Assembly: GCF_001424565.1 (NCBI RefSeq)
Contig: NZ_LMOL01000005.1
Location: forward strand, 466,575 to 530,574
Length of the DNA stretch: 64,000 nt
From: Arthrobacter sp. Leaf141
GTDB lineage: Bacteria; Actinomycetota; Actinomycetes; Actinomycetales; Micrococcaceae
Reading direction: 5' to 3'
Shown here one piece after another: positions 1 through 64,000 of this stretch. The notes beneath the pieces are model-generated. The model searched no databases, was not told the DNA's origin, and saw only the letters and a program-made list of their open reading frames with translations. Both the position numbers and the translations under genes were made by a program. How positions within the stretch are numbered: the first letter of the stretch is position 1; each line of letters starts with the position of its first letter.

Positions 1-258
1 GGTCAATCCTGCCTGGACCAGCAACGAGGTGGACTGCGATGTTGCGGGCGTCCGCCGGGAAAGGCTCTGTTCCACGAACTTCACCGTGGCTTCGGTGATC
101 CGGGTCAGCAGGCCCTGGTCCGGGTTGCCGAACGGACGTCGCCGCTCCATCGGTACGGAGCCGCCCGCCGGTTTGAAAACGACCACCATTGCGATGAGCA
201 CCGCAGCGGTAATGGCAACTATTCCGAAGACGAATACCAGTTGGCCGGGCACGGTCAT
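1..258 (-). CDS. tadB: TadB-like pilus assembly protein, 5' end only (partial)
   Basis: This is the first 86 codons of a gene that leaves the window at base 1. The peptide begins MTVPGQLVFVFGIV, one hydrophobic helix (about residues 5-27), followed by a charged stretch. A single N-terminal anchor and cytoplasmic domain fit TadB, the inner-membrane platform protein of Flp pilus (type II secretion F family) machines. Its ATG shares four bases (ATGA) with the stop of the CpaF gene upstream, so translation is probably coupled. The assignment rests mainly on position, since TadB and TadC normally follow CpaF; the T2SS-F domain itself lies outside the window. Confidence 0.7.
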   Translation of the reverse strand, partial: MTVPGQLVFVFGIVAITAAVLIAMVVVFKPAGGSVPMERRRPFGNPDQGLLTRITEATVKFVEQSLSRRTPATSQSTSLLVQAGLT

Positions 259-1661
259 CGCCTCCCCATCTGCATGGGCCGGGGTGCGAAGATCTCCGGG
301 TTGATATTAATCCCCAGCTCCGCGAAATGATCCGCAAACCGGGGCCGGATACCGGTGGAGACGGGCTGGCCGAGGAACCTGCCGAGGCTGTCCACGCCGG
401 CGGAGTAGTCGAAGACAAAGGCGTCCTGCAGTGTGACCACTTCCCCTTCCATGCCCTGGACTTCGGTGATGTGCGTGACCCGGCGGGTGCCGTCCCGGAG
501 CCTCGAAAGGTGGACGATGAGGTTGACGGCGGAAGAAACCTGCTCGCGGATTGCCCGCAGGGGCAAGTCCATGCCCGCCATCAGCACCAGGGTTTCCAAG
601 CGGGCCACGGCGTCCCTGGGGGAGTTGGCGTGAACGGTGGAGATGGAGCCGTCGTGGCCGGTGTTCATCGCCTGGAGCATGTCCAGGGACTCGCCGCCGC
701 GTACCTCACCCACCACGATCCGGTCCGGCCGCATGCGGAGGGAGTTCCTGACCAGCTCGCGGATGGTCACGGCGCCCTTCCCCTCAATATTGGCCGGCCG
801 GCTCTCCAGCCGGACAACGTGGCTCTGCTGGAGTTGCAGCTCCACGGCGTCCTCGATGGTGACGATGCGTTCCTCCGGGGGAATGAAGGAGGAGAGCACG
901 TTCAGCAGGGTGGTTTTCCCTGTACCCGTACCGCCGGAGACGATGATGTTCAGTTTCGCCCGGACGCAGGCATCCAACAGTTCAGCCATCTGGGGGGTGA
1001 GGGTGCCGAAACTGATCAGGTCCGGCACGGTCAGGGGCACCTTGCTGAACTTCCTGATGGTCAGCGACGAGCCGTTGACCGCCAGGGGCGGGATGATGGC
1101 GTTGACGCGGGAACCATCTTCGAGCCGGGCGTCAACCAGCGGGGAAGATTCGTCGATCCTCCGCCCTACTTTGGCCACGATTCGTTCGATCACTTTGCGA
1201 AGGTGCTCTTCGCTGCTGAACCGGCCATCCGTTTGAAGCAGTTTGCCGTTCCGTTCCACATAGATCTGGTCCGGCCGGTTGACCATGATCTCCGTGATGG
1301 AGGGATCGTCCAGGTACCTTTGCAGCGGACCGTACCCCAGCACATCATCACCCACGTCGCGGATCAGCCGTCGACGCTCCTCCGGCGTCAGGGGAACCTG
1401 CTCTTCATCGATGACGGTGCTGAGCTCGTCGCGGGCGATCTGCCGCAGATCCTCGTCGCTCAGGGTGGTGTCCGTGAGCCTCGCCCCCAGCCGCTCAAAG
1501 AGGGCCTTCCCGGCGCGTTGCTTGATGGCCGCCAAAGCGTCCACCGGCGCGGATCCGGTGTCCGGGCTGTCCACAAAAGGAACAACATGTTCACCTGCTC
1601 CGCTGGGAGTGGGCATGGCCGGGCCGCCGCGTGCTGCCTGCAACCGTTCTGCGAGACTCAT
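255..1661 (-). CDS. cpaF: CpaF/TadA-type pilus assembly ATPase
   Basis: Predicted 468-aa hexameric secretion ATPase that powers Flp pilus assembly at the cytoplasmic face. The P-loop GGTGTGKT is at about residues 243-250, and the Walker B region reads DRIVVGEVRGGE. The N-terminal 90 residues are variable linker and helical domain. The reading frame stays open to 2006, but the ATG at 1661 is preferred: it overlaps the stop of the TadZ gene by four bases (ATGA) and matches the usual CpaF length. It forms a chain of ATGA overlaps with its neighbours on both sides, a sign of a tightly coupled operon. Family assignment is firm. Confidence 0.95.
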   Translation of the reverse strand: MSLAERLQAARGGPAMPTPSGAGEHVVPFVDSPDTGSAPVDALAAIKQRAGKALFERLGARLTDTTLSDEDLRQIARDELSTVIDEEQVPLTPEERRRLIRDVGDDVLGYGPLQRYLDDPSITEIMVNRPDQIYVERNGKLLQTDGRFSSEEHLRKVIERIVAKVGRRIDESSPLVDARLEDGSRVNAIIPPLAVNGSSLTIRKFSKVPLTVPDLISFGTLTPQMAELLDACVRAKLNIIVSGGTGTGKTTLLNVLSSFIPPEERIVTIEDAVELQLQQSHVVRLESRPANIEGKGAVTIRELVRNSLRMRPDRIVVGEVRGGESLDMLQAMNTGHDGSISTVHANSPRDAVARLETLVLMAGMDLPLRAIREQVSSAVNLIVHLSRLRDGTRRVTHITEVQGMEGEVVTLQDAFVFDYSAGVDSLGRFLGQPVSTGIRPRFADHFAELGININPEIFAPRPMQMGRR

Positions 1662-2857
1662 GAGATCACCATCCGTCGATGTACTTTCTTCTGTGGTGCA
1701 GCTGAATGCTTGGGGTCGAACCGTTCCACAAGCTTGGCAAGGGCTTTTGCAGCTCCGTCGCGGGAATTCTCCTGCAGGATGGGGATGCCCTTGTTTGTTG
1801 TGAAGGGGACCGCCCTGGACCGCGGAATGACGGTGTCCACGGGGACGCCGATGGTGGCTTCCACGTCCTGGACCGTCAGCCCGCTGCGCCGGTCCGCGAA
1901 GTTGAGCACAACATGCCGGCCCTGGGGCAGGAGCTGCAGCTCGCGGAGGATGGCGAAGCTTGTGTGCAGGCCGCGGATGCTGGGAACATCCATGCCGCAG
2001 ACCCATACCGCATCCGTTGCCTGTTCCAGTGCCGCCAGGACGTGTTCCCCCAGGCCGGGGGTGGTGTCCACAACGACATACTGGAATTCGGCAGCCATCT
2101 GGCTCAACAAGTGGCTGACAGCCTGGCCGCTGATGTGGTCGGCTTCGCTGGGGGTGTTCGGTGCGCAGAGGGCATAGATGCCGCTGGGGTGCACGGTGAG
2201 GAAAGCCTTCAGGACCATCGAGTCCTGGTAGGCAGCCGCGCCTACTGCCTCCCGCAGGGTGTGCTCGGGTTCCAGCAGCAGGCCGCTGGCCACGTCGCCA
2301 AACTGCACGTCGAGATCAACGATCACCACACCCATGGGTGCGATCCTGCCGAGGCCGATGGCCAGGTTGGTTGCGACGGTGGTTTTGCCTACGCCCCCTT
2401 TGGGCGACATAACGGTGATGACGCGTCCGGGCTCCCGCTCCGGTCCGGCCGCGGAAACCAAACCCCGCCGGCGGCCGGCCGACGCCAGGCACGCCCGCTC
2501 CAGGAGGATCCTCAGCTGGTCCACATCGGCGCTGGGGCTGATGATGTCCCGGATACCGGCCCGCATGGCCAGGATGACCTGGTCAGGGGCGGTGTCTTCA
2601 ACCAGGACCAGGCTGACTTCCGGGAACTGGAGGTCGAAGACGGTGGCGAGCTTGAGGGAGTCGCTCTCCGGCAGGCCCGGTCCCAACACCAGGACTTCCG
2701 GTGGTTCGCCGGTGAGGCGGTCAAAGAGTTCCTGGGGTCCACCCAGGATTACCGAGGGTGGGAGCACCTGGACTGAACCGTGCAGGGCGCCTTTGACGGC
2801 GAGTTGGACCTTGCGCTGGAAGTCCTGGGCGGCGGTGACGACCACAAAGCGGCTCAT
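1658..2857 (-). CDS. tadZ: TadZ/CpaE-like pilus localisation ATPase
   Basis: 399-aa protein with an N-terminal receiver-like region (about 1-125) and a C-terminal MinD/ParA-type ATPase. The deviant Walker A KGGVGKTT is at about residues 153-160. In Tad systems TadZ/CpaE marks the pole or site where the pilus machine assembles. Here it lies between cpaB and cpaF, with four-base overlaps at both ends (ATGA at 2854-2857 and 1658-1661). The order cpaB-tadZ-cpaF supports the call. The receiver-like domain was judged by position and hydrophobic pattern only. Confidence 0.9.
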   Translation of the reverse strand: MSRFVVVTAAQDFQRKVQLAVKGALHGSVQVLPPSVILGGPQELFDRLTGEPPEVLVLGPGLPESDSLKLATVFDLQFPEVSLVLVEDTAPDQVILAMRAGIRDIISPSADVDQLRILLERACLASAGRRRGLVSAAGPEREPGRVITVMSPKGGVGKTTVATNLAIGLGRIAPMGVVIVDLDVQFGDVASGLLLEPEHTLREAVGAAAYQDSMVLKAFLTVHPSGIYALCAPNTPSEADHISGQAVSHLLSQMAAEFQYVVVDTTPGLGEHVLAALEQATDAVWVCGMDVPSIRGLHTSFAILRELQLLPQGRHVVLNFADRRSGLTVQDVEATIGVPVDTVIPRSRAVPFTTNKGIPILQENSRDGAAKALAKLVERFDPKHSAAPQKKVHRRMVIS

Positions 2858-3621
2858 CGGGATGCCTTGCCCACTGTGACCGGACCGGTTGCCGTGTCCT
2901 TCGAATCGGCCGATTCCTTGGAAAGCCAGATCTTGCCAAACTCGGCAGCGAAGACGATTTCGGCAGCATCCGCATCGTTCCGGGCCAGCGTGACGTAGAC
3001 CGATCCCGAGGGCAATGCCGGCCCGTCCGTGGCGGCGTCTGAGCCGGCTTCCGCCGGCGCCTGCTGGACGCTGGTGACCAGGACCTGCTGGAATGCCAGC
3101 CGGGTGAACTCCTTGAAGCCCTTGATGTCGGCGTTGACCGGTGCATCGGCGCCGGCCGCTTCATCCAGTTTGTAGGAGACGTAGATACCCACGGTATCGC
3201 CGGCCTTCAGCTGGCCGCCCATCACGCGCTGGGGTTCCAGCAGGACCGAGACTTCCTCGAGGCCCTTCGGGACAGCTACCGTCCCGGGAGCAGCGAGTGA
3301 GTTGGGGTCAACGAGCCTGGCCCCCAGCAGCTGCTCACCGGGCTGGAGATCCACGGTGGTGACCTTGTTTGCGTATTCAGAGAGATCCCGGACGGCGTCT
3401 GCGGAAACGGCAGCACCTGGCAGGGACGTGGACTTGGTGGATTTGGCCAGCTCAGCCACCGGCGTCCCGGCCGGAACGGCATTTTGCAGCACGAGTACTT
3501 GAACGGGATCCAGGCCTTGCTGTGCGCGGTTGTCGGCTGCCTGTGCGTAATTAAACATCAGTACAGATCCGACAACTGCCAACAGCAATGCTGCCAGGCC
3601 CCCCAGCAGCCTTGTTTTCAC
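2854..3621 (-). CDS. cpaB: Flp pilus assembly protein CpaB/RcpC (SAF domain)
   Basis: 255-aa protein with an N-terminal signal-anchor (MKTRLLGGLAALLLAVVGSV) and a SAF-type region beginning VQVLVLQNAVPAGTPV, the usual CpaB/RcpC signature. CpaB is an envelope component; in diderms it works with the secretin, but monoderm tad loci keep it without one. The start is GTG at 3621, preceded by a good AAAGGAG ribosome site. The stop overlaps the tadZ start by four bases. It is probably extracytoplasmic and membrane-anchored. Confidence 0.85.
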   Translation of the reverse strand: MKTRLLGGLAALLLAVVGSVLMFNYAQAADNRAQQGLDPVQVLVLQNAVPAGTPVAELAKSTKSTSLPGAAVSADAVRDLSEYANKVTTVDLQPGEQLLGARLVDPNSLAAPGTVAVPKGLEEVSVLLEPQRVMGGQLKAGDTVGIYVSYKLDEAAGADAPVNADIKGFKEFTRLAFQQVLVTSVQQAPAEAGSDAATDGPALPSGSVYVTLARNDADAAEIVFAAEFGKIWLSKESADSKDTATGPVTVGKASR

Positions 3622-3639
3622 GGTGTTCTCCTTTGTTCC

Positions 3640-4668
3640 TTATTTGGTGAGTTCCACGACATTGCCGCCGTAGATGGTGGGACCGCCGACCTCAAAGGAT
3701 TCGTCCAGGGCCACATAGCGGATGAATTTGCCGACAATGCCCAAGTCGCTGTTTTTCCAGCCCCCGGCATCCTTGAAGGCCTGCGCTGCCGCGGGCATGT
3801 AGCTGAAGGGGTCCTGATTGGCCAGGTCCCAGCCCATAAGGTCAATGGCGGCAAAAGCCTTGAGGTGGAACTCTCCGTTGGAGCCGGTTCCCCTGGTGTC
3901 ATCGAAAACCGGGAACAGGGCAACGACCTTCCCGCCAGCCTGCAACTTGGTCTTCCAACCCTGAAGCGTGGCGGCACAGTCCGCCTCGGGACTGTTGCCG
4001 GTGTTGCTGACCACCCACGGGGAGGCCAGGTCCACTTTGACCTTGCACGTGCTTGAAGTCAGCAGCCAGCCAAAGCCGCCGGGAATCTCGAGGCCTGATC
4101 CGGTGTCGTGGCAGGTATCCTTCTTCCCCGCACCGGTTCCGTGGGACAGCAGGAACTGCGTGGTTCCATCAGCAGTGATGGACGAATCCACCTCGCATGA
4201 CGAGAAGGCGATGGGCATGGCAGCCGTGCCGGCCTGCGCCCCGCCCCACCGGGCCTGGGCTTCGGCGTTGATACTGGCGGTATTGGTGCCGAAGATACGG
4301 GCGAAGAAGGTGGAAAAGTGCACGCCCGAGGACTCCTCGGCGTTGGTGATAACCGTCACCTTGCCTGCAGCCTTGTCCACAACGGTTGACTGCACATTAG
4401 TGAGATTGTCCTTGGCGTTTGCCTTCGCAAGCACACCCGAAAGGCTTGACCCGCTGGCGCAGGTGGGCAGGGTGGAGTTCTTGGCGCAGGTCTGCGCCAC
4501 CGCAAGCGAAGCGGCATCGGCGCCGTTCTGGACAACGGACTTCTCGGCATACATGCCACCCACGTCCACGGCGATGGCAGCGAAGCCCAACATCATCACC
4601 ATGGTCAAGGCCACCGCGATGGCTGTGGCCCCGCGTTCATTTTCCGGATCTTTGGTCAGCCGCCGCAT
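3640..4668 (-). CDS. TadG-related protein with N-terminal Tad (pseudopilin-like) segment
   Basis: Predicted 342-aa protein. A short basic start MRRLTKDPENERGATAIAVA leads into a single hydrophobic helix, and the following segment contains QNGADAASLAVAQ, typical of putative Flp pilus-assembly TadG-like N-terminal (Tad/DUF2134) domains. The rest is extracellular, with several cysteines (SSCEVDSS, KDTCHD, TCKVKV) that may form disulfides. The frame is open to 4782, but the ATG at 4668 gives the typical N-terminus and overlaps the TadE-like gene by 13 bases. It is likely a minor pilus or surface component. The large C-terminal part has no motif I recognise. Confidence 0.75.
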   Translation of the reverse strand: MRRLTKDPENERGATAIAVALTMVMMLGFAAIAVDVGGMYAEKSVVQNGADAASLAVAQTCAKNSTLPTCASGSSLSGVLAKANAKDNLTNVQSTVVDKAAGKVTVITNAEESSGVHFSTFFARIFGTNTASINAEAQARWGGAQAGTAAMPIAFSSCEVDSSITADGTTQFLLSHGTGAGKKDTCHDTGSGLEIPGGFGWLLTSSTCKVKVDLASPWVVSNTGNSPEADCAATLQGWKTKLQAGGKVVALFPVFDDTRGTGSNGEFHLKAFAAIDLMGWDLANQDPFSYMPAAAQAFKDAGGWKNSDLGIVGKFIRYVALDESFEVGGPTIYGGNVVELTK

Positions 4669-5048
4669 AGCATGGTGCCCTTCCCCGTCATGACGATCGG
4701 TCCCGTGAAGCCATCGATGAAACCTGTCGCCGTGGTGAGCGTGTAAGTGGTGGTGGCCGTGACCTGCTGTCCGCTGGAACACGTGGAACCACCTCCCGTG
4801 ACACTGAAGGTGGTGGCGACTGATGCCGGTGCCAGCCGGCCGGCTGCGTTGCCGGCGGCCGTAGCGGCGCCGGCCGCGTTGTTGCTGATCGCCATGGACC
4901 GGGCGCCCTCACGGGCTGCCTGGTTGAGCGACAGCTGGGCGTTGAAGGCCAGGGAAAATTCGATGATGCCGATCAGGATGAGAAGCAGCAGCGGCAGGAC
5001 AAGCGCAAATTCCACTGCCGCCGCGCCACGCTCGTCTTTACTGTTCAT
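4656..5048 (-). CDS. TadE-like pseudopilin
   Basis: 130-aa protein starting MNSKDERGAAAVEFALVLPL, which matches the TadE N-terminus: a short charged leader, then G-A-A-A-V-E-F-A and one long transmembrane helix. TadE-like proteins are processed by the TadV-type peptidase and join the Flp pilus as minor pseudopilins. The C-terminal half is small and Ser/Thr/Ala-rich with two cysteines. An AAGGAA ribosome site precedes the ATG. It lies between flp and the TadG-like gene, the expected place in a tad locus. Confidence 0.85.
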   Translation of the reverse strand: MNSKDERGAAAVEFALVLPLLLLILIGIIEFSLAFNAQLSLNQAAREGARSMAISNNAAGAATAAGNAAGRLAPASVATTFSVTGGGSTCSSGQQVTATTTYTLTTATGFIDGFTGPIVMTGKGTMLCGG

Positions 5049-5123
5049 GTCCTGATTCCTTGCTCGATAGTGCTATGGCGGCCCCCAGGTGACTGGGGGC
5101 CGCCGGGGCGTGGGGTGTGATCC

Positions 5124-5321
5124 CTAGACGAGCTTGGGTGCGATGGTGGCGTTGAACAGCGTCTGCAGGTTGGTGCCGACGAGCGTGATGCCAACGATGG
5201 CTGCGATGACGATCAGGGCGACCATCAGGCCGTACTCAACGGCCGTTGCGCCCTTTTCGGAAGCGAAGCGATCCTTGATGCCGGCGATGAAAGCAGTCAT
5301 TGAGACCATGAGAGAAGTCAT
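5124..5321 (-). CDS. flp: Flp/Fap-type major pilin
   Basis: 65-aa prepilin. After a charged leader ending SEKGATAVEYGLMV comes a hydrophobic helix; cleavage is expected near G-A-T-A-V-E-Y, the Flp hallmark. The polymerised product forms the pilus fibre. An AAAGGA ribosome site sits nine bases before the ATG at 5321; two internal ATGs would shorten the leader. It is followed by the rest of the operon. Small size, motif and context make this a confident call. Confidence 0.93.
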   Translation of the reverse strand: MTSLMVSMTAFIAGIKDRFASEKGATAVEYGLMVALIVIAAIVGITLVGTNLQTLFNATIAPKLV

Positions 5322-5599
5322 TGTATTGTCCTTTGATTCGGTGAAATGGATTGTTTGTATTTCAACGAATTTCCAGCTGCCCCCATATTTCCTAGCGGCT
5401 GGATTTCGCTAAGACGAGATTGCCATTTCCGCTACCGCAGCAACAACGCGTAGTGGTACCCGACTTTTTACGCAGGCACGGAAAAAGGCCTACCCGGATG
5501 GGGTGGCGGGTACTCAGTAGGGTGCGGACAGTTAGGCAGTACTGGGTGCCGGAAAGCGGCAGGTGGCAGGGCCGGCCGGCTGAGCTGCGGCCGCTGCGG
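5322..5599. other. Intergenic region between tadV-type peptidase gene and flp
   Basis: A 278-base spacer holding the upstream region of flp (minus strand). The half next to flp (5322-5420) is clearly more AT-rich than its surroundings, which fits a promoter, but I see no convincing -35/-10 pair. The other half contains short C/G-rich inverted stretches (around 5490-5515) that could end the peptidase transcript. No ORF or RNA gene is supported. Confidence 0.4.
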
Positions 5600-6265
5600 T
5601 CAGCGCAATAGCAGTGCCACGGCGGCCAGCGCGCCCAGCATTGACGGGCCGTGGGCCACTTCTTTGGTGGTATTCCGGGGCTTCGTGCTGATGACCACCA
5701 GGGTCACCATGCCGTTCACCACAAACCCGAACAGCCCGCCATAAAGCAACTGGCTCCAGCCTAAGTACCCCAGGTACAGGCCCACCGGCGCGGCAAGCTT
5801 GACGTCGCCCATTCCTATTCCGCCGGGCGAAATAAGGGCCAGAATAAGGTAGCCGGCAAACAAAATACCTGCGCCAAGCAGCGCATTCAGGACATTGCCA
5901 GCTTGCTTATCAAATAATGCGGCCACTAATAGCAGTAATAGGCCGCCGGAAAACAGTAAAAGCACAAGGGGATTAGGCAGGAGATGCAGGCTGATGTCGA
6001 TCCGCGCCAGCTGCGTACCGAGAATGGCGAGGAAAAGGAATGCCGGCAGTGCCGCGGTATCACCCAGCCGCGCCGCAAAGGCGGCGCATACGACGGCGGT
6101 AAGGACCGCCGTCGTAATCCGCACTGACGTCCGCGGCAGGGGGCCGAGCCGGGGCATAAAACGGAAGATCAGCACCCCGGCCGCCGGGGAGGCGGCCAGG
6201 CCGGCCAGAAAGGCGGCCAGGATCAGTAGCCAGGCGCCCGCGCCATCAGTTCCCCACACAGCCAC
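5600..6265 (-). CDS. tadV: A24-family prepilin peptidase (TadV/CpaA type)
   Basis: 221-aa polytopic membrane protein with the two aspartates of the A24 aspartic peptidases: D90 (in LARIDISLHLLPN) and D154 (in GIGMGDVKLAAP, the GxGD motif). It should cleave the Flp and TadE-like leaders at the cytoplasmic face. The GTG start at 6265 has an AGGGGG ribosome site. It lacks the N-terminal methyltransferase domain of the longer PilD type, as expected for TadV. It is separated from flp by about 280 bases, so it may have its own promoter. Confidence 0.9.
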   Translation of the reverse strand: MAVWGTDGAGAWLLILAAFLAGLAASPAAGVLIFRFMPRLGPLPRTSVRITTAVLTAVVCAAFAARLGDTAALPAFLFLAILGTQLARIDISLHLLPNPLVLLLFSGGLLLLLVAALFDKQAGNVLNALLGAGILFAGYLILALISPGGIGMGDVKLAAPVGLYLGYLGWSQLLYGGLFGFVVNGMVTLVVISTKPRNTTKEVAHGPSMLGALAAVALLLR

Positions 6266-6324
6266 CGCAACCCCCTGTATTGGCCCTGCCGGACGTGCTG
6301 TTTTAGGCGCCCCGCCACCCCATT

Positions 6325-6354
6325 TTGACCCCGAACCCCCTAACGCGCTAATCT
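6325..6354 (+). promoter_or_regulatory. Predicted sigma-A-type promoter for rplM-rpsI
   Basis: TTGACC at 6325-6330 and TAATCT at 6349-6354 with an 18-base spacer, the best -35/-10 pair upstream of rplM. It implies a leader of about 200 bases before the GTG at 6563, long enough for a ribosomal-protein leader structure, though none was identified. The divergent tadV gene starts at 6265. Confidence 0.5.
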
Positions 6355-6562
6355 TGGTAGTCGTTGTGCGTGTCCTATTCCGATGGTGCGTGCCCGAGTG
6401 GGAATCCGGTTGCAGGATGACTACCCAACGGGCGCATTCGGAGCCCCAGGATCACTGGTTACATAGAGTCCTCACCTCTGTTCCGGTAGCGCATAGATAG
6501 TAGGTGTCCACCCCTGAGTGGAGCCTAAAAAAGAACGCCAGAACAAGAACGAGGCAAACACC

Positions 6563-7006
6563 GTGCGTACGTACACCCCGAAGCCCGGCGATATCAACCG
6601 CCAGTGGCACGTCATTGACGCCACAGACGTTGTCCTTGGTCGTCTTGCCAGCCAGACCGCAATCCTGCTGCGCGGCAAGCACAAGGCCACTTTCGCATCC
6701 CACATGGACATGGGCGATTTCGTCATCATCATCAACGCTGAGAAGGTTGCCCTGACCGGCGCCAAGCTGGAGCAGAAGCGCGCATACCGCCACTCCGGCT
6801 ACCCGGGCGGCCTGACCTCCGTCAACTACGCGGAGCTGCTGGAATCCAACCCGGTCCGCGCCGTTGAGAAGGCCATCCGCGGCATGCTCCCCAAGAACTC
6901 CCTCGCTGCCCAGCAGCTGGGCAAGCTGAAGGTGTACCGCGGTGCTGAGCACCCCCACGCCGCCCAGCAGCCCAAGACTTTCGAAATCACCCAGGTCGCC
7001 CAGTAG
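6563..7006 (+). CDS. rplM: 50S ribosomal protein L13 (uL13)
   Basis: 147-aa early-assembly protein of the large ribosomal subunit. Recognised by [16 protein letters not shown] near the N-terminus and the [19 protein letters not shown] segment, both typical of L13. The GTG at 6563 is chosen because it gives the family N-terminus ([11 protein letters not shown]) and follows an ACGAGG ribosome site; the frame is open further upstream to another GTG at 6518. It forms the classic rplM-rpsI operon, with rpsI starting 39 bases later. Confidence 0.98.
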
Positions 7007-7045
7007 TCCTGGCCACCAAACAACTTACTTAATACAAGGAGAACC

Positions 7046-7552
7046 GTGGCTCAGAACGAAGAGACCACCGAAGCCGTTGAGGCTGAGGAAACCCTGACCA
7101 GCTACACCTCTGAGAGCTCTGCAGCAGACGCTGCAGCTCCCAAGAAGGAGCGTCCGGCCCTGACTGTTGCCGGTGCAGCAGTTGGCCGCCGCAAGGAAGC
7201 CGTTGCACGCGTCCGCGTTGTGCCCGGCTCCGGCAAGTGGACCATCAATGGCCGCGCGCTGGACAACTACTTCCCGAACAAGCTGCACCAGCAGGACGTC
7301 AACGAGCCCTTCAAGATCCTTGATCTCGAAGGCGCCTACGACGTTATCGCCCGCATCCACGGCGGCGGCATCTCCGGCCAGGCCGGTGCACTGCGTCTCG
7401 GCATCGCCCGTTCACTGAACGAGATCGACGTCGAGAACAACCGCGCCACCCTGAAGAAGGCCGGTTACCTGTCCCGCGACGCCCGCGTGATCGAGCGTAA
7501 GAAGGCCGGTCTCAAGAAGGCCCGTAAGGCACAGCAGTACTCCAAGCGCTAA
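7046..7552 (+). CDS. rpsI: 30S ribosomal protein S9 (uS9)
   Basis: 168-aa small-subunit protein. The N-terminal 45 residues are an acidic, Ala/Glu-rich extension common in actinobacterial S9. The conserved body starts at [18 protein letters not shown], and the C-terminal tail ([12 protein letters not shown]), which reaches the P-site tRNA, is intact. The start is GTG with AAGGAG upstream. The gene ends just before a strong hairpin terminator at 7566-7598. Confidence 0.98.
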
Positions 7553-7565
7553 ACCGCTTGTCCGG

Positions 7566-7598
7566 ACAGCCCGTCCCGCCATTGGCGGGGCGGGCTGT
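7566..7598. terminator. Bidirectional hairpin terminator between rpsI and a glycosyltransferase gene
   Basis: Inverted repeat with 15-base arms (ACAGCCCGTCCCGCC at 7566-7580 against 7584-7598), one G-T pair and an ATT loop. It lies between the convergent genes rpsI (ends 7552) and the minus-strand gene ending at 7607. No U-tract is visible. Confidence 0.75.
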
Positions 7599-7606
7599 TC
7601 CGCGTT

Positions 7607-9535
7607 TCAGGGCTGGTGCAGGAGGTACAGTTCGGCGCCGTCGCCGTCCCGGGCGGGAAAGGTGGCACGGACCCATGCCACGATCCGGGCCGACTCGCCT
7701 TTACCTTCCAGCGTCAGCGGCGGCAGGTCCTGGACCACTAGGGAACCCACCTTGCCGTCTGCCACAAGGGCCTGGAACTGTTCCAGCGTGGGATATGGGT
7801 CTGTGCCGTCGAAACCGCCCAGCGGAAGGACGGCGCGACCCAGTCCCAGCTGGTAGTTTGCTGCCGTTTCAGACCCGACGACCGCAGCCACCCAGGTTAC
7901 CGACGGGGGGATGCTGCGCAGGGAGCTTTCCAGCCCCGCGGACGGTGAGCTGCCCAGGACCAGGGCCACGTGACCGGGCGCCAGGATGGATTCGAGCTGT
8001 TGCTTGTCCGGATGGTCGGTCCTGACGCCCCAGATGGCCGGCCCTGCCGTCACTGCGGCCCCTGTATGCGGACTGAGGGCCGTGTTGACGGACCAGACGG
8101 CGGGGCCCAGGACAACGCAGGCCAGGAGCAGCGGCATCGAGGCCCGCCGTAGGGCAGGGGGAGCCCCGGGGACCATCCGCAGGGCGATGGCCACGGCCCA
8201 CCCGATCAGGAGCAACTGGGCGCCGGCAGGAAATTCGGACGGCGACCGGCCTGCCGTGAGGAAGGCCATGCTGGCCAAAGACAGCAGCGTCACGGCGAAG
8301 ATCATCCTGGTAAGCCGACCCTTTGATCGAAGAAAATAGGCCAATGCCACGGCGGCCAGCACACACAACGGGGGCACGGCTGTCAGGGAATAGTACGGGT
8401 GGACCATGCCGGACATAAATGCGAGCACCGTTGCCGAGGTGGCAAACCAGACGGCCGCCAGGAGCAGCAGGCTTCGCGCCCCACGGCTGCCGTACCGTTT
8501 GGCCAGCCACAGGGCAGCAATCAAAAGTCCGACGGCGGCCAATGGCAGGAACCAGCCGAACTGCCCTGAGAACTGGGGTTGCAGGAACCGTTGATAGCCA
8601 CTGTCCCACTCCTCCAGTTGGGCACCGGACGGGGTTGTCCGGGCTAAATCCTCGCCGGTGAGGCGCTGCAAACCGTTGTAGCCCAGCGCAAGTTCCAGGG
8701 TGCTGTTGGTCCTGGACCCGCCGATGAAGGGCCTGCTTGTAGGGTCGGCTGTCTGCACGGCCACCAGCCAGGAGCCGGCCACCACTGATGCCGCGGCTGC
8801 TGCGTACCCCAGGTGCAGGAAACGCCGCCGCCAGGGGATCCGAGCGAAGGCCAGATACGTCACCGCGAGTGCCGGGAGAATGAGGCTGATCTGGAGCTGC
8901 TTGGTGAGGAATCCAGCACCCACCAGGGCTCCGGCGAGGACCATCAGCCATGGCCGTTGCCTGTCGATGGCCGTGGCCACAGCCAGGGCTGCGGCCACCA
9001 TGATCAGGATCAGCAAGGCGTCAGGGTTGTTGTACCGGAACATCACGGTACTTACCGGCGTCACGGCCATAAACGTTGCCGCGAGGAGGGCTGTGGAGGC
9101 GCCGAGGTAGCGGCGGACCAGCACATACAGCAGGTAGACAGTCAGGACCCCCATGGCGGCCTGGGGCAGGAGGATGCTCCAGCTGCTGAGGCCGAACAGG
9201 CGGACCGACAGGGCCATCACCCAGATGCTCATGGGAGGTTTGTCCACGGTGATGGCATTGGCAGGGTCCGAGGAGCCGTAAAAGAAGGCCGTCCAGTCCT
9301 GCGCGCCGGACATCACGGCCGCGGAGTAATAGGAGTTCGCCCAGCCGTTCCGGTCCAGGCCCCAGCAGTACAGAACTGCCGTGGCGGCCAGCAGCCCCAG
9401 CAGGGCGCCGCGTTCCCAGCGTCCACGTGCCAGCGCAGCCTGGCCGAATACCCGGGCCATGATGCGGGGCTGGATGAGATGTGCGGGGCGGGTTCCGCGG
9501 CGGGTACGCGGCGCAGTCCCGGCCGACGCCGTCAC
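7607..9535 (-). CDS. GT39-like membrane glycosyltransferase (PMT/ArnT type)
   Basis: About 642-aa multi-spanning membrane protein. The N-terminal part shows LDRNGWANSYYSAAV and ITVDKPPMSIWVMAL, typical of dolichyl-phosphate-mannose-protein mannosyltransferase-like (GT39/ArnT) enzymes that move sugar from a polyprenyl phosphate to an envelope acceptor. A dozen or so hydrophobic helices follow, then an exposed C-terminal domain. The GTG at 9535 is preferred because it overlaps the stop of the partner GT2 gene (GTGA); an ATG at 9460 would remove 25 residues. Pairing with a GT2 sugar-lipid synthase suggests a two-step pathway. The acceptor is unknown. Confidence 0.8.
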   Translation of the reverse strand: MTASAGTAPRTRRGTRPAHLIQPRIMARVFGQAALARGRWERGALLGLLAATAVLYCWGLDRNGWANSYYSAAVMSGAQDWTAFFYGSSDPANAITVDKPPMSIWVMALSVRLFGLSSWSILLPQAAMGVLTVYLLYVLVRRYLGASTALLAATFMAVTPVSTVMFRYNNPDALLILIMVAAALAVATAIDRQRPWLMVLAGALVGAGFLTKQLQISLILPALAVTYLAFARIPWRRRFLHLGYAAAAASVVAGSWLVAVQTADPTSRPFIGGSRTNSTLELALGYNGLQRLTGEDLARTTPSGAQLEEWDSGYQRFLQPQFSGQFGWFLPLAAVGLLIAALWLAKRYGSRGARSLLLLAAVWFATSATVLAFMSGMVHPYYSLTAVPPLCVLAAVALAYFLRSKGRLTRMIFAVTLLSLASMAFLTAGRSPSEFPAGAQLLLIGWAVAIALRMVPGAPPALRRASMPLLLACVVLGPAVWSVNTALSPHTGAAVTAGPAIWGVRTDHPDKQQLESILAPGHVALVLGSSPSAGLESSLRSIPPSVTWVAAVVGSETAANYQLGLGRAVLPLGGFDGTDPYPTLEQFQALVADGKVGSLVVQDLPPLTLEGKGESARIVAWVRATFPARDGDGAELYLLHQP

Positions 9536-10770
9536 CCGAGACCTCCGGCAGCCGTCCCCAGCGCGAGACGCCGGGGCGCCCTGTCGGCCCGCCGCGCCCG
9601 GAACACCCACAGCCGCAGGAGCAGGAACCGTACCAGCGTGGCCAGCACATTGGCTGCCGTAAGGGTGAGGAGCTCCAGGTTGGGCGCGGCATCCGCGTTC
9701 ACCAGGTGTAGCGTCAGCAGGGAGGAGGCTGTTATGGCCCAGGCCAGGAGGAACACCATAAGCCCTTGGATCTGGTGGACGAACAGCCGGCCGGGCCCCG
9801 TGATGCCGAACGTGAACCGGCGGTTGGCGGCCGTGTTTCCCACGGCGGTGAGGAGCAGGGCGAGGAAGTTGGCTTCCTGGGCGCCGAAGGGGCCCTGCAG
9901 CATCAGGTACAGCAGGGCGAAAGCCAAGGTGGACACCGCTCCCACCAGGCCGAAGCGCAGGACCTGGCCAAAAAAACTGGGCCGGTGCAGCGGTGCCGCC
10001 GGCCGGCGGCCCAGTTCGGCATAGATGGCCTGGACAGGAACCACACCGCGCAGCAGGGAGCCCGCGACCCGTGCCATACCGCGCAGGTCAGCCAGCGCCG
10101 TTTGGCGGATATCCACGCGGCTGTCCGGATCATCGACCCAGTCGACGGGGATTTCGTGGATGCGCAGCCCGGAACGTTCGGCAATGATCAGCAGCTCGGT
10201 GTCGAAGAACCAGCCGTTGTCCTCCACGTAGGGCAGCAGCCGCCGGGCCACCTCGGCGCGGATGGCCTTGAAGCCGCACTGCGCGTCCGAAAAGCGGACC
10301 TGCAGGGTCCGCCGCAGCAGGAGGTTGTAGGACCGGGAAATGAACTCCCGCTTGGGACCCCGGCTGACCCGGGAGTTCTGCCCCAGCCTGGTCCCGATCG
10401 AGATGTCCGAGTGTCCGGAGAGGAGGGGTGCCACCAACGGCGGCAGCGCGGCCAGGTCCGTGGACAGATCCACGTCCAAGTAGGCCAACACCTTTGCCTC
10501 CGAGGCGCTCCAGGCGTCCCTGAGGGCGAGGCCACGGCCCTTGACCTCCAGCCGGCGGTAGGCCACGTTGGGCAGCTGTTCGCTGAGCCTGGCCGCGATG
10601 GCCGGTGTGCGGTCAGTGCTGGCATTGTCCGCGATGGTGATCTGCCACGTCGTGGACAACTCAGTTGTCAGGTATTCGAAGAGTCGCGTGATGCTGTTCT
10701 CGAGTACCGCCTCTTCGTTGAAGACCGGTACAACAATTTCGAGCGCCAAGCCCCCATAGCTAGGTGTCAT
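9532..10770 (-). CDS. GT2 glycosyltransferase fused to a GtrA-like membrane domain
   Basis: 412-aa protein. The N-terminal two thirds is a family 2 glycosyltransferase of the DPM1 type: EIVVPVFNEEAVLE at the start, DADAS-like DNASTDRTPAI, and YLDVDLSTDL carrying the metal-binding aspartates. From about residue 275 a GtrA-like segment with four helices begins (FGLVGAVSTLAFALLYL). It probably loads a nucleotide sugar onto polyprenyl phosphate and may help flip it, feeding the GT39-like enzyme encoded next. ATG 10770 follows TACGCT by six bases, so the mRNA is probably leaderless. The stop overlaps the next start by four bases. Confidence 0.85.
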   Translation of the reverse strand: MTPSYGGLALEIVVPVFNEEAVLENSITRLFEYLTTELSTTWQITIADNASTDRTPAIAARLSEQLPNVAYRRLEVKGRGLALRDAWSASEAKVLAYLDVDLSTDLAALPPLVAPLLSGHSDISIGTRLGQNSRVSRGPKREFISRSYNLLLRRTLQVRFSDAQCGFKAIRAEVARRLLPYVEDNGWFFDTELLIIAERSGLRIHEIPVDWVDDPDSRVDIRQTALADLRGMARVAGSLLRGVVPVQAIYAELGRRPAAPLHRPSFFGQVLRFGLVGAVSTLAFALLYLMLQGPFGAQEANFLALLLTAVGNTAANRRFTFGITGPGRLFVHQIQGLMVFLLAWAITASSLLTLHLVNADAAPNLELLTLTAANVLATLVRFLLLRLWVFRARRADRAPRRLALGTAAGGLG

Positions 10771-10776
10771 GAATGG

Positions 10777-10782
10777 AGCGTA
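10777..10782 (-). promoter_or_regulatory. -10 hexamer of GT2 gene, leaderless arrangement
   Basis: TACGCT on the minus strand, six bases before the ATG at 10770. Transcription would begin at or next to the start codon; no ribosome site is present. It belongs to the recurring TANNNT-N6/7-start pattern in this window. Confidence 0.55.
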
Positions 10783-10951
10783 GAAGGCCCGGATCGGCAC
10801 TGGCGAGGCTTTCCCGCAAAGACAGGTACCGTCAACGGGGAAGCAGGTAGTGCGGCGTGGCCGGCAGGAAACGGGTGAGTAGCCGGGCCCGGAAATCAGG
10901 TAGGAAAAGGCGCCGGGCACGGCCCGCGACGGTAACCGCGCGGCCATCCTC

Positions 10952-10957
10952 TAGACT
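10952..10957 (+). promoter_or_regulatory. -10 hexamer of glmM, leaderless arrangement
   Basis: TAGACT followed by six bases and then the GTG start of glmM at 10964. No Shine-Dalgarno sequence is visible. The -35 region is not recognisable, as is common for actinobacterial promoters. Confidence 0.6.
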
Positions 10958-10963
10958 TGACCG

Positions 10964-12325
10964 GTGTCTAGATTATTTGGAACTGATGGTGTCCGGGGGC
11001 TGGCCAACGGACTGCTGACTGCTGAGCTGGCGATGCAGCTGGCCCAGGCGGCCGCCGTCGTACTCGGCCATGACCGCAACACCAACGGAACCAGGCCCCG
11101 CGCCGTGGTGGCCCGCGATCCCCGCGCCAGCGGCGAATTCATCGCAGCTGCGGTGGAGGCCGGTCTGTCCAGCTCCGGGGTGGACGTCTACGACGCCGGT
11201 GTCCTGCCCACTCCTGCGGCCGCCTATCTGGTGGCGGACCTGGATGCCGACTTCGGCGTGATGATCTCGGCGTCCCACAACCCCGCCCCGGACAACGGCA
11301 TTAAATTCTTCGCCCGCGGCGGCCAGAAACTCCCGGACGAGGTGGAGGACGCCATCGAGGCCCGGATGCTGCAGGACGCCGTCCGGCCGGTGGGTGCGGA
11401 CGTTGGCCGGATCCAGCGCTTCTCCGATGCGGAGGACCGCTACATCGTCCACCTGCTGGGCACCCTCCCGCACCGCCTGGACGGCGTCAAGGTTGTCCTG
11501 GACTGCGCCCACGGTGCGGCCAGCGGCTGCTCGCCCCAGCTCTTCAAGGACGCCGGGGCCGACGTGATTGTCATCGGTGCCGATCCCGACGGCCACAACA
11601 TCAACGACGGCGTGGGCTCAACCCATCTGGGCCCGCTCAAAGCGGCCGTCCTGGCGCACGGCGCCGACCTTGGCATTGCCCACGACGGCGACGCGGACCG
11701 CTGCCTGGCTGTGGACCACGAGGGCACCGAAGTGGACGGCGACCAGATCATGGCCATCCTTGCGGTGGCTTTGAAAACTGCGGGCAAGCTCAAGGACAAC
11801 GTCCTGGTGGCTACGGTGATGAGCAACCTGGGCCTCAAAATCGCGCTCCGTGACGCCGGCATCAGCATCCGGGAAACCGCAGTGGGGGACCGCTACGTCC
11901 TGGAAGGCATGCGTGAAGGCGGCTTCAACCTGGGCGGTGAACAGTCCGGCCATGTCATCTTCGCTGACCACGCCACCACCGGCGACGGCCTGCTGACGGG
12001 GCTGCAGCTCGCCGCGCAGGTTGCCTTGACGGGCCGGCCGCTCAAGCAGCTGGCCACGGTGATGACCAAGCTGCCCCAGGTCCTGATCAACGTCCGTGGT
12101 GTTGACCGCACCCGCGTGGGTGACAGTGAGGTGCTGCACCGCGCCGTGCTGGCCGCGGAGGCCACCCTTGGCGAGACCGGCCGCGTCCTGCTCCGGCCAT
12201 CCGGCACGGAGCCGGTGGTCCGCGTGATGGTGGAGGCCGGCGATGAAGAAACCGCGCAGTCCATTGCAGCGCACCTCGCCGACGTGGTCCGGGCCGAACT
12301 GGCGCTCGAGCTTGTAACCGACTGA
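10964..12325 (+). CDS. glmM: Phosphoglucosamine mutase
   Basis: 453-aa enzyme converting glucosamine-6-phosphate to glucosamine-1-phosphate, the step after GlmS on the way to UDP-GlcNAc. The N-terminus [14 protein letters not shown] is diagnostic. The phosphoserine loop [12 protein letters not shown] places the active Ser at about residue 104, the metal loop reads DGDADR, and the C-terminal RPSGTEP phosphate-binding loop is present. The GTG start follows a -10 box directly, so translation is probably leaderless. It is separated from glmS by mscL, vanY-like and coaA on the other strand. Confidence 0.98.
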
Positions 12326-12341
12326 CGGAAAATCCAAAAAA

Positions 12342-12375
12342 CTGCGGCGCGCTTCCAACCGGAAGCGGGCCGCAG
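12342..12375. terminator. Bidirectional terminator between glmM and mscL
   Basis: 15-base arms (12342-12356 and 12361-12375, one mismatch) with an AACC loop. On the minus strand the hairpin is followed by a run of six T, a good intrinsic terminator for mscL; on the plus strand it can end glmM. Confidence 0.8.
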
Positions 12376-12405
12376 CCTTTGGCGGCCGGAGCCGTTGCGG
12401 AAATG

Positions 12406-12795
12406 TCAGGCGCGGCGCTCCTGCAGGGCGTCGCGGATTTCGGTGAGCAGGGCGATCTGCGGGTCCTCGGCAGATTCTTCCTTCACATCGGGGTCGATGC
12501 CGAGCCGGCGGTTGCGGCGTTCAATCATCAGGTTCATGGGCAGGATCACCACGAAGTAGATGGCCGCGGCGATGAGCACAAAGGAAATAATGCTGGAGAT
12601 GACGGATCCGTACATGAATCCCTCCCACTGCATGTCCTCGATGCCCTTTGCACTGAAGAGCCGGCCGATCAGGGGAGTCAGCAGGCCTTCCACGATGGAT
12701 GTCACAACGGCCCCAAAAGCGGCGCCCATGACGACTGCGACGGCAAGGTCAACGACATTGCCCTTCATGATGAAGTTCTTGAATCCTGTCAGCAT
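12406..12795 (-). CDS. mscL: Large-conductance mechanosensitive channel MscL
   Basis: 129-aa osmotic safety valve. The signature is the N-terminal MLTGFKNFIMKGNVVDLAVAV and a second helix (ISSIISFVLIAAAIYFVV), with the cytoplasmic C-terminal bundle PQIALLTEIRDALQ. ATG 12795 is chosen over an in-frame TTG at 12804 because TAGCTT (12803-12808) lies seven bases before it, giving a leaderless mRNA, and because the family begins at this Met. It ends before a terminator shared with glmM. Confidence 0.97.
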   Translation of the reverse strand: MLTGFKNFIMKGNVVDLAVAVVMGAAFGAVVTSIVEGLLTPLIGRLFSAKGIEDMQWEGFMYGSVISSIISFVLIAAAIYFVVILPMNLMIERRNRRLGIDPDVKEESAEDPQIALLTEIRDALQERRA

Positions 12796-12802
12796 AGGAA
12801 CC

Positions 12803-12808
12803 AAGCTA
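12803..12808 (-). promoter_or_regulatory. -10 hexamer of mscL, leaderless arrangement
   Basis: TAGCTT on the minus strand, seven bases before the ATG at 12795. This spacing argues against the alternative TTG start at 12804, which lies inside the hexamer. Confidence 0.55.
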
Positions 12809-12886
12809 GTGCAGGATTGTTAACCTTGGAAGAATGCCGGGTAATTTCCTTGGGCGTGTCCGGAACCGGAAGGATGCCCGGGTCGT

Positions 12887-13693
12887 TCAGGGGTAGCCCG
12901 GCGCGGCTTCCAGGCCGAAGTATTCCTCCACTGTGCTGATCCCGCGGGCAGCCATCTCCGTGGCAGCCTCCACCCCGATGTACCGCAGGTGCCACGGCTC
13001 GTAGTAGTAGCCCGTCACGGGGTGGAACATCAGCGGGTACCGGACCACAAAACCGAAGCGGTGGCCGTTCGCCTTGGCCCATACCGCTGCCGGCTGGTCA
13101 GCGAAGCATGGCTGGAAGGCGCAGCCCCCGCCGCCGTCGGCGATGTCGAAGGACCAGCCCGTCTGGTGTTCCGAGTAGCCGGGCCTGGCGCTCGCGGTGT
13201 CCGCGTCCGCCTGGCCGCGGCTGGCAACATAACCGTTGTACGTGGCCACCTGGGTGGCGTAGGAACGGTAGCCGCTGGCCAGGACCATGGCCACGCCGTC
13301 CTGGGCAGCGGCGGCAAACATGGCCTCGGCGGCCGCTGCCGTGGTGCTGTTGAGCAGGGCCGCGTCACCTGCTGCGGACGTGGCGACGGCGGGCCGCACC
13401 AGGTCAGCCGGCGCATAGTCCGCCGGCGCCAAGGGACGGTACTTGTTGACCACCAGCCAGGGGCTGGCGGGGTCCGTCAGGGAGAACTTCCGGGCAGGGG
13501 AGGGGACAGGCTCAGGTTCGGGGACGGCTGGGGGAGCCGTCGTGGCGGCAGGCGGGGACGGCGGCGCGGAAGCCGTCGGGGAAGCGGACGACGGCGGCGC
13601 CCCGGCAGGTGCCTCCGGTGTGCAGGCCGCCAGGACAGTGAGCCCGGCCCCCAGCGCCAGGAAGCGGCCGAAAGCGCGGCGGCTGCCGGCCAT
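12887..13693 (-). CDS. VanY-type D-alanyl-D-alanine carboxypeptidase, lipoprotein
   Basis: 268-aa predicted exported peptidase that trims the terminal D-Ala of peptidoglycan stems. The signal peptide ends in a lipobox (LAAC, Cys24), so it should be a lipoprotein on the outer face of the membrane. A Pro/Ala/Ser linker (about 25-68) precedes the M15B catalytic domain, which shows SGYRSYATQ, SEHQTGWSFDI (zinc His and Asp) and EPWHLRY (catalytic Glu and zinc His). The frame is open to 13969, but the ATG at 13693 gives the signal peptide. It follows coaA by 35 bases on the same strand. Confidence 0.9.
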   Translation of the reverse strand: MAGSRRAFGRFLALGAGLTVLAACTPEAPAGAPPSSASPTASAPPSPPAATTAPPAVPEPEPVPSPARKFSLTDPASPWLVVNKYRPLAPADYAPADLVRPAVATSAAGDAALLNSTTAAAAEAMFAAAAQDGVAMVLASGYRSYATQVATYNGYVASRGQADADTASARPGYSEHQTGWSFDIADGGGGCAFQPCFADQPAAVWAKANGHRFGFVVRYPLMFHPVTGYYYEPWHLRYIGVEAATEMAARGISTVEEYFGLEAAPGYP

Positions 13694-13728
13694 TGCAGGC
13701 AGGCATTCCTGGTTGTGGCACACCTGGG

Positions 13729-14694
13729 TTAAACCTTGCGGAGCAACATGCGGCGGATGGAGTGGTCCGCTTCCTTGGTAAGCACCAGCTGGGCCCTGCC
13801 GCGGGTGGGCAGGACATTTTCTTCCAGGTTGGGCTCGTTGATTCGCTTCCAGATGCTGCGGGCCGTGCTCTCCGCCTCGGAATCGGAGAGGGTGGCGTAG
13901 CGGTGGAAGTAGGACTCCGGCTGGGCGAAAGCAGTGGTCCGCAGCTTGCGGAACCGGTCCACGTACCACTCCTCGATAAAGGAGGTCTTGGCATCCACAT
14001 AGATGGAGAAGTCGAAGAAGTCACTCAGCGCGAGCCCCTGCCGGCCGTCATGCCGGGGCCGGGCCGGCGCCAGCACGTTCAGGCCTTCCACAATCAGCAC
14101 ATCCGGCCGGCGGACCACCACTTCCCGGTCCGGGACGATGTCGTAGGTGACGTGCGAGTACCAGGGAGCGCGGACCTCCTCGGCCCCGCCCTTGATCTCG
14201 CTCACGAACCGCAGCAGGGCCCGCCTGTCGTAGGACTCCGGGAACCCCTTGCGGTCCAGCAGCTGGCGGCGCTTCAGCTCCGCCAGGGGATACAGGAAAC
14301 CGTCGGTGGTGATGAGCTCCACGTTCGGGGTGCCCGGCCAGCGCCGCAGCATTTCCCGGAGCACGCGGGCGATGGTGGATTTCCCCACGGCCACCGAACC
14401 GGCCACGCCGATCACAAACGGCGTGCGCTGGGTCTGCTCGCCCAGGAACGTGGTGGTGGCCGAATGCAGCTGGCCCGCGGCTTCGACGTAGAGGTGCAGG
14501 AGCCGGGACAGGGGAAGGTAGACCTCGCGTATTTCCCGCATGTCCAGGGGATCGCCGAGGCCGCGCAGCCGGAGGATGTCCTCCTCATTGAGGGGCTGCT
14601 CCATCTGGGCTGCGAGCCTGGACCAGGTCTGCCGGTCCAGTTCCACGAACGGGGAGGCACCCTCTCCGTTCGCCTCATTGCGTTGCAAAGTCAC
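13729..14694 (-). CDS. coaA: Type I pantothenate kinase
   Basis: 321-aa kinase for the first, regulated step of coenzyme A synthesis (pantothenate to 4'-phosphopantothenate). The P-loop [12 protein letters not shown] is at about residues 96-107. TTDGFLYP and the [12 protein letters not shown] region are typical of bacterial PanK type I. GTG 14694 gives the family length; the frame extends upstream without support. CAGAAT lies seven bases before it, a weak version of the leaderless arrangement seen elsewhere. It is divergent from glmS. Confidence 0.96.
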
Positions 14695-14817
14695 TTTAGA
14701 GATTCTGCCCCGCCCCCGGCACATAGCGAAATGGGCCCGCCGCCGCGCGCGCCGGGAGGCGCAACATTCCCGCAGCCGGGCACACCGCCCAGGTTTAGAA
14801 CTTCCGGTCCCTGCCGA

Positions 14818-14823
14818 TAGGCT
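14818..14823 (+). promoter_or_regulatory. -10 hexamer of glmS, leaderless arrangement
   Basis: TAGGCT seven bases before the ATG at 14831; the following bases TTGACC match those downstream of the glmM hexamer. No ribosome site is present. Confidence 0.6.
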
Positions 14824-14830
14824 TGACCCT

Positions 14831-16723
<1,893 letters not shown>

Positions 16724-16728
16724 GCCGC

Positions 16729-17076
16729 ATGATTGTTGGCATTGGCGTAGACGTTGTAGACATCGAGCGGTTTGGCCGCCAGCTTGAGCGGACCCCCGGC
16801 CTCCGGGACCGGTTGTTTGTTCCTGCCGAGCGGGAACTGAACACCCGGTCCCTGGCCGCGCGCTTTGCGGCCAAGGAAGCCGTGGCCAAGGTCCTGGGTG
16901 CCCCCGCCGGCATGAACTGGCAGGACTGCTGGATCGGACTGGACCGCAATGGCCCCACCGTCCAGGTCAAAGGCACCGTGCTCGCCGTGGCCGAGGCAAA
17001 GGGCGTCAAACGCTGGCACCTCTCCATCAGCCATGACGGCGGGATCGCCACGGCCACCGTCATCGCAGAAGGCTGA
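16729..17076 (+). CDS. acpS: Holo-[acyl-carrier-protein] synthase
   Basis: 115-aa phosphopantetheinyl transferase that activates acyl carrier protein with the arm of coenzyme A. The signature [12 protein letters not shown] (metal Asp8) and [13 protein letters not shown] are intact; length is typical. It lies between glmS and nnr in the same direction with short gaps, likely one transcript. CoaA, encoded nearby, supplies its substrate pathway. Confidence 0.97.
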
Positions 17077-17089
17077 CCTGCCCGGACCC

Positions 17090-18685
17090 ATGATCAGCGC
17101 CTACACCGGAACGCAGGTCCGCGCAGCCGAGCAACCGCTCCTCGCTGCCGGGCAGGGTGATGCCCTGATGCAGCGCGCCGCGTTTGGCCTCGCCGCCGCT
17201 GTGGTTGGCGGGCTCCGGTCCCGCGGCCGCCGCCTGGCCGGCACCAGCGTGGTGGTACTTGCCGGCAAGGGAAACAACGGCGGTGACGGCCTGTACGCCG
17301 CCGCCTTCCTGGCCGCACGTGGAATGCGCACGACGGCGGTCCTCACCGCAGGCGCTGCCCACCCCGCAGCCCTCGCTGCCTTTGAACGTGCCGGCGGCCG
17401 CGTCCGCGGGCTGACCGAAGCCACCCTTAAGGGTCTGGCCGAGGAAGCGGCCAACGCCGGCGTCGTCATTGACGCGATCCTGGGCACCGGCGCACGCGGC
17501 GGGCTGCGCGGACCTGCCGCCGACCTGGTCCGGGCCGTCGACGACGCACGCGCGGACCTTCCAGGCCGGGGCCTTGCCGTGGCCTGCGACCTGCCCAGCG
17601 GCGTGGACGCCGATACCGGTGTAGTGACCGGACCGGTACTCTCCGCCGACCTGACGATAACGTTCGGAGCCGCCAAGGCAGGGCTGCTGGCAGATCCCGG
17701 CGCCGACCACTCCGGCCGGGTCGAGGTGGTTCCCCTGGGCATTGAAGCGCACCTTCCGGCCGCCCCGGTGCGCCGGCTGGAAGCCGCCGACCTGGCCGCC
17801 CTCCTGCCGGATCCTGCCCGCCGCGCGCAGAAGTACTCCCGGGGTGTCCTGGGGGTGGTGGCTGGTTCCGCAGACTATCCGGGCGCCGCTGTCCTGGCCT
17901 GCCGCGGCGCGCTGGCGGCCGGCGCCGGCATGGTGCGCTACCTGGGCCCACCCGAGGCCACCCGCCTGGTGCAGCAGGCCTGCCCCGAAGTGGTCTGCAG
18001 CGACGGCCCGGTGGCCGATACCCACGTCCAGGCCTGGCTGGTGGGCCCCGGCATGGGCCCCGGCGACCAGCGCCAGCTCCAGCGGGCGCACGACGCCGCA
18101 GCTTCCGGGCTGCCCACCGTGGCGGACGCCGGAGCCCTGCCGGCCCTGCCCGCTGCCCTCGGCCCCCAGGTGGTCCTGACCCCGCACGCCGGCGAACTCG
18201 CCGCCCTGCTGGCGAGGCTGGGCCAACCCGCGGACCGTGCCGGAGTGGAGGCCGGAACCCTGGCCGCTGTCCGCGGGGCCGCCGCGTTGACGGGCGCCAC
18301 TGTCCTCCTGAAAGGTGCCACCACTCTGGTGGCGGACCCCGGCGGAACCGTGTTCAGCCAGGCCGACGGCGTCCCGTGGCTTGCCACCGCCGGCAGCGGC
18401 GACGTCCTGGCCGGCATCATCGGCGCGCTGCTCGCCCAGGCGCGGACCGGCGTCGGGCGCTTCGAAAAACTGGACATTCCCGAACCGGCGCGCTGGGCTG
18501 CGGTGGCCGCACTCGGTGCCGCCCTGCACGGCAACGCCGGCAGGTCGGCGTCGGACGCCTGTGCCGGCGGGCCCATCACCGCCGGCGGCATCGCCGATGC
18601 CCTACCCCATACCTGGGGTAAAGTAAGCACGCTTAGTAACCCTGGGGCCCATTCACGTAATAGTCACTGCCTGCCGCTACGGTAG
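17090..18685 (+). CDS. nnr: Bifunctional NAD(P)H-hydrate epimerase / dehydratase
   Basis: 531-aa repair enzyme for hydrated NAD(P)H. The N-terminal epimerase half (about 1-225) shows GKGNNGGDGL and CDLPSGVDADTG. The C-terminal half is the ADP/ATP-dependent dehydratase with KYSRGVLGVVAGS, LTPHAGE, LLKGATTLV and TAGSGDVLAG. ATG 17090 follows the acpS stop by 13 bases; the frame is open further upstream inside acpS. The last 28 residues (after about ADALPHTWG) are an unusual Ser/His/Arg-rich tail beyond the normal fold. Confidence 0.95.
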   Translation: MISAYTGTQVRAAEQPLLAAGQGDALMQRAAFGLAAAVVGGLRSRGRRLAGTSVVVLAGKGNNGGDGLYAAAFLAARGMRTTAVLTAGAAHPAALAAFERAGGRVRGLTEATLKGLAEEAANAGVVIDAILGTGARGGLRGPAADLVRAVDDARADLPGRGLAVACDLPSGVDADTGVVTGPVLSADLTITFGAAKAGLLADPGADHSGRVEVVPLGIEAHLPAAPVRRLEAADLAALLPDPARRAQKYSRGVLGVVAGSADYPGAAVLACRGALAAGAGMVRYLGPPEATRLVQQACPEVVCSDGPVADTHVQAWLVGPGMGPGDQRQLQRAHDAAASGLPTVADAGALPALPAALGPQVVLTPHAGELAALLARLGQPADRAGVEAGTLAAVRGAAALTGATVLLKGATTLVADPGGTVFSQADGVPWLATAGSGDVLAGIIGALLAQARTGVGRFEKLDIPEPARWAAVAALGAALHGNAGRSASDACAGGPITAGGIADALPHTWGKVSTLSNPGAHSRNSHCLPLR

Positions 18686-18701
18686 GCATAAGTTCGCACC
18701 T

Positions 18702-18729
18702 GCAGCCGGGGCGCTTCACTCCCGGCTGC
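18702..18729 (+). terminator. Hairpin between nnr and glgX
   Basis: GCAGCCGGG (18702-18710) pairs with CCCGGCTGC (18721-18729) around a 10-base loop. It ends 20 bases before the glgX ATG. It may terminate nnr or act in the glgX leader; no U-tract follows. Confidence 0.4.
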
Positions 18730-18749
18730 GGCAATCAATGAGGAGCATC

Positions 18750-21005
18750 ATGGAAGTCTGGCCTGGAACCGCTTATCCGCTCGGAGCTACCTTCGACGGT
18801 ACCGGCACCAACTTTGCCCTGTTCAGCGAGCAGGCGGAGCGGGTCGAACTCTGCCTCCTGGCTGATGACCTGACCGAGACCCGCGTCGAGCTGACTGAAG
18901 TGGACGGGTACGTGTGGCACTGCTACCTGCCCCACATCCAGCCCGGCCAGAAGTATGGCTATCGGGTCCACGGACCCTACGATCCGGCCAGCGGCAACCG
19001 CTTTAACGCCAACAAGCTGCTCCTGGACCCCTACGCGAAGGCCGTTGAAGGCCAGATCGACTGGGACCCGGCCCTGTTCTCCTATGAGTTCGGCGATCCA
19101 GACTCCACAAACGACGCCGACTCGGCTCCCCACACGATGCACGGTGTGGTCATCAACCCGTTCTTCGAGTGGGACGGCGACCGCCAGCTCCGGATTCCGT
19201 ACCACCAGTCCGTCATCTACGAGGCGCATGTCAAGGGCCTGACCCAGCTGCACCCCGAGATCCCCGAGGAGCAGCGCGGCACCTACGCCGGCGTTGCCCA
19301 CCCCGCCGTGATCGAGCACCTGAAGAAGCTCGGCGCCACCGCGATCGAACTGATGCCGGTCCACCAGTTCGTCAATGACGGCACCCTGGTGGAAAAGGGC
19401 CTGAACAACTACTGGGGCTACAACACCATCGGGTTCTTCGCCCCGCAAAACACCTACAGCTCCGCAGGTGACGTGGGAAACCAGGTCCAGGAATTCAAGG
19501 CAATGGTCCGCGACCTGCACCGGGCCGGCATCGAAGTCATCCTGGACGTGGTCTACAACCACACCGCCGAGGGCAACCACCTGGGCCCCACCCTGTCCTT
19601 CAAGGGCATCGACAACCAGGCTTACTACCGCCTGGTTGACGGCGACCAGAAGCACTACATGGACTACACCGGCACCGGCAACTCCCTGAACGTCCGGCAT
19701 CCGCACTCCCTGCAGCTGCTGATGGACTCCCTCCGGTACTGGGTCACGGAAATGCACGTCGACGGGTTCCGCTTCGACCTCGCCTCCACCCTGGCCCGTG
19801 AGTTCTACGACGTCGACAAGCTTTCCACCTTCTTCGAACTCATCCAGCAGGACCCGATCGTCTCGCAGGTCAAGCTGATCGCCGAGCCGTGGGACGTTGG
19901 CCCCGGCGGTTACCAGGTGGGCAACTTCCCGCCCCAGTGGACTGAATGGAACGGCAAATACCGCGACACAGTCCGTGATTTCTGGCGCGGCGAGCACGCA
20001 ACACTGGGTGAATTCGCTTCCCGCCTGACCGGTTCCGCGGACCTCTACGAAAGCTCCGCCCGCCGCCCGGTGGCCTCCATCAACTTCGTCACGGCCCACG
20101 ACGGCTTCACCATGCGCGACCTCGTGTCCTACAACGAGAAGCACAACGACGCCAACGGTGAAGGCAACAACGACGGCGAGTCGCACAACCGGTCCTGGAA
20201 CTGCGGCGAAGAGGGCGACACGGACGACGAAAAAGTCCTGACGCTCCGCGCGCGCCAGCAGCGGAACTTCCTGGCTACCCTCCTGCTCTCGCAGGGTGTC
20301 CCCATGGTGCTCCACGGCGACGAACTCGGACGCACGCAGCAGGGCAACAACAACACCTACTGCCAGGACTCCGAGCTGAGCTGGATCCACTGGGATGCCA
20401 TGGACCAGCCGCTGGTCGAATTCACCTCCTTCGTGAACAAACTCCGGCGCGACCACCCCACCTTCCGGCGCAGCCGCTTCTTCGACGGCCGGCCCGTCCG
20501 GCGTGGCGAAGGCGAGAAGCTGCCCGACATCGTCTGGCTGCGGACCGACGGCACCGAAATGCTGCCCGAGGACTGGGGCAACGGGTTTGGCCGCACCATC
20601 GGCGTCTTCTACAACGGCGACGGCATCCAGGAGAAGGACTTCCGCGGCCGCCGCATCACCGACGACAGCTTCCTCATGACCTTCAACGCCCACGATGACA
20701 GTGTGGACTTCCTCCTTCCGTCAGAGGAGTACGCCCAGTACTGGGAAGTCATGATCGATACCGCAGCCCAGGCAGACGCGTACGAACCGCTCAAGGCCGG
20801 CGCCACGATCACGCTGGATGCCAAATCCATGGTGGTCCTGCGGGCCTACTCCGGCCCCGAAGCTGAGGTGGATCTGTCCGCCGCCGCGTCCCTGGCCTCC
20901 ATGGCCGATCATGAAGAAGCCCAGGTGGAAATGGTGGAGGCGCAGACGCAGGCCGCCGAAGCCAGCGAAGCAAGGGCAAGTGAAGCGAAGGCGGACGAAA
21001 AGTGA
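18750..21005 (+). CDS. glgX: Glycogen debranching enzyme GlgX
   Basis: 751-aa GH13 enzyme removing short alpha-1,6 branches from glycogen, supplying linear maltodextrins to TreY. An N-terminal CBM48 ([20 protein letters not shown]) leads to the catalytic barrel: nucleophile Asp in DGFRFDLAS (near residue 340), acid Glu in LIAEPWDV (near 377) and Asp in TAHDGFT (near 449). ATG 18750 has a GAGGAG ribosome site; an upstream in-frame ATG at 18738 overlaps it. The C-terminus carries an acidic Ala/Glu-rich tail (about the last 35 residues), probably disordered. The stop overlaps the treY start (GTGA). Confidence 0.96.
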
Positions 21006-23323
21006 AGGTCCCCGCTTCCACCTACCGGTTGCAGATCCGGCGCAGCTTCACGCTCTTCGACGCTGCCGCCACCGTCCCGTACCTGAAGGACCTGGGGGCG
21101 GACTGGATCTACCTTTCACCGATCCTGACGGCGGAACAGGGCTCGGACCACGGCTATGACGTGACCGACCCTTCCGCCGTCGACCCCGAACGCGGCGGCC
21201 CGGAAGGGCTCCTGGCCCTCTCGGCAGCCGCCCGCGAGCACGGCATGGGTGTCCTGGTGGACATTGTGCCGAACCATGTGGGCGTAGCCACGCCCGCGCA
21301 GAACCCCTGGTGGTGGTCCCTGCTGAAGGAAGGCAAGGACTCGCCGTACGCGGACGCGTTCGACGTCGAATGGGACCTCGCCGGGGGCAAGGTGCGCCTG
21401 CCCATGCTGGGCTCGGACGATGACCTGGACAAGCTGAAAATCGTGGACGGCGAGCTGCGGTACTACGACCACCGGTTCCCGCTGGCCGCCGGCACGTATT
21501 CGGCCGGGGACTCCGCGCAGGACGTCCACAACCGCCAGCACTACCAGCTGGTGGGCTGGCGGCGGGCCGACGCCGAGCTGAACTACCGGCGCTTCTTCGC
21601 TGTCACCACCCTGGCGGGCATCCGTGTGGAAACGCCCCGCGTTTTTGAAGAAGCCCATGCCGAGGTGGGCCGCTGGTTCAGCGAAGGCCTGGTGGACGGG
21701 CTCCGCGTGGACCACCCGGACGGCCTGGCCGATCCGGGCGGCTACCTGCGCTGGCTCAAGGACCTCACCGGCGGTGCGTACATTCTGGTGGAGAAAATCC
21801 TCGAACCAGGGGAAGTCCTGCCCGGCGAATTCGCCTGCGAAGGGACCACCGGGTACGACGCCCTGGCTGACGTGGACCGGCTCTTTGTTGACCCGGCCGG
21901 CCAGCCGGGACTTGATGACCTGGACGCATCCCTGCGCGGCGGCAGCCCCGCGGACTACGCCGGGATGATCCGCGGCACCAAGCGCATGATCGCGGACGGC
22001 ATCCTGCGCTCCGAGGTGCTCCGGCTGGCCCGGCTGGTGCCGGAGTCCGCAGGGTTGTCCGTGGCAGCGGCCGCAGACGCCCTCGCCGAAATCATCGCCG
22101 CGTTCCCGGTCTACCGGACGTACCTGCCCACAGGCGCCGAGGTGCTCAAGGAAGCAGCCGGCGCCGCAGCGGGCCACCGGCCGGAGCTGGCAGCCACCGT
22201 GGACACGCTCCTGCCCCTGCTGCTGGATCCGGAGCACGCCCTGGCTGTCCGGTTCCAGCAGACCTCCGGCATGGTCATGGCGAAAGGCGTGGAGGACACC
22301 GCCTTCTACCGGTACACGCGGCTGGGCACACTCACCGAGGTGGGTGCCGAACCCACCGAGTTCGCACTGGACCCGGCGGAGTTCCACCACCGGATGCAGC
22401 GGCGCCACCAGGACATGCCGCTGTCCATGACCACGCTCTCCACCCATGACACGAAGCGCAGCGAGGATGCCAGGGCCAGGATCTCGGTCATCGCCGAACT
22501 CCCCGCTGAATGGGCCGGAACCCTTGCCACCCTCCGCAGGCTTGCCCCCATCCCGGACGGCCCGTTCGAGAACCTGCTATGGCAGGCAATTGTGGGCGCC
22601 TGGCCCGCCAGCCGGGAACGGCTCCAGGGCTACGCGGAGAAGGCGGCCCGCGAGGCCGGCAACTCCACCACCTGGACCGAACCCAACGAAGCCTTCGAGG
22701 CGGCCGTCACGGCAGCAGTGGATGCCGTGTTCGACAACACCGAAGTGGCGGCAGCCCTCACGGCGTTTGTGGACACCATCGATGCGCACGCAGCGTCCAA
22801 CTCGCTCTCCGCCAAGCTGGTCCAGCTGGCCATGCCGGGCGTGCCGGATGTCTACCAGGGCAGCGAATTCTGGGAACGGTCCCTGACCGATCCGGACAAC
22901 CGCCGCCCCGTGGACTTCGGTGAACGCCGCGACGAACTGGCGCGCATCGACGCCGGGACCTTGCCCGCCGCGGGCACGGAGGCCAGCAAGCTCCTGGTCA
23001 CCTCGCGGGCATTGCGGCTGCGGCGGGACCGGCCCGAGCTTTTTGCCGGCTACAGCCCGGTGCAGGCCGCCGGTGCGGCGGCCGGCCACCTCGTGGCCTT
23101 CTCCCGTGGTGCGGATGCGGACGGCGCACTCGCCCTGGCCACCAGGCTCCCTGCGGGACTGGCGGCCGGCGGCGGCTGGCGCGATACCGCCGTCGAGCTT
23201 TCCGTGCCGATGCGGGACGAACTCACCGGTGCCGGGTATGGGCCCGGCAGCGTCCCGGTGGCCGAACTGCTGGGCACCTATCCGGTGGCCCTGCTGGTAC
23301 CAGCGAATGGAGCAACCCGATGA
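21002..23323 (+). CDS. treY: Malto-oligosyltrehalose synthase
   Basis: 773-aa GH13-family enzyme that turns the reducing end of maltodextrins into a terminal trehalose unit. The N-terminus VPASTYRLQ is typical. Catalytic regions are [25 protein letters not shown] and [11 protein letters not shown]. The GTG start lies within the glgX stop (four-base overlap), and its own stop overlaps treZ in the same way, so the three proteins are made from one coupled message. Confidence 0.97.
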
Positions 23324-25089
23324 CCCTGGTACACAACGGCACTGCCCGTTTTGACGTCTGGGCGCCGGACGCAGCCACCGTGGTGCTGGCGGCAGACGGC
23401 CGGGAATACCCGATGGAAAAGGTCCACTCCGCTCCCGGCACTGAAGGCTGGTGGTCCGCCCCGGACGCGCCAGCCTTTGGCGAAGTCGATTACGGGTACC
23501 TGCTCGACGGCGACACCACCCCGGTGCCGGATCCCCGGTCCCGTCGGGTTCCTGACGGCGTCCACGGCCTCTCCCGGACGTTCGATCCTGCCGCGCACCA
23601 CTGGCAGGACGGCAACTGGCAGGGCAAGGACCTGCAGGGGTCGGTGATCTACGAACTGCACGTGGGCACCTTCACGCCCGAAGGAACCCTGGACGCCGCG
23701 GCCGCCAAACTGGACTACCTCGCGGACCTCGGCGTCGGGTTTGTGGAACTGCTTCCCGTCAACGGCTTCAACGGCACGCACAACTGGGGCTACGACGGCG
23801 TCCAGTGGTACGCGGTCCACGAAGGTTACGGCGGGCCGGCGGCCTACCAGCGGTTTGTCGACGCCGCGCACGCTGCGGGCCTGGGCGTTATCCAGGACGT
23901 CGTCTACAACCACCTTGGCCCCAGCGGCAACTACCTGCCCAAATTCGGTCCGTACCTAAAGCAGGGCGACGCCAACACCTGGGGCGACTCCGTCAACCTG
24001 GACGGTGCGGGCTCGGATGTTGTCCGGGAGTACATCCTGGACAACGCCGCGCTCTGGCTGCGGGACTACCACGTTGATGGGCTCCGGCTTGATGCCGTGC
24101 ACGCCCTGCGGGACGAGCGTGCTGTGCACATCCTGGAGGAGCTCGGTGCCCTGGGCGATGCTGTCGCCGCCGAGACCGGACTGGCCAAGACCCTCATCGC
24201 CGAATCCGACCTGAACAATCCGCGGTTGATGTATCCACGGGATGTCAACGGCTACGGCCTGGCGGGGCAGTGGAGCGACGACTTCCACCATGCCGTGCAC
24301 GTCAGTGTCAGCGGGGAAACCACGGGCTACTACGGGGACTTCGCCTCGCTGGCCGTCCTGGCCAAGGTACTCAAGGATGGCTTCCTGCACGACGGCAGCT
24401 ACTCCAGCTTCCGCGGCCGCCACCACGGCCGGCCCATCGACGCCTCGCTGGTGCACCCGGCGGCGCTGGTGGTCTGCAACCAGAACCATGACCAGATCGG
24501 CAACCGGGCCACGGGGGACAGGCTCTCCCAGTCCCTCTCCCACGGCCAGTTGGCCCTGGCAGCGGTGCTTACCCTGACCTCGCCGTTCACACCCATGCTG
24601 TTTATGGGTGAGGAGTTTGCCGCCAGCACGCCTTGGCAGTTCTTCACCTCGCATCCCGAACCCGAACTGGGCAAGGCCACCGCCGAGGGCCGGATCAAGG
24701 AATTTGAACGGATGGGCTGGGATCCCGCGGTGGTTCCCGATCCGCAGGATCCGGAGTCCTTTCACCGGTCCAAGCTCAACTGGGATGAAGCCGGCACCGG
24801 CGATCACGCCCGGCTGCTGGACCTGTACCGGTCCCTGGCTGCGGTGCGCCGGGACCACCCGGAACTGGCCGGGCTCGGTTTTGCGGAGACCACGGTGGAG
24901 TTTGACGACGCCGCCGGCTGGCTGCGCTTCCGGCGCGGCAGCGTCGAGGTGCTGCTGAATTTTGCGGACGCCGAAGCCCGGCTGGAGGACGTCGCCGGCT
25001 CGGTCCTGCTCGCCACGGACGCCGGCACGGAACTGGCTGCCGGCACCCTGGTCCTGCAGCCGTGGAGTGCAGCCATCGTCAAGGCCTGA
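23320..25089 (+). CDS. treZ: Malto-oligosyltrehalose trehalohydrolase
   Basis: 589-aa GH13 enzyme that releases trehalose from the TreY product. An N-terminal CBM48-like domain ([13 protein letters not shown]) is followed by [10 protein letters not shown] and the catalytic segments [22 protein letters not shown] and [14 protein letters not shown] 23320 overlaps the treY stop (ATGA). Together with GlgX and TreY it completes glycogen-to-trehalose conversion, a stress and carbon-storage route. A hairpin follows the stop. Confidence 0.97.
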
Positions 25090-25095
25090 CGTTTG

Positions 25096-25133
25096 GTTAC
25101 GCCCCGGGCTGCGCTGTCAGCCTGGGGCGTAAC
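25096..25133 (+). terminator. Hairpin terminator after treZ
   Basis: GTTACGCCCC (25096-25105) pairs with GGGGCGTAAC (25124-25133), and an inner GGCTG/CAGCC pair extends the stem. It begins seven bases after the treZ stop. Confidence 0.75.
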
Positions 25134-25182
25134 TTCGTCCCCCCCTGCGTGTTGTGCGGGTCACAACTGGCAGGATGGAAGT

Positions 25183-26223
25183 ATGACTTATTCAGCAGCG
25201 GAGAACCGCTACGAATCCATGCCCTACCGCCGGGTCGGCCGCAGCGGCCTGAAGCTGCCCGCCATTTCCCTGGGCCTGTGGCACAACTTTGGCGACGACA
25301 AGCGCTTCGACGAACAGCGCGCCATCCTGCGCCGCGCCTTCGACCTGGGTGTCAACCACTTTGACCTGGCCAACAACTACGGCCCGCCGGACGGCACCGC
25401 GGAGACCAACTTCGGCCGGCACCTGCAGGACGACTTCAAGCCGTACCGCGACGAACTCGTGATCTCCACGAAGGCCGGCTACTACATGTGGCCCGGCCCC
25501 TACGGCGAGTGGGGATCGCGCAAGTACCTGCTGTCCAGCCTGGACCAGTCCCTGCAGCGCATGGGCCTGGACTACGTGGACATCTTCTACAGCCACCGGC
25601 CGGACCCGGAAACGCCCATGGAAGAGACCATGGGCGCCCTGGACTACGCCGTGCGCTCCGGCAAGGCCCTGTACGCGGGCATCTCCTCCTACACCCCGGA
25701 GCAGACCCTCGAAGCGGCCCGGATCCTCAAGGACCTCGGCACGCCGCTGCTCATCCACCAGCCCAGCTACTCGATGCTGAACCGCTGGACCGAAAACGGC
25801 ACCCCCAACCTGTATGAGGCGCTGGATCAGGTGGGCGCCGGGTCCATCGCCTTCTCGCCGCTGGCGCAGGGGATGCTCACGGACCGCTACCTCAACGGCA
25901 TCCCTGCCGACTCCCGCGCGGCCAAGGCCCGGTTCCTGTCCGAGGACGCCATCACGGACGAGAAGCTGGACCGGATCCGCGGGCTGAACGGCATCGCTGC
26001 CGGCCGGGACCAGACGCTGGCACAGATGGCCATCGCCTGGCTCCTCCGCGACCAGCCCAAGGGCACCCCGGTGACGTCAGCGCTGGTGGGTGCCTCCAGC
26101 GTGCGCCAGCTTGAGGACACCCTGGGCGCCCTCAACAACCTCGGCTTCACCGAAGCGGAACTGACCGCGATCGATGAATTCGCCGTCGATTCGGACATCA
26201 GCCGCTGGAAGCAGAACGCCTGA
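25183..26223 (+). CDS. Aldo/keto reductase (YghZ/Kv-beta-like)
   Basis: 346-aa NADPH-dependent oxidoreductase of the family that includes E. coli L-glyceraldehyde 3-phosphate reductase YghZ. The catalytic tetrad is visible: Asp and Tyr in FDLANNYGPP, Lys in STKAGYYMWPGP and His in YSHRPDPETP. The C-terminal cofactor loop is ALVGASSVRQLEDTL. The ATG at 25183 fits the family N-terminus (YRRVGRSGLKLPAISLG). It is transcribed alone between two hairpins. The physiological substrate cannot be read from sequence. Confidence 0.9.
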   Translation: MTYSAAENRYESMPYRRVGRSGLKLPAISLGLWHNFGDDKRFDEQRAILRRAFDLGVNHFDLANNYGPPDGTAETNFGRHLQDDFKPYRDELVISTKAGYYMWPGPYGEWGSRKYLLSSLDQSLQRMGLDYVDIFYSHRPDPETPMEETMGALDYAVRSGKALYAGISSYTPEQTLEAARILKDLGTPLLIHQPSYSMLNRWTENGTPNLYEALDQVGAGSIAFSPLAQGMLTDRYLNGIPADSRAAKARFLSEDAITDEKLDRIRGLNGIAAGRDQTLAQMAIAWLLRDQPKGTPVTSALVGASSVRQLEDTLGALNNLGFTEAELTAIDEFAVDSDISRWKQNA

Positions 26224-26236
26224 GCCTTTTGTTGCG

Positions 26237-26270
26237 GGGCGGTGCCGGGGAACAATCCCCGGCACCGCCC
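26237..26270 (+). terminator. Hairpin terminator after the aldo/keto reductase gene
   Basis: Perfect 14-base arms (GGGCGGTGCCGGGG at 26237-26250; complement at 26257-26270) with an AACAAT loop, 13 bases after the stop codon. Confidence 0.85.
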
Positions 26271-26288
26271 TGTTGGGTATCATGAAAA

Positions 26289-26304
26289 GGCGCCGTTTGG
26301 CGCC
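26289..26304 (+). promoter_or_regulatory. Small inverted repeat upstream of ino1
   Basis: GGCGCC-GTTT-GGCGCC, 74 bases before the ino1 start. It could be an operator or a short hairpin in the leader. No regulator can be named from the sequence. Confidence 0.3.
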
Positions 26305-26377
26305 ATGCCTGCCGGCCGCCGTCGTACGTATTCTGCAGCGGAAGCCAGCGGGCTGACGTATGTCATAAAGGAGTTCC

Positions 26378-27463
26378 GTGTCTTCACATCCGATCCGTGT
26401 TGCAATCGTCGGCGTTGGCAACTGTGCCGCCTCGCTGGTCCAGGGCGTCCAGTACTACAAGGACGCCGATCCTGCGGCCACCATTCCCGGCCTGATGCAC
26501 GTTGAGTTTGGCCAGTACCACGTGGGCGACGTTGAGTTCGTTGCCGCGTTTGATGTTGATGGCAAGAAGGTCGGCGTTGACCTTGCGGATGCCATCCTGG
26601 CCAGCGAAAACAACACCATCAAGATCGCCGACGTGCCGCCCACAGGCGTCACGGTCCAGCGCGGCCACACCCTGGACGGCCTGGGCAAGTACTACCTCGA
26701 GACCATTGAACAGTCCACGGAAGAGCCCGTGGACGTGGTTCAGGCACTCAAGGACGCCAAGGTCGACGTGATGGTCTGCTACCTGCCCGTGGGATCCCAG
26801 GCCGCCGCCGAGTTCTATGCCCAGGCCGCCATCGATGCGGGCGTGGGGTTCGTCAACGCCCTGCCCGTCTTCATCGCCGGCACCAAGGAATGGGCGGACA
26901 AGTTCACCGCCGCCGGCGTGCCGATCGTGGGCGACGACATCAAGAGCCAGATCGGTGCCACCATCACGCACCGCGTCATGGCCAAGCTGTTCGAGGACCG
27001 CGGCGTCACCCTTGACCGCACCTACCAGCTGAACGTGGGCGGCAACATGGACTTCAAGAACATGCTGGAGCGTGACCGCCTGGAGTCCAAAAAGATCTCC
27101 AAAACCCAGGCCGTGACGTCCAACGTTCAGGCCGAACTCGCCGCCAAGGACGTCCACATCGGCCCGTCGGACTACGTCCAGTGGCTCGATGACCGCAAAT
27201 GGGCGTTTGTCCGGCTCGAGGGCCGCAACTTCGGCGACGCCCCCGTATCGCTGGAGTACAAGCTGGAGGTCTGGGATTCGCCCAACTCCGCCGGCGTGAT
27301 CATCGACGCCATCCGCGCGGCGAAGATCGGCCTGGACCGTGGTGTGGGCGGGCCGCTGCTCTCCGCATCGAGTTACTTCATGAAGTCGCCGCCGGAGCAG
27401 TTCAACGACGACCTCGCCCGCGAGAAGGTCGAAGCCTTCATCCGCGGCGACCTGGAGCGCTAA
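26378..27463 (+). CDS. ino1: myo-Inositol-1-phosphate synthase (actinobacterial type)
   Basis: 361-aa NAD-dependent enzyme making inositol-1-phosphate from glucose-6-phosphate, the precursor of phosphatidylinositol and mycothiol. The N-terminal Rossmann loop is [16 protein letters not shown], and [15 protein letters not shown] and [13 protein letters not shown] are family regions; length is close to the mycobacterial enzyme. GTG 26378 follows AAAGGAG. MshA, which uses inositol phosphate, is encoded 3 kb downstream on the other strand. Confidence 0.95.
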
Positions 27464-27479
27464 GCCCTACCCACCCTCC

Positions 27480-27542
27480 CGTTGCCCTATCACCTCTGGT
27501 CGCCAAACACCTTGTTTGGGGACCATAGGTGATAGGGCAACG
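27480..27542. repeat. Palindromic intergenic repeat, copy 1
   Basis: 30-base arms (27480-27509 and 27513-27542) with two mismatches and a CCT loop. The outer arm begins CGTTGCCCTATCACCT. It lies between convergent ino1 (stop 27463) and the DUF559-like gene (stop 27548), so it can terminate both. It shares its outer sequence with copies at 28516 and 38459. Confidence 0.9.
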
Positions 27543-27547
27543 TGCGT

Positions 27548-28465
27548 TCAGGCCTGGCGCAGCGCCGCCCGGATCTGGCCAACGGCGCCGCGGAAGTCCC
27601 GGGCAAGGTCGTCGGCGTTGAACTTGAAGTACCGCCAGCCGGCAGCATGGAAGGCTGCATCCCGCCGGTTGTCGCGGGACTGCTGTTCGCGGCTGAGGTG
27701 ATGGCCGCCGTCGTACTGGATCGCGATGCGGCGGGCCCGGTACCCGAGGTCGGCGGCCGGCGAGTAGGGATCGGCCGGATCGATCCGGACCTGAAGGCCG
27801 GGCTCGGGGAGCCCGGCGTCTGTCAGGGCCAGGCGCAGGAACGTCTCAGGGGCGGAGTCTGAACCGCAACGGACAAGTTCGACGGCGGTACGCGCCTTGA
27901 CGATGCCCTTGACCTTTGGGTGCCGGGAAGCGACCAGCCGCAGCTCCTGGACACTGGACCAGGCTTCCGTCCGCAGTTCGAGGCCGGGGCGGGGCGGGCG
28001 CACCAGCTGGTCGCCGACCGCCACCAGGTGCTCCAACGGCACGCACCTGGCCAGGTCCAGCCAGGTGCGTGCCGGGGTGGACATATGGATGCCCTCCCAG
28101 CACATGGTCTCGTCAGGGAAAGCAAGAACGGTGTGGCCCACCACCCCGGAGCGTCGGGCTGGCGGCAAGGCCTTGGGCTTACTCAGGTGCAGTTCGCGGC
28201 TGTCCTGGAGCCACGGCGGCAACCACAGGCCCAGCAGCGCGGCAGCCGTCAGATGGGATATCCAGGCGCCGGGCGTGGCCGCGGAGAGTGCCCGTGCCAC
28301 CCCCGGAAGGTCGAACTCCCAATCCGAGCGCTGGTAGAGCAGGCGCCCGGTGGATGTCAGGTCCGCTGCACGCAGCCGGCCCCGGGTCAGGCCCGCCGCC
28401 CGCGCCTCGTGGACGGTGAAAGGCGCGGCGGAGAGTCCTTTTGGGAGGGGCGAGGGCTGGTGCAT
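27548..28465 (-). CDS. DUF559/AbiEi-like protein with Vsr-type nuclease fold (predicted)
   Basis: 305-aa protein of unknown function. The N-terminal part (FTVHEARAAGLTRGRLRAAD) resembles the winged-helix start of AbiEi antitoxin-like proteins. The C-terminal part (PADLGYRARRIAIQYDGGHH, then AGWRYFKFNADDL) resembles the DUF559/Vsr-type PD-(D/E)xK nuclease fold. Such proteins are frequent, often strain-specific, in Micrococcaceae. It is bracketed exactly by two palindromic repeats (27480-27542 and 28516-28584). No partner toxin or methylase lies beside it. Base composition looks like its neighbours. The function is inferred from fold resemblance only. Confidence 0.65.
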   Translation of the reverse strand: MHQPSPLPKGLSAAPFTVHEARAAGLTRGRLRAADLTSTGRLLYQRSDWEFDLPGVARALSAATPGAWISHLTAAALLGLWLPPWLQDSRELHLSKPKALPPARRSGVVGHTVLAFPDETMCWEGIHMSTPARTWLDLARCVPLEHLVAVGDQLVRPPRPGLELRTEAWSSVQELRLVASRHPKVKGIVKARTAVELVRCGSDSAPETFLRLALTDAGLPEPGLQVRIDPADPYSPAADLGYRARRIAIQYDGGHHLSREQQSRDNRRDAAFHAAGWRYFKFNADDLARDFRGAVGQIRAALRQA

Positions 28466-28515
28466 GGCACCATTGTGGCGCGGAGCCAGGGTGGTCCGCT
28501 GAAGTTATCCACAGC

Positions 28516-28584
28516 CCCCGTTGCGCTATCAGTTGTGGTCCCTAAAGTCCCCTTTTGGGGACCCTAAGTGATAGCGCAACGGGG
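28516..28584. repeat. Palindromic intergenic repeat, copy 2
   Basis: 69 bases. The outer 16-base arms (28516-28531, CCCCGTTGCGCTATCA, and 28569-28584) are perfect; the inner part has diverged and forms its own hairpin GTCCCC-TTTT-GGGGAC (28547-28562). It lies downstream of fhs and upstream of the DUF559-like gene. It runs directly into a GGGGAGGGGAGGGG tract. Confidence 0.9.
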
Positions 28585-28598
28585 AGGGGAGGGGAGAG
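28581..28598 (+). other. G-rich tract attached to palindrome copy 2
   Basis: Three runs of four G separated by single A, then GAGG, starting within the right end of the palindrome. It is a possible weak G-quadruplex on the plus strand. Confidence 0.45.
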
Positions 28599-28608
28599 GC
28601 CGACGGTT

Positions 28609-30285
28609 TTAGGCGAGCCCCACCGGGTTTCCGGCGTCGTCCACGTCCATCCGCAGCGCTGCCGGTTCCGGCGGGAGGCCCGGCATGGTCATCACCGCGC
28701 CGGTCAGGGCCACGATGAAACCCGCACCGGTCTTGGGCAGCAGGTCGCGCACGTGGATGGTGAAGCCTTTGGGGGCACCCAGCCGGGTGGCGTCGTCGGT
28801 AAATGAATACTGGGTCTTGGCCATGCAGATTGGCAGGTTGCCCCACCCGTTCCGCTCGATGTCGGCGAGCCGCTTCAGGGCCGGCACCGAGAAGTCCACG
28901 CCGTCCGCCCCGTAGATCTCCTGCGCGATGGTCCGGATCTTCTCCTCCACAGGCATGTCCAGGGGGTACAGGTGCCGGAAGCTGGTGGGTTCCGTCAGGG
29001 CCTGTGCCACCAGGGCCGCCAGTTCATCGCCCCCGGCGCCGCCGCCGCCGTGTCCCCAAACGTCCGCGACGGCGGCCGGAACGCCTTCAGCGGCGCACCA
29101 GGCCAGGAGCCAGTCCAGTTCCTCCTGCGTGTCCGAGGAGAACCGGTTGATGGCGACCACCGGCGGGACGCCGAATTTTTCCACGTTCCGCACGTGCCGG
29201 CGGAGGTTGGCCACGCCGGCTTCCAGCGCCGCCAGGTCAGGGCGGGTCAGCTGGTCCCTGGCTACGCCGCCCTGCATCTTCAGGGCCCGGACCGTCGCCA
29301 CAACCACCACCGCGGACGGCGCAACCCCGCCCGTGCGGGCCTTGATGTCCATGTATTTCTCGGCCCCCAGGTCGGCGCCGAACCCCGCCTCGGTAACCAC
29401 AATGTCCGCCAGCCGCCGGGCCGTCTGGGTGGCGATCAGGGAATTGCAGCCATGCGCGATGTTGGCAAACGGGCCCCCGTGGACCAGCGCGGGCGTGCCG
29501 GCGATGGTCTGCACCAGGTTGGGCCGGATCGCGTCCTTGAGGAGCAGTGTCAGGACGCCCTGCACCTTAAGGTCGGCCACCGTGACGGGCCTGCGCGCGT
29601 AGGTGTAGCCGAACGTGATGCGGCCCAGGCGGTCCCGGAGGTCGGCCAGGTCCGTGGCCAGGCAGAACACAGCCATGACCTCGGAAGCCACGGTAATGTC
29701 GAAACCGTCCTGCCGCGGGACGCCCTGGGCGGGTCCACCCAGCCCGATGACCACCTCCCGCAACGCCCTGTCATTCATGTCCAGGACGCGCTTGAACGTC
29801 ATCCGCCGCGGGTCGATGTCCAGTTCGTTGCCCTGGTAGATGTGGTTGTCCACCAGGGCCATCAGGGCATTGTTGGCGCTGGTCACAGCGTGGAAGTCAC
29901 CGGTGAAATGCAGGTTGATCTCGTCCATGGGCAGCACCTGCGAATAGCCGCCGCCCGTTGCCCCGCCCTTCATGCCCAGGATGGGCCCGAGCGACGGTTC
30001 CCGCAACGCAATCATCACCTTGTGCCCGGCCCGGGCCAGCGAGTCCGCCAACCCCACCGTGGTGGTGGACTTGCCCTCGCCGGCAGGGGTGGGGGACATG
30101 GCCGACACCAGGACCACCTTCCCCGCAGGCCCGGGTGCGTCCAGCAGCGCCGGGTCGATCTTGGCCTTGTATCGTCCGTAGGGCTCCAGCGCCGCGGCGT
30201 TGATTCCAGCGGCTTCGGCAATCTCGGTGATGGGCCGGATGGCGGCGGCACGGGCTATCTGCAGATCAGTCGGGAAATCAGACAC
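28609..30285 (-). CDS. fhs: Formate--tetrahydrofolate ligase
   Basis: 558-aa ATP-dependent enzyme making 10-formyl-tetrahydrofolate from formate, feeding purine and formyl-Met synthesis. The ATP loop is [36 protein letters not shown] and [14 protein letters not shown] are family signatures. The GTG start at 30285 has a GGAAAGGA ribosome site. It follows mshA by 54 bases on the same strand, so the two may be cotranscribed. A palindromic repeat lies just beyond the stop. Confidence 0.97.
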
Positions 30286-30339
30286 CGTTGTCCTTTCCTT
30301 GGGTTGGCGCCACCGCAGTGGCGTTGACGACGGCGGCCG

Positions 30340-31605
30340 TCAGGAAGCGGGGATGGCGCGGACCAGGCGGGGCGCGGCTGAGTCGTCGGCAGCGGCGTGG
30401 TAACTATCCAGGGTGACCGCCGCCGTGCGCTGCCAGCCGGAACTCTGCGCGCGGATGGCGGCGGCCCGGCCCATGTCAGCCCGGGTGGCCGGATCGTCGT
30501 AGAGCGCTTCGAGCGCATCGGCCCAGTCAGCGGCATGATGCCCGTCCACCAGCAGGCCCGTCCGGCCGTGGAAGATGGCACGCGAGAGGCCGCCCACCCG
30601 GGTGGCCACCACGGGAGTGCCGCAGGCCTGGGCCTCCAGCGCCACCAGCCCGAAGGATTCGCTGAAGGACGGCATGGCCACCACGTCAGCCGCCCGGAAC
30701 CAGCCCGCCAGCTCCGGTGCCTTGACCGGCGGAAGCTGCGTGACGACGTCGTCCATTCCTGCCTCGGCAACCAGCCGCCGGAGGTTGAATTCCTTGTTTC
30801 CGCTCAGCGAGCCGAGGATGGTGAGCCGGAGGTCGATGTCCGGCCGGCGCTGGCGCAGCAGCGCGGCGGACTTCACCAGGACCTGGGGGCCTTTGAGGCG
30901 CTGGATGCGGCCGGCGAAAACCAGGTGGAACGTGTCCGGGCTGATGCCCCGTTCGGCGCGCGACCGGGTGCGGAACGCCGGCGTGAACGTGTTGAGGTCA
31001 ACGCCCGGGGGAGCGACGTCGATCCGCTCGAAGCTGGCGCCGTAATGAGAGACGAGCTCGCCGGCCTCGGCGCTGGTGTTGGCGATCAGCCTGGCCGCGC
31101 CATCCACAATGCGCTGCTCGCCCACTTCGCGCCGCCGCGGTTCGGGCTGTTCACCGGATTCCAGGAGCAGGTTTTTGACCTTGGCCATGGTGTGCATGGT
31201 GTGGACCAAGGGCACGTCCCATTGCCGGGACAGCTCCAGGCCGGCCAGTCCGGAGACCCAGTAGTGCGAGTGGATCACGTCGTAGCGCCCGTGCGGCTGG
31301 CGGCGGCGGATCTGCTCGATCTCCGCCACCATGGCGTTCACCAGGCCCGGAAGTTCCTCTTTCGGAACCTTCCGCGGCGGCCCGGCCATCACGTTGTGGA
31401 CGCAGACGCCGGGATCCGGATGTTCAACGGCCGGCTGGTTGGCGGCGGTGGCGCGGGTGAAGATCTCCACCTCGATCCCGGCTTCGGCCAGGGCTTCGGC
31501 CAGTTCGCGGACGTACACGTTCATTCCGCCGGCGTCGCCGGAGCCTGGCTGTTCCATCGGCGATGTGTGGAGGGAGAGCAAAGCAACCCTGCGGATCAGT
31601 GCCAC
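30340..31605 (-). CDS. mshA: D-inositol-3-phosphate glycosyltransferase (mycothiol)
   Basis: 421-aa GT4 enzyme joining GlcNAc from UDP-GlcNAc to inositol-3-phosphate, the first committed step of mycothiol synthesis. The N-terminus ALLSLHTSPMEQPGSGDAGG is diagnostic; HTMHTMAKVKN, PPGVDLNTF and the donor-binding ESFGLVALE are intact. GTG 31605 is preferred over the upstream frame start because AAGGAG lies six bases before it. Ino1 and GlmM/GlmS in this window supply both substrates. It lies downstream of the GH4 gene in the same direction. Confidence 0.96.
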   Translation of the reverse strand: MALIRRVALLSLHTSPMEQPGSGDAGGMNVYVRELAEALAEAGIEVEIFTRATAANQPAVEHPDPGVCVHNVMAGPPRKVPKEELPGLVNAMVAEIEQIRRRQPHGRYDVIHSHYWVSGLAGLELSRQWDVPLVHTMHTMAKVKNLLLESGEQPEPRRREVGEQRIVDGAARLIANTSAEAGELVSHYGASFERIDVAPPGVDLNTFTPAFRTRSRAERGISPDTFHLVFAGRIQRLKGPQVLVKSAALLRQRRPDIDLRLTILGSLSGNKEFNLRRLVAEAGMDDVVTQLPPVKAPELAGWFRAADVVAMPSFSESFGLVALEAQACGTPVVATRVGGLSRAIFHGRTGLLVDGHHAADWADALEALYDDPATRADMGRAAAIRAQSSGWQRTAAVTLDSYHAAADDSAAPRLVRAIPAS

Positions 31606-31680
31606 GGGATCTCCTTCCGGCCGCCGGCGCAAGTGCCGGGCGAGGCTGCAGTGCGCATTCGGTAAAACACTACTCCCAAC

Positions 31681-33138
31681 TTAACGCCCGCTGCCCCGCC
31701 ACATCTTCCCGAGGTCGGGGAAGGCCTGCTCGTACCCGGCCAGGAGCCTGGCCGCGAGGTCGGCGGAGGCCACCAGCGGATGATGCGCGAACGCGGCGAG
31801 GGCGGCTTCCCGGTCCCCGTCCGTCGCGGCCCGGACCGTGAACCGCTCCACGTCCTTGACCTCCCGGAGCAGCTTCAGGCGTGGTTCCGGTGGCGCCGCC
31901 TGGGGCAGCGGCACCGCACCTTGGGCGCTGACCGTGCAGGGGAGTTCGACGACGGCGTCCGCGGGCAAACCGGGAATGGCGGCTTCCGCGGGGGCCGGGT
32001 CAGCGGGGGCGGGGGTGGCCGGGTGGCCCAGCTGGTCGGGTTGGCCCACCCGGGACCGGGCTGTGCCGGACACGGGCGGCACCGTGTTGACCGTGTTCAG
32101 GATCAGCTGGGTGTCGCCACCGCCGGTCAGAGCGCGCATGGCGGCCAGCGCCACTTGCTCGTAGCCGCCACCGGCCAGGCCTTCTTCGTCCCGGCGCTCG
32201 CCGTCCGACCGGGCCTCAGCCAGGTAGCCTTCCTCCCGGGCGAGCCGGGCAGCCTCCCAGAGGCGGAACGCATCCGGCCCGGCGACAGCCAGTTGCGGGT
32301 ACAGGTCCTGCTGCTGCCGGTGGATGTCCTCGCCCCGGGTCCGCGCCCTTGCGGCGATGGCCAGGCGGGCGGCGTCGTGCCGGTAGTAGTAGTACAGGTA
32401 CTCGTTGGGAATGGCACCCAGGCCGGCCAGGAACGCCTGCGGGAACAGCCGGCCTTCCTCGAAGCTTTGCAAGGCTTCCCGGTCCTCGAGCAGGGCCGGG
32501 AGAACATCCGTTCCGCCGGGTGCCAGCCGGTACAGCCAGCCCAGATGGTTCAGCCCGTGGTAGCCCACCCCGGCCAGGCTTCCAGCCGCCAGTGGTGTAC
32601 CCGCAGCCCGTGCCGCCCGCAGCACCAGGCCGCCGGCCGAGTCGCAGATCCCGATGACCTTGTGGCCCAGCACCGGGCGCAGGGCTTCCGTGACCATGCC
32701 GGCCGGGTTGGTGAAGTTGATCAGCCACGCGGCCGGGCAGCGCTGCTTCATCAGCGCCGCCAGCTCCAGCATCCGCGGGATGGTGCGCAGGGCGTACGAG
32801 ATGCCGCCGGCGCCTGTGGTTTCCTGACCCAGCAGGCCCAGGCCTGCCGCCACCTTCTCGTCAAGGACCCGGCCGCTGGTCCCGCCCGGGCGGATGGCCG
32901 CGAAGACCATGTCCACACCATCCAGTGCCTCGGGCAGGCTGGTGCTGCAGCGGACGGCCAGCCGGGCACCCGGTCCGGGCGGCATACCGGCCAGCACTGC
33001 GGCGACGGCGTCGAGGCGGTGCGGATCGACGTCGTACAACACCAGGCTCGAGACCAGGCCGCCGTAGCCGCCGGACGTCAAGGCCCGGTAGATGAGGGGG
33101 ACGCGGAAACCCCCGCCGCCCACAATGAGTAGCCGCAT
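31681..33138 (-). CDS. GH4-family 6-phospho-beta-glucosidase-like enzyme
   Basis: 485-aa NAD- and metal-dependent glycosidase of family GH4. The N-terminal dinucleotide loop is VGGGGFRVPLIYRAL; NFTNPAGMVTEALR, the metal Cys in GICDSAGG and GYHGLNHLGW are present. The substrate is probably a 6-phospho-beta-glucoside, but GH4 specificity is varied. A Pro/Ala-rich insertion (about residues 375-400) is unusual. ATG 33138 follows TAGACT by seven bases (leaderless). It is divergent from a PfkB kinase, suggesting a shared sugar pathway. Confidence 0.85.
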   Translation of the reverse strand: MRLLIVGGGGFRVPLIYRALTSGGYGGLVSSLVLYDVDPHRLDAVAAVLAGMPPGPGARLAVRCSTSLPEALDGVDMVFAAIRPGGTSGRVLDEKVAAGLGLLGQETTGAGGISYALRTIPRMLELAALMKQRCPAAWLINFTNPAGMVTEALRPVLGHKVIGICDSAGGLVLRAARAAGTPLAAGSLAGVGYHGLNHLGWLYRLAPGGTDVLPALLEDREALQSFEEGRLFPQAFLAGLGAIPNEYLYYYYRHDAARLAIAARARTRGEDIHRQQQDLYPQLAVAGPDAFRLWEAARLAREEGYLAEARSDGERRDEEGLAGGGYEQVALAAMRALTGGGDTQLILNTVNTVPPVSGTARSRVGQPDQLGHPATPAPADPAPAEAAIPGLPADAVVELPCTVSAQGAVPLPQAAPPEPRLKLLREVKDVERFTVRAATDGDREAALAAFAHHPLVASADLAARLLAGYEQAFPDLGKMWRGSGR

Positions 33139-33145
33139 GGGTCCG

Positions 33146-33151
33146 AGTCTA
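33146..33151 (-). promoter_or_regulatory. -10 hexamer of the GH4 gene, leaderless arrangement
   Basis: TAGACT on the minus strand, seven bases before the ATG at 33138. It stands back to back with the PfkB gene promoter in a 70-base intergenic region. Confidence 0.55.
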
Positions 33152-33195
33152 GGCCTGCCGCCCGCGCGCCCCTATCGGTGGGAAGCGGCGTGGCG

Positions 33196-33201
33196 TATCG
33201 T
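33196..33201 (+). promoter_or_regulatory. -10 hexamer of the PfkB-family gene, leaderless arrangement
   Basis: TATCGT seven bases before the ATG at 33209. Confidence 0.5.
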
Positions 33202-33208
33202 GCCGGAC

Positions 33209-34300
33209 ATGGACGCGATCCCGGCACGCCTTTTCGACCCCCTGGGCGCCGTCCGCGCGCGGACCGGACCGGGGTTCGACCTGCTGCTCGCCGGCACAGT
33301 TTTCCAGGACATCATTTTCACCGGACTGCCCAGCGAACCCGAAGCAGGCACCGAAATCTGGAGCGAAGGGATGGGCAGCTGCCCGGGCGGCGTGGCCAAC
33401 CAGGCCATCGCAGCGGCCCGGCTGGGGCTCCGGACCGGGCTGGCGGCAGCGTTCGGTGACGACGGCTACGGCGACTTCAACTGGAAGATCCTCGCGGACC
33501 AGGAACAGGTGGACCTCAGCTTGTCCAGGCGGGTAAAGGGCTGGCACTCGCCGGTGACGGTATCCCTCTGCGTGCAGAAGGACCGTTCCCTGGTGACCCA
33601 CGGGCATCCGGCACCGGTGACTTCCTCGGAGTTGATCGGGGACCCGCCGCCGGCGCTCGCGGGCATCGCCGAGGTGGGCGTTGAGGTGGAACCGTGGGCC
33701 GTGGCCGCGCACCAGGCAGGCGTGAAGCTGTTCGGTGACACCGGCTGGGACCCCAGCGGTGAATGGGCGCCAATCCGGCTGGAGAACCTGAAGTACTTCC
33801 ACGGGTTCCTGCCCAACCAGCGCGAGGCCATGGCCCTGACCGGGAAGGACAACCCGTGGTCCGCCCTCTATGCGCTGGCCGACCGGGTGCCCGTCGCCGT
33901 TGTGACCCTCGGCCAGCAGGGAGCCATGGCGGTGGACTCCGAAACGGGGGAGGAGGAGTGGGTGCCCTCGCTGCCCGTCAAGGCACTGGACCCCACCGGC
34001 GCCGGCGACTGCTTCGATGCTGCGTTTATTGTGGGCAGCCTGGCGGGGTGGCCGTTGGGCAACCGGCTCCGGTTCGCCAACCTGTGCGCAGCCCTGTCGG
34101 TGCAGGAAGTGGGCGGCTCGCTGGCCGCGCCGGGCTGGGGTGACATTGCCGACTGGTGGAAACGCGCCAACGCCCGGCCGGAACGGCAGACCAGCCAGTG
34201 GCTGCGGCGCTTCGGTTTCCTGTCCGAGATCATCCAGGACGTCCCGCCCACGGCCCAGCGCCGGGCCTCAGCCACCATTGCGCACCTCTCGGACGCCTGA
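33209..34300 (+). CDS. PfkB-family carbohydrate kinase
   Basis: 363-aa ribokinase-like sugar kinase. The N-terminal GxG region reads GSCPGGVANQAIAAARLG, and the C-terminal active-site motif DPTGAGDCFDAAFIVG carries the catalytic Asp. The substrate is not evident. ATG 33209 is selected over a frame that extends upstream because a -10 box lies seven bases before it and the upstream part overlaps the GH4 gene. Divergent pairing with the GH4 gene suggests a role in the same sugar utilisation. Confidence 0.9.
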   Translation: MDAIPARLFDPLGAVRARTGPGFDLLLAGTVFQDIIFTGLPSEPEAGTEIWSEGMGSCPGGVANQAIAAARLGLRTGLAAAFGDDGYGDFNWKILADQEQVDLSLSRRVKGWHSPVTVSLCVQKDRSLVTHGHPAPVTSSELIGDPPPALAGIAEVGVEVEPWAVAAHQAGVKLFGDTGWDPSGEWAPIRLENLKYFHGFLPNQREAMALTGKDNPWSALYALADRVPVAVVTLGQQGAMAVDSETGEEEWVPSLPVKALDPTGAGDCFDAAFIVGSLAGWPLGNRLRFANLCAALSVQEVGGSLAAPGWGDIADWWKRANARPERQTSQWLRRFGFLSEIIQDVPPTAQRRASATIAHLSDA

Positions 34301-34343
34301 ACCCGCGGCAGGGCGGCGATTATCCGGCCGGTAGCGCCAGCAC

Positions 34344-34349
34344 TAGAAT
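34344..34349 (+). promoter_or_regulatory. -10 hexamer of alr, leaderless arrangement
   Basis: TAGAAT seven bases before the GTG at 34357; it drives the alr-tsaE-tsaB-rimI-tsaD operon. Confidence 0.6.
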
Positions 34350-34356
34350 CACTAGG

Positions 34357-35565
34357 GTGACTTACCCCGCAGCACCCGGCCCCACCAGCACTGACCCCGG
34401 ACAGGATCCCCGCAACGAGAGGTCAGCCGTCATTGACCTGGCCGCCGTCCGGCACAACGTCCGCCGGCTTGCCGCGGCAGCCTCGCCGGCCAAAGTGATG
34501 GCCGTGGTCAAAGCCGATGCCTACGGCCATGGCGCCGTCCCCGTGGCCCGGGCCGCACTCGAGGCCGGCGCCGCCTGGTTGGGGGTTGCCCATATCTCCG
34601 AGGCACTGTCCCTCCGCGCGGCGGGTATCGACGCCCCGCTCCTGGCCTGGCTGCACACCACGGAAAGCAACTTCGGCGCGGCCGTTGCCGCCGGCGTCGA
34701 CATCGGCTGCTCGGGCTGGGAACTGGACCGCATCGTCGCTGCCGCCCGCGAGCAGGAACGCCCCGCCCGGATCCACCTGAAAGTGGACACCGGCCTGGGC
34801 CGGAACGGCGCCACCACCGGCACCTGGGACACGCTGGTGGGCGAAGCCATGGAATACCAGGACCAGGGCCTGCTCCGCGTGGTGGGCATCTTTTCGCACC
34901 TCGCCGTGGCGGACGAGCCGGACCGGCCAGAGACGGACCAGCAGCTGGCCCTGTTCAAGGAAGTACTGGCCGTGGCGGAGGACGCCGGGGTGGATCCCGA
35001 GGTGCGCCACCTGGCCAACACCCCCGCCACGCTGTCCCGGCCCGACACCCATTTCGACCTGGTCCGGGTGGGCCTGGGCATCTACGGCCTGTCCCCGTTC
35101 GAGGACCTCACTGCCGCGGAACTCGGCCTGCGCCCGGCCATGACGCTGCGCACCGTGGTGTCGCAGTGCAAGCAGGTTCCGGCCGGGCAGGGCGTGTCCT
35201 ACGGCCTGAACTACCGCACTGCCGCCGACACAACGCTGGGCCTCATCCCGCTCGGCTATGCCGATGGTGTGCCGCGCGTGGCAACGGGCGGCCCGGTCCG
35301 GATTGCCGGCACCACCTACCCCGTGGTGGGGCGGATCGCCATGGACCAGATGGTCATCGACCTGGGTGGGGCCTCCGGGGCGGAGGCCGGCCTGTCCGGA
35401 GCCGAGGCGGTCCTGTTCGGCGACGGGGCCGACGGCGGTCCCACAGCTGACGACTGGGCCCGCGCCGCCGGGACCATCAACTACGAGATTGTCACCAGGA
35501 TCAGCCCGCGCGTCCCGCGCCGTTTTATTAATGAGCCCGATGATGGCGCGGAGGGCGCCGCGTGA
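34357..35565 (+). CDS. alr: Alanine racemase
   Basis: 402-aa PLP enzyme giving D-alanine for peptidoglycan. The PLP lysine is K52 in MAVVKADAYGHG. The second-half motifs GLGIYGLSPF, GVSYGLNYRT and LGYADGVPR are typical. The frame is open upstream to 34156, but GTG 34357 is chosen because of the -10 box seven bases before it. That still leaves about 24 residues before the conserved start (SAVIDLAAVRHN). The stop overlaps the tsaE start by four bases. Confidence 0.96.
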   Translation: MTYPAAPGPTSTDPGQDPRNERSAVIDLAAVRHNVRRLAAAASPAKVMAVVKADAYGHGAVPVARAALEAGAAWLGVAHISEALSLRAAGIDAPLLAWLHTTESNFGAAVAAGVDIGCSGWELDRIVAAAREQERPARIHLKVDTGLGRNGATTGTWDTLVGEAMEYQDQGLLRVVGIFSHLAVADEPDRPETDQQLALFKEVLAVAEDAGVDPEVRHLANTPATLSRPDTHFDLVRVGLGIYGLSPFEDLTAAELGLRPAMTLRTVVSQCKQVPAGQGVSYGLNYRTAADTTLGLIPLGYADGVPRVATGGPVRIAGTTYPVVGRIAMDQMVIDLGGASGAEAGLSGAEAVLFGDGADGGPTADDWARAAGTINYEIVTRISPRVPRRFINEPDDGAEGAA

Positions 35566-36200
35566 GCGGGTCCGGCCAGCCCGCCTGGGAGCTCACGGTC
35601 CAGGCGACGACGGCGGAGCTGACCCATGCGCTCGCGGCCAGGCTGGCGGTGGTCCTCGACGCCGGGGACCTGCTGGTGCTCTCCGGCGAGCTGGGTGCCG
35701 GCAAAACCACGTTCACGCAGGGCCTGGCCGAGGGTCTGGGGGTCCGGGCCGGCGTCATTTCGCCCACCTTTGTGCTGGTCCGCATCCATCCCAACCTCGC
35801 CGACGGTCCCCGGCCCGGGGGACCGGACCTGGTCCACGTGGATGCTTACCGGCTCGGGTCGGCCGCGGAGATTGATGATATCGACCTGGAGAACACGCTG
35901 GATTCCGCCGTCACTGTGGTGGAGTGGGGCCGTGACCGGGTGGAGCACCTGAGCAACAGCCGGCTCGAGATCGACCTGCACCGGGCCATCGGCCTGGCCG
36001 GCGCTGCCACCGCTGGAGCGGCCGCCGGTTTACCGGCCCAGGAGACCCCAACGGAGCAGGGCGCCGGCTTCCTGGACTTTGATACCGACGAAACAGACGA
36101 ACCCCGCACCATTGTGCTGCGGGGGTACGGTCCGCGCTGGCCGGCTGCCCCGGACCTTGCCTTTCCCGAAGGAGATCCGCATGCTGATCCTCGCCATTGA
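35562..36200 (+). CDS. tsaE: tRNA t6A biosynthesis ATPase TsaE
   Basis: 212-aa ATPase that works with TsaB and TsaD to put threonylcarbamoyl on A37 of ANN-decoding tRNAs. The P-loop GELGAGKTT is at about residues 42-50, with ISPTFVLVRIH and HVDAYRLG. The C-terminal 70 residues are a low-complexity extension beyond the E. coli protein (about 150 aa). The GTG start overlaps the alr stop (GTGA); the 3' end overlaps tsaB by 20 bases. Confidence 0.95.
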   Translation: MSGSGQPAWELTVQATTAELTHALAARLAVVLDAGDLLVLSGELGAGKTTFTQGLAEGLGVRAGVISPTFVLVRIHPNLADGPRPGGPDLVHVDAYRLGSAAEIDDIDLENTLDSAVTVVEWGRDRVEHLSNSRLEIDLHRAIGLAGAATAGAAAGLPAQETPTEQGAGFLDFDTDETDEPRTIVLRGYGPRWPAAPDLAFPEGDPHADPRH

Positions 36201-36852
36201 CACCTCCGCCGTGGCCAGCGCCGCCCTGGTGTCGGATGACGCGCTCGAGGGCATGGTGGCCGGTTTCGCCACCGAGGACACCCGCAGCCACGCCGAAGTG
36301 CTGGCCCCGGGCATCCAGGACATGCTGGCCACTGCCGGTGTTGCGGGAACGGACATCGATGCCCTGGTGGTGGGTGTGGGCCCCGGGCCGTTCACGGGCC
36401 TGCGCTCCGGCATCGCCACGGCCCGCACCCTGGCCTACGTCTGGGGCAAGCCGCTGCACGGACTCATGAGCCTGGACGCGGTGGCCCTGGAAGTGGCGGA
36501 GTCCACCGCAGCCGTTCCGGAATTCCTGGTGGCCACCGACGCCCGGCGTAAAGAGGTGTACTGGGCCCGGTACACCCTGGCACCCGGGCAGCTGCCCGAA
36601 CTGGTGGACGGTCCGCACGTCGGTTTCGCTGCTGACCTTCCGGACCTGCCGGCCTTTGGCGCAGGCGCCGGGCTGTACGCCGATGTGCTCCGCGCTGACC
36701 CGGCCTTCGTCCGGGAGCAGCCCGATGCCCTGTACCTGGGCCAGTTTGCGCTGGCCCGGCTCGCGTCCGGCGGAACCCTGCCTGACTCCACCCCCCTGTA
36801 CCTGCGCGAATCCGACGCACAGGTACCCGGACCCCGCAAGCGTGCCCTGTGA
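36181..36852 (+). CDS. tsaB: tRNA t6A biosynthesis scaffold protein TsaB
   Basis: 223-aa ASKHA-fold partner of TsaD. The start MLILAIDTSAVASAA and GVGPGPFTGLRSGIATARTL are diagnostic. ATG 36181 follows GAAGGAG and gives the family N-terminus; the frame runs upstream inside tsaE. The stop overlaps the rimI start by four bases. Confidence 0.96.
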   Translation: MLILAIDTSAVASAALVSDDALEGMVAGFATEDTRSHAEVLAPGIQDMLATAGVAGTDIDALVVGVGPGPFTGLRSGIATARTLAYVWGKPLHGLMSLDAVALEVAESTAAVPEFLVATDARRKEVYWARYTLAPGQLPELVDGPHVGFAADLPDLPAFGAGAGLYADVLRADPAFVREQPDALYLGQFALARLASGGTLPDSTPLYLRESDAQVPGPRKRAL

Positions 36853-37355
36853 CCGCCGACGGACCCGCCCGCCTCGAGGGCATCACCCTCCGGCCCATGA
36901 CCCTTGACGACGTCGCCGCCGTCAACGCGCTGGAGCAGCGGCTTTTCCCGGTGGACGCCTGGCCGCTGCACATGTTCCTTTCCGAACTGTCCCAGCCGGA
37001 CACCCGGCACTACCTGGTGGCGGAGGACGCTGCCGGGATCGTGGGCTACGCCGGCCTGATGTGCATTGAGCCCATCGCGGACGTCCAGACCATCGCCGTC
37101 TTGCCCGAACAGGAAGGCCGCGGCATCGGCAGTACCCTCCTGACCCTCCTGATCGACGAAGCCCGGGCGCGGCGGGCAGCCGACGTGCTCCTGGAGGTCA
37201 GGGCGGACAATCCCCGGGCGCAGGCACTGTACGTCCGTTTCGGCTTCGAACAGATCCATATCCGACAGCGCTATTACCGCGACGGCGTCGACGCCCTCAT
37301 CATGAGGCTGCAGCTCGACGGCGGCAGCGGAACCACGGAAGCAGGCCAGCCATGA
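36849..37355 (+). CDS. rimI: Ribosomal protein S18-alanine N-acetyltransferase (RimI-like)
   Basis: 168-aa GNAT acetyltransferase. The acetyl-CoA loop reads [16 protein letters not shown], and [17 protein letters not shown] ends the fold. In this conserved operon position it is usually annotated RimI, which acetylates the N-terminus of S18; other protein N-termini are possible. GTG 36849 overlaps the tsaB stop and ATGA at 37352 couples it to tsaD. Confidence 0.88.
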
Positions 37356-38443
37356 ACCGGACACAGCCACTGGTGCTGGGGATCGAATCCTCCTGCGACG
37401 AAACGGGGGTTGGCGTCGTGCGGGGGACCACCCTGCTGACCAACACCGTCTCCTCGTCCATGGACGAGCACGTCCGGTTCGGCGGTGTTATTCCCGAAAT
37501 TGCGTCCCGGGCGCACCTGGACGCCTTCATCCCCACCCTGGACGCGGCATTGTCCGACGCCGGTGTGCGGCTGGACGAGGTGGATGCCATCGCCGTCACC
37601 GCCGGGCCTGGGCTGGCAGGTGCCCTGATGGTGGGCGTGTGCGCCGCAAAGGCCCTGGCCGTTGCCACCGGCAAGCCCCTTTACGCGATCAACCACCTGG
37701 TGGCACACGTGGGGGTGGGGCTCCTGGCGCCGGACGGCGACGGGAGCGCCCCGGAACTGCCGGCCAACCTTGGCGCGCTGCTGGTTTCCGGCGGACATAC
37801 CGAAATCCTGAAGATCAACAACATCACCGATGACGTGGTCCTCCTGGGCTCCACCATCGACGACGCCGCCGGGGAAGCATACGACAAAGTGGCCCGCATC
37901 CTGGGGCTGGGGTACCCGGGCGGGCCGGCGATCGACGCCGTGGCCCGGACCGGCAACCGTGCCGCCATCAGGTTTCCCCGTGGCCTGAGCCAGCCTAAAT
38001 ACATGGGAACCGCCGAAGAGCCCGGCAAGCACCGCTACGACTGGTCCTTCAGCGGGCTTAAGACAGCAGTGGCCCGCTGCGTGGAGCAGTTCGAGGCTCG
38101 CGGCGAGGAGGTGCCGGTGGCGGACATCGCCGCAGCCTTCCAGGAGGCGGTGGTGGACGTGGTGTCCGCCAAGGCGGTCCTGGCCTGCCGGGAGCACGGG
38201 ATCAAGGACGTGCTGCTGGGCGGCGGCGTCGCTGCCAACTCCCGGCTTCGCGAACTGACGGGCCAGCGCTGCACGTCCGCCGGGATCCGGCTGCACGTGC
38301 CGCCGCTGGGGCTGTGCACCGACAACGGGGCCATGGTGGCTGCCCTGGGAGCGCAGCTGGTGATGGCCGGCAAGGAGCCCAGTGGGATCGCCTTCGCCCC
38401 GGACTCCTCCCTCCCGGTCACAGCGGTCTCACTCCCGGCCTGA
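37352..38443 (+). CDS. tsaD: tRNA N6-adenosine threonylcarbamoyltransferase TsaD
   Basis: 363-aa catalytic subunit of the t6A complex. [15 protein letters not shown] opens the ASKHA fold; [12 protein letters not shown] carries the metal histidines; [10 protein letters not shown] and [14 protein letters not shown] are typical. It is the last gene of the alr-tsaE-tsaB-rimI-tsaD operon and is followed 16 bases later by the perfect palindrome at 38459. Confidence 0.97.
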
Positions 38444-38458
38444 CCCCCCGCCTGAAGC

Positions 38459-38527
38459 CCCCGTTGCGCTATCACTTATGGTCCCCAAACCACCGGTTTG
38501 GGGACCATAAGTGATAGCGCAACGGGG
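38459..38527. repeat. Palindromic intergenic repeat, copy 3 (perfect 33-bp arms)
   Basis: Arms 38459-38491 and 38495-38527 are exact complements over 33 bases with an ACC loop; the arm begins CCCCGTTGCGCTATCACTTA. It lies between convergent tsaD (stop 38443) and the GCS2-type ligase (stop 38587) and can serve as terminator for both. It is the best-preserved of three related copies. Confidence 0.95.
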
Positions 38528-38572
38528 ACGGGGATGGGGGGAAAGCGGGGACGGGGGAAAGCGGGGACGGGG
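38524..38572 (+). other. G-run tract with a 16-bp tandem repeat; possible G-quadruplex
   Basis: Seven runs of at least four G within 49 bases, spaced by two to five bases. Within it GGGGGAAAGCGGGGAC occurs twice head to tail (38537-38552, 38553-38568). It starts at the right end of palindrome copy 3. The spacing satisfies common G-quadruplex rules. Confidence 0.7.
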
Positions 38573-38586
38573 CGGAGGTCGGGCTG

Positions 38587-39738
38587 TTAGGCCGTGGGGC
38601 CGTTCCGCATCTGCTTGACCAGGTCCAGCACCACGGCCTGGAGGTTCCCGCTGTTTTCTGCGGCGACCCGGCGCTGCCGCTGGTAGCCGGCGCCGCGGTT
38701 GATGATCTTTTCCACGTCGGCCAGTTCATCGGCGCAGCCCAGCTTGGCGGCCACCGGCTCCAACCGGTTCAGGGTCTCCAGCAGGTGGTCCGTGACCAGC
38801 TGCTCCTTGCCGGCGGCGTCCAGGATGATGATCGCCTCCATCCCGTACCGGGCCGCCCGCCATTTGTTCTCCTGGATGTGCCACGGCGGCATGGTGGGGA
38901 TGGTGCCGCCGCTGTCCAGGGTGGTGGAGAACTCGTCCACCAGGCACTGGGTGAGGGCAGCGATGGCGCCCACTTCCTCGAGTGTGGCCAGGCCGTCGCA
39001 GATCCGCATCTCGATGGTGCCCAGGTTGGGGACCGGCCGGATGTCCCAGCGGATCTCGGACAGGGTGTCGATCACCCCGGTGGTGAACATGTCCTGCACA
39101 TAGGACTCGTAGTCGGCCCAGGAGGAGAACTGGAACGGCAGGCCGGCGGTGGGAAGCTGCTGGAACATCAACGCCCGGTGCGAGGCATACCCGGTGTCCT
39201 CGCCGCCCCAGAAGGGGCTGGACGCGGACAACGCCTGGAAATGCGGGAAGTAGTTGACCAGGCCATCAAGCACCGGCAGCGCTTTTTCCCGGCGGTCCAG
39301 GCCCACGTGGACGTGGACACCGTAGATGACCATCTGCCGGCCCCACCACTGGGTCCTGTCGATCAGCTTCGCGTACCTGGCCTTGTCCGTGACAGGCTGC
39401 AGCTGGGGCGGGCTGAACGGGTGGCTGCCGGCGCAGAACAGCTCCACACCCATGGGGTCCGTGATTTCGCGCACAGCAGCGAGGGACCGGCTGAGGTCCT
39501 CCTTGGCTTCGGCAGCGGTTTCACAGATGCCGGTGACCAGCTCCACGGTGTTCAGCAGCAGTTCCTGCTTGATGTGTGGGTGTTCATCGTCTTCGTTGAG
39601 CTCCGGGTGGCGCGCGGCCACGCCACGGAGCACCTGGTTGGCCACGGAGGCCAGCTCGCCCGTTTCACCGTCCACCAGGGCCAGTTCCCATTCCACACCA
39701 AGGGTTGATTGCCTCGATTGTGCGAAGTCGATCTGCAC
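38587..39738 (-). CDS. GCS2-type carboxylate-amine ligase (YbdK-like)
   Basis: 383-aa ATP-grasp-like ligase of the glutamate-cysteine ligase 2 family. Typical regions: LGVEWELALVD, FCAGSHPFSPPQ, VIYGVHVHVGLDRR and NLGTIEMRICDGL. Members include weak gamma-glutamylcysteine ligases (YbdK) and the ergothioneine enzyme EgtA. As this organism appears to make mycothiol, glutathione synthesis is not assumed; no egtB-egtE genes are adjacent. GTG 39738 has an AAGGAAA ribosome site. Confidence 0.88.
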   Translation of the reverse strand: MQIDFAQSRQSTLGVEWELALVDGETGELASVANQVLRGVAARHPELNEDDEHPHIKQELLLNTVELVTGICETAAEAKEDLSRSLAAVREITDPMGVELFCAGSHPFSPPQLQPVTDKARYAKLIDRTQWWGRQMVIYGVHVHVGLDRREKALPVLDGLVNYFPHFQALSASSPFWGGEDTGYASHRALMFQQLPTAGLPFQFSSWADYESYVQDMFTTGVIDTLSEIRWDIRPVPNLGTIEMRICDGLATLEEVGAIAALTQCLVDEFSTTLDSGGTIPTMPPWHIQENKWRAARYGMEAIIILDAAGKEQLVTDHLLETLNRLEPVAAKLGCADELADVEKIINRGAGYQRQRRVAAENSGNLQAVVLDLVKQMRNGPTA

Positions 39739-39829
39739 GCGTTTCCTTACTGTCCGGTTTGCCGCTGGCTCGCGCCGCTGACAGGCAATGGCTGGCAGGC
39801 GAACGGGTGGTCCAAGTCTAGTGCAGGGG

Positions 39830-39835
39830 TAGCAT
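39830..39835 (+). promoter_or_regulatory. -10 hexamer of the NagZ-like gene, leaderless arrangement
   Basis: TAGCAT seven bases before the ATG at 39843. Confidence 0.55.
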
Positions 39836-39842
39836 CGTACTG

Positions 39843-41552
39843 ATGGTTATGTTCCAGCGCCTGCCTCAACGACTTTCCAAAACCCTCCCCTTCCTCGCGG
39901 CGGCAGCGGCCCTTGCCCTCACCTCGTGCACCGCCACGCCGCCGCCTGCGACGCCGTCGGAATCCCCGTCCGGTTCCACAGCTGCGGCCGCCCCGTCGCC
40001 AAGTACGACGCCGGTCCCCACAACCGCGCCCCCGGCACCTGATCCCGGTTCCCGGGCCTTGGGGTGGGGCCCCGAGCAGCGCGACCAGGACGCCGCCGCG
40101 GCAGCGGTGGCCGCCATGGACACCGGCCAGAAGGCCGGCCAGGTGCTGCTGCCGTTCTTTAAGGGCACCGACGCTGCCGCGCACGCCGCCGTTATTGAAC
40201 GTCTGCACCTCTCCGGGGCCATCATCATGGGTGACAACGTGCCCAAGGGGCCGCAGGGGCAGGTTGATCCCGCCGCGATGACCGCCGCCAACCAACAGCT
40301 CGCCACCGCGACCAGGGCGGATGGGGATCCATGGCCGGGCCTGATCGGTGTGGACCAGGAAGGCGGAGTGGTGGCGCGGCTGGGCCTGCCCCTGACGGAA
40401 TGGCCTGCGCCGATGAGCTTCGGGGCTGCCGGCAGCGAACCGCTGGCCCGCGAAGCCGGCGGCGGGCTGGCCGCTGAACTGGCACCGCTCGGGTTCACCG
40501 TTGACTTCGCGCCGGACACCGACGTGACCATCGGGCCCAAGGACCCCACCATCGGTGCCCGGTCCATGTCCTCGGATCCGGACGCTGCCGCTGCCCTGGG
40601 GGCCGCGTTCTCCCACGGCATGCTGGGCGCGGGGATCCTGCCCGTTGCCAAGCATTTCCCGGGCCACGGCTCCGTGACAGCCGATTCGCACCTCAGCCTG
40701 CCCGTGCAGCCCGCCACCGTTGAGGAACTCCGCGGCCGGGACTGGAAACCGTTCCAGGCGGCCGTAGCCGGCGGAGCGCCGATGATCATGACCGGGCACA
40801 TTGCGGTTCCAGCGCTGGAACCCGGCGTTCCGGCGTCGCTCTCCGCCCCCACGTACCAGGCGCTGCGCGGCCTGGGCTTCAATGGCGTGGCCGTCACGGA
40901 CGCCCTGAACATGGAAGCGGTGAACAAGCAGTACCCGTCCGGCGCCGCTGCCGTTAAGGCCCTGGCCGCAGGCGCCGACCTGCTGCTGATGCCGGCCGAC
41001 GTGGATCAGGCCCATGCCGCCATTGTTCGGGCCGTCGCATCCGGCGAGCTCTCCGCGCAGCGGCTGGACGAGGCTGCAACGCGGGTGGCCACGATGATGA
41101 CGTGGCGGGGCCGGACCGGAGCCCCGCAAGGCGCTGCGCCCGGCAGCGGTGCGGCACTCTCCGCCAAGGTCTCGGCGGCCGCGGTGACGGTCCTGTCCGG
41201 GTCCTGCACCGGGCCGCTGGTGCCGGGTGCCGTCCAGGTGACCGGCGGCGGTCCCGGCGACCGGGAACGTTTTGCGGCCGCCGCCGCCCGCGCCGGGCTC
41301 GCGGTGGGCTCCGGGCCGGTGGTGAACCTGATCGGCTATGGCGGCCGCCCGGCCGGTGGGGACATTGCCGTGGCCCTGGACGCACCCTGGCCGCTGCAGG
41401 AATCCGCCGCACCCGTGAAGCTGGCCGTCTACGGCCGATCCGACGGCGCTTTCGACGCGCTGGCAGCAGTGCTGGCCGGAAAGGCGGCCGCGCCCGGGAA
41501 GCTCCCGGCCGCCGTCGGCAGCTTCCCGCTCGGAACGGGCTGCGCGCCCTGA
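39843..41552 (+). CDS. GH3 beta-N-acetylhexosaminidase-like lipoprotein (NagZ-like)
   Basis: 569-aa exported GH3 enzyme. The signal peptide ends in a lipobox (LTSC, Cys29), followed by a Thr/Pro/Ser linker to about residue 70. The catalytic domain shows GVDQEGGVVARL, KHFPGHGSVTADSH (the acid-base His/Asp loop of NagZ-type enzymes) and the nucleophile Asp in VAVTDALNMEAV. A C-terminal extra domain of about 170 residues is present. It probably cleaves GlcNAc-MurNAc fragments outside the cell. Confidence 0.88.
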   Translation: MVMFQRLPQRLSKTLPFLAAAAALALTSCTATPPPATPSESPSGSTAAAAPSPSTTPVPTTAPPAPDPGSRALGWGPEQRDQDAAAAAVAAMDTGQKAGQVLLPFFKGTDAAAHAAVIERLHLSGAIIMGDNVPKGPQGQVDPAAMTAANQQLATATRADGDPWPGLIGVDQEGGVVARLGLPLTEWPAPMSFGAAGSEPLAREAGGGLAAELAPLGFTVDFAPDTDVTIGPKDPTIGARSMSSDPDAAAALGAAFSHGMLGAGILPVAKHFPGHGSVTADSHLSLPVQPATVEELRGRDWKPFQAAVAGGAPMIMTGHIAVPALEPGVPASLSAPTYQALRGLGFNGVAVTDALNMEAVNKQYPSGAAAVKALAAGADLLLMPADVDQAHAAIVRAVASGELSAQRLDEAATRVATMMTWRGRTGAPQGAAPGSGAALSAKVSAAAVTVLSGSCTGPLVPGAVQVTGGGPGDRERFAAAAARAGLAVGSGPVVNLIGYGGRPAGGDIAVALDAPWPLQESAAPVKLAVYGRSDGAFDALAAVLAGKAAAPGKLPAAVGSFPLGTGCAP

Positions 41553-41587
41553 CCCCGGGAACGTGCGCGAAGGCGTTTTAATGAAGG

Positions 41588-42406
41588 GTGCCCATTCTGA
41601 ATAAAGACATGACCCTCTGCATCTCGCTCTCCGCACGGCCCAGCAACAACGGGACGCGCTTCCACAACCACCTGTACGGGCAGTTGGGGCTGAACTGGAT
41701 CTACAAGGCGTTTGCCCCCACCAACCTGGAGCAGGCCATCGCCGGCGTGCGCGGGCTGGGCATCCGGGGCTGCGCGGTGTCCATGCCGTTCAAGGAGGAC
41801 GTGATGGCGCTGGTGGACGAGATGGACGATTCCGCCACGGCGATCGAATCCGTCAACACGATCGTGAACACGGATGGCCATCTCAAGGCCTACAACACCG
41901 ACTACACCGCCATTGAGCAGCTGCTGGCCAGCAACGCCGTCCCCACGGACTGGTCTGTCCTGGTCCAGGGCGCCGGCGGCATGGCCAAAGCCACGGTGGC
42001 AGCCCTCCGGGACGCCGGCTTCACGGACGTTACGGTCATCGCCCGGAATGAAGCCACGGGCCGGGCGCTCGCCGGCCAGTACGGTTTCGCCTGGCGGCCG
42101 GAGCTCGACGCCGGTTCAGCGGACCTGATCATCAACGTCACGCCGCTGGGCATGGCAGGCGGCCCGGACGCGGACGCGCTGGCGTTCCCCGCCACGGCCA
42201 TTGACGCCGCCCGGATGGTGTTCGACGTGGTGGCGCTGCCAGCCGAGACACCATTGATCAAGGCGGCACGTGCGGCCGGGAAACCTGTGATTACGGGGGC
42301 CGAGGTGGCCACCATCCAGGCGCTGGAACAATTTGTGCTCTACACCGGAACCCGGCCCACCGCTGAGCAGGTCCGGGCCGCTGAAGACTTCATGAGGGCG
42401 CAATAG
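41588..42406 (+). CDS. Shikimate dehydrogenase-like protein (AroE family)
   Basis: 272-aa AroE-family oxidoreductase. The catalytic Lys is in SMPFKEDV and the Asp in YNTDYTA; the dinucleotide loop is VQGAGGMAKATV. The substrate region SARPSNNGTRFHN differs from the S-x-S of true AroE, so it may be a paralogue rather than the main shikimate pathway enzyme. GTG 41588 gives PILNKDMTL; ATG 41609 is an alternative start. TTTAAT lies five bases before the GTG. Confidence 0.85.
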   Translation: MPILNKDMTLCISLSARPSNNGTRFHNHLYGQLGLNWIYKAFAPTNLEQAIAGVRGLGIRGCAVSMPFKEDVMALVDEMDDSATAIESVNTIVNTDGHLKAYNTDYTAIEQLLASNAVPTDWSVLVQGAGGMAKATVAALRDAGFTDVTVIARNEATGRALAGQYGFAWRPELDAGSADLIINVTPLGMAGGPDADALAFPATAIDAARMVFDVVALPAETPLIKAARAAGKPVITGAEVATIQALEQFVLYTGTRPTAEQVRAAEDFMRAQ

Positions 42407-42424
42407 TCCCTGCTGTGCTGGAGC

Positions 42425-43657
42425 TCAGACCGGCTCCACCACTACCGCCACCCGGTCCTCGCCGATGCGCGTCAGGACCAGGGTGGCGGTCTTCCCGCCG
42501 CCCTTTTTGGCGGAATGCGACTTGCCGGCGGGCAGCAGCTGTTTGCGGAGTTCCTCGGGCGTCACGGCGGTGCCGCGCTTCTTGATGTCCAGCACGGTGA
42601 TGCGTTCCTGCTTCACCCACGCTTTAAGCGCCTTGACGTTGTACGGCATCACCTGCCGGACTTTGTACGCCCGGGCGAAGGGCGTGTCCACCAGTGTGGG
42701 TGCGCAGATGTAAGCGATGTGCTCGTCCACCAGGTGCCCGCCCAGCTGAAGGGCGACGTCGGCCACCAGGCCTGCGCGGATCACCGCACCATCCGGTTCG
42801 TACAGGTAGCCCTCGACTGGGCCCACCGCAGGTACCGGACCCGCACCAAAGTCCTGGCCGCTGGTCAATTCCGCTGCACCGTGCGGGCTGAGCACCAGGG
42901 CGGCACGCCGGATGTCCGGGCGCCGGACCGCGTTGAACCAGAGCGCCACCTCGGTGACGTCGCCGCCCACCGACACCCACTGTGCCTCGCAGTCGGCAGG
43001 TACCGACTCGTGCGGCATGCCCGGCCCCATCTTCACGCCCACCGCGCGGCCGGAGGCAGCCAGGGCTTCGACGAAAGACAGCGGCGGGGAGAAGGCTTCG
43101 GGATCCCAGATGCGTTTGGTGCCCGAGGTGGAGGTGACCCGGCGTGCGGGATCCAGCCAGACGCCGTCGACCCCGTCCAGCGGAACGGACGTGGCGTCGG
43201 CGTGGACCACCGTGGCGTTGGGGAAGGGGATGAGGTTCACGGTGGCGCAGGCAGCAGTGGTCTCGTCCATTTCCACTGCCGTGACGTTGATGTCCATGGA
43301 GGCAAGCGCCAGCGAGTCCGCGGCCAGGCCGCAGCCCAGGTCCGCGACATGGCTGATGCCGGCAGCAGCAAACCGCTGGGCGTGGCGGGCGGCAACACTC
43401 AGGCGGGTGGCCTGCTCAAGTCCCGCCTGGGTGAACAGCATCCGGGACGCGAACTCCCCGAACTTGGCTTCGGCCTTGGTGCGCAACCGGGACTGGGTGA
43501 GGACCGCCGAGACGAGGGCGGGGGAGTGGCCGGCCTTTCGGAGGGCGGCGTTAAGCGCAAAGGACTCCTCGTCCCGGTAGGGGCCCAGGGACGCAAGGAG
43601 CTCCCAGCCTTCGGCGGTGAGCAAGGGCGCGATCTGGTCCTGGGGTGCTGGGGGCAT
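42425..43657 (-). CDS. Class I SAM-dependent methyltransferase, THUMP-like C-terminus
   Basis: 410-aa protein. The SAM-binding core contains VADLGCGLAADSLALA and VWLDPARR. The C-terminal region (YNVKALKAWVKQERITVLDIKKRG) matches the THUMP-like domain found with this methyltransferase type, which suggests a nucleic-acid substrate. The actual target is unknown. ATG 43657 follows TAGGCT by seven bases, and this -10 box overlaps the end of the AraC gene. It stands convergent to the AroE-like gene with 18 bases between. Confidence 0.8.
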   Translation of the reverse strand: MPPAPQDQIAPLLTAEGWELLASLGPYRDEESFALNAALRKAGHSPALVSAVLTQSRLRTKAEAKFGEFASRMLFTQAGLEQATRLSVAARHAQRFAAAGISHVADLGCGLAADSLALASMDINVTAVEMDETTAACATVNLIPFPNATVVHADATSVPLDGVDGVWLDPARRVTSTSGTKRIWDPEAFSPPLSFVEALAASGRAVGVKMGPGMPHESVPADCEAQWVSVGGDVTEVALWFNAVRRPDIRRAALVLSPHGAAELTSGQDFGAGPVPAVGPVEGYLYEPDGAVIRAGLVADVALQLGGHLVDEHIAYICAPTLVDTPFARAYKVRQVMPYNVKALKAWVKQERITVLDIKKRGTAVTPEELRKQLLPAGKSHSAKKGGGKTATLVLTRIGEDRVAVVVEPV

Positions 43658-43664
43658 GCGTTCC

Positions 43665-43670
43665 AGCCTA
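43665..43670 (-). promoter_or_regulatory. -10 hexamer of the methyltransferase gene, leaderless arrangement
   Basis: TAGGCT on the minus strand, seven bases before the ATG at 43657, overlapping the stop codon of the AraC-family gene. Confidence 0.55.
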
Positions 43671-44504
43671 GTTGAAATCCTGCGGCGGTCCCGAGGGGGC
43701 GCCGCTGCCCGGCCCCTGAATCCGACCGGCGCGGAAGGCCGAAGGGGACAGCCCGGACCACGCCTTGAACCGCCGGGAAAAGTACAGCGGGTCGGCGTAG
43801 CCCACGGCCGCCGCCACGTCCGCCACGGCCATCGAGGTCAGGGCCAGCAGGTCCGCGGCTGTGGAGTGCCTGACCCGGGCTACGTAGGCCTGCGGGCTCA
43901 GCCCCACAGCGGCGATGAACAACCGGTGCAGCTGCGCCGGCGAGTAGGTGGCCACGGCACACAATTCGCTGAGCGGAAGCGGACGGTTCAGGTTCTCGGC
44001 GATCCAGCCGAAAAGGGCCTCCAGCCTCGGTTCCCCGGCGGACCGTTGCGCCTGCGGCGCGCACCGGTCGAGGAGGGTGCCAAGGAGCCCCAGGAGTTCG
44101 CCGCTGAGGGCCCGGGACTCCTGCGGTGCCGGGCTCTGCTGGGCGTGGGTAAGGACCGCCATGAACTTCCGGTACATGCCCTGGTCGTCGGTCAGGGCCA
44201 GTGGCACGCCCGCTGCAGTGAACTCCTCGTGGACCGCCGCGGCCGCGGAACCGGCAAAGTGCACCCACAGCCAGTGCCAGTCGCCTGTTCGCGGCGCCGC
44301 ATAGGAATGCGGGACCGACGGCGGGAACATCAGGACCCTGCCGCGCCCTGCGGTGAAGGGTTCCCCGGCCAGGTCGCCGTGGATGGTGCCCTCGATGACC
44401 CAGACCAGCAGGTAGTCCCCGGGATCCGCGCGACGGACCGGCGGCATGGGGATGTTGCGGAAGGAGCCGGAGGCGCGCCAGTGCAGCAGATCAGGAAAGG
44501 CCAT
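43668..44504 (-). CDS. AraC-family transcriptional regulator
   Basis: 278-aa regulator with an N-terminal cupin-like sensor (GTIHGDLAGEPFTAGRGRVLMFPPSVPHSY) and two C-terminal helix-turn-helix motifs (LPLSELCAVATYSPAQLHRLF; VADVAAAVGYADPLYFSRRF). It lies back to back with the PhyH-type dioxygenase gene, its likely target. ATG 44504 follows TATCCT by six bases. Confidence 0.9.
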   Translation of the reverse strand: MAFPDLLHWRASGSFRNIPMPPVRRADPGDYLLVWVIEGTIHGDLAGEPFTAGRGRVLMFPPSVPHSYAAPRTGDWHWLWVHFAGSAAAAVHEEFTAAGVPLALTDDQGMYRKFMAVLTHAQQSPAPQESRALSGELLGLLGTLLDRCAPQAQRSAGEPRLEALFGWIAENLNRPLPLSELCAVATYSPAQLHRLFIAAVGLSPQAYVARVRHSTAADLLALTSMAVADVAAAVGYADPLYFSRRFKAWSGLSPSAFRAGRIQGPGSGAPSGPPQDFN

Positions 44505-44510
44505 AACTCA

Positions 44511-44516
44511 AGGATA
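44511..44516 (-). promoter_or_regulatory. -10 hexamer of the AraC gene, leaderless arrangement
   Basis: TATCCT on the minus strand, six bases before the ATG at 44504, in the 104-base region shared with the PhyH-type gene. Confidence 0.5.
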
Positions 44517-44608
44517 AGAAAATCCATGCAGATGAGAGGCCTTGCCATACCGGACCGCAGCGTGGGATTCGATGATGGAAGCCCACCCAATTGCGGAGGA
44601 TGAGAAGA

Positions 44609-45430
44609 ATGCACGTAGAAACACCCGCCTACCGGCTGACGCAGGACCAGGTCAACGCCTATCACCACACCGGATTTACGGTGGCCAGGGGACTGTTCAG
44701 CGCCGCCGAAGCGGCGGACTGCGCCAAGCACTTCGACGCGCTCGCAGAAACCGGCGAGCCCATCGAGGGGCATTGGGCGCCGCAGCCCGGCACGGATCCG
44801 CTGGCCCGCTACCCGAGGATGTTCCACCCGCACCTGTTTGACGCAGGCAGCAAACAACGGCTCCTCGATCCACGGGTGAAGTCGGTGCTCACCCAGCTGA
44901 TGGCGGACGAGCCGATCGCCGTGCAGTCCATGTACTACTTCAAGCCGCCGGGTGCCCGCGGGCAGGCCTTTCACCAGGACAACTACTTCCTGAAGATCAA
45001 ACCCCAGTCCTGCCTGGCGGCGTGGCTGGCCATCGACCCCTCCACGCCAGAGAACGGCGGACTGCAGCTGTGCCCCGGAACGCAGGACATGGAGGTGGTC
45101 TGCCCCGATTCGTCGGACCCGGCGGAAAGCTTCACCAAGGAGCGTGTGCAGCCGCCGGAGGGCCACGAGCCGGTCAAGCTTTCCCTGGCGCCCGGGGACG
45201 TGCTGCTGTTCAACGGCAGCGTGGTCCACGGCTCGGATGCCAACCGGACCAGCAGCCAGTGGCGCCGTTCCTTCATCTCCCACTACATGCCGGCCTCGGC
45301 CACCCACGTGGGCCGCTGGTACGCCCCGGCCATGATGGATTTTGACGGACGCCCCGTGGCCCGCGCCAGCAACGAGGACGGCGGCCCCTGCGGCTCGCTG
45401 CCCGGAGACCCGGAATCCGGCCTCCACTGA
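44609..45430 (+). CDS. Phytanoyl-CoA dioxygenase (PhyH) family protein
   Basis: 273-aa predicted Fe(II)/2-oxoglutarate dioxygenase. The metal triad is visible: His and Asp in AFHQDNYFL and the distal His in VVHGSDANRTS, with the 2-oxoglutarate Arg in QWRRSF. ATG 44609 is chosen because GGAGG lies nine bases upstream. The substrate is unknown; PhyH-family members hydroxylate small molecules including ectoine, but no such genes are nearby. The divergent AraC regulator suggests inducible expression. Confidence 0.85.
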   Translation: MHVETPAYRLTQDQVNAYHHTGFTVARGLFSAAEAADCAKHFDALAETGEPIEGHWAPQPGTDPLARYPRMFHPHLFDAGSKQRLLDPRVKSVLTQLMADEPIAVQSMYYFKPPGARGQAFHQDNYFLKIKPQSCLAAWLAIDPSTPENGGLQLCPGTQDMEVVCPDSSDPAESFTKERVQPPEGHEPVKLSLAPGDVLLFNGSVVHGSDANRTSSQWRRSFISHYMPASATHVGRWYAPAMMDFDGRPVARASNEDGGPCGSLPGDPESGLH

Positions 45431-45444
45431 TGCACCCATGCCGA

Positions 45445-45450
45445 TAGTGT
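45445..45450 (+). promoter_or_regulatory. -10 hexamer of the small membrane protein gene, leaderless arrangement
   Basis: TAGTGT seven bases before the ATG at 45458. Confidence 0.5.
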
Positions 45451-45457
45451 TGACGGC

Positions 45458-45835
45458 ATGGCGGAAAATACAGAGGTCCCGGGGCCCGGAGCGAACCGGC
45501 CTGCGGCGGGACGTGTTGGATTTGCCCGCCCCGCCCTGATTGCCGCGGCGGTGGTGGCAGTAGTCTGCATCGCGCTGCTGGTCATCATCTTTTTCCTCGA
45601 CACCTTCAACGCCACCGTGTACTCGGTGGGCGGCAACAACATCTCCGATGACACGCAGGAAGCCCGGGACATCCGGGGCCTCTATGCCGGCGCCCGGGCC
45701 GTCGGCATCATCCTGCTGGTGGTGTCCCTGCTGACCGCCGCGGCCGCCGGGTTCCTGCTCTACCGCCGGCGGAACCAGGGCAACCCGGAGGCCGACGCCG
45801 GCGAGGACGTGGGATTCGACGGGCTGACCGGCTGA
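45458..45835 (+). CDS. Small two-helix membrane protein of unknown function
   Basis: 125-aa protein not recognised as a named family. A Pro/Gly-rich cytoplasmic start precedes one hydrophobic helix (about residues 24-47), an outside loop with NNISDDTQEARD, a second helix (about 81-104), and a charged tail ending EDVGFDGLTG. Its 3' end overlaps the antisense 3' end of the EamA gene by 76 bases. A -10 box seven bases before the ATG supports the start. Confidence 0.65.
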   Translation: MAENTEVPGPGANRPAAGRVGFARPALIAAAVVAVVCIALLVIIFFLDTFNATVYSVGGNNISDDTQEARDIRGLYAGARAVGIILLVVSLLTAAAAGFLLYRRRNQGNPEADAGEDVGFDGLTG

Positions 45836-46693
45836 GGGGCCCGGCCGGCGCCGGTCAGGAGGACGCCGGAGATCACCAGGACGCCGCCCAGGACCTGCGG
45901 GACCGTAATGGGCTGGCCCAGCAGCACCGTGATCACCGCTGTGAAGACCGCGATCAGGTTGAGGTAGTTTCCGGCGTTGGCCGCTGACGTCCGCTTCAGC
46001 GCCAGGTTCCACAGCAGGTAGGACCCCAGCGACGGGAACACTGCGATGTACGCCAGCGACCAGTTGCCCGATGCCGTGGCCGGGAGTCCGGCGCCGGCAG
46101 CCAGCGCCACCGGGGCGAGGACCAGCGCAGCCATTGCCACCTGCACCGCTGTGGCCGTGATGGCCGGCAGGGACAGCCGCCGGGCGATGATCGTATACAG
46201 GGCCCAGACGGTGATGGCCGCGACGATCAGGAGTTCACCCGCGCCGAGCGAGAAGGTCAGCAGCCGTTCCACATCTCCGCCTGAGAGGACCAGCAGCACC
46301 CCGGCCAGGCCCAGCCCGATGCCTGCCCACCCCAGCGGACGTGGCCGCTCCCGCAGCAGCACCACCGAGAGCACCACGATCAGCGCGGGGTTGGCGGCTG
46401 TCACCAGGGAAGCGTTGAGGCCTGAGGTGTGCTGCAGTGCGCTGTACAGCAGCAGCGTGTAGCCGCTCATGCCCAGCACGCTCAGGAGCAGCAGCACCCG
46501 CCAGTGGCGCAGCACTGCCCTCCAGTCGGGCCGCTCGACGGCCTGCGCCAGGACCAGGAGCGGCACGGCGGCCAGGGCCCAGCGCCAAAAACGTCAGCTG
46601 GAGCGGTTCCATGGTTTTCACGGCGGCCTGGCCCACCACGAAGTTGCCCGCCCAGAAGAGGTTCGCAAGAATCAGGTAGATGGCTGCCCGCAC
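45760..46693 (-). pseudogene. EamA/DMT-family transporter with a one-base frameshift
   Basis: Two overlapping frames together encode one ten-helix EamA-type transporter. The first 37 or so residues (from GTG 46693: RAAIYLILANLFWAGNFVVG) are in one frame; the rest (AAVPLLVLAQAVERPDWR to the stop at 45760) is in another. The break is at a run of five A at 46587-46591 (T5 on the coding strand): with four T the reading becomes LTFWRWALAAVPLL, the normal helix-2 start. It is therefore either a recent null mutation, a phase-variable run, or a base-call error. The rest of the protein is intact. Substrate unknown. Confidence 0.8.
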
Positions 46694-46734
46694 CGCTCAA
46701 ATGTACAGCCACGCTGTCCGCCCATGACGAAATG

Positions 46735-46761
46735 CTGGCACTCACCTTGACCGAGTGCTAA
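46735..46761 (+). promoter_or_regulatory. CIRCE operator, upstream copy
   Basis: CTGGCACTC-N9-GAGTGCTAA, matching the HrcA operator consensus TTAGCACTC-N9-GAGTGCTAA except at two bases of the left arm. It covers the -35 box of the groE promoter. Confidence 0.85.
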
Positions 46762-46775
46762 CCCTTACATAGAGT
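46747..46775 (+). promoter_or_regulatory. groESL promoter
   Basis: TTGACC at 46747-46752 and TAGAGT at 46770-46775 with a 17-base spacer. The two CIRCE elements lie over the -35 box and just after the -10 box, a layout suited to HrcA repression. Confidence 0.8.
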
Positions 46776-46780
46776 CTCTA

Positions 46781-46807
46781 TTAGCACTCTCCCTAGGAGG
46801 GTGCTAA
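46781..46807 (+). promoter_or_regulatory. CIRCE operator, downstream copy
   Basis: TTAGCACTC-N9-GGGTGCTAA, one base away from the HrcA consensus. It is six bases after the -10 box and so at or just past the transcription start. Confidence 0.9.
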
Positions 46808-46917
46808 CACATGAAGAGCTGCCAGCCAGGCTGCTGCCGGCACCGCGACGACGGTTTGCCAGCCAGGCGGGAGAGCTTTCCAGTCCACAAATTTGCTGAC
46901 GTAAAGGAGAGGTCCGA

Positions 46918-47211
46918 GTGTCGGTCTCTATTAAGCCTCTTGAGGATCGTATTGTTGTCCGCCCGCTCGAAGCCGAGCAGACCACGGCTTCCGGCCTGGT
47001 CATCCCGGACTCCGCGCAGGAAAAGCCGCAGGAAGGCGAAGTTGTTGCAGTCGGCCCCGGCCGCTTCGAAGATGGCAACCGCGTTCCCGTTGACGTAGCC
47101 GTTGGCGACGTCGTTATCTACTCCAAGTACGGTGGAACCGAAGTCAAGACCGGCGGCACCGAGTACCTCGTGCTGTCCGCCCGCGACGTCCTGGCGATCG
47201 TCGTAAAGTAA
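46918..47211 (+). CDS. groES: Co-chaperonin GroES
   Basis: 97-aa heptameric cap for Gro[27 protein letters not shown] and the mobile loop are typical, as is the end [16 protein letters not shown] 46918 follows AAAGGAGAGG. The leader from the promoter is about 135 bases long. groEL follows after 79 bases. Heat-inducible control by HrcA is expected from the two CIRCE sites. Confidence 0.98.
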
Positions 47212-47278
47212 CCCTCCCGGATCCCCGCGCTGCTGGTCATGCTCTTAGCTGTTCAGCCGCGCGGGGTTTCTGTCTTGA

Positions 47279-48901
<1,623 letters not shown>

Positions 48902-48915
48902 GCTGAATCCGCTTT

Positions 48916-48953
48916 CCGAAGGCCGGTCCGGCGTCTGCCGGGCCGGCCTTCGG
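48916..48953 (+). terminator. Hairpin terminator after groEL
   Basis: 17-base arms (48916-48932 and 48937-48953) with one G-T pair and a GTCT loop, 15 bases after the groEL stop. Confidence 0.85.
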
Positions 48954-49002
48954 CGTCTCTCCGGTAGAATTGATGCTTTGCCTACCGCTGGAGGATCGTC
49001 CC

Positions 49003-51051
49003 GTGTCGTTTGCGAGAACCGCGTCGCCCCCCGGTGTGGACCCCAAAAAGCCTGCCGGCAAGCGGAAATCCACGTTCCGCGCCGAGATCCAGGGCCTCCG
49101 TTCGCTCGCTGTCCTGATGGTGGTGACGTACCACGTCTGGTTTGGCCGCGTCTCCGGCGGCGTTGACGTTTTCCTGCTGATTTCCGCGTTCCTGATGACC
49201 CTCCAGTTCACCGGCCGCTACGACCGCCGCGAACCGGTGGCTCTTTTCAAACACTGGCTGCACCTGTTCCGCCGCCTGCTTCCCGCGGCGGTCACGGTGA
49301 TCGTTGCCACCCTCGCGGCCGCGGCCCTGCTGCTGCCCCGGACCCGCTGGCTGGACCTGATCGACCACGGCTGGGCTGCGATGTTCTACTTCGAGAACTG
49401 GCTCCTGCAGAAGCAGGCCGTGGACTACTACGCCGCTGATCACAGCGGGGCCGGTCCGCTGCAGCACTTCTGGTCCCTCTCCATCCAGGGGCAGGTTTTT
49501 ATCCTGTGGCCGCTCATCTTCGTGCTGGCAGCCTTTGCCGCTCGGCGGTACCGGTTGTCCTACCGGCCGCTGCTGGCCTACGTGTTCTTCGGCATTTTCC
49601 TGGTCTCCCTGATCTACTCGATCGTCTTCACGGCCACCAACCAGGGCCAGGCCTATTTCGACACCGGCGCGCGCCTGTGGGAGTTCGCGCTGGGAACACT
49701 GGTGGCCCTGATCCTCCCCGGGCTGAGGCTGCGGACCGCGCACCGCATTGTGATGGGCTGGGTGGGCATTGCTGCCATGCTGGCCTGCGGCATACTCCTT
49801 GACGTCGAGGGGGCTTTCCCCGGTGTCGCCGCCCTGTGGCCCACGGTGGCTGCCGCCCTGGTGATCGCCGCGGGCAGGACCGGCAGCCCGTTCGGCGTGG
49901 ACAGATTCCTCGCCTCGAAACCCCTGGTGCGGCTGGGCGACAACTCCTACGCCCTGTACCTGTGGCACTGGCCCGTCCTGGTCATCTCCCTGGCCTGGAC
50001 CGGCAAGGAACACGCCGGCTGGTTGGCCGGCACCATCATCATCCTCACCTCACTGGGCCTGGCCTACCTCACCACACGCTTCATCGAGAAGCCCTGGCGT
50101 GAATGGCGGTGGCCCGAGGTCAACAAGCGCCGGGCTGTCCTGGCGGTCCTGCTCGCCGTGGCGGTGGCCGCGGCCCCGCTGGGCCTGTGGCGGCAGCAGA
50201 TCGTCCAGTCCAACTCCATCACTTCCATCGGATTGGACGACCCCCGTTATCCGGGTGCCCGCGCCCTCAGCCCCGGCTACCAGTTCACGCCTGACCCTGC
50301 AGCTGAGCCGGTCCCCAAAGTAGAGGCCATCGCCGAAGAGTGGCCGGAATTTCCGGAACCCTGCATCGGGGCCGGTGAAAACGCCAGTATCTGCACCAAC
50401 GGTGTTGAGGGGGCGGCCAAGCACATTGTCATCCTCGGCAGTTCCCACGCCTATGTCATGAACACGCCGGTGCTGATGATGGCCGAGAAGTACAACTGGC
50501 GTGTCACCTCCATCACCAAGGGTTTCTGCCCCCTCACCGACGAGCCGGGTCCCGAAATTACCGCGGAGTGCCTTGACTTCAACAAGGAGGCCATGGAACA
50601 GGTCCTCGACATAAAACCCGACCTGGTGCTCACCATCAGCACGAGGACCTCTGCCGATCCCGGCACACCTGAAGTGCTGGAGGATTCCTGGCTCGCGCAG
50701 GCGCGCAAGCTCAACGACGCCGGCATTGAGGTGGTTGGTGTCCGCGAGACGCCCCGGATGCCCCACGTGCCAAACTGCCTGGCCGCGCACCCGGATGACC
50801 CGGCGGCCTGCAACGGCAGCGTCCTGGATACGTTCGGGCCCGTTGCGGCCACTGACGGCGTTGATACCCAGCTTCCCGACACCCGGTTCCTCGACCTCAC
50901 CCGCTACTTCTGCGTGGCGGACGTCTGCCCGGCCATCATCGGCAACGTCATTGTGTACAAGGACGAAAACCATGTCACCCGCTCGTACCTCATGACCCTG
51001 GCGCCCTACTTCGAAAAGGATTTCCTCGCCTTGACCGGATGGAAACCCTGA
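49003..51051 (+). CDS. Acyltransferase-3/SGNH membrane protein, first of a tandem pair
   Basis: 682-aa OafA/YrhL-type protein. Ten or so helices form the acyltransferase-3 domain (EIQGLRSLAVLMVVTYHVW; SLSIQGQVFILWPL; YALYLWHWPVLV), followed by an extracytoplasmic SGNH domain from about residue 425. SGNH block I reads GSSHAY (the usual Asp is Ser; the catalytic Ser remains) and the last block is DENHVT. Such proteins O-acetylate cell-wall or surface polysaccharide. GTG 49003 has a GGAGG site and is preferred over an open frame from 48970; TAGAAT at 48965-48970 is a likely -10. The stop overlaps the next gene. Confidence 0.88.
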   Translation: MSFARTASPPGVDPKKPAGKRKSTFRAEIQGLRSLAVLMVVTYHVWFGRVSGGVDVFLLISAFLMTLQFTGRYDRREPVALFKHWLHLFRRLLPAAVTVIVATLAAAALLLPRTRWLDLIDHGWAAMFYFENWLLQKQAVDYYAADHSGAGPLQHFWSLSIQGQVFILWPLIFVLAAFAARRYRLSYRPLLAYVFFGIFLVSLIYSIVFTATNQGQAYFDTGARLWEFALGTLVALILPGLRLRTAHRIVMGWVGIAAMLACGILLDVEGAFPGVAALWPTVAAALVIAAGRTGSPFGVDRFLASKPLVRLGDNSYALYLWHWPVLVISLAWTGKEHAGWLAGTIIILTSLGLAYLTTRFIEKPWREWRWPEVNKRRAVLAVLLAVAVAAAPLGLWRQQIVQSNSITSIGLDDPRYPGARALSPGYQFTPDPAAEPVPKVEAIAEEWPEFPEPCIGAGENASICTNGVEGAAKHIVILGSSHAYVMNTPVLMMAEKYNWRVTSITKGFCPLTDEPGPEITAECLDFNKEAMEQVLDIKPDLVLTISTRTSADPGTPEVLEDSWLAQARKLNDAGIEVVGVRETPRMPHVPNCLAAHPDDPAACNGSVLDTFGPVAATDGVDTQLPDTRFLDLTRYFCVADVCPAIIGNVIVYKDENHVTRSYLMTLAPYFEKDFLALTGWKP

Positions 51052-53132
51052 TGGCGGCCGCAACGGCAGGCGCCGCCACCGGGCTGTCAGCCGCCCCTGC
51101 TGCCACCAAAAAGCTGCGGCCGGGATACCGGCCCGAAGTCCAGGGCCTGCGGGCCCTGGCAGTCCTGATGGTGGTGGCCTACCACGTGTGGTTGGGGCGG
51201 GTTTCGGGCGGGGTGGACGTGTTCCTGCTCATCTCCGCCTTCCTGCTCACGCTCTCGTTTGTCCGCAAGGCAGAATCGGGCCGGCCGTTCGGACTCCTGA
51301 CGCACTGGCTGCACCTGTTCAAGCGGCTGCTGCCCGCCGCCGTCGTGGTTATCCTGGGGGTCCTCGCGGGCACCTGGCTGATCCTGCCGCAAAGCCGCTG
51401 GCCGGAGATCCTGGACCAGGCCTGGGCCTCGCTGCTGTACCGCCAGAACTGGCTGCTGGCGGACACCGCCGTGGACTACTACGCCCAGGACCATGCCGGG
51501 GCCAGCCCGCTGCAGCATTTCTGGTCCCTGTCGATCCAGGGCCAGGTGTTTGTTCTCTGGCCCCTGGTCTTCGCCGGGACCGCCGCCCTGCTGGCTGTGC
51601 TGCGCCGGACCCCGGCCGGCGCGCGGTTCAGCTACCGCGGGCTGCTTGCCCTGGTGTTTGGGGCAGTCTTTGTGGTCTCGCTGGCCTACTCGGTGGAGCA
51701 AACCGCCACCAACCAGGCCTACGCCTACTTCGATACCCGCGCCAGGCTGTGGGAATTCGCACTCGGTTCCCTGCTGGCGCTGGCCCTGCCTTACCTCAAG
51801 CCGGGCCGCCGACTGCGCGTGGCGCTGGGCTGGGCCGGCCTCACGGCCATGGTTTCCTGCGGCCTGCTGCTCACCGTGGACCGGTCCTTTCCCGGCTTTG
51901 TGGCGCTGTGGCCCACCCTGGCGGCCGCGGCCATCATGGTGGCAGGCCAAAGCGGCAGCCGGTTCGGTGTTGACCGGCTCCTCAGCAGCAAGGCTGCCGT
52001 TGCGCTGGGGGACAACTCCTACGCGCTCTACCTGTGGCATTGGCCGGTCCTGGTGCTGGCGCTTGCCGCCACGGGCGTGGAAGCCCCCAACCTGATGCAG
52101 GGCCTCGCGATCGTGGGCGCCGCCATCGTCCTGGCCTTCCTCACCACCAGGTTTGTCGAGAAGCCCCTGCGCGACTGGCATTGGCCCAAGCTCCGCGCCT
52201 GGCGCACCGCCGTCGTGATTGTCGCCTGCGGTGCCCTGCTGGCCGGACCCGTCGCCGTGTGGCAAACCAGCCTTACGGCTGAGGAAAGCGCGACGGCGGC
52301 GCAACCCCGGGAGCTGACACCCGGCGCTGCCGCCCTCCGACCCGGTCAGGAGGACGTCCCGGCGCCCCCGGCCCGGCTGATCCCCGGCCCGTCCGCCCTG
52401 GACAATGACTGGGCGGGCATCCAGACCCCCTGCAGCGGATTAAACGCCACCGCCGACCCCATCCTGGAGGGGTGCCGGCAGGAAGCGCCGGACGTCCCGG
52501 TCACCAAGCGGATTGTGGTGCTGGGCGACTCCCACGCCCAGCAGTACCTTGCAGCCCTGGCGCCCGTGGCGGCAGCCCGCGGCTGGGAACTGGTCACCCT
52601 CCTGATGCCGGCCTGCCGGTTCGGGGCCGAATCGGAAACCCGCAACGCCGAATGCAACGCCTACAACCGGGCCAGCGCCGCCTACGTCCTGGACCACCAG
52701 CCGGACGCGGTGTTCACGGTTGCCTCCCTGACCCATGAGGAGGCCCCCTTCGAAACCGAGGTGCCGGGCTACCTGGACGGAATCCGGCCTTTCGCGGACG
52801 CCGGCATCGAGATCCTGGGCATCCGGGACAACCCCCGGTTCACCATCAATATGCCCGAATGCGTCCAGCGCCACGGCGCGGACGCGCCTGAATGCAACCC
52901 CTCGCTCGCCGAATCCCTGGTGGAACCGTCGCCGTTGGAGGCCTACCGCGGGCAGGTGGCGGGCCTGCACCTGATGGATCTCAGCGATTTCATCTGCGCC
53001 CGGGGCGTCTGCCCGGCCGTGGTGGGCAACGTCTATGTCTACAAGGACGACAACCACCTGACCCGCACCTACGTGGAAAGCATGGTTCCCATGTTCGAAC
53101 AGCGCCTGCTGGCGGCGACCGGCTGGACGTGA
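51051..53132 (+). CDS. Acyltransferase-3/SGNH membrane protein, second of a tandem pair
   Basis: About 693-aa paralogue of the preceding protein with the same order: acyltransferase-3 helices (EVQGLRALAVLMVVAYHVW; SLSIQGQVFVLWPL; YALYLWHWPVLV) then SGNH. Here SGNH block I is the canonical GDSHAQ and the last block is DDNHLT. The ATG at 51051 shares one base with the previous stop (TGATG); an in-frame ATG at 51039 is an alternative. The pair likely arose by tandem duplication and may act on different sites or acyl groups of the same polymer. Confidence 0.88.
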   Translation: MAAATAGAATGLSAAPAATKKLRPGYRPEVQGLRALAVLMVVAYHVWLGRVSGGVDVFLLISAFLLTLSFVRKAESGRPFGLLTHWLHLFKRLLPAAVVVILGVLAGTWLILPQSRWPEILDQAWASLLYRQNWLLADTAVDYYAQDHAGASPLQHFWSLSIQGQVFVLWPLVFAGTAALLAVLRRTPAGARFSYRGLLALVFGAVFVVSLAYSVEQTATNQAYAYFDTRARLWEFALGSLLALALPYLKPGRRLRVALGWAGLTAMVSCGLLLTVDRSFPGFVALWPTLAAAAIMVAGQSGSRFGVDRLLSSKAAVALGDNSYALYLWHWPVLVLALAATGVEAPNLMQGLAIVGAAIVLAFLTTRFVEKPLRDWHWPKLRAWRTAVVIVACGALLAGPVAVWQTSLTAEESATAAQPRELTPGAAALRPGQEDVPAPPARLIPGPSALDNDWAGIQTPCSGLNATADPILEGCRQEAPDVPVTKRIVVLGDSHAQQYLAALAPVAAARGWELVTLLMPACRFGAESETRNAECNAYNRASAAYVLDHQPDAVFTVASLTHEEAPFETEVPGYLDGIRPFADAGIEILGIRDNPRFTINMPECVQRHGADAPECNPSLAESLVEPSPLEAYRGQVAGLHLMDLSDFICARGVCPAVVGNVYVYKDDNHLTRTYVESMVPMFEQRLLAATGWT

Positions 53133-53199
53133 CCGGCGCCGGGCGTGCGGTTGCTCACATTGCGCGCCCGGAATAGGGGGATCAGCGCGGAGGTTCTAA

Positions 53200-54855
<1,656 letters not shown>

Positions 54856-54872
54856 CGTTCAAAAAACCATCC

Positions 54873-54908
54873 ACACAGGCCACGGGGAGCAATCCCTGTG
54901 GCCTGTGT
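54873..54908 (+). terminator. Hairpin terminator after guaB
   Basis: ACACAGGCCACGGG (from 54873) pairs with CCCTGTGGCCTGTGT (54894-54908) with one wobble and an AT-containing loop. It lies 17 bases after the stop. Confidence 0.8.
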
Positions 54909-54925
54909 GTTTCCGTGCCGGGAAC

Positions 54926-54931
54926 TAGGCT
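54926..54931 (+). promoter_or_regulatory. -10 hexamer of the ABC exporter gene, leaderless arrangement
   Basis: TAGGCT six bases before the ATG at 54938. Confidence 0.55.
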
Positions 54932-54937
54932 GTAGGC

Positions 54938-56875
54938 ATGCCCGCATCACGCCACCCGGAGGAACTGAATCCCAGGAAGGACCCGCAGCGGCGGCTGGCG
55001 CTGGGCCCTTACGCCCGGGCCGTTGCGCAGGTCCTGCGGGTCAGCTTCCGGGCCTCGCCCGGGGCAGTGGTCATGAAGGTGCTCGGCTCCGTGATCTCCG
55101 CCGTGCTGCCCTTGGTTACCACTTACTACGCGGCGCTGACCACCACCGCCCTGGCGGCCGCGTATGCCGGCGACGCCGCCGCCGGCCAGCTGGCCATTGT
55201 GTACGTGGTCATCACCGCGGCCCTTGGCCTGTTCTGGGGCGCGTTCAACAGCGTTGACCGCTACATCCAGCAGCTGATGAGCTTTAAAGTGGGCGCCATT
55301 GTGGGCGACCAGATGTACGAACGCTTCCTGGCCCTGGAGTTCTGGCGCTACGACGACAAGGAAACGGTGGACCTGTACGACAGGGCCAAGCGGTTCTCCG
55401 ATTCCTACGCCCGCGTCCTGGACCGGATTGCCGCCATTTTCACGCAGCTGGTCTCCGTGCTCCTGGCCATCGGCGCGCTGCTGCTGGTCAGCTGGTGGAT
55501 CGCCGTGATTGTCCTGGTGGCCATCGTGCCCAGCGTGTACCTGCAGTTCAAGCTCTCCCGCGAACAGATTGCCCACTGGAACACGCAGGTCGATTCCCGC
55601 CGCCAGCGCCGCATGATCGAAACGAACCTGCTGCGCCCCCAGCACATCGCCGAGATGCGCCTCTACGGGATCGTGACGTACCTGATGGACTTCCGCTCGC
55701 GCCTGCGTGACGCGGACGAACGCCGCCGCCTGGACTTCCAGCGACGCTACATACCCAAGCAGCTGGCAGCTGACGCCCTCCAGTACGGGGCCGAGGTGGT
55801 TTCCCTGATCTGGGTGGTGGGGCAGATCATCGCCCGCGCGCAGCCCGTGGGCCAGTTCCTGTACGTCCAGCAGATCGTCAGCAGGGCGCTGTCCACGGCC
55901 AACAACCTGGTGTCATCCCTCAGTTCCATCGACGAGGACCTGGCCAACCTCAAGGACTACGAGCTGTTTATGGCCCTGCCGGCGCACTCGGAGTACGCCC
56001 CGCCGCTGCTGGGAGCCCCGTCCGTGGTGGAGCTCAAGGACATCCGTTTTACGTATACCGGAAGTGACACCGAAGTGATCCGGGGGATCAGCCTGACCAT
56101 CCGCGAAGGCCAGCACATCGCGATCGTGGGGGAGAACGGCGCCGGAAAATCGACGCTGATCCGGATCCTGGCGGGCCTGTACCGGCCCGATTCAGGGCAG
56201 GTAATGCTCGACGGCGTTGACCTCGCCGCCGTCGACGTCACCTCCTGGCACCGGCACCTGGCCGTGCTCAGCCAGGAATTCCTGAAGTACGAGTTCGCCA
56301 CCGCGGCGGAAAACATCTGGTTCGGCGACGTGGGGGAGCCCCGCGACGACGCCCGGATCAGGACGTCCGCTGCGGAAGCCGAGGCGCTGGACTTCATCGA
56401 AAAGCTGCCCAACGGGCTCAACAACCACGTCAGCAACTGGATGGAGGATCCCCGCGGCCGGAAGGGGAGCGGGCTCTCCGGCGGGCAATGGCAGCGCCTG
56501 GCGATGGCCCGGAACTTCTACCGCCGCGCCGCTTTTATGATCATGGACGAGCCCACCTCGGCGATCGACGCCCTGGCAGAGCACCGGATCTTCACCCGGC
56601 TGTTCGCGGAGCGCGCCAGCACCATCATCGCCATCAGCCACCGCCTGGCCACCATCGAGAAGGCGGACATTGTGTACATGCTGGAGGACGGGCAGGTGGT
56701 GGAGCAGGGCACCCACAAGGAACTTGTGGCCCGCCGCGGCAGGTACTTCCGGATGTTCGAATCGCAGCTTGGCGACCAGCCGGACCAGCCAGGCCTGCCC
56801 GACCTGCCGGACCTGACCGACCTGCCGGCGGACCCTACCGGCGTGCGCCCGGGCGTGGACGCCGGCGGGGCGTAG
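54938..56875 (+). CDS. ABC exporter, fused permease and ATPase
   Basis: 645-aa half-transporter that would work as a dimer. Six transmembrane helices (about residues 25-310) precede the nucleotide-binding domain, with Walker A GENGAGKST (near 398), signature LSGGQWQRLAMARN, Walker B IMDEPTSAID and switch AISHRLATIEK. The C-terminus is a Pro/Asp/Leu-rich tail with repeated LPDL units. Substrate unknown. The 3' end overlaps the antisense 3' end of the next gene by 41 bases. Confidence 0.88.
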   Translation: MPASRHPEELNPRKDPQRRLALGPYARAVAQVLRVSFRASPGAVVMKVLGSVISAVLPLVTTYYAALTTTALAAAYAGDAAAGQLAIVYVVITAALGLFWGAFNSVDRYIQQLMSFKVGAIVGDQMYERFLALEFWRYDDKETVDLYDRAKRFSDSYARVLDRIAAIFTQLVSVLLAIGALLLVSWWIAVIVLVAIVPSVYLQFKLSREQIAHWNTQVDSRRQRRMIETNLLRPQHIAEMRLYGIVTYLMDFRSRLRDADERRRLDFQRRYIPKQLAADALQYGAEVVSLIWVVGQIIARAQPVGQFLYVQQIVSRALSTANNLVSSLSSIDEDLANLKDYELFMALPAHSEYAPPLLGAPSVVELKDIRFTYTGSDTEVIRGISLTIREGQHIAIVGENGAGKSTLIRILAGLYRPDSGQVMLDGVDLAAVDVTSWHRHLAVLSQEFLKYEFATAAENIWFGDVGEPRDDARIRTSAAEAEALDFIEKLPNGLNNHVSNWMEDPRGRKGSGLSGGQWQRLAMARNFYRRAAFMIMDEPTSAIDALAEHRIFTRLFAERASTIIAISHRLATIEKADIVYMLEDGQVVEQGTHKELVARRGRYFRMFESQLGDQPDQPGLPDLPDLTDLPADPTGVRPGVDAGGA

Positions 56876-57476
56876 CGTCCTGCACCGTGGTGCGGACCCG
56901 GGCCAGGCTCGGCTGCGGCGGGACACTGCTGAACCCAAACGTCACAGCCGGCCGGACAGCGGCCAGGGACCCGGCGTCGGCCCCGTCCCAGGCCACGGCA
57001 GCGGAGTCGATGCGGTGCAGGTCGCTCACCCCGTAGTACTCCCAGCGGCCGCTGCCGGCCGAACCGGACGTCCGCGACCCACGGCTCACCAGGCCCGCCA
57101 GCGGGCTGACCGCACGCAGCCAGGACGGGTGCACCGCCAGCCGCCGGGGCAGCGCCCGCAACCCGGACCCCAGGAAGGTCCTGCCGCCCACGCCCGCGCG
57201 GACAGCCAGCGGACCGGCGTCGACCGTCAGGATCCCGTCAGCCAGGCGGGCTGAAACGTCCACCACGGTGACCTCGTCGAAACTGTAGGTGGCGGCGATG
57301 AACTCCGCGATGGGTGCGGCGGGAGCCAGGAGCAGCCGGTGGCCGGACGGTTCCTGGACCATAACGTCGGCAAACGCACCGAAAGGCGAGTCCTGCCAGA
57401 TCCCCACCACCGCACGCAGGCCGGAGGTGGTGCCGATTCCGGCAATGTGCCCGTCAAAAATCCAGCGGCTTCCCAT
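56835..57476 (-). CDS. Conserved-looking hypothetical protein
   Basis: 213-aa protein that I cannot assign to a family. It begins MGSRWIFDGHIAGIGTTSG and is rich in small beta-type segments (VVVGIWQDSPFGAFADVMV-like pattern; HRLLLAPAAPIAEF), with no clear membrane helix or catalytic motif and an Arg/Pro-rich tail. TACAGT lies six bases before the ATG at 57476, supporting a real start. It is convergent with the ABC exporter gene, overlapping it by 41 bases, and divergent from guaB3. Confidence 0.6.
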   Translation of the reverse strand: MGSRWIFDGHIAGIGTTSGLRAVVGIWQDSPFGAFADVMVQEPSGHRLLLAPAAPIAEFIAATYSFDEVTVVDVSARLADGILTVDAGPLAVRAGVGGRTFLGSGLRALPRRLAVHPSWLRAVSPLAGLVSRGSRTSGSAGSGRWEYYGVSDLHRIDSAAVAWDGADAGSLAAVRPAVTFGFSSVPPQPSLARVRTTVQDATPRRRPRPGARR

Positions 57477-57482
57477 CCATCC

Positions 57483-57488
57483 ACTGTA
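57483..57488 (-). promoter_or_regulatory. -10 hexamer of the hypothetical gene, leaderless arrangement
   Basis: TACAGT on the minus strand, six bases before the ATG at 57476. Confidence 0.45.
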
Positions 57489-57559
57489 GCCACCCCTCCG
57501 GGCCGCCCCGGATTCCGCCCCGGCCCCGCGCTGGTCCGTGATCAGGGGGGCGGCTGGGA

Positions 57560-57565
57560 TAACCT
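57560..57565 (+). promoter_or_regulatory. -10 hexamer of guaB3, leaderless arrangement
   Basis: TAACCT six bases before the GTG at 57572. Confidence 0.55.
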
Positions 57566-57571
57566 AGAGCA

Positions 57572-58708
57572 GTGACTTACGAGATCGAGATCGGCCGTGG
57601 CAAGCGTGGGCGTCGTGCCTACTCCCTGGATGACATTGCAATCGTCCCCAACCGTCGCACACGCGACCCCAAGGACGTCTCTGTCTCCTGGCAGATCGAT
57701 GCCTACCAGTTCAGCATGCCGGTCATCGCCGCGCCCATGGATTCCGCCATGTCGCCGCAGACGGCCATCGCGCTGGGCCGCCTGGGCGGGCTCGGTGTCC
57801 TGGACCTCGAAGGCCTTTGGACCCGATACGAGGACCCGCAGCCGGTCCTGGACGAGATCGGCGCACTGCAGGATGAAACCAACAGCCCTGCAGTGACCTG
57901 CAGGATGCAGGATCTTTACCGGGCACCCATCCAGCCGGAATTGATTACTTCCCGCCTCGCCGAAATGCGTGACGCCGGCGTGACCGTGGCCGGGTCCCTG
58001 ACCCCGCAGCGCACCCAGGAGCACTACAAAACGGTCCTGGCCGCCGGCGTCGACATCTTTGTCATCCGCGGCACCACCGTCTCCGCGGAACACGTGTCCA
58101 AGGACCACGAGCCGCTGAACCTCAAGCAGTTCATCTACGAACTCGATGTTCCCGTGATTGTGGGCGGCGCCGCAGGCTACACGCCTGCGCTGCACCTCAT
58201 GCGGACCGGCGCGGCCGGCGTGCTGGTGGGCTTCGGCGGCGGCGCAACCACCACCACCCGCCGGGCCCTGGGCATCCACGCGCCCATGGCGTCGGCGATT
58301 TCCGACGTCGCAGCCGCCCGCCGCGACTACATGGACGAGTCCGGCGGCCGCTACGTGCACGTGATTGCCGACGGCGGCATGGGCGCCTCAGGTGACATCG
58401 TCAAGGCCATCGCCATGGGCGCCGACGCCGTGATGCTGGGCAGCGCGCTGGCACGCGCCGAGGAAGCGCCGGGCAAGGGCTGGCACTGGGGCCAGGAGGC
58501 TCACCACCTGGAACTGCCCCGCGGCGACCGGGCCAACGTGGGCACCGTGGGCCCCCTGGAGGAAGTCCTCTTCGGCCCGGGCCACCACACCAACGGAACG
58601 TCCAACCTCATCGGCGCGCTGCGCCGTTCGATGGCTACCACCGGCTACTCGGACCTGAAGGAATTCCAGCGCGTCGACGTCGTCGTCTCCCCGTACGCGG
58701 GTAACTGA
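57572..58708 (+). CDS. guaB3: GuaB3-family IMP dehydrogenase-related protein
   Basis: 378-aa IMPDH/GMP-reductase-fold protein without CBS domains. YSLDDIAIVPNRRTRD and the phosphate loops VIADGGMGASGDIVKAIAMGADAVMLG are conserved. The loop equal to the catalytic GPGSICTTR of GuaB reads VGFGGGATTTTRRALG (near residue 219), with no cysteine, so ordinary IMPDH activity is unlikely. Actinobacteria commonly carry such a protein beside guaB; its role is not settled. Confidence 0.93.
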   Translation: MTYEIEIGRGKRGRRAYSLDDIAIVPNRRTRDPKDVSVSWQIDAYQFSMPVIAAPMDSAMSPQTAIALGRLGGLGVLDLEGLWTRYEDPQPVLDEIGALQDETNSPAVTCRMQDLYRAPIQPELITSRLAEMRDAGVTVAGSLTPQRTQEHYKTVLAAGVDIFVIRGTTVSAEHVSKDHEPLNLKQFIYELDVPVIVGGAAGYTPALHLMRTGAAGVLVGFGGGATTTTRRALGIHAPMASAISDVAAARRDYMDESGGRYVHVIADGGMGASGDIVKAIAMGADAVMLGSALARAEEAPGKGWHWGQEAHHLELPRGDRANVGTVGPLEEVLFGPGHHTNGTSNLIGALRRSMATTGYSDLKEFQRVDVVVSPYAGN

Positions 58709-58739
58709 CGCGCCAGGCCGGTTCGGGGCCGCGCCTGCC

Positions 58740-58767
58740 CTGACCGGCCTGTGCTGACCGGCCTGTC
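58740..58767 (+). repeat. Two tandem 14-base repeats in the guaB3-glpD gap
   Basis: CTGACCGGCCTGT(G/C) occurs at 58740-58753 and 58754-58767, with a partial third copy after it. The CCGGCCTG part can also pair with CAGGCCGG at 58714-58721, which may form a terminator for guaB3. Confidence 0.5.
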
Positions 58768-58843
58768 GTCCACCGGCCTGCCCAAGTCTGCCGCGAGCAA
58801 GTAGTGTGGCTTTAGACGGCACATGAGGCACTGGAGGCGTTCA

Positions 58844-60583
58844 ATGAAGAGTAGTCCGGCAAACGGCGGGGCGCTCGGCCCCGAAGCCAGGGAAGCATCC
58901 ATCCAGCGGCTGCGGGCAACCACCGAACCCGGCCGGGAACTCGACATCCTGATCGTGGGCGGCGGAATCGTGGGCACAGGGGCCGCCCTCGACGCCGTCA
59001 CCCGCGGCCTGAGCGTGGGAATCGTTGAAGCCAACGACTGGGCCGCCGGCACTTCCTCGCGGTCATCGAAGCTCATCCACGGCGGTTTGCGCTACCTCGA
59101 GATGCTCGACTTCGCCCTGGTAAAGGAAGCGCTCCAGGAACGCGGGCTGCTGCTTTCAACCCTCGCACCGCACCTGGCCCGGCCCGTGCCTTTCCTGTAC
59201 CCCCTCACCAAACCTTTCTTCGAACGGCCTTACGTCGGCGCGGGCATCGCCCTCTACGACGCGATGTCCATTTCCAGCGGCCACAACCGCGGCGTGCCGT
59301 TCCACAAACACCTCAGCCGGCGCGGCACCCTGCGCGCAGCCCCCAGCCTGAAGGACGACGCCTTTGTCGGTTCCATCAGGTACTACGACGGGCAGGTGGA
59401 CGACGCGAAGTACTGCGCCAACCTCATCCGCACGGCCGCCCATTACGGCGCCCACGCCGTCAACCGGATGGCAGTGGTGGACTTTGTCCGCGAGGGCGAA
59501 CGGGTGGTGGGCGCCAAGGTGGTCAACCACGAGGACGGCTCGCAGTTCAAGATCCGCGCCAAGCAGGTCATCAACGCCACCGGCGTGTGGACGGACGAAA
59601 CCCAGGCCATGGTCACTGACCGTGGCCAGCTCAAGGTCCGGGCCTCCAAGGGCATCCACCTGGTGGTGCCCCGCGACCGGTTCCAATCCACGGTGGGCCT
59701 GATCCTGCGGACGGAGAAGTCCGTGCTGTTCGTCATCCCCTGGGGCCGGCACTGGATCATCGGCACCACGGACACGGACTGGAACCTCGACAAGGCCCAC
59801 CCGGCGGCGTCCAGCAAGGACATCGACTACATCCTGGAACACGTCAACAAGGTCCTGAAGCGGCCGCTGACCCGGGAAGACGTGGAAGGCGTGTACGCCG
59901 GGCTCCGGCCCCTCCTCGCCGGCGAGAACGACTCCACCGCCAAGCTTTCCCGCGAACACGTCGTGGCGCACCCGGTCCCGGGCCTGGTGGTGGTGGCCGG
60001 CGGTAAATGGACCACCTACCGGGTGATGGCCAAGGATGCCGTGGACGAAGCCACCCGCACCATGGACGAGCGCGTGCCCCCAAGCTGCACAGAGACGATT
60101 CCGCTGCTGGGCGCCAGTGGCTTCAAGGCCGCGTGGAACCGCCGCAACCGGACTGCTGAGGAATCCGGGGTGCACGTGGCCCGGATCGAACACCTGCTCA
60201 ACCGGTACGGCGCCATGATCCCGGAGGTCCTGGCCATCATCGCCGCGAACCCCGACCTGGCCGAACCGCTGCCCGGCGCGGACGACTACCTGCAGGCCGA
60301 GGCCGTGTACGCCGCCACCCACGAAGGCGCCCGCCACGTCAATGACGTCCTGACCCGGCGCACCCGGATCTCCATCGAGGCGTGGGACCGCGGTGTGTCT
60401 GCCGTGCCCGTTGTCGCTAAACTGATGGGTGACGTCCTCGGCTGGAGCGACGCTCAGCGCGAAAATGAAGTCCGGAACTACATTGCCCGCGTGGAAGCGG
60501 AACGCCTCAGCCAGCAACAGCCGGACGACGAATCCGCAGATGCCGCCCGGCTGGGCGTGGAGGACATCGTGCCCTTGCGCTGA
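58844..60583 (+). CDS. glpD: Glycerol-3-phosphate dehydrogenase (FAD)
   Basis: 579-aa membrane-associated flavoenzyme oxidising glycerol-3-phosphate to dihydroxyacetone phosphate and passing electrons to quinone. The FAD loop GGGIVGTGAALDAVTRG starts at about residue 39; NDWAAGTSSRSSKLIHGGLRYL and WGRHWIIGTTDTDW are family marks. ATG 58844 follows GGAGG; an upstream in-frame ATG (58823) has no ribosome site. No glpK or glpF is adjacent. Confidence 0.95.
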   Translation: MKSSPANGGALGPEAREASIQRLRATTEPGRELDILIVGGGIVGTGAALDAVTRGLSVGIVEANDWAAGTSSRSSKLIHGGLRYLEMLDFALVKEALQERGLLLSTLAPHLARPVPFLYPLTKPFFERPYVGAGIALYDAMSISSGHNRGVPFHKHLSRRGTLRAAPSLKDDAFVGSIRYYDGQVDDAKYCANLIRTAAHYGAHAVNRMAVVDFVREGERVVGAKVVNHEDGSQFKIRAKQVINATGVWTDETQAMVTDRGQLKVRASKGIHLVVPRDRFQSTVGLILRTEKSVLFVIPWGRHWIIGTTDTDWNLDKAHPAASSKDIDYILEHVNKVLKRPLTREDVEGVYAGLRPLLAGENDSTAKLSREHVVAHPVPGLVVVAGGKWTTYRVMAKDAVDEATRTMDERVPPSCTETIPLLGASGFKAAWNRRNRTAEESGVHVARIEHLLNRYGAMIPEVLAIIAANPDLAEPLPGADDYLQAEAVYAATHEGARHVNDVLTRRTRISIEAWDRGVSAVPVVAKLMGDVLGWSDAQRENEVRNYIARVEAERLSQQQPDDESADAARLGVEDIVPLR

Positions 60584-60625
60584 GGGGCGTCCCTGCCCTG
60601 CACCGCTGACCGAAAGGGATACGCC

Positions 60626-61114
60626 TTGGCGGAACCACTTGACCCGTACGATGCCGAACTCACCACCCCGGACATGGTGATCCTCGAACTGGCGGCCACA
60701 GACAAGACCGACGCCGCCAACCAGTTGGCCGAACGGCTCCACGCGGCCGGCCGCATCACCGACCTCGCCGGCTTCCTCACGCACGTCAACGCCCGGGAAC
60801 ACCAACTGGCCACGGGACTCCCGGGCGGCATCGGGCTGCCGCATGCGCGGAGCGAATTTGTCTCCCGCACCTCCATCGCCGTGGGCATCACCAAGTACGG
60901 CCACGCCCTGGACTTCGGGGCTGCCGACGGGCCCGCAACCGTGATCCTGCTCATTGCGACGCCGGCCAGCTCCTTCTCCGACCACCTGGAAGTCCTGGCA
61001 ACCCTTGCCAGGTCATTGTCCAAGGAGTCCTTCCGCGATTCCCTGCGCCGTGCCTACGACGCCGAGGTCATCGCGGAGTTGATCAATTCCAGCCTGGTGT
61101 TCTTCGACCACTGA
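60626..61114 (+). CDS. PTS system EIIA-type (fructose/mannitol) protein
   Basis: 162-aa EIIA domain with the phospho-accepting His73 in GGIGLPHARSEF. It carries phosphate from HPr toward a sugar permease or acts as a regulator. The start is TTG at 60626, supported by AAAGGGA eight bases upstream; no ATG fits the conserved N-terminus. No EIIB or EIIC gene is nearby, so it is a stand-alone EIIA, perhaps linked to glpD 42 bases upstream. Confidence 0.88.
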   Translation: MAEPLDPYDAELTTPDMVILELAATDKTDAANQLAERLHAAGRITDLAGFLTHVNAREHQLATGLPGGIGLPHARSEFVSRTSIAVGITKYGHALDFGAADGPATVILLIATPASSFSDHLEVLATLARSLSKESFRDSLRRAYDAEVIAELINSSLVFFDH

Positions 61115-61182
61115 GCAGGCCCCCGGCGCCGCCTCCGACAGGTGGGATTGCCGGCGTTTAGTTGTTCTACAGCGCTACGAAG

Positions 61183-61188
61183 TACGGT
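61183..61188 (+). promoter_or_regulatory. -10 hexamer of the SURF1 gene, leaderless arrangement
   Basis: TACGGT six bases before the GTG at 61195. Confidence 0.5.
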
Positions 61189-61194
61189 TAAGAC

Positions 61195-62019
61195 GTGTGG
61201 AAAACAGCCCTTAAGCCCCGGTGGATCGCAGGATTCGTGTTTGCGATCGCCGTTTCCGGGGTGTTTGTGCTGCTCAGCCAGTGGCAGTTCGGCAGGTCCA
61301 CCCAGCCTGAGATGCCGGTCAACCCCGCCACCGAGCAGGTGCAGGCCCTCACGGGCATCCTGGAACCGGGGGATTTCTTCCACGGTAGCGACGCCGACCA
61401 GATGGTCTCGGCGACGGGCAGCTACGACCCTGCCAAGCAGGTCCTGGTTCCCAACCGGCTGCACGACGGCACCTCCGGCTACTGGGTGGTTTCCGCGTTC
61501 GCAGTAGCGGGTGCCCCCACCCTGGACGGCGTGGCCGCCACCCCCAAAACCTGGATTCCCGTGGCGCGCGGCTGGGTGGCCGAGCCCGGTGACGCGGCAG
61601 CACCGCCGTCGGGCGCCATTGAACTGACCGGCCGCCTGCTGCCGTCTGAGGCGCCGCTCCCGGAAACCTCCCCGCAGCCCGGCCAGGCCACCGCCGTATC
61701 GGTCGCGGAACTGATCAACTACTGGGACGTCAGCAGCTACCCGGGTTTCATTTCCGCCACTGCCGAACTGGCCGCCGGCACCGACGTCAGTGCCGCCGCC
61801 GTGCCGGGGGACCTGCGTCCGCTGGACATCGGCCCGCAGCCGCCGGCGCAACAGGTCAACTGGCTGAACCTGTTCTACTCCCTGGAGTGGGTGGTCTTCG
61901 CCGGGTTTGCCCTCTTCATTTGGTGGCGGCTGGTCAAGGACGACTACCGGCGGGACCTTGAAGAGCTTGACGACGAACCGACTTCCCCTGAACCGATCCA
62001 GCAAAAGGTAAAGCCATGA
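61195..62019 (+). CDS. SURF1 family cytochrome oxidase biogenesis protein
   Basis: 274-aa protein with one helix at each end (about 12-29 and 221-240) and an outside domain between, the SURF1 layout. Marks are SQWQFGR after the first helix, and VPNRLHDGTSGYWVVSAF and WIPVARGWV in the middle. It is thought to help assemble haem-copper oxidase. The stop overlaps the next start (ATGA). Confidence 0.88.
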   Translation: MWKTALKPRWIAGFVFAIAVSGVFVLLSQWQFGRSTQPEMPVNPATEQVQALTGILEPGDFFHGSDADQMVSATGSYDPAKQVLVPNRLHDGTSGYWVVSAFAVAGAPTLDGVAATPKTWIPVARGWVAEPGDAAAPPSGAIELTGRLLPSEAPLPETSPQPGQATAVSVAELINYWDVSSYPGFISATAELAAGTDVSAAAVPGDLRPLDIGPQPPAQQVNWLNLFYSLEWVVFAGFALFIWWRLVKDDYRRDLEELDDEPTSPEPIQQKVKP

Positions 62020-62522
62020 TTGATCCGAAACCGGCCACCCCGGCCCAGGCCACCGCAGGCAAGCCCGCCAACCGGAAACGCCGCTTCGGCGGCACCGAAG
62101 CCCAGATCCGGTCCGCGCTGAAGTTCTACAAGGTTCTCGCCTACCTCACCGGCGGCATGCTGCTGCTGCTGTGCGCCGAGCTGATCGCCCGCTACGGATT
62201 CGGTGCGTACCTGTTCGCCGGTGGCACCAACGCCGTCACCGGCCAGCCTTTCGGGTTCGGCTTCGCCGCGGCCGAGCCCCCGGCGGTGCTGGACGGCGTC
62301 AACCTGTCCATCGCGGTGCTGATTGTGCATGGCTGGATGTACGTGGTGTATCTGATGTCCAACTTCCGGCTCTGGATGCTTATGCGCTGGCCCTTCCTGA
62401 AAATGATCGTCCTTGCCCTTGGCGGGGTGGTTCCGTTCCTGTCCTTCTTTGTGGAGAAAAAGGTGCACGCCGAGGTGGAAGCCGAATTGGCGGCACACCC
62501 GCAGGCACCCCAGCGCTACTGA
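62016..62522 (+). CDS. DUF3817 integral membrane protein
   Basis: 168-aa protein with a basic N-terminus, then three helices (about 39-58, 94-114, 121-141). The sequence SALKFYKVLAYLTGGMLL and IVHGWMYVVYLMSNFRLW match DUF3817 proteins, which occur beside SURF1 genes in Actinobacteria. Function unknown. Its start is coupled to the SURF1 stop. Confidence 0.85.
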   Translation: MIDPKPATPAQATAGKPANRKRRFGGTEAQIRSALKFYKVLAYLTGGMLLLLCAELIARYGFGAYLFAGGTNAVTGQPFGFGFAAAEPPAVLDGVNLSIAVLIVHGWMYVVYLMSNFRLWMLMRWPFLKMIVLALGGVVPFLSFFVEKKVHAEVEAELAAHPQAPQRY

Positions 62523-62538
62523 CCCGCGCTGCCGGGAT

Positions 62539-62564
62539 GACGCTGCCAAGTGGGTGGCAGCGTC
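62539..62564 (+). terminator. Hairpin terminator after the DUF3817 gene
   Basis: GACGCTGCCA (62539-62548) pairs with TGGCAGCGTC (62555-62564) around a six-base loop. Confidence 0.75.
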
Positions 62565-62615
62565 TGCTCCGTCACAGCCGGGCCCCTCAAGGTGCGCCGG
62601 CGCAAGGGCGCCAAG

Positions 62616-62621
62616 TACGCT
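62616..62621 (+). promoter_or_regulatory. -10 hexamer of guaA, leaderless arrangement
   Basis: TACGCT six bases before the GTG at 62628. Confidence 0.55.
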
Positions 62622-62627
62622 AGTACG

Positions 62628-64000
62628 GTGACTACTCCCACTGCATCCCAGACTTCCCAGAAGCCGGTGCTGGTTGTTGACTACGGTGCCCAGTACGCGC
62701 AGCTGATTGCCCGCCGCGTCCGGGAAGCGAATGTGTATTCGGAAGTGGTTCCGCATACCTACTCCACCGAGCAACTCCTGGCCAAAAACCCGGCGGCCAT
62801 CATCCTGTCCGGCGGCCCGTCGAGCGTCTACGCCGACGGTGCACCCAGCGTCGGCGCCGACCTCTTCGAAGCCGGCGTGCCCGTCTTCGGCATCTGCTAC
62901 GGCTTCCAGGCCATGGCCAACGCCCTGGGCGGCAAGGTGGACAAGACCGGCCTGCGGGAATACGGCTCCACCGAGACCACCGTCCTGGGCGAGGCCCGCT
63001 CGGTCCTCGACGGGATGCCGCAGCACCAGAACACCTGGATGAGCCACGGCGACTCCGTGCACGAGGCCCCTCCGGGCTTCGAGGTCCTGGCCACCACGGC
63101 GGGCGCCGAAGTGGCAGCCTTCGCCAACGAGGAAAAGTGCCTTTACGGCGTGCAGTGGCACCCCGAGGTCAAGCACTCCGCCTACGGACAGCAGGTCCTG
63201 GAGAACTTCCTGTTCAAGGGCGCCAAGCTCGAACCCAACTGGACCACCGGCAACATCCTCGAAGAGCAGGTGGACCGCATCCGCCAGCAGGTAGGCGATG
63301 CCCGGGTCATCTGCGGCCTCTCCGGCGGCGTTGACTCCGCCGTGGCCGCCGCCCTGGTGCAGCGCGCCGTGGGCGACCAGCTGACGTGCGTCTTCGTGGA
63401 CCACGGACTGCTGCGCGAAGGCGAAGCCGAACAGGTCGAACGCGACTTCGTGGCCGCCACCGGCGTGAAGCTGTACATCGCCAACGAGCAGGAACGCTTC
63501 CTGTCCGCCCTGGCAGGTGTCAGCGATCCCGAAACCAAACGCAAAATCATCGGCCGCGAATTCATCCGCGCCTTCGAAGAAGCGGAACTGGCCATCATCG
63601 CCGAAGCCGCCGCGCACGGCGAGAAGATCAAGTTCCTCGTCCAGGGCACTTTGTACCCTGACGTCGTCGAATCCGGCGGCGGCGAAGGTGCCGCCAACAT
63701 CAAGAGCCACCACAACGTGGGCGGCCTGCCGGAAGACCTTCAGTTCGAACTCGTCGAGCCCCTGCGGGCGCTGTTCAAGGACGAGGTCCGAGCTGTCGGC
63801 GCCCAGCTGGGCCTGCCGCAGGAGATCGTGGGACGCCAGCCGTTCCCCGGACCCGGCCTCGGGATCCGGATCGTTGGCGACGTCACCAAGGAACGCCTGG
63901 ACCTGCTGCGCAAGGCAGACGCGATTGCCCGCGCCGAGCTCACCGCCGCCGGCCTGGACAACGAGGTGTGGCAGATGCCCGTGGTGCTGCTCGCTGACGT
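62628..64000 (+). CDS. guaA: GMP synthase (glutamine-hydrolysing), 3' end cut by window
   Basis: 457 codons of about 525 are present. GuaA aminates XMP to GMP, following GuaB. The class I glutaminase domain has Cys90 in [10 protein letters not shown] and His/Glu in [11 protein letters not shown]; the ATP pyrophosphatase loop is [12 protein letters not shown], and [13 protein letters not shown] is present. The last 70 or so residues of the dimerisation domain lie beyond the window. GTG 62628 follows a -10 box directly. Confidence 0.97.

Follow-up and report, generated by a model that had tools for sequence, protein, structure and literature searches.

The three palindromes in the window, a 64,000-nucleotide stretch of the genome of Arthrobacter sp. 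Leaf141, are probably members of a repeat family that accompanies a DUF559 gene, both as its flanking ends and as scattered copies, and the product of this gene is predicted to dimerise on the palindrome, which it likely cuts (Table 1). All three intergenic palindromes reported by the first-pass annotation are present, each with an exact 61-bp core of the form GTTGC..GCAAC. The details it had given of their arms were also seen in the sequence: copy 3 has perfect 33-base arms with a three-base loop, copy 1 has two arm mismatches, and copy 2 has a diverged centre with perfect outer 16-base arms. Its statement that all lie at gene 3' ends is correct for copies 1 and 3, which are located between convergent genes (tsaD and a GCS2-family gene for copy 3); copy 2 has the 3' end of the formate-THF ligase gene on one side and the start of the DUF559 gene on the other. 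The RNA folds of copies 1, 2 and 3 have energies of -51.1, -48.4 and -63.9 kcal/mol, with z values of -11.3, -11.5 and -15.2, respectively, which is far beyond chance. A search of the window with Rfam 15 at the gathering score gave 0 matches.

Table 1. Palindromes and neighbouring genes in the window.
Feature	Positions	Strand	Description	Location
InosPS (myo-inositol-1-phosphate synthase)	26378..27463	+	Pfam	left neighbour of DUF559 unit
Palindrome copy 1	27478..27544	.	61-bp core 27481-27541, borders CCC left, GTG right	left end of DUF559 unit
Type A DUF559 gene	27548..28465	-	predicted AbiEi-like DNA-binding part and Vsr/I-Bth0305I-like nuclease domain	
Palindrome copy 2	28517..28583	.	61-bp core 28520-28580, borders CCC/GGG	right end of DUF559 unit
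FTHFS (formate-tetrahydrofolate ligase)	28609..30285	-	Pfam	right neighbour of DUF559 unit
Palindrome copy 3	38460..38526	.	61-bp core 38463-38523, borders CCC/GGG	dispersed, without gene

In the 4.36 Mb genome, 37 occurrences of the 12-base core GTTGCSCTATCA were counted, compared with 0 of the reversed control. In all, 24 intergenic copies and not just three were extracted, which supports the earlier proposal of a dispersed element family, and 22 of the 24 extracted elements are exactly 61 bp long. In the alignment of these copies, 88.4% of the cells were paired, compared with 36.0-40.9% when it was slid by 1-3 columns. The cells changed in both arms numbered 33, against a shuffled mean of 18.6, and 0 of 500 shuffles were as high. 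The signal was weaker when pairs altered in both arms were counted (10 versus 7.7, with 55/500 shuffles as high). The arms of the family covary, in agreement with the suggestion that their pairing is maintained.

The gene between copies 1 and 2, which the first-pass annotation did not mention, is central to the explanation. It was assigned to PF04480 by Pfam, and a confident structure model of its protein contains an AbiEi-like part at about residues 4-199 and a nuclease domain at residues 204-305. The N-terminal part matched AbiEi in both predicted fold and profile. The predicted nuclease domain matched the EDxHD homing endonuclease catalytic fold, and the nearest solved catalytic domain by predicted fold was that of the homing endonuclease I-Bth0305I; Foldseek alone returned nothing below E 0.001 with the DUF559 model. 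Eight residues, including E207, D239 and H256, are invariant across 60 DUF559 homologues, and D265 is invariant as well in 30 homologues; these four residues may correspond to the E-D-x-H-D active site of the EDxHD homing endonucleases. While the target of a homing endonuclease is one site within a host gene, that predicted for the DUF559 protein is a repeated palindrome on both sides of its own gene, and the DUF559 nuclease is joined to an AbiEi-like part. According to a review (PMC3943268), I-Bth0305I has a target of nearly 60 bp, on which it dimerises, and a DUF559 gene is assigned to the EDxHD homing endonuclease family in part of another study (PMC9403480). AbiEi-type proteins, the type IV antitoxins that the N-terminal part resembles, are described as binding inverted repeats (PMC7319586). 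Unlike them, the protein in the window carries a nuclease domain, and no AbiEii toxin gene adjoins the unit in the window, where its neighbours are InosPS and FTHFS, as at most type A loci.

Type A is used here for close homologues of at least 68% identity, which were found in 23 genomes of the genus sample with the own genome counted. The type A gene has the palindrome on both sides at 23/23 of the loci in this close group, compared with 0/7 for the seven next-best DUF559 loci. The repeat was present in 20 of the 20 scored genomes with a type A gene versus 20 of the 71 without a full close homologue (Fisher p 2e-9, with kinship ignored). The 20 genomes of these 71 that keep copies without the full gene count against the explanation given above. 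Among the 138 distinct type A palindrome copies, 115 are exactly 61 bp long, and the borders are mostly CCC/GGG. InosPS is present at 21 of the 23 type A loci and FTHFS at 20, locus L077 ending before FTHFS. Since 21 of the 23 units are at one locus, they represent few independent events.

Other DUF559 genes showed comparable arrangements. Two further surveyed DUF559 genes of the own genome are each flanked by another palindrome family, and these families occupy 36 and 9 places, flanking copies included. Family 2 of this genome is 66 bp long, of the form CCCAACT..AGTTGGG, with sharp borders in 23 copies. The palindrome of a DUF559 locus in G173, of another family, was found at 16 places there and at none in 5 other genomes. 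DUF559 genes of the AbiEi-DUF559 type were found in 101 of the 198 genomes sampled in the order. A survey of 69 DUF559 loci of the order, consisting of 29 best-per-genome loci and 40 further ones taken by rank and leaving out one contig-end locus and most partial ones, showed matching palindromes on both sides at 26, compared with 0 of 121 control ORFs (p 1e-13). Eleven of the 26 positive loci were from the own genus; by the thresholds used, 43 of the 69 were not scored as flanked, and 21 were without any sign. The control ORFs were added because an initial control set, made up of 196 random windows from Arthrobacter loci with 0 positive, was judged too easy. A palindrome scan of type B flanks had found stems mainly 3' of the gene. 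Comparison of both flanks with each other revealed that inverted arrays and palindromes surround other DUF559 genes, indicating that this first type B scan was too narrow. In the Arthrobacter group of soil bacteria the type A gene has its palindrome on both sides, and many DUF559 genes of other genera have different ones, so each enzyme likely recognises its own DNA repeat and would spread it. Among CC-licensed papers, none matched DUF559 with palindromes by title or abstract.

The arrangement is similar to that of REP-RAYT systems (REPtrons), for which the sections of PMC2817692 and PMC3733652 that deal with them describe a single gene between two palindrome copies, a palindrome scattered in intergenic DNA and a palindrome sequence of its own for each gene. 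The presence of gene and cognate repeat is also correlated there (PMC2817692). However, RAYT is an IS200/IS605-type HUH tyrosine enzyme, whereas the nuclease here is predicted to be PD-(D/E)XK/Vsr-like. REPs are given as 20-40 bp long, with one end tagged by GTAG or CGTC (PMC3733652), whereas the elements here are 61-67 bp long, bordered by CCC/GGG and almost fully symmetrical. The earlier label 'REP-type' is appropriate for the layout, with a palindrome that flanks a gene and is sprinkled over the genome, but not for the rest, as RAYT, the short size and the GTAG/CGTC tag are all absent. TIRtrons, as outlined in part of PMC3733652, likewise have enzyme genes set between repeats, and these repeats belong to small dispersed families, but their enzymes are tyrosine transposases of an unrelated fold.

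By analogy, the palindromes and the gene may be regarded as a REPtron-like unit whose enzyme is an unrelated nuclease. The DUF559 protein would bind the whole palindrome of about 61-67 bp as a dimer and would cut it, and the palindrome could be copied when the cut, or an extruded hairpin, is repaired. Cutting would allow the palindrome and the gene to spread or to persist, much as RAYTs are thought to do for REPs, and the scattered copies would be non-autonomous members beside gene ends, where harm is small. A more general form of the proposal, which we offer tentatively and hold slightly below even chances, is that AbiEi-DUF559 proteins of the order are palindrome-homing nucleases, each of which would recognise, cut and multiply its own family of about 45-70 bp, with at least three families in this genome. 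They would then constitute a previously unrecognised, widespread selfish unit, an analogue of REP-RAYT independently arisen on a homing-endonuclease fold. Genes of the AbiEi-DUF559 type are common in the order and mostly without an assigned role, and the finding that many of them are bracketed by a dispersed palindrome of their own provides them with a concrete function that can be tested. If the proposal is true, dedicated enzymes for palindromic repeats have more than one origin in bacteria, on unrelated nuclease folds, and target recognition would be directly readable, since two examples of the predicted target flank each gene and several to tens more are in the genome.

It is rather unlikely that the nuclease is a caretaker with a host role, resolving or repairing hairpins, cruciforms or mismatches at palindromes whose spread was otherwise caused, because the palindromes are kept in 20 genomes without a full type A gene, and the family-specific pairing of gene and palindrome and the two-sided flanking better fit a selfish unit. 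The palindromes might also be hairpins useful to the host at gene ends, stabilising mRNA or terminating transcription in both directions (use as terminators had been suggested by the first-pass annotation), in which case the DUF559 gene would have come to lie between two of them by chance inheritance. The very stable folds, the gene setting of the 24 copies (9 convergent, 10 tandem, 2 divergent and 3 unclear) and the sites stably common to G006 and G029 are consistent with this. However, a terminator scan for a GC-rich hairpin followed by a T tract listed 0 of the 3 palindromes, and we consider such a role improbable, since it leaves unexplained the flanking at 23/23 loci, the second genomic site with both palindromes and the three DUF559 genes of one genome, each with a different palindrome family.

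A role as operators is suggested by the AbiEi-like fold and profile match, as AbiEi antitoxins are described in part of PMC7319586 as autoregulating through inverted-repeat binding. The AbiEi-like part would then act at the flanking copies to repress its own gene, with the scattered copies as regulon or decoys and the nuclease secondary. We regard this as having little probability, because one flanking copy is downstream of the DUF559 gene, the scattered copies favour gene 3' ends with just 2/24 between divergent genes, and the nuclease core has invariant acidic and His residues. Mobilisation of the palindromes as a classical MITE family, by an ordinary DDE transposase encoded elsewhere in the genome, is very improbable, because although the elements are short, dispersed and inverted-repeat and the family 2 borders are sharp, the arms span nearly the whole element, the gene between copies is DUF559 and target-site duplications are absent.

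In the tests for such duplications, which gave no support to the earlier term 'MITE-type', direct repeats of 3-10 bp at offsets of 0-12 were not enriched in the 138 type A copies, and no direct repeats of 4-11 bp were common to at least three of the 23 family 2 copies. Target-site duplications could be lost from old insertions. None of five gene-free InosPS-FTHFS loci inspected was a clean empty site: that of G078 has a lone palindrome from a different family, and those of G069, G040 and G013 have inverted half-site arrays. The InosPS-FTHFS locus of G086 has one type A palindrome and about 7 bp resembling the unit side in G000, and the 7 bp left argue against exact excision. One shared site is without the palindrome in G017, where the gap is too diverged to reveal borders.

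Recent mobility between close genomes was rejected, as G006 and G029, the closest pair among type A loci (93% nucleotide identity), have all compared copies in common. Each of the 15 G006 copies listed was read as matched by a collinear copy in G029, and a further copy, apparently G029-only, was found in G006 too. In G078 and G086 the whole unit, with both palindromes, is present at another site, flgE-flbD. These two form a clade with a support of 0.994, nested within the homologues that occupy the original site, suggesting that the unit was relocated once to flgE-flbD. G038 has a 3' fragment of the DUF559 gene beside a single palindrome, and the decayed DUF559 gene of G089 still has a palindrome on either side.

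The three palindromes reported in the first-pass annotation were confirmed in the window as described. The core of each is 61 bp, running from GTTGC to GCAAC, and their fold z scores range from -11 to -15. The exact core GTTGCSCTATCA had 37 matches in the strain's own genome (4.36 Mb, 45 contigs) and 0 in the reversed control. When a shorter core with one mismatch allowed was searched, the reversed control gave equally many matches, and therefore single matches were not relied on; the places found were examined as 24 regions. On reading, 23 regions held 24 type A elements, taking the proposed family beyond the three window copies, and one region (L054) held none. The elements were 61 bp (22/24) or 60 bp (2/24) long, with a variable centre and conserved outer arms. 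The proposed covariation of the arms was borne out, as 88.4% of cells were paired in the 24 copies compared with 36.0-40.9% with slid controls, and 33 cells had two-sided changes, a count that none of 500 shuffles reached (mean 18.6). Pairs changed in both arms numbered 10, compared with 7.7 after shuffling, and 55 of the 500 shuffles gave at least that many. A simple GC-frame method of calling genes placed 9 copies between convergent nearest genes, 10 between tandem and 2 between divergent ones; 2 fell inside a called ORF (perhaps gene miscalls) and 1 was undecided. Contig C5, 22% of the genome, carried 13 of the 24 copies (binomial p 6e-4), none of them beyond its first 615 kb.

Positions of the features discussed
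Feature	Sequence	Position	Strand
Copy 1, core	window	27481-27541	
DUF559 gene, type A	window	27548-28465	-
Copy 2, core	window	28520-28580	
Copy 3, core	window	38463-38523	
Inverted repeat	window	46733-46809	
Second DUF559 gene	contig C7	12476-13393	
Third DUF559 gene	contig C19	79127-80029	
Other-family palindrome (G078)	locus L115	~1168-1235	

The 61-bp pattern (≤2 mismatches) occurred in 40 of 149 genomes, the own one included: 40/91 of the genus and 0/58 from other families of the order, with zero matches of the reversed control in all 149. A scan of named genomes gave at least 106 stretches with the pattern; among the 80 matches listed, all but one were Arthrobacter or Pseudarthrobacter by name, and that one was a Micrococcaceae MAG. 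The 138 distinct copies were 61 bp (115), 60 bp (18) or 59, 62 or 63 bp (5) long.

Copies 1 and 2 enclose a 305-aa DUF559 gene (PF04480, E 1e-5), the three forming the DUF559 unit. Among 101 genus genomes, this gene and 22 homologues at 68-75% identity formed a close group, type A; the remaining full-length homologues were at most 59% identical. The palindrome was present on both gene sides in 23/23 type A loci, mostly about 1040 bp apart, and at 0/7 of the next-best DUF559 loci. One type A gene (L075, G081) had an internal stop and retained both palindromes. A decayed type A gene in G089 was still enclosed by two, and a 3' fragment in G038 adjoined one, the other side being cut off. The repeat occurred in 20/20 type A genomes scored for it (2-23 copies, median 10) compared with 20/71 genomes lacking a full type A gene, G038 and G089 included (Fisher p 2e-9, Mann-Whitney p 9e-10, statistics that ignore kinship). 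When 46 flanking copies were compared with the own dispersed copies, the own left one was nearest on average (2.89 mismatches per 25-nt half-site); the own right one had 3.32, and three flanking copies of other genomes were nearer.

The inositol-phosphate synthase (InosPS) gene adjoins the unit in 21/23 loci. In G086 and G078, the unit lies with both palindromes in the flagellar operon, between flgE and flbD. In a tree of 22 of the 23 type A genes (the stop-containing gene excluded), the DUF559 genes of these two genomes group as a single clade (support 0.994) within the usual-locus genes, and this position is best read as a single move of the unit, palindromes included. The flgE-flbD gap of G010 spans 122 nt and has no unit, and an apparent half palindrome remains in that of G024. 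Six further genomes (L137, L139, L140, L143, L144, L152) had gaps of ~1.6-1.9 kb. Judged from the gap ends, these long gaps differ in content, and three or more types are represented; those of L137 and L144 were similar, with a palindrome beside flgE, as were those of L139 and L140. The flgE-flbD gap is an insertion hot spot. At the usual locus, the InosPS-FTHFS gap, G078 had a single palindrome (CAACGCGGGGTCACTTA..) from a different family.

Other DUF559 genes had dispersed families of their own. At ≤3 mismatches, flanking places included and reversed controls 0, the flanking half-sites of the second own-genome gene occurred at 36 places (both halves at 28) and those of the third at 9 (both at 6). 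The palindrome flanking the DUF559 gene of G173, a genome from a different bacterial family, was at 16 places, flanking ones included; it was absent from three congeners and two other genomes checked. Comparing flank with flank, we found matching repeats, of different sequences, around DUF559 genes of other groups and genera. Strong, mutually matching palindromes lay on both sides at 26 of 69 DUF559 loci of the order, in 10 genera and 7 families (11 from the own genus). At another 17 the flanks matched each other but strong palindromes were lacking on one or both sides; some of these were inverted tandem arrays. A further 5 had palindromes on both sides below the match threshold, and 21 showed no sign of flanking repeats or palindromes. 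Random windows gave 0/196 positives. Control ORFs of 500-1600 bp came from twenty 20-kb pieces, all taken at one fixed position, in the own genome and 19 DUF559-positive genomes of the order; they gave 0/121 in the identical test (Fisher p 1e-13), with matching flanks in 1 and palindromes on both sides in 3. Inverted tandem half-sites, CTCTCTCACTTA- or CTCTATCAC-like, flanked other DUF559 genes (L094, L264) and were also seen as arrays at gene-free InosPS-FTHFS loci (L110, L120, L129); the array half-site resembles that of type A, and the arrays outlast gene loss.

The DUF559 unit shares the layout of REP-RAYT units, as described in PMC2817692 and PMC3733652, and because of this layout we call it, by analogy, REPtron-like. 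The REP-type label of the first-pass annotation holds for layout but not for RAYT, tag and size, and therefore the unit is not considered a REP-RAYT member. In the likely mechanism, the predicted AbiEi-like part of the DUF559 protein would recognise each palindrome half, two protein subunits would span the whole palindrome, the predicted nuclease domain would cleave it or an extruded hairpin, and repair would duplicate the palindrome and sometimes the gene as well.

Several observations count against this model: most type A units (21/23) are at one common locus, many surveyed DUF559 loci fail the flanking-palindrome test, and 20 genomes that lack a full type A gene still have copies. No movement was seen between G006 and G029, which share their palindrome copies; at one shared site the palindrome is also present in G026 and G011, and in G017 it is absent, the gap being too diverged for readable borders. 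No clean empty site was found at the loci compared. Target-site duplications, raised in the first-pass annotation, were found at none of 138 type A copies and none of 23 copies of a second dispersed family of the own genome. The latter copies shared a 66-bp bounded unit, CCCAACT..AGTTGGG, with an identical left border in 23/23, similarity falling off from the next base; the right border could be read in 18 copies and was intact in 16 of them. Beyond the borders of both families, the left flanks were rich in C and the right flanks in G over ~10-15 bases, which may reflect a preferred target or the remnant of an older, decayed stem; in the 138 type A copies, the three bases on the left were each C in 89-108 and the three on the right each G in 84-110.

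Elsewhere in the window, an inverted repeat with halves GAGTGCTAA and TTAGCACTC looks like a CIRCE (HrcA) operator.
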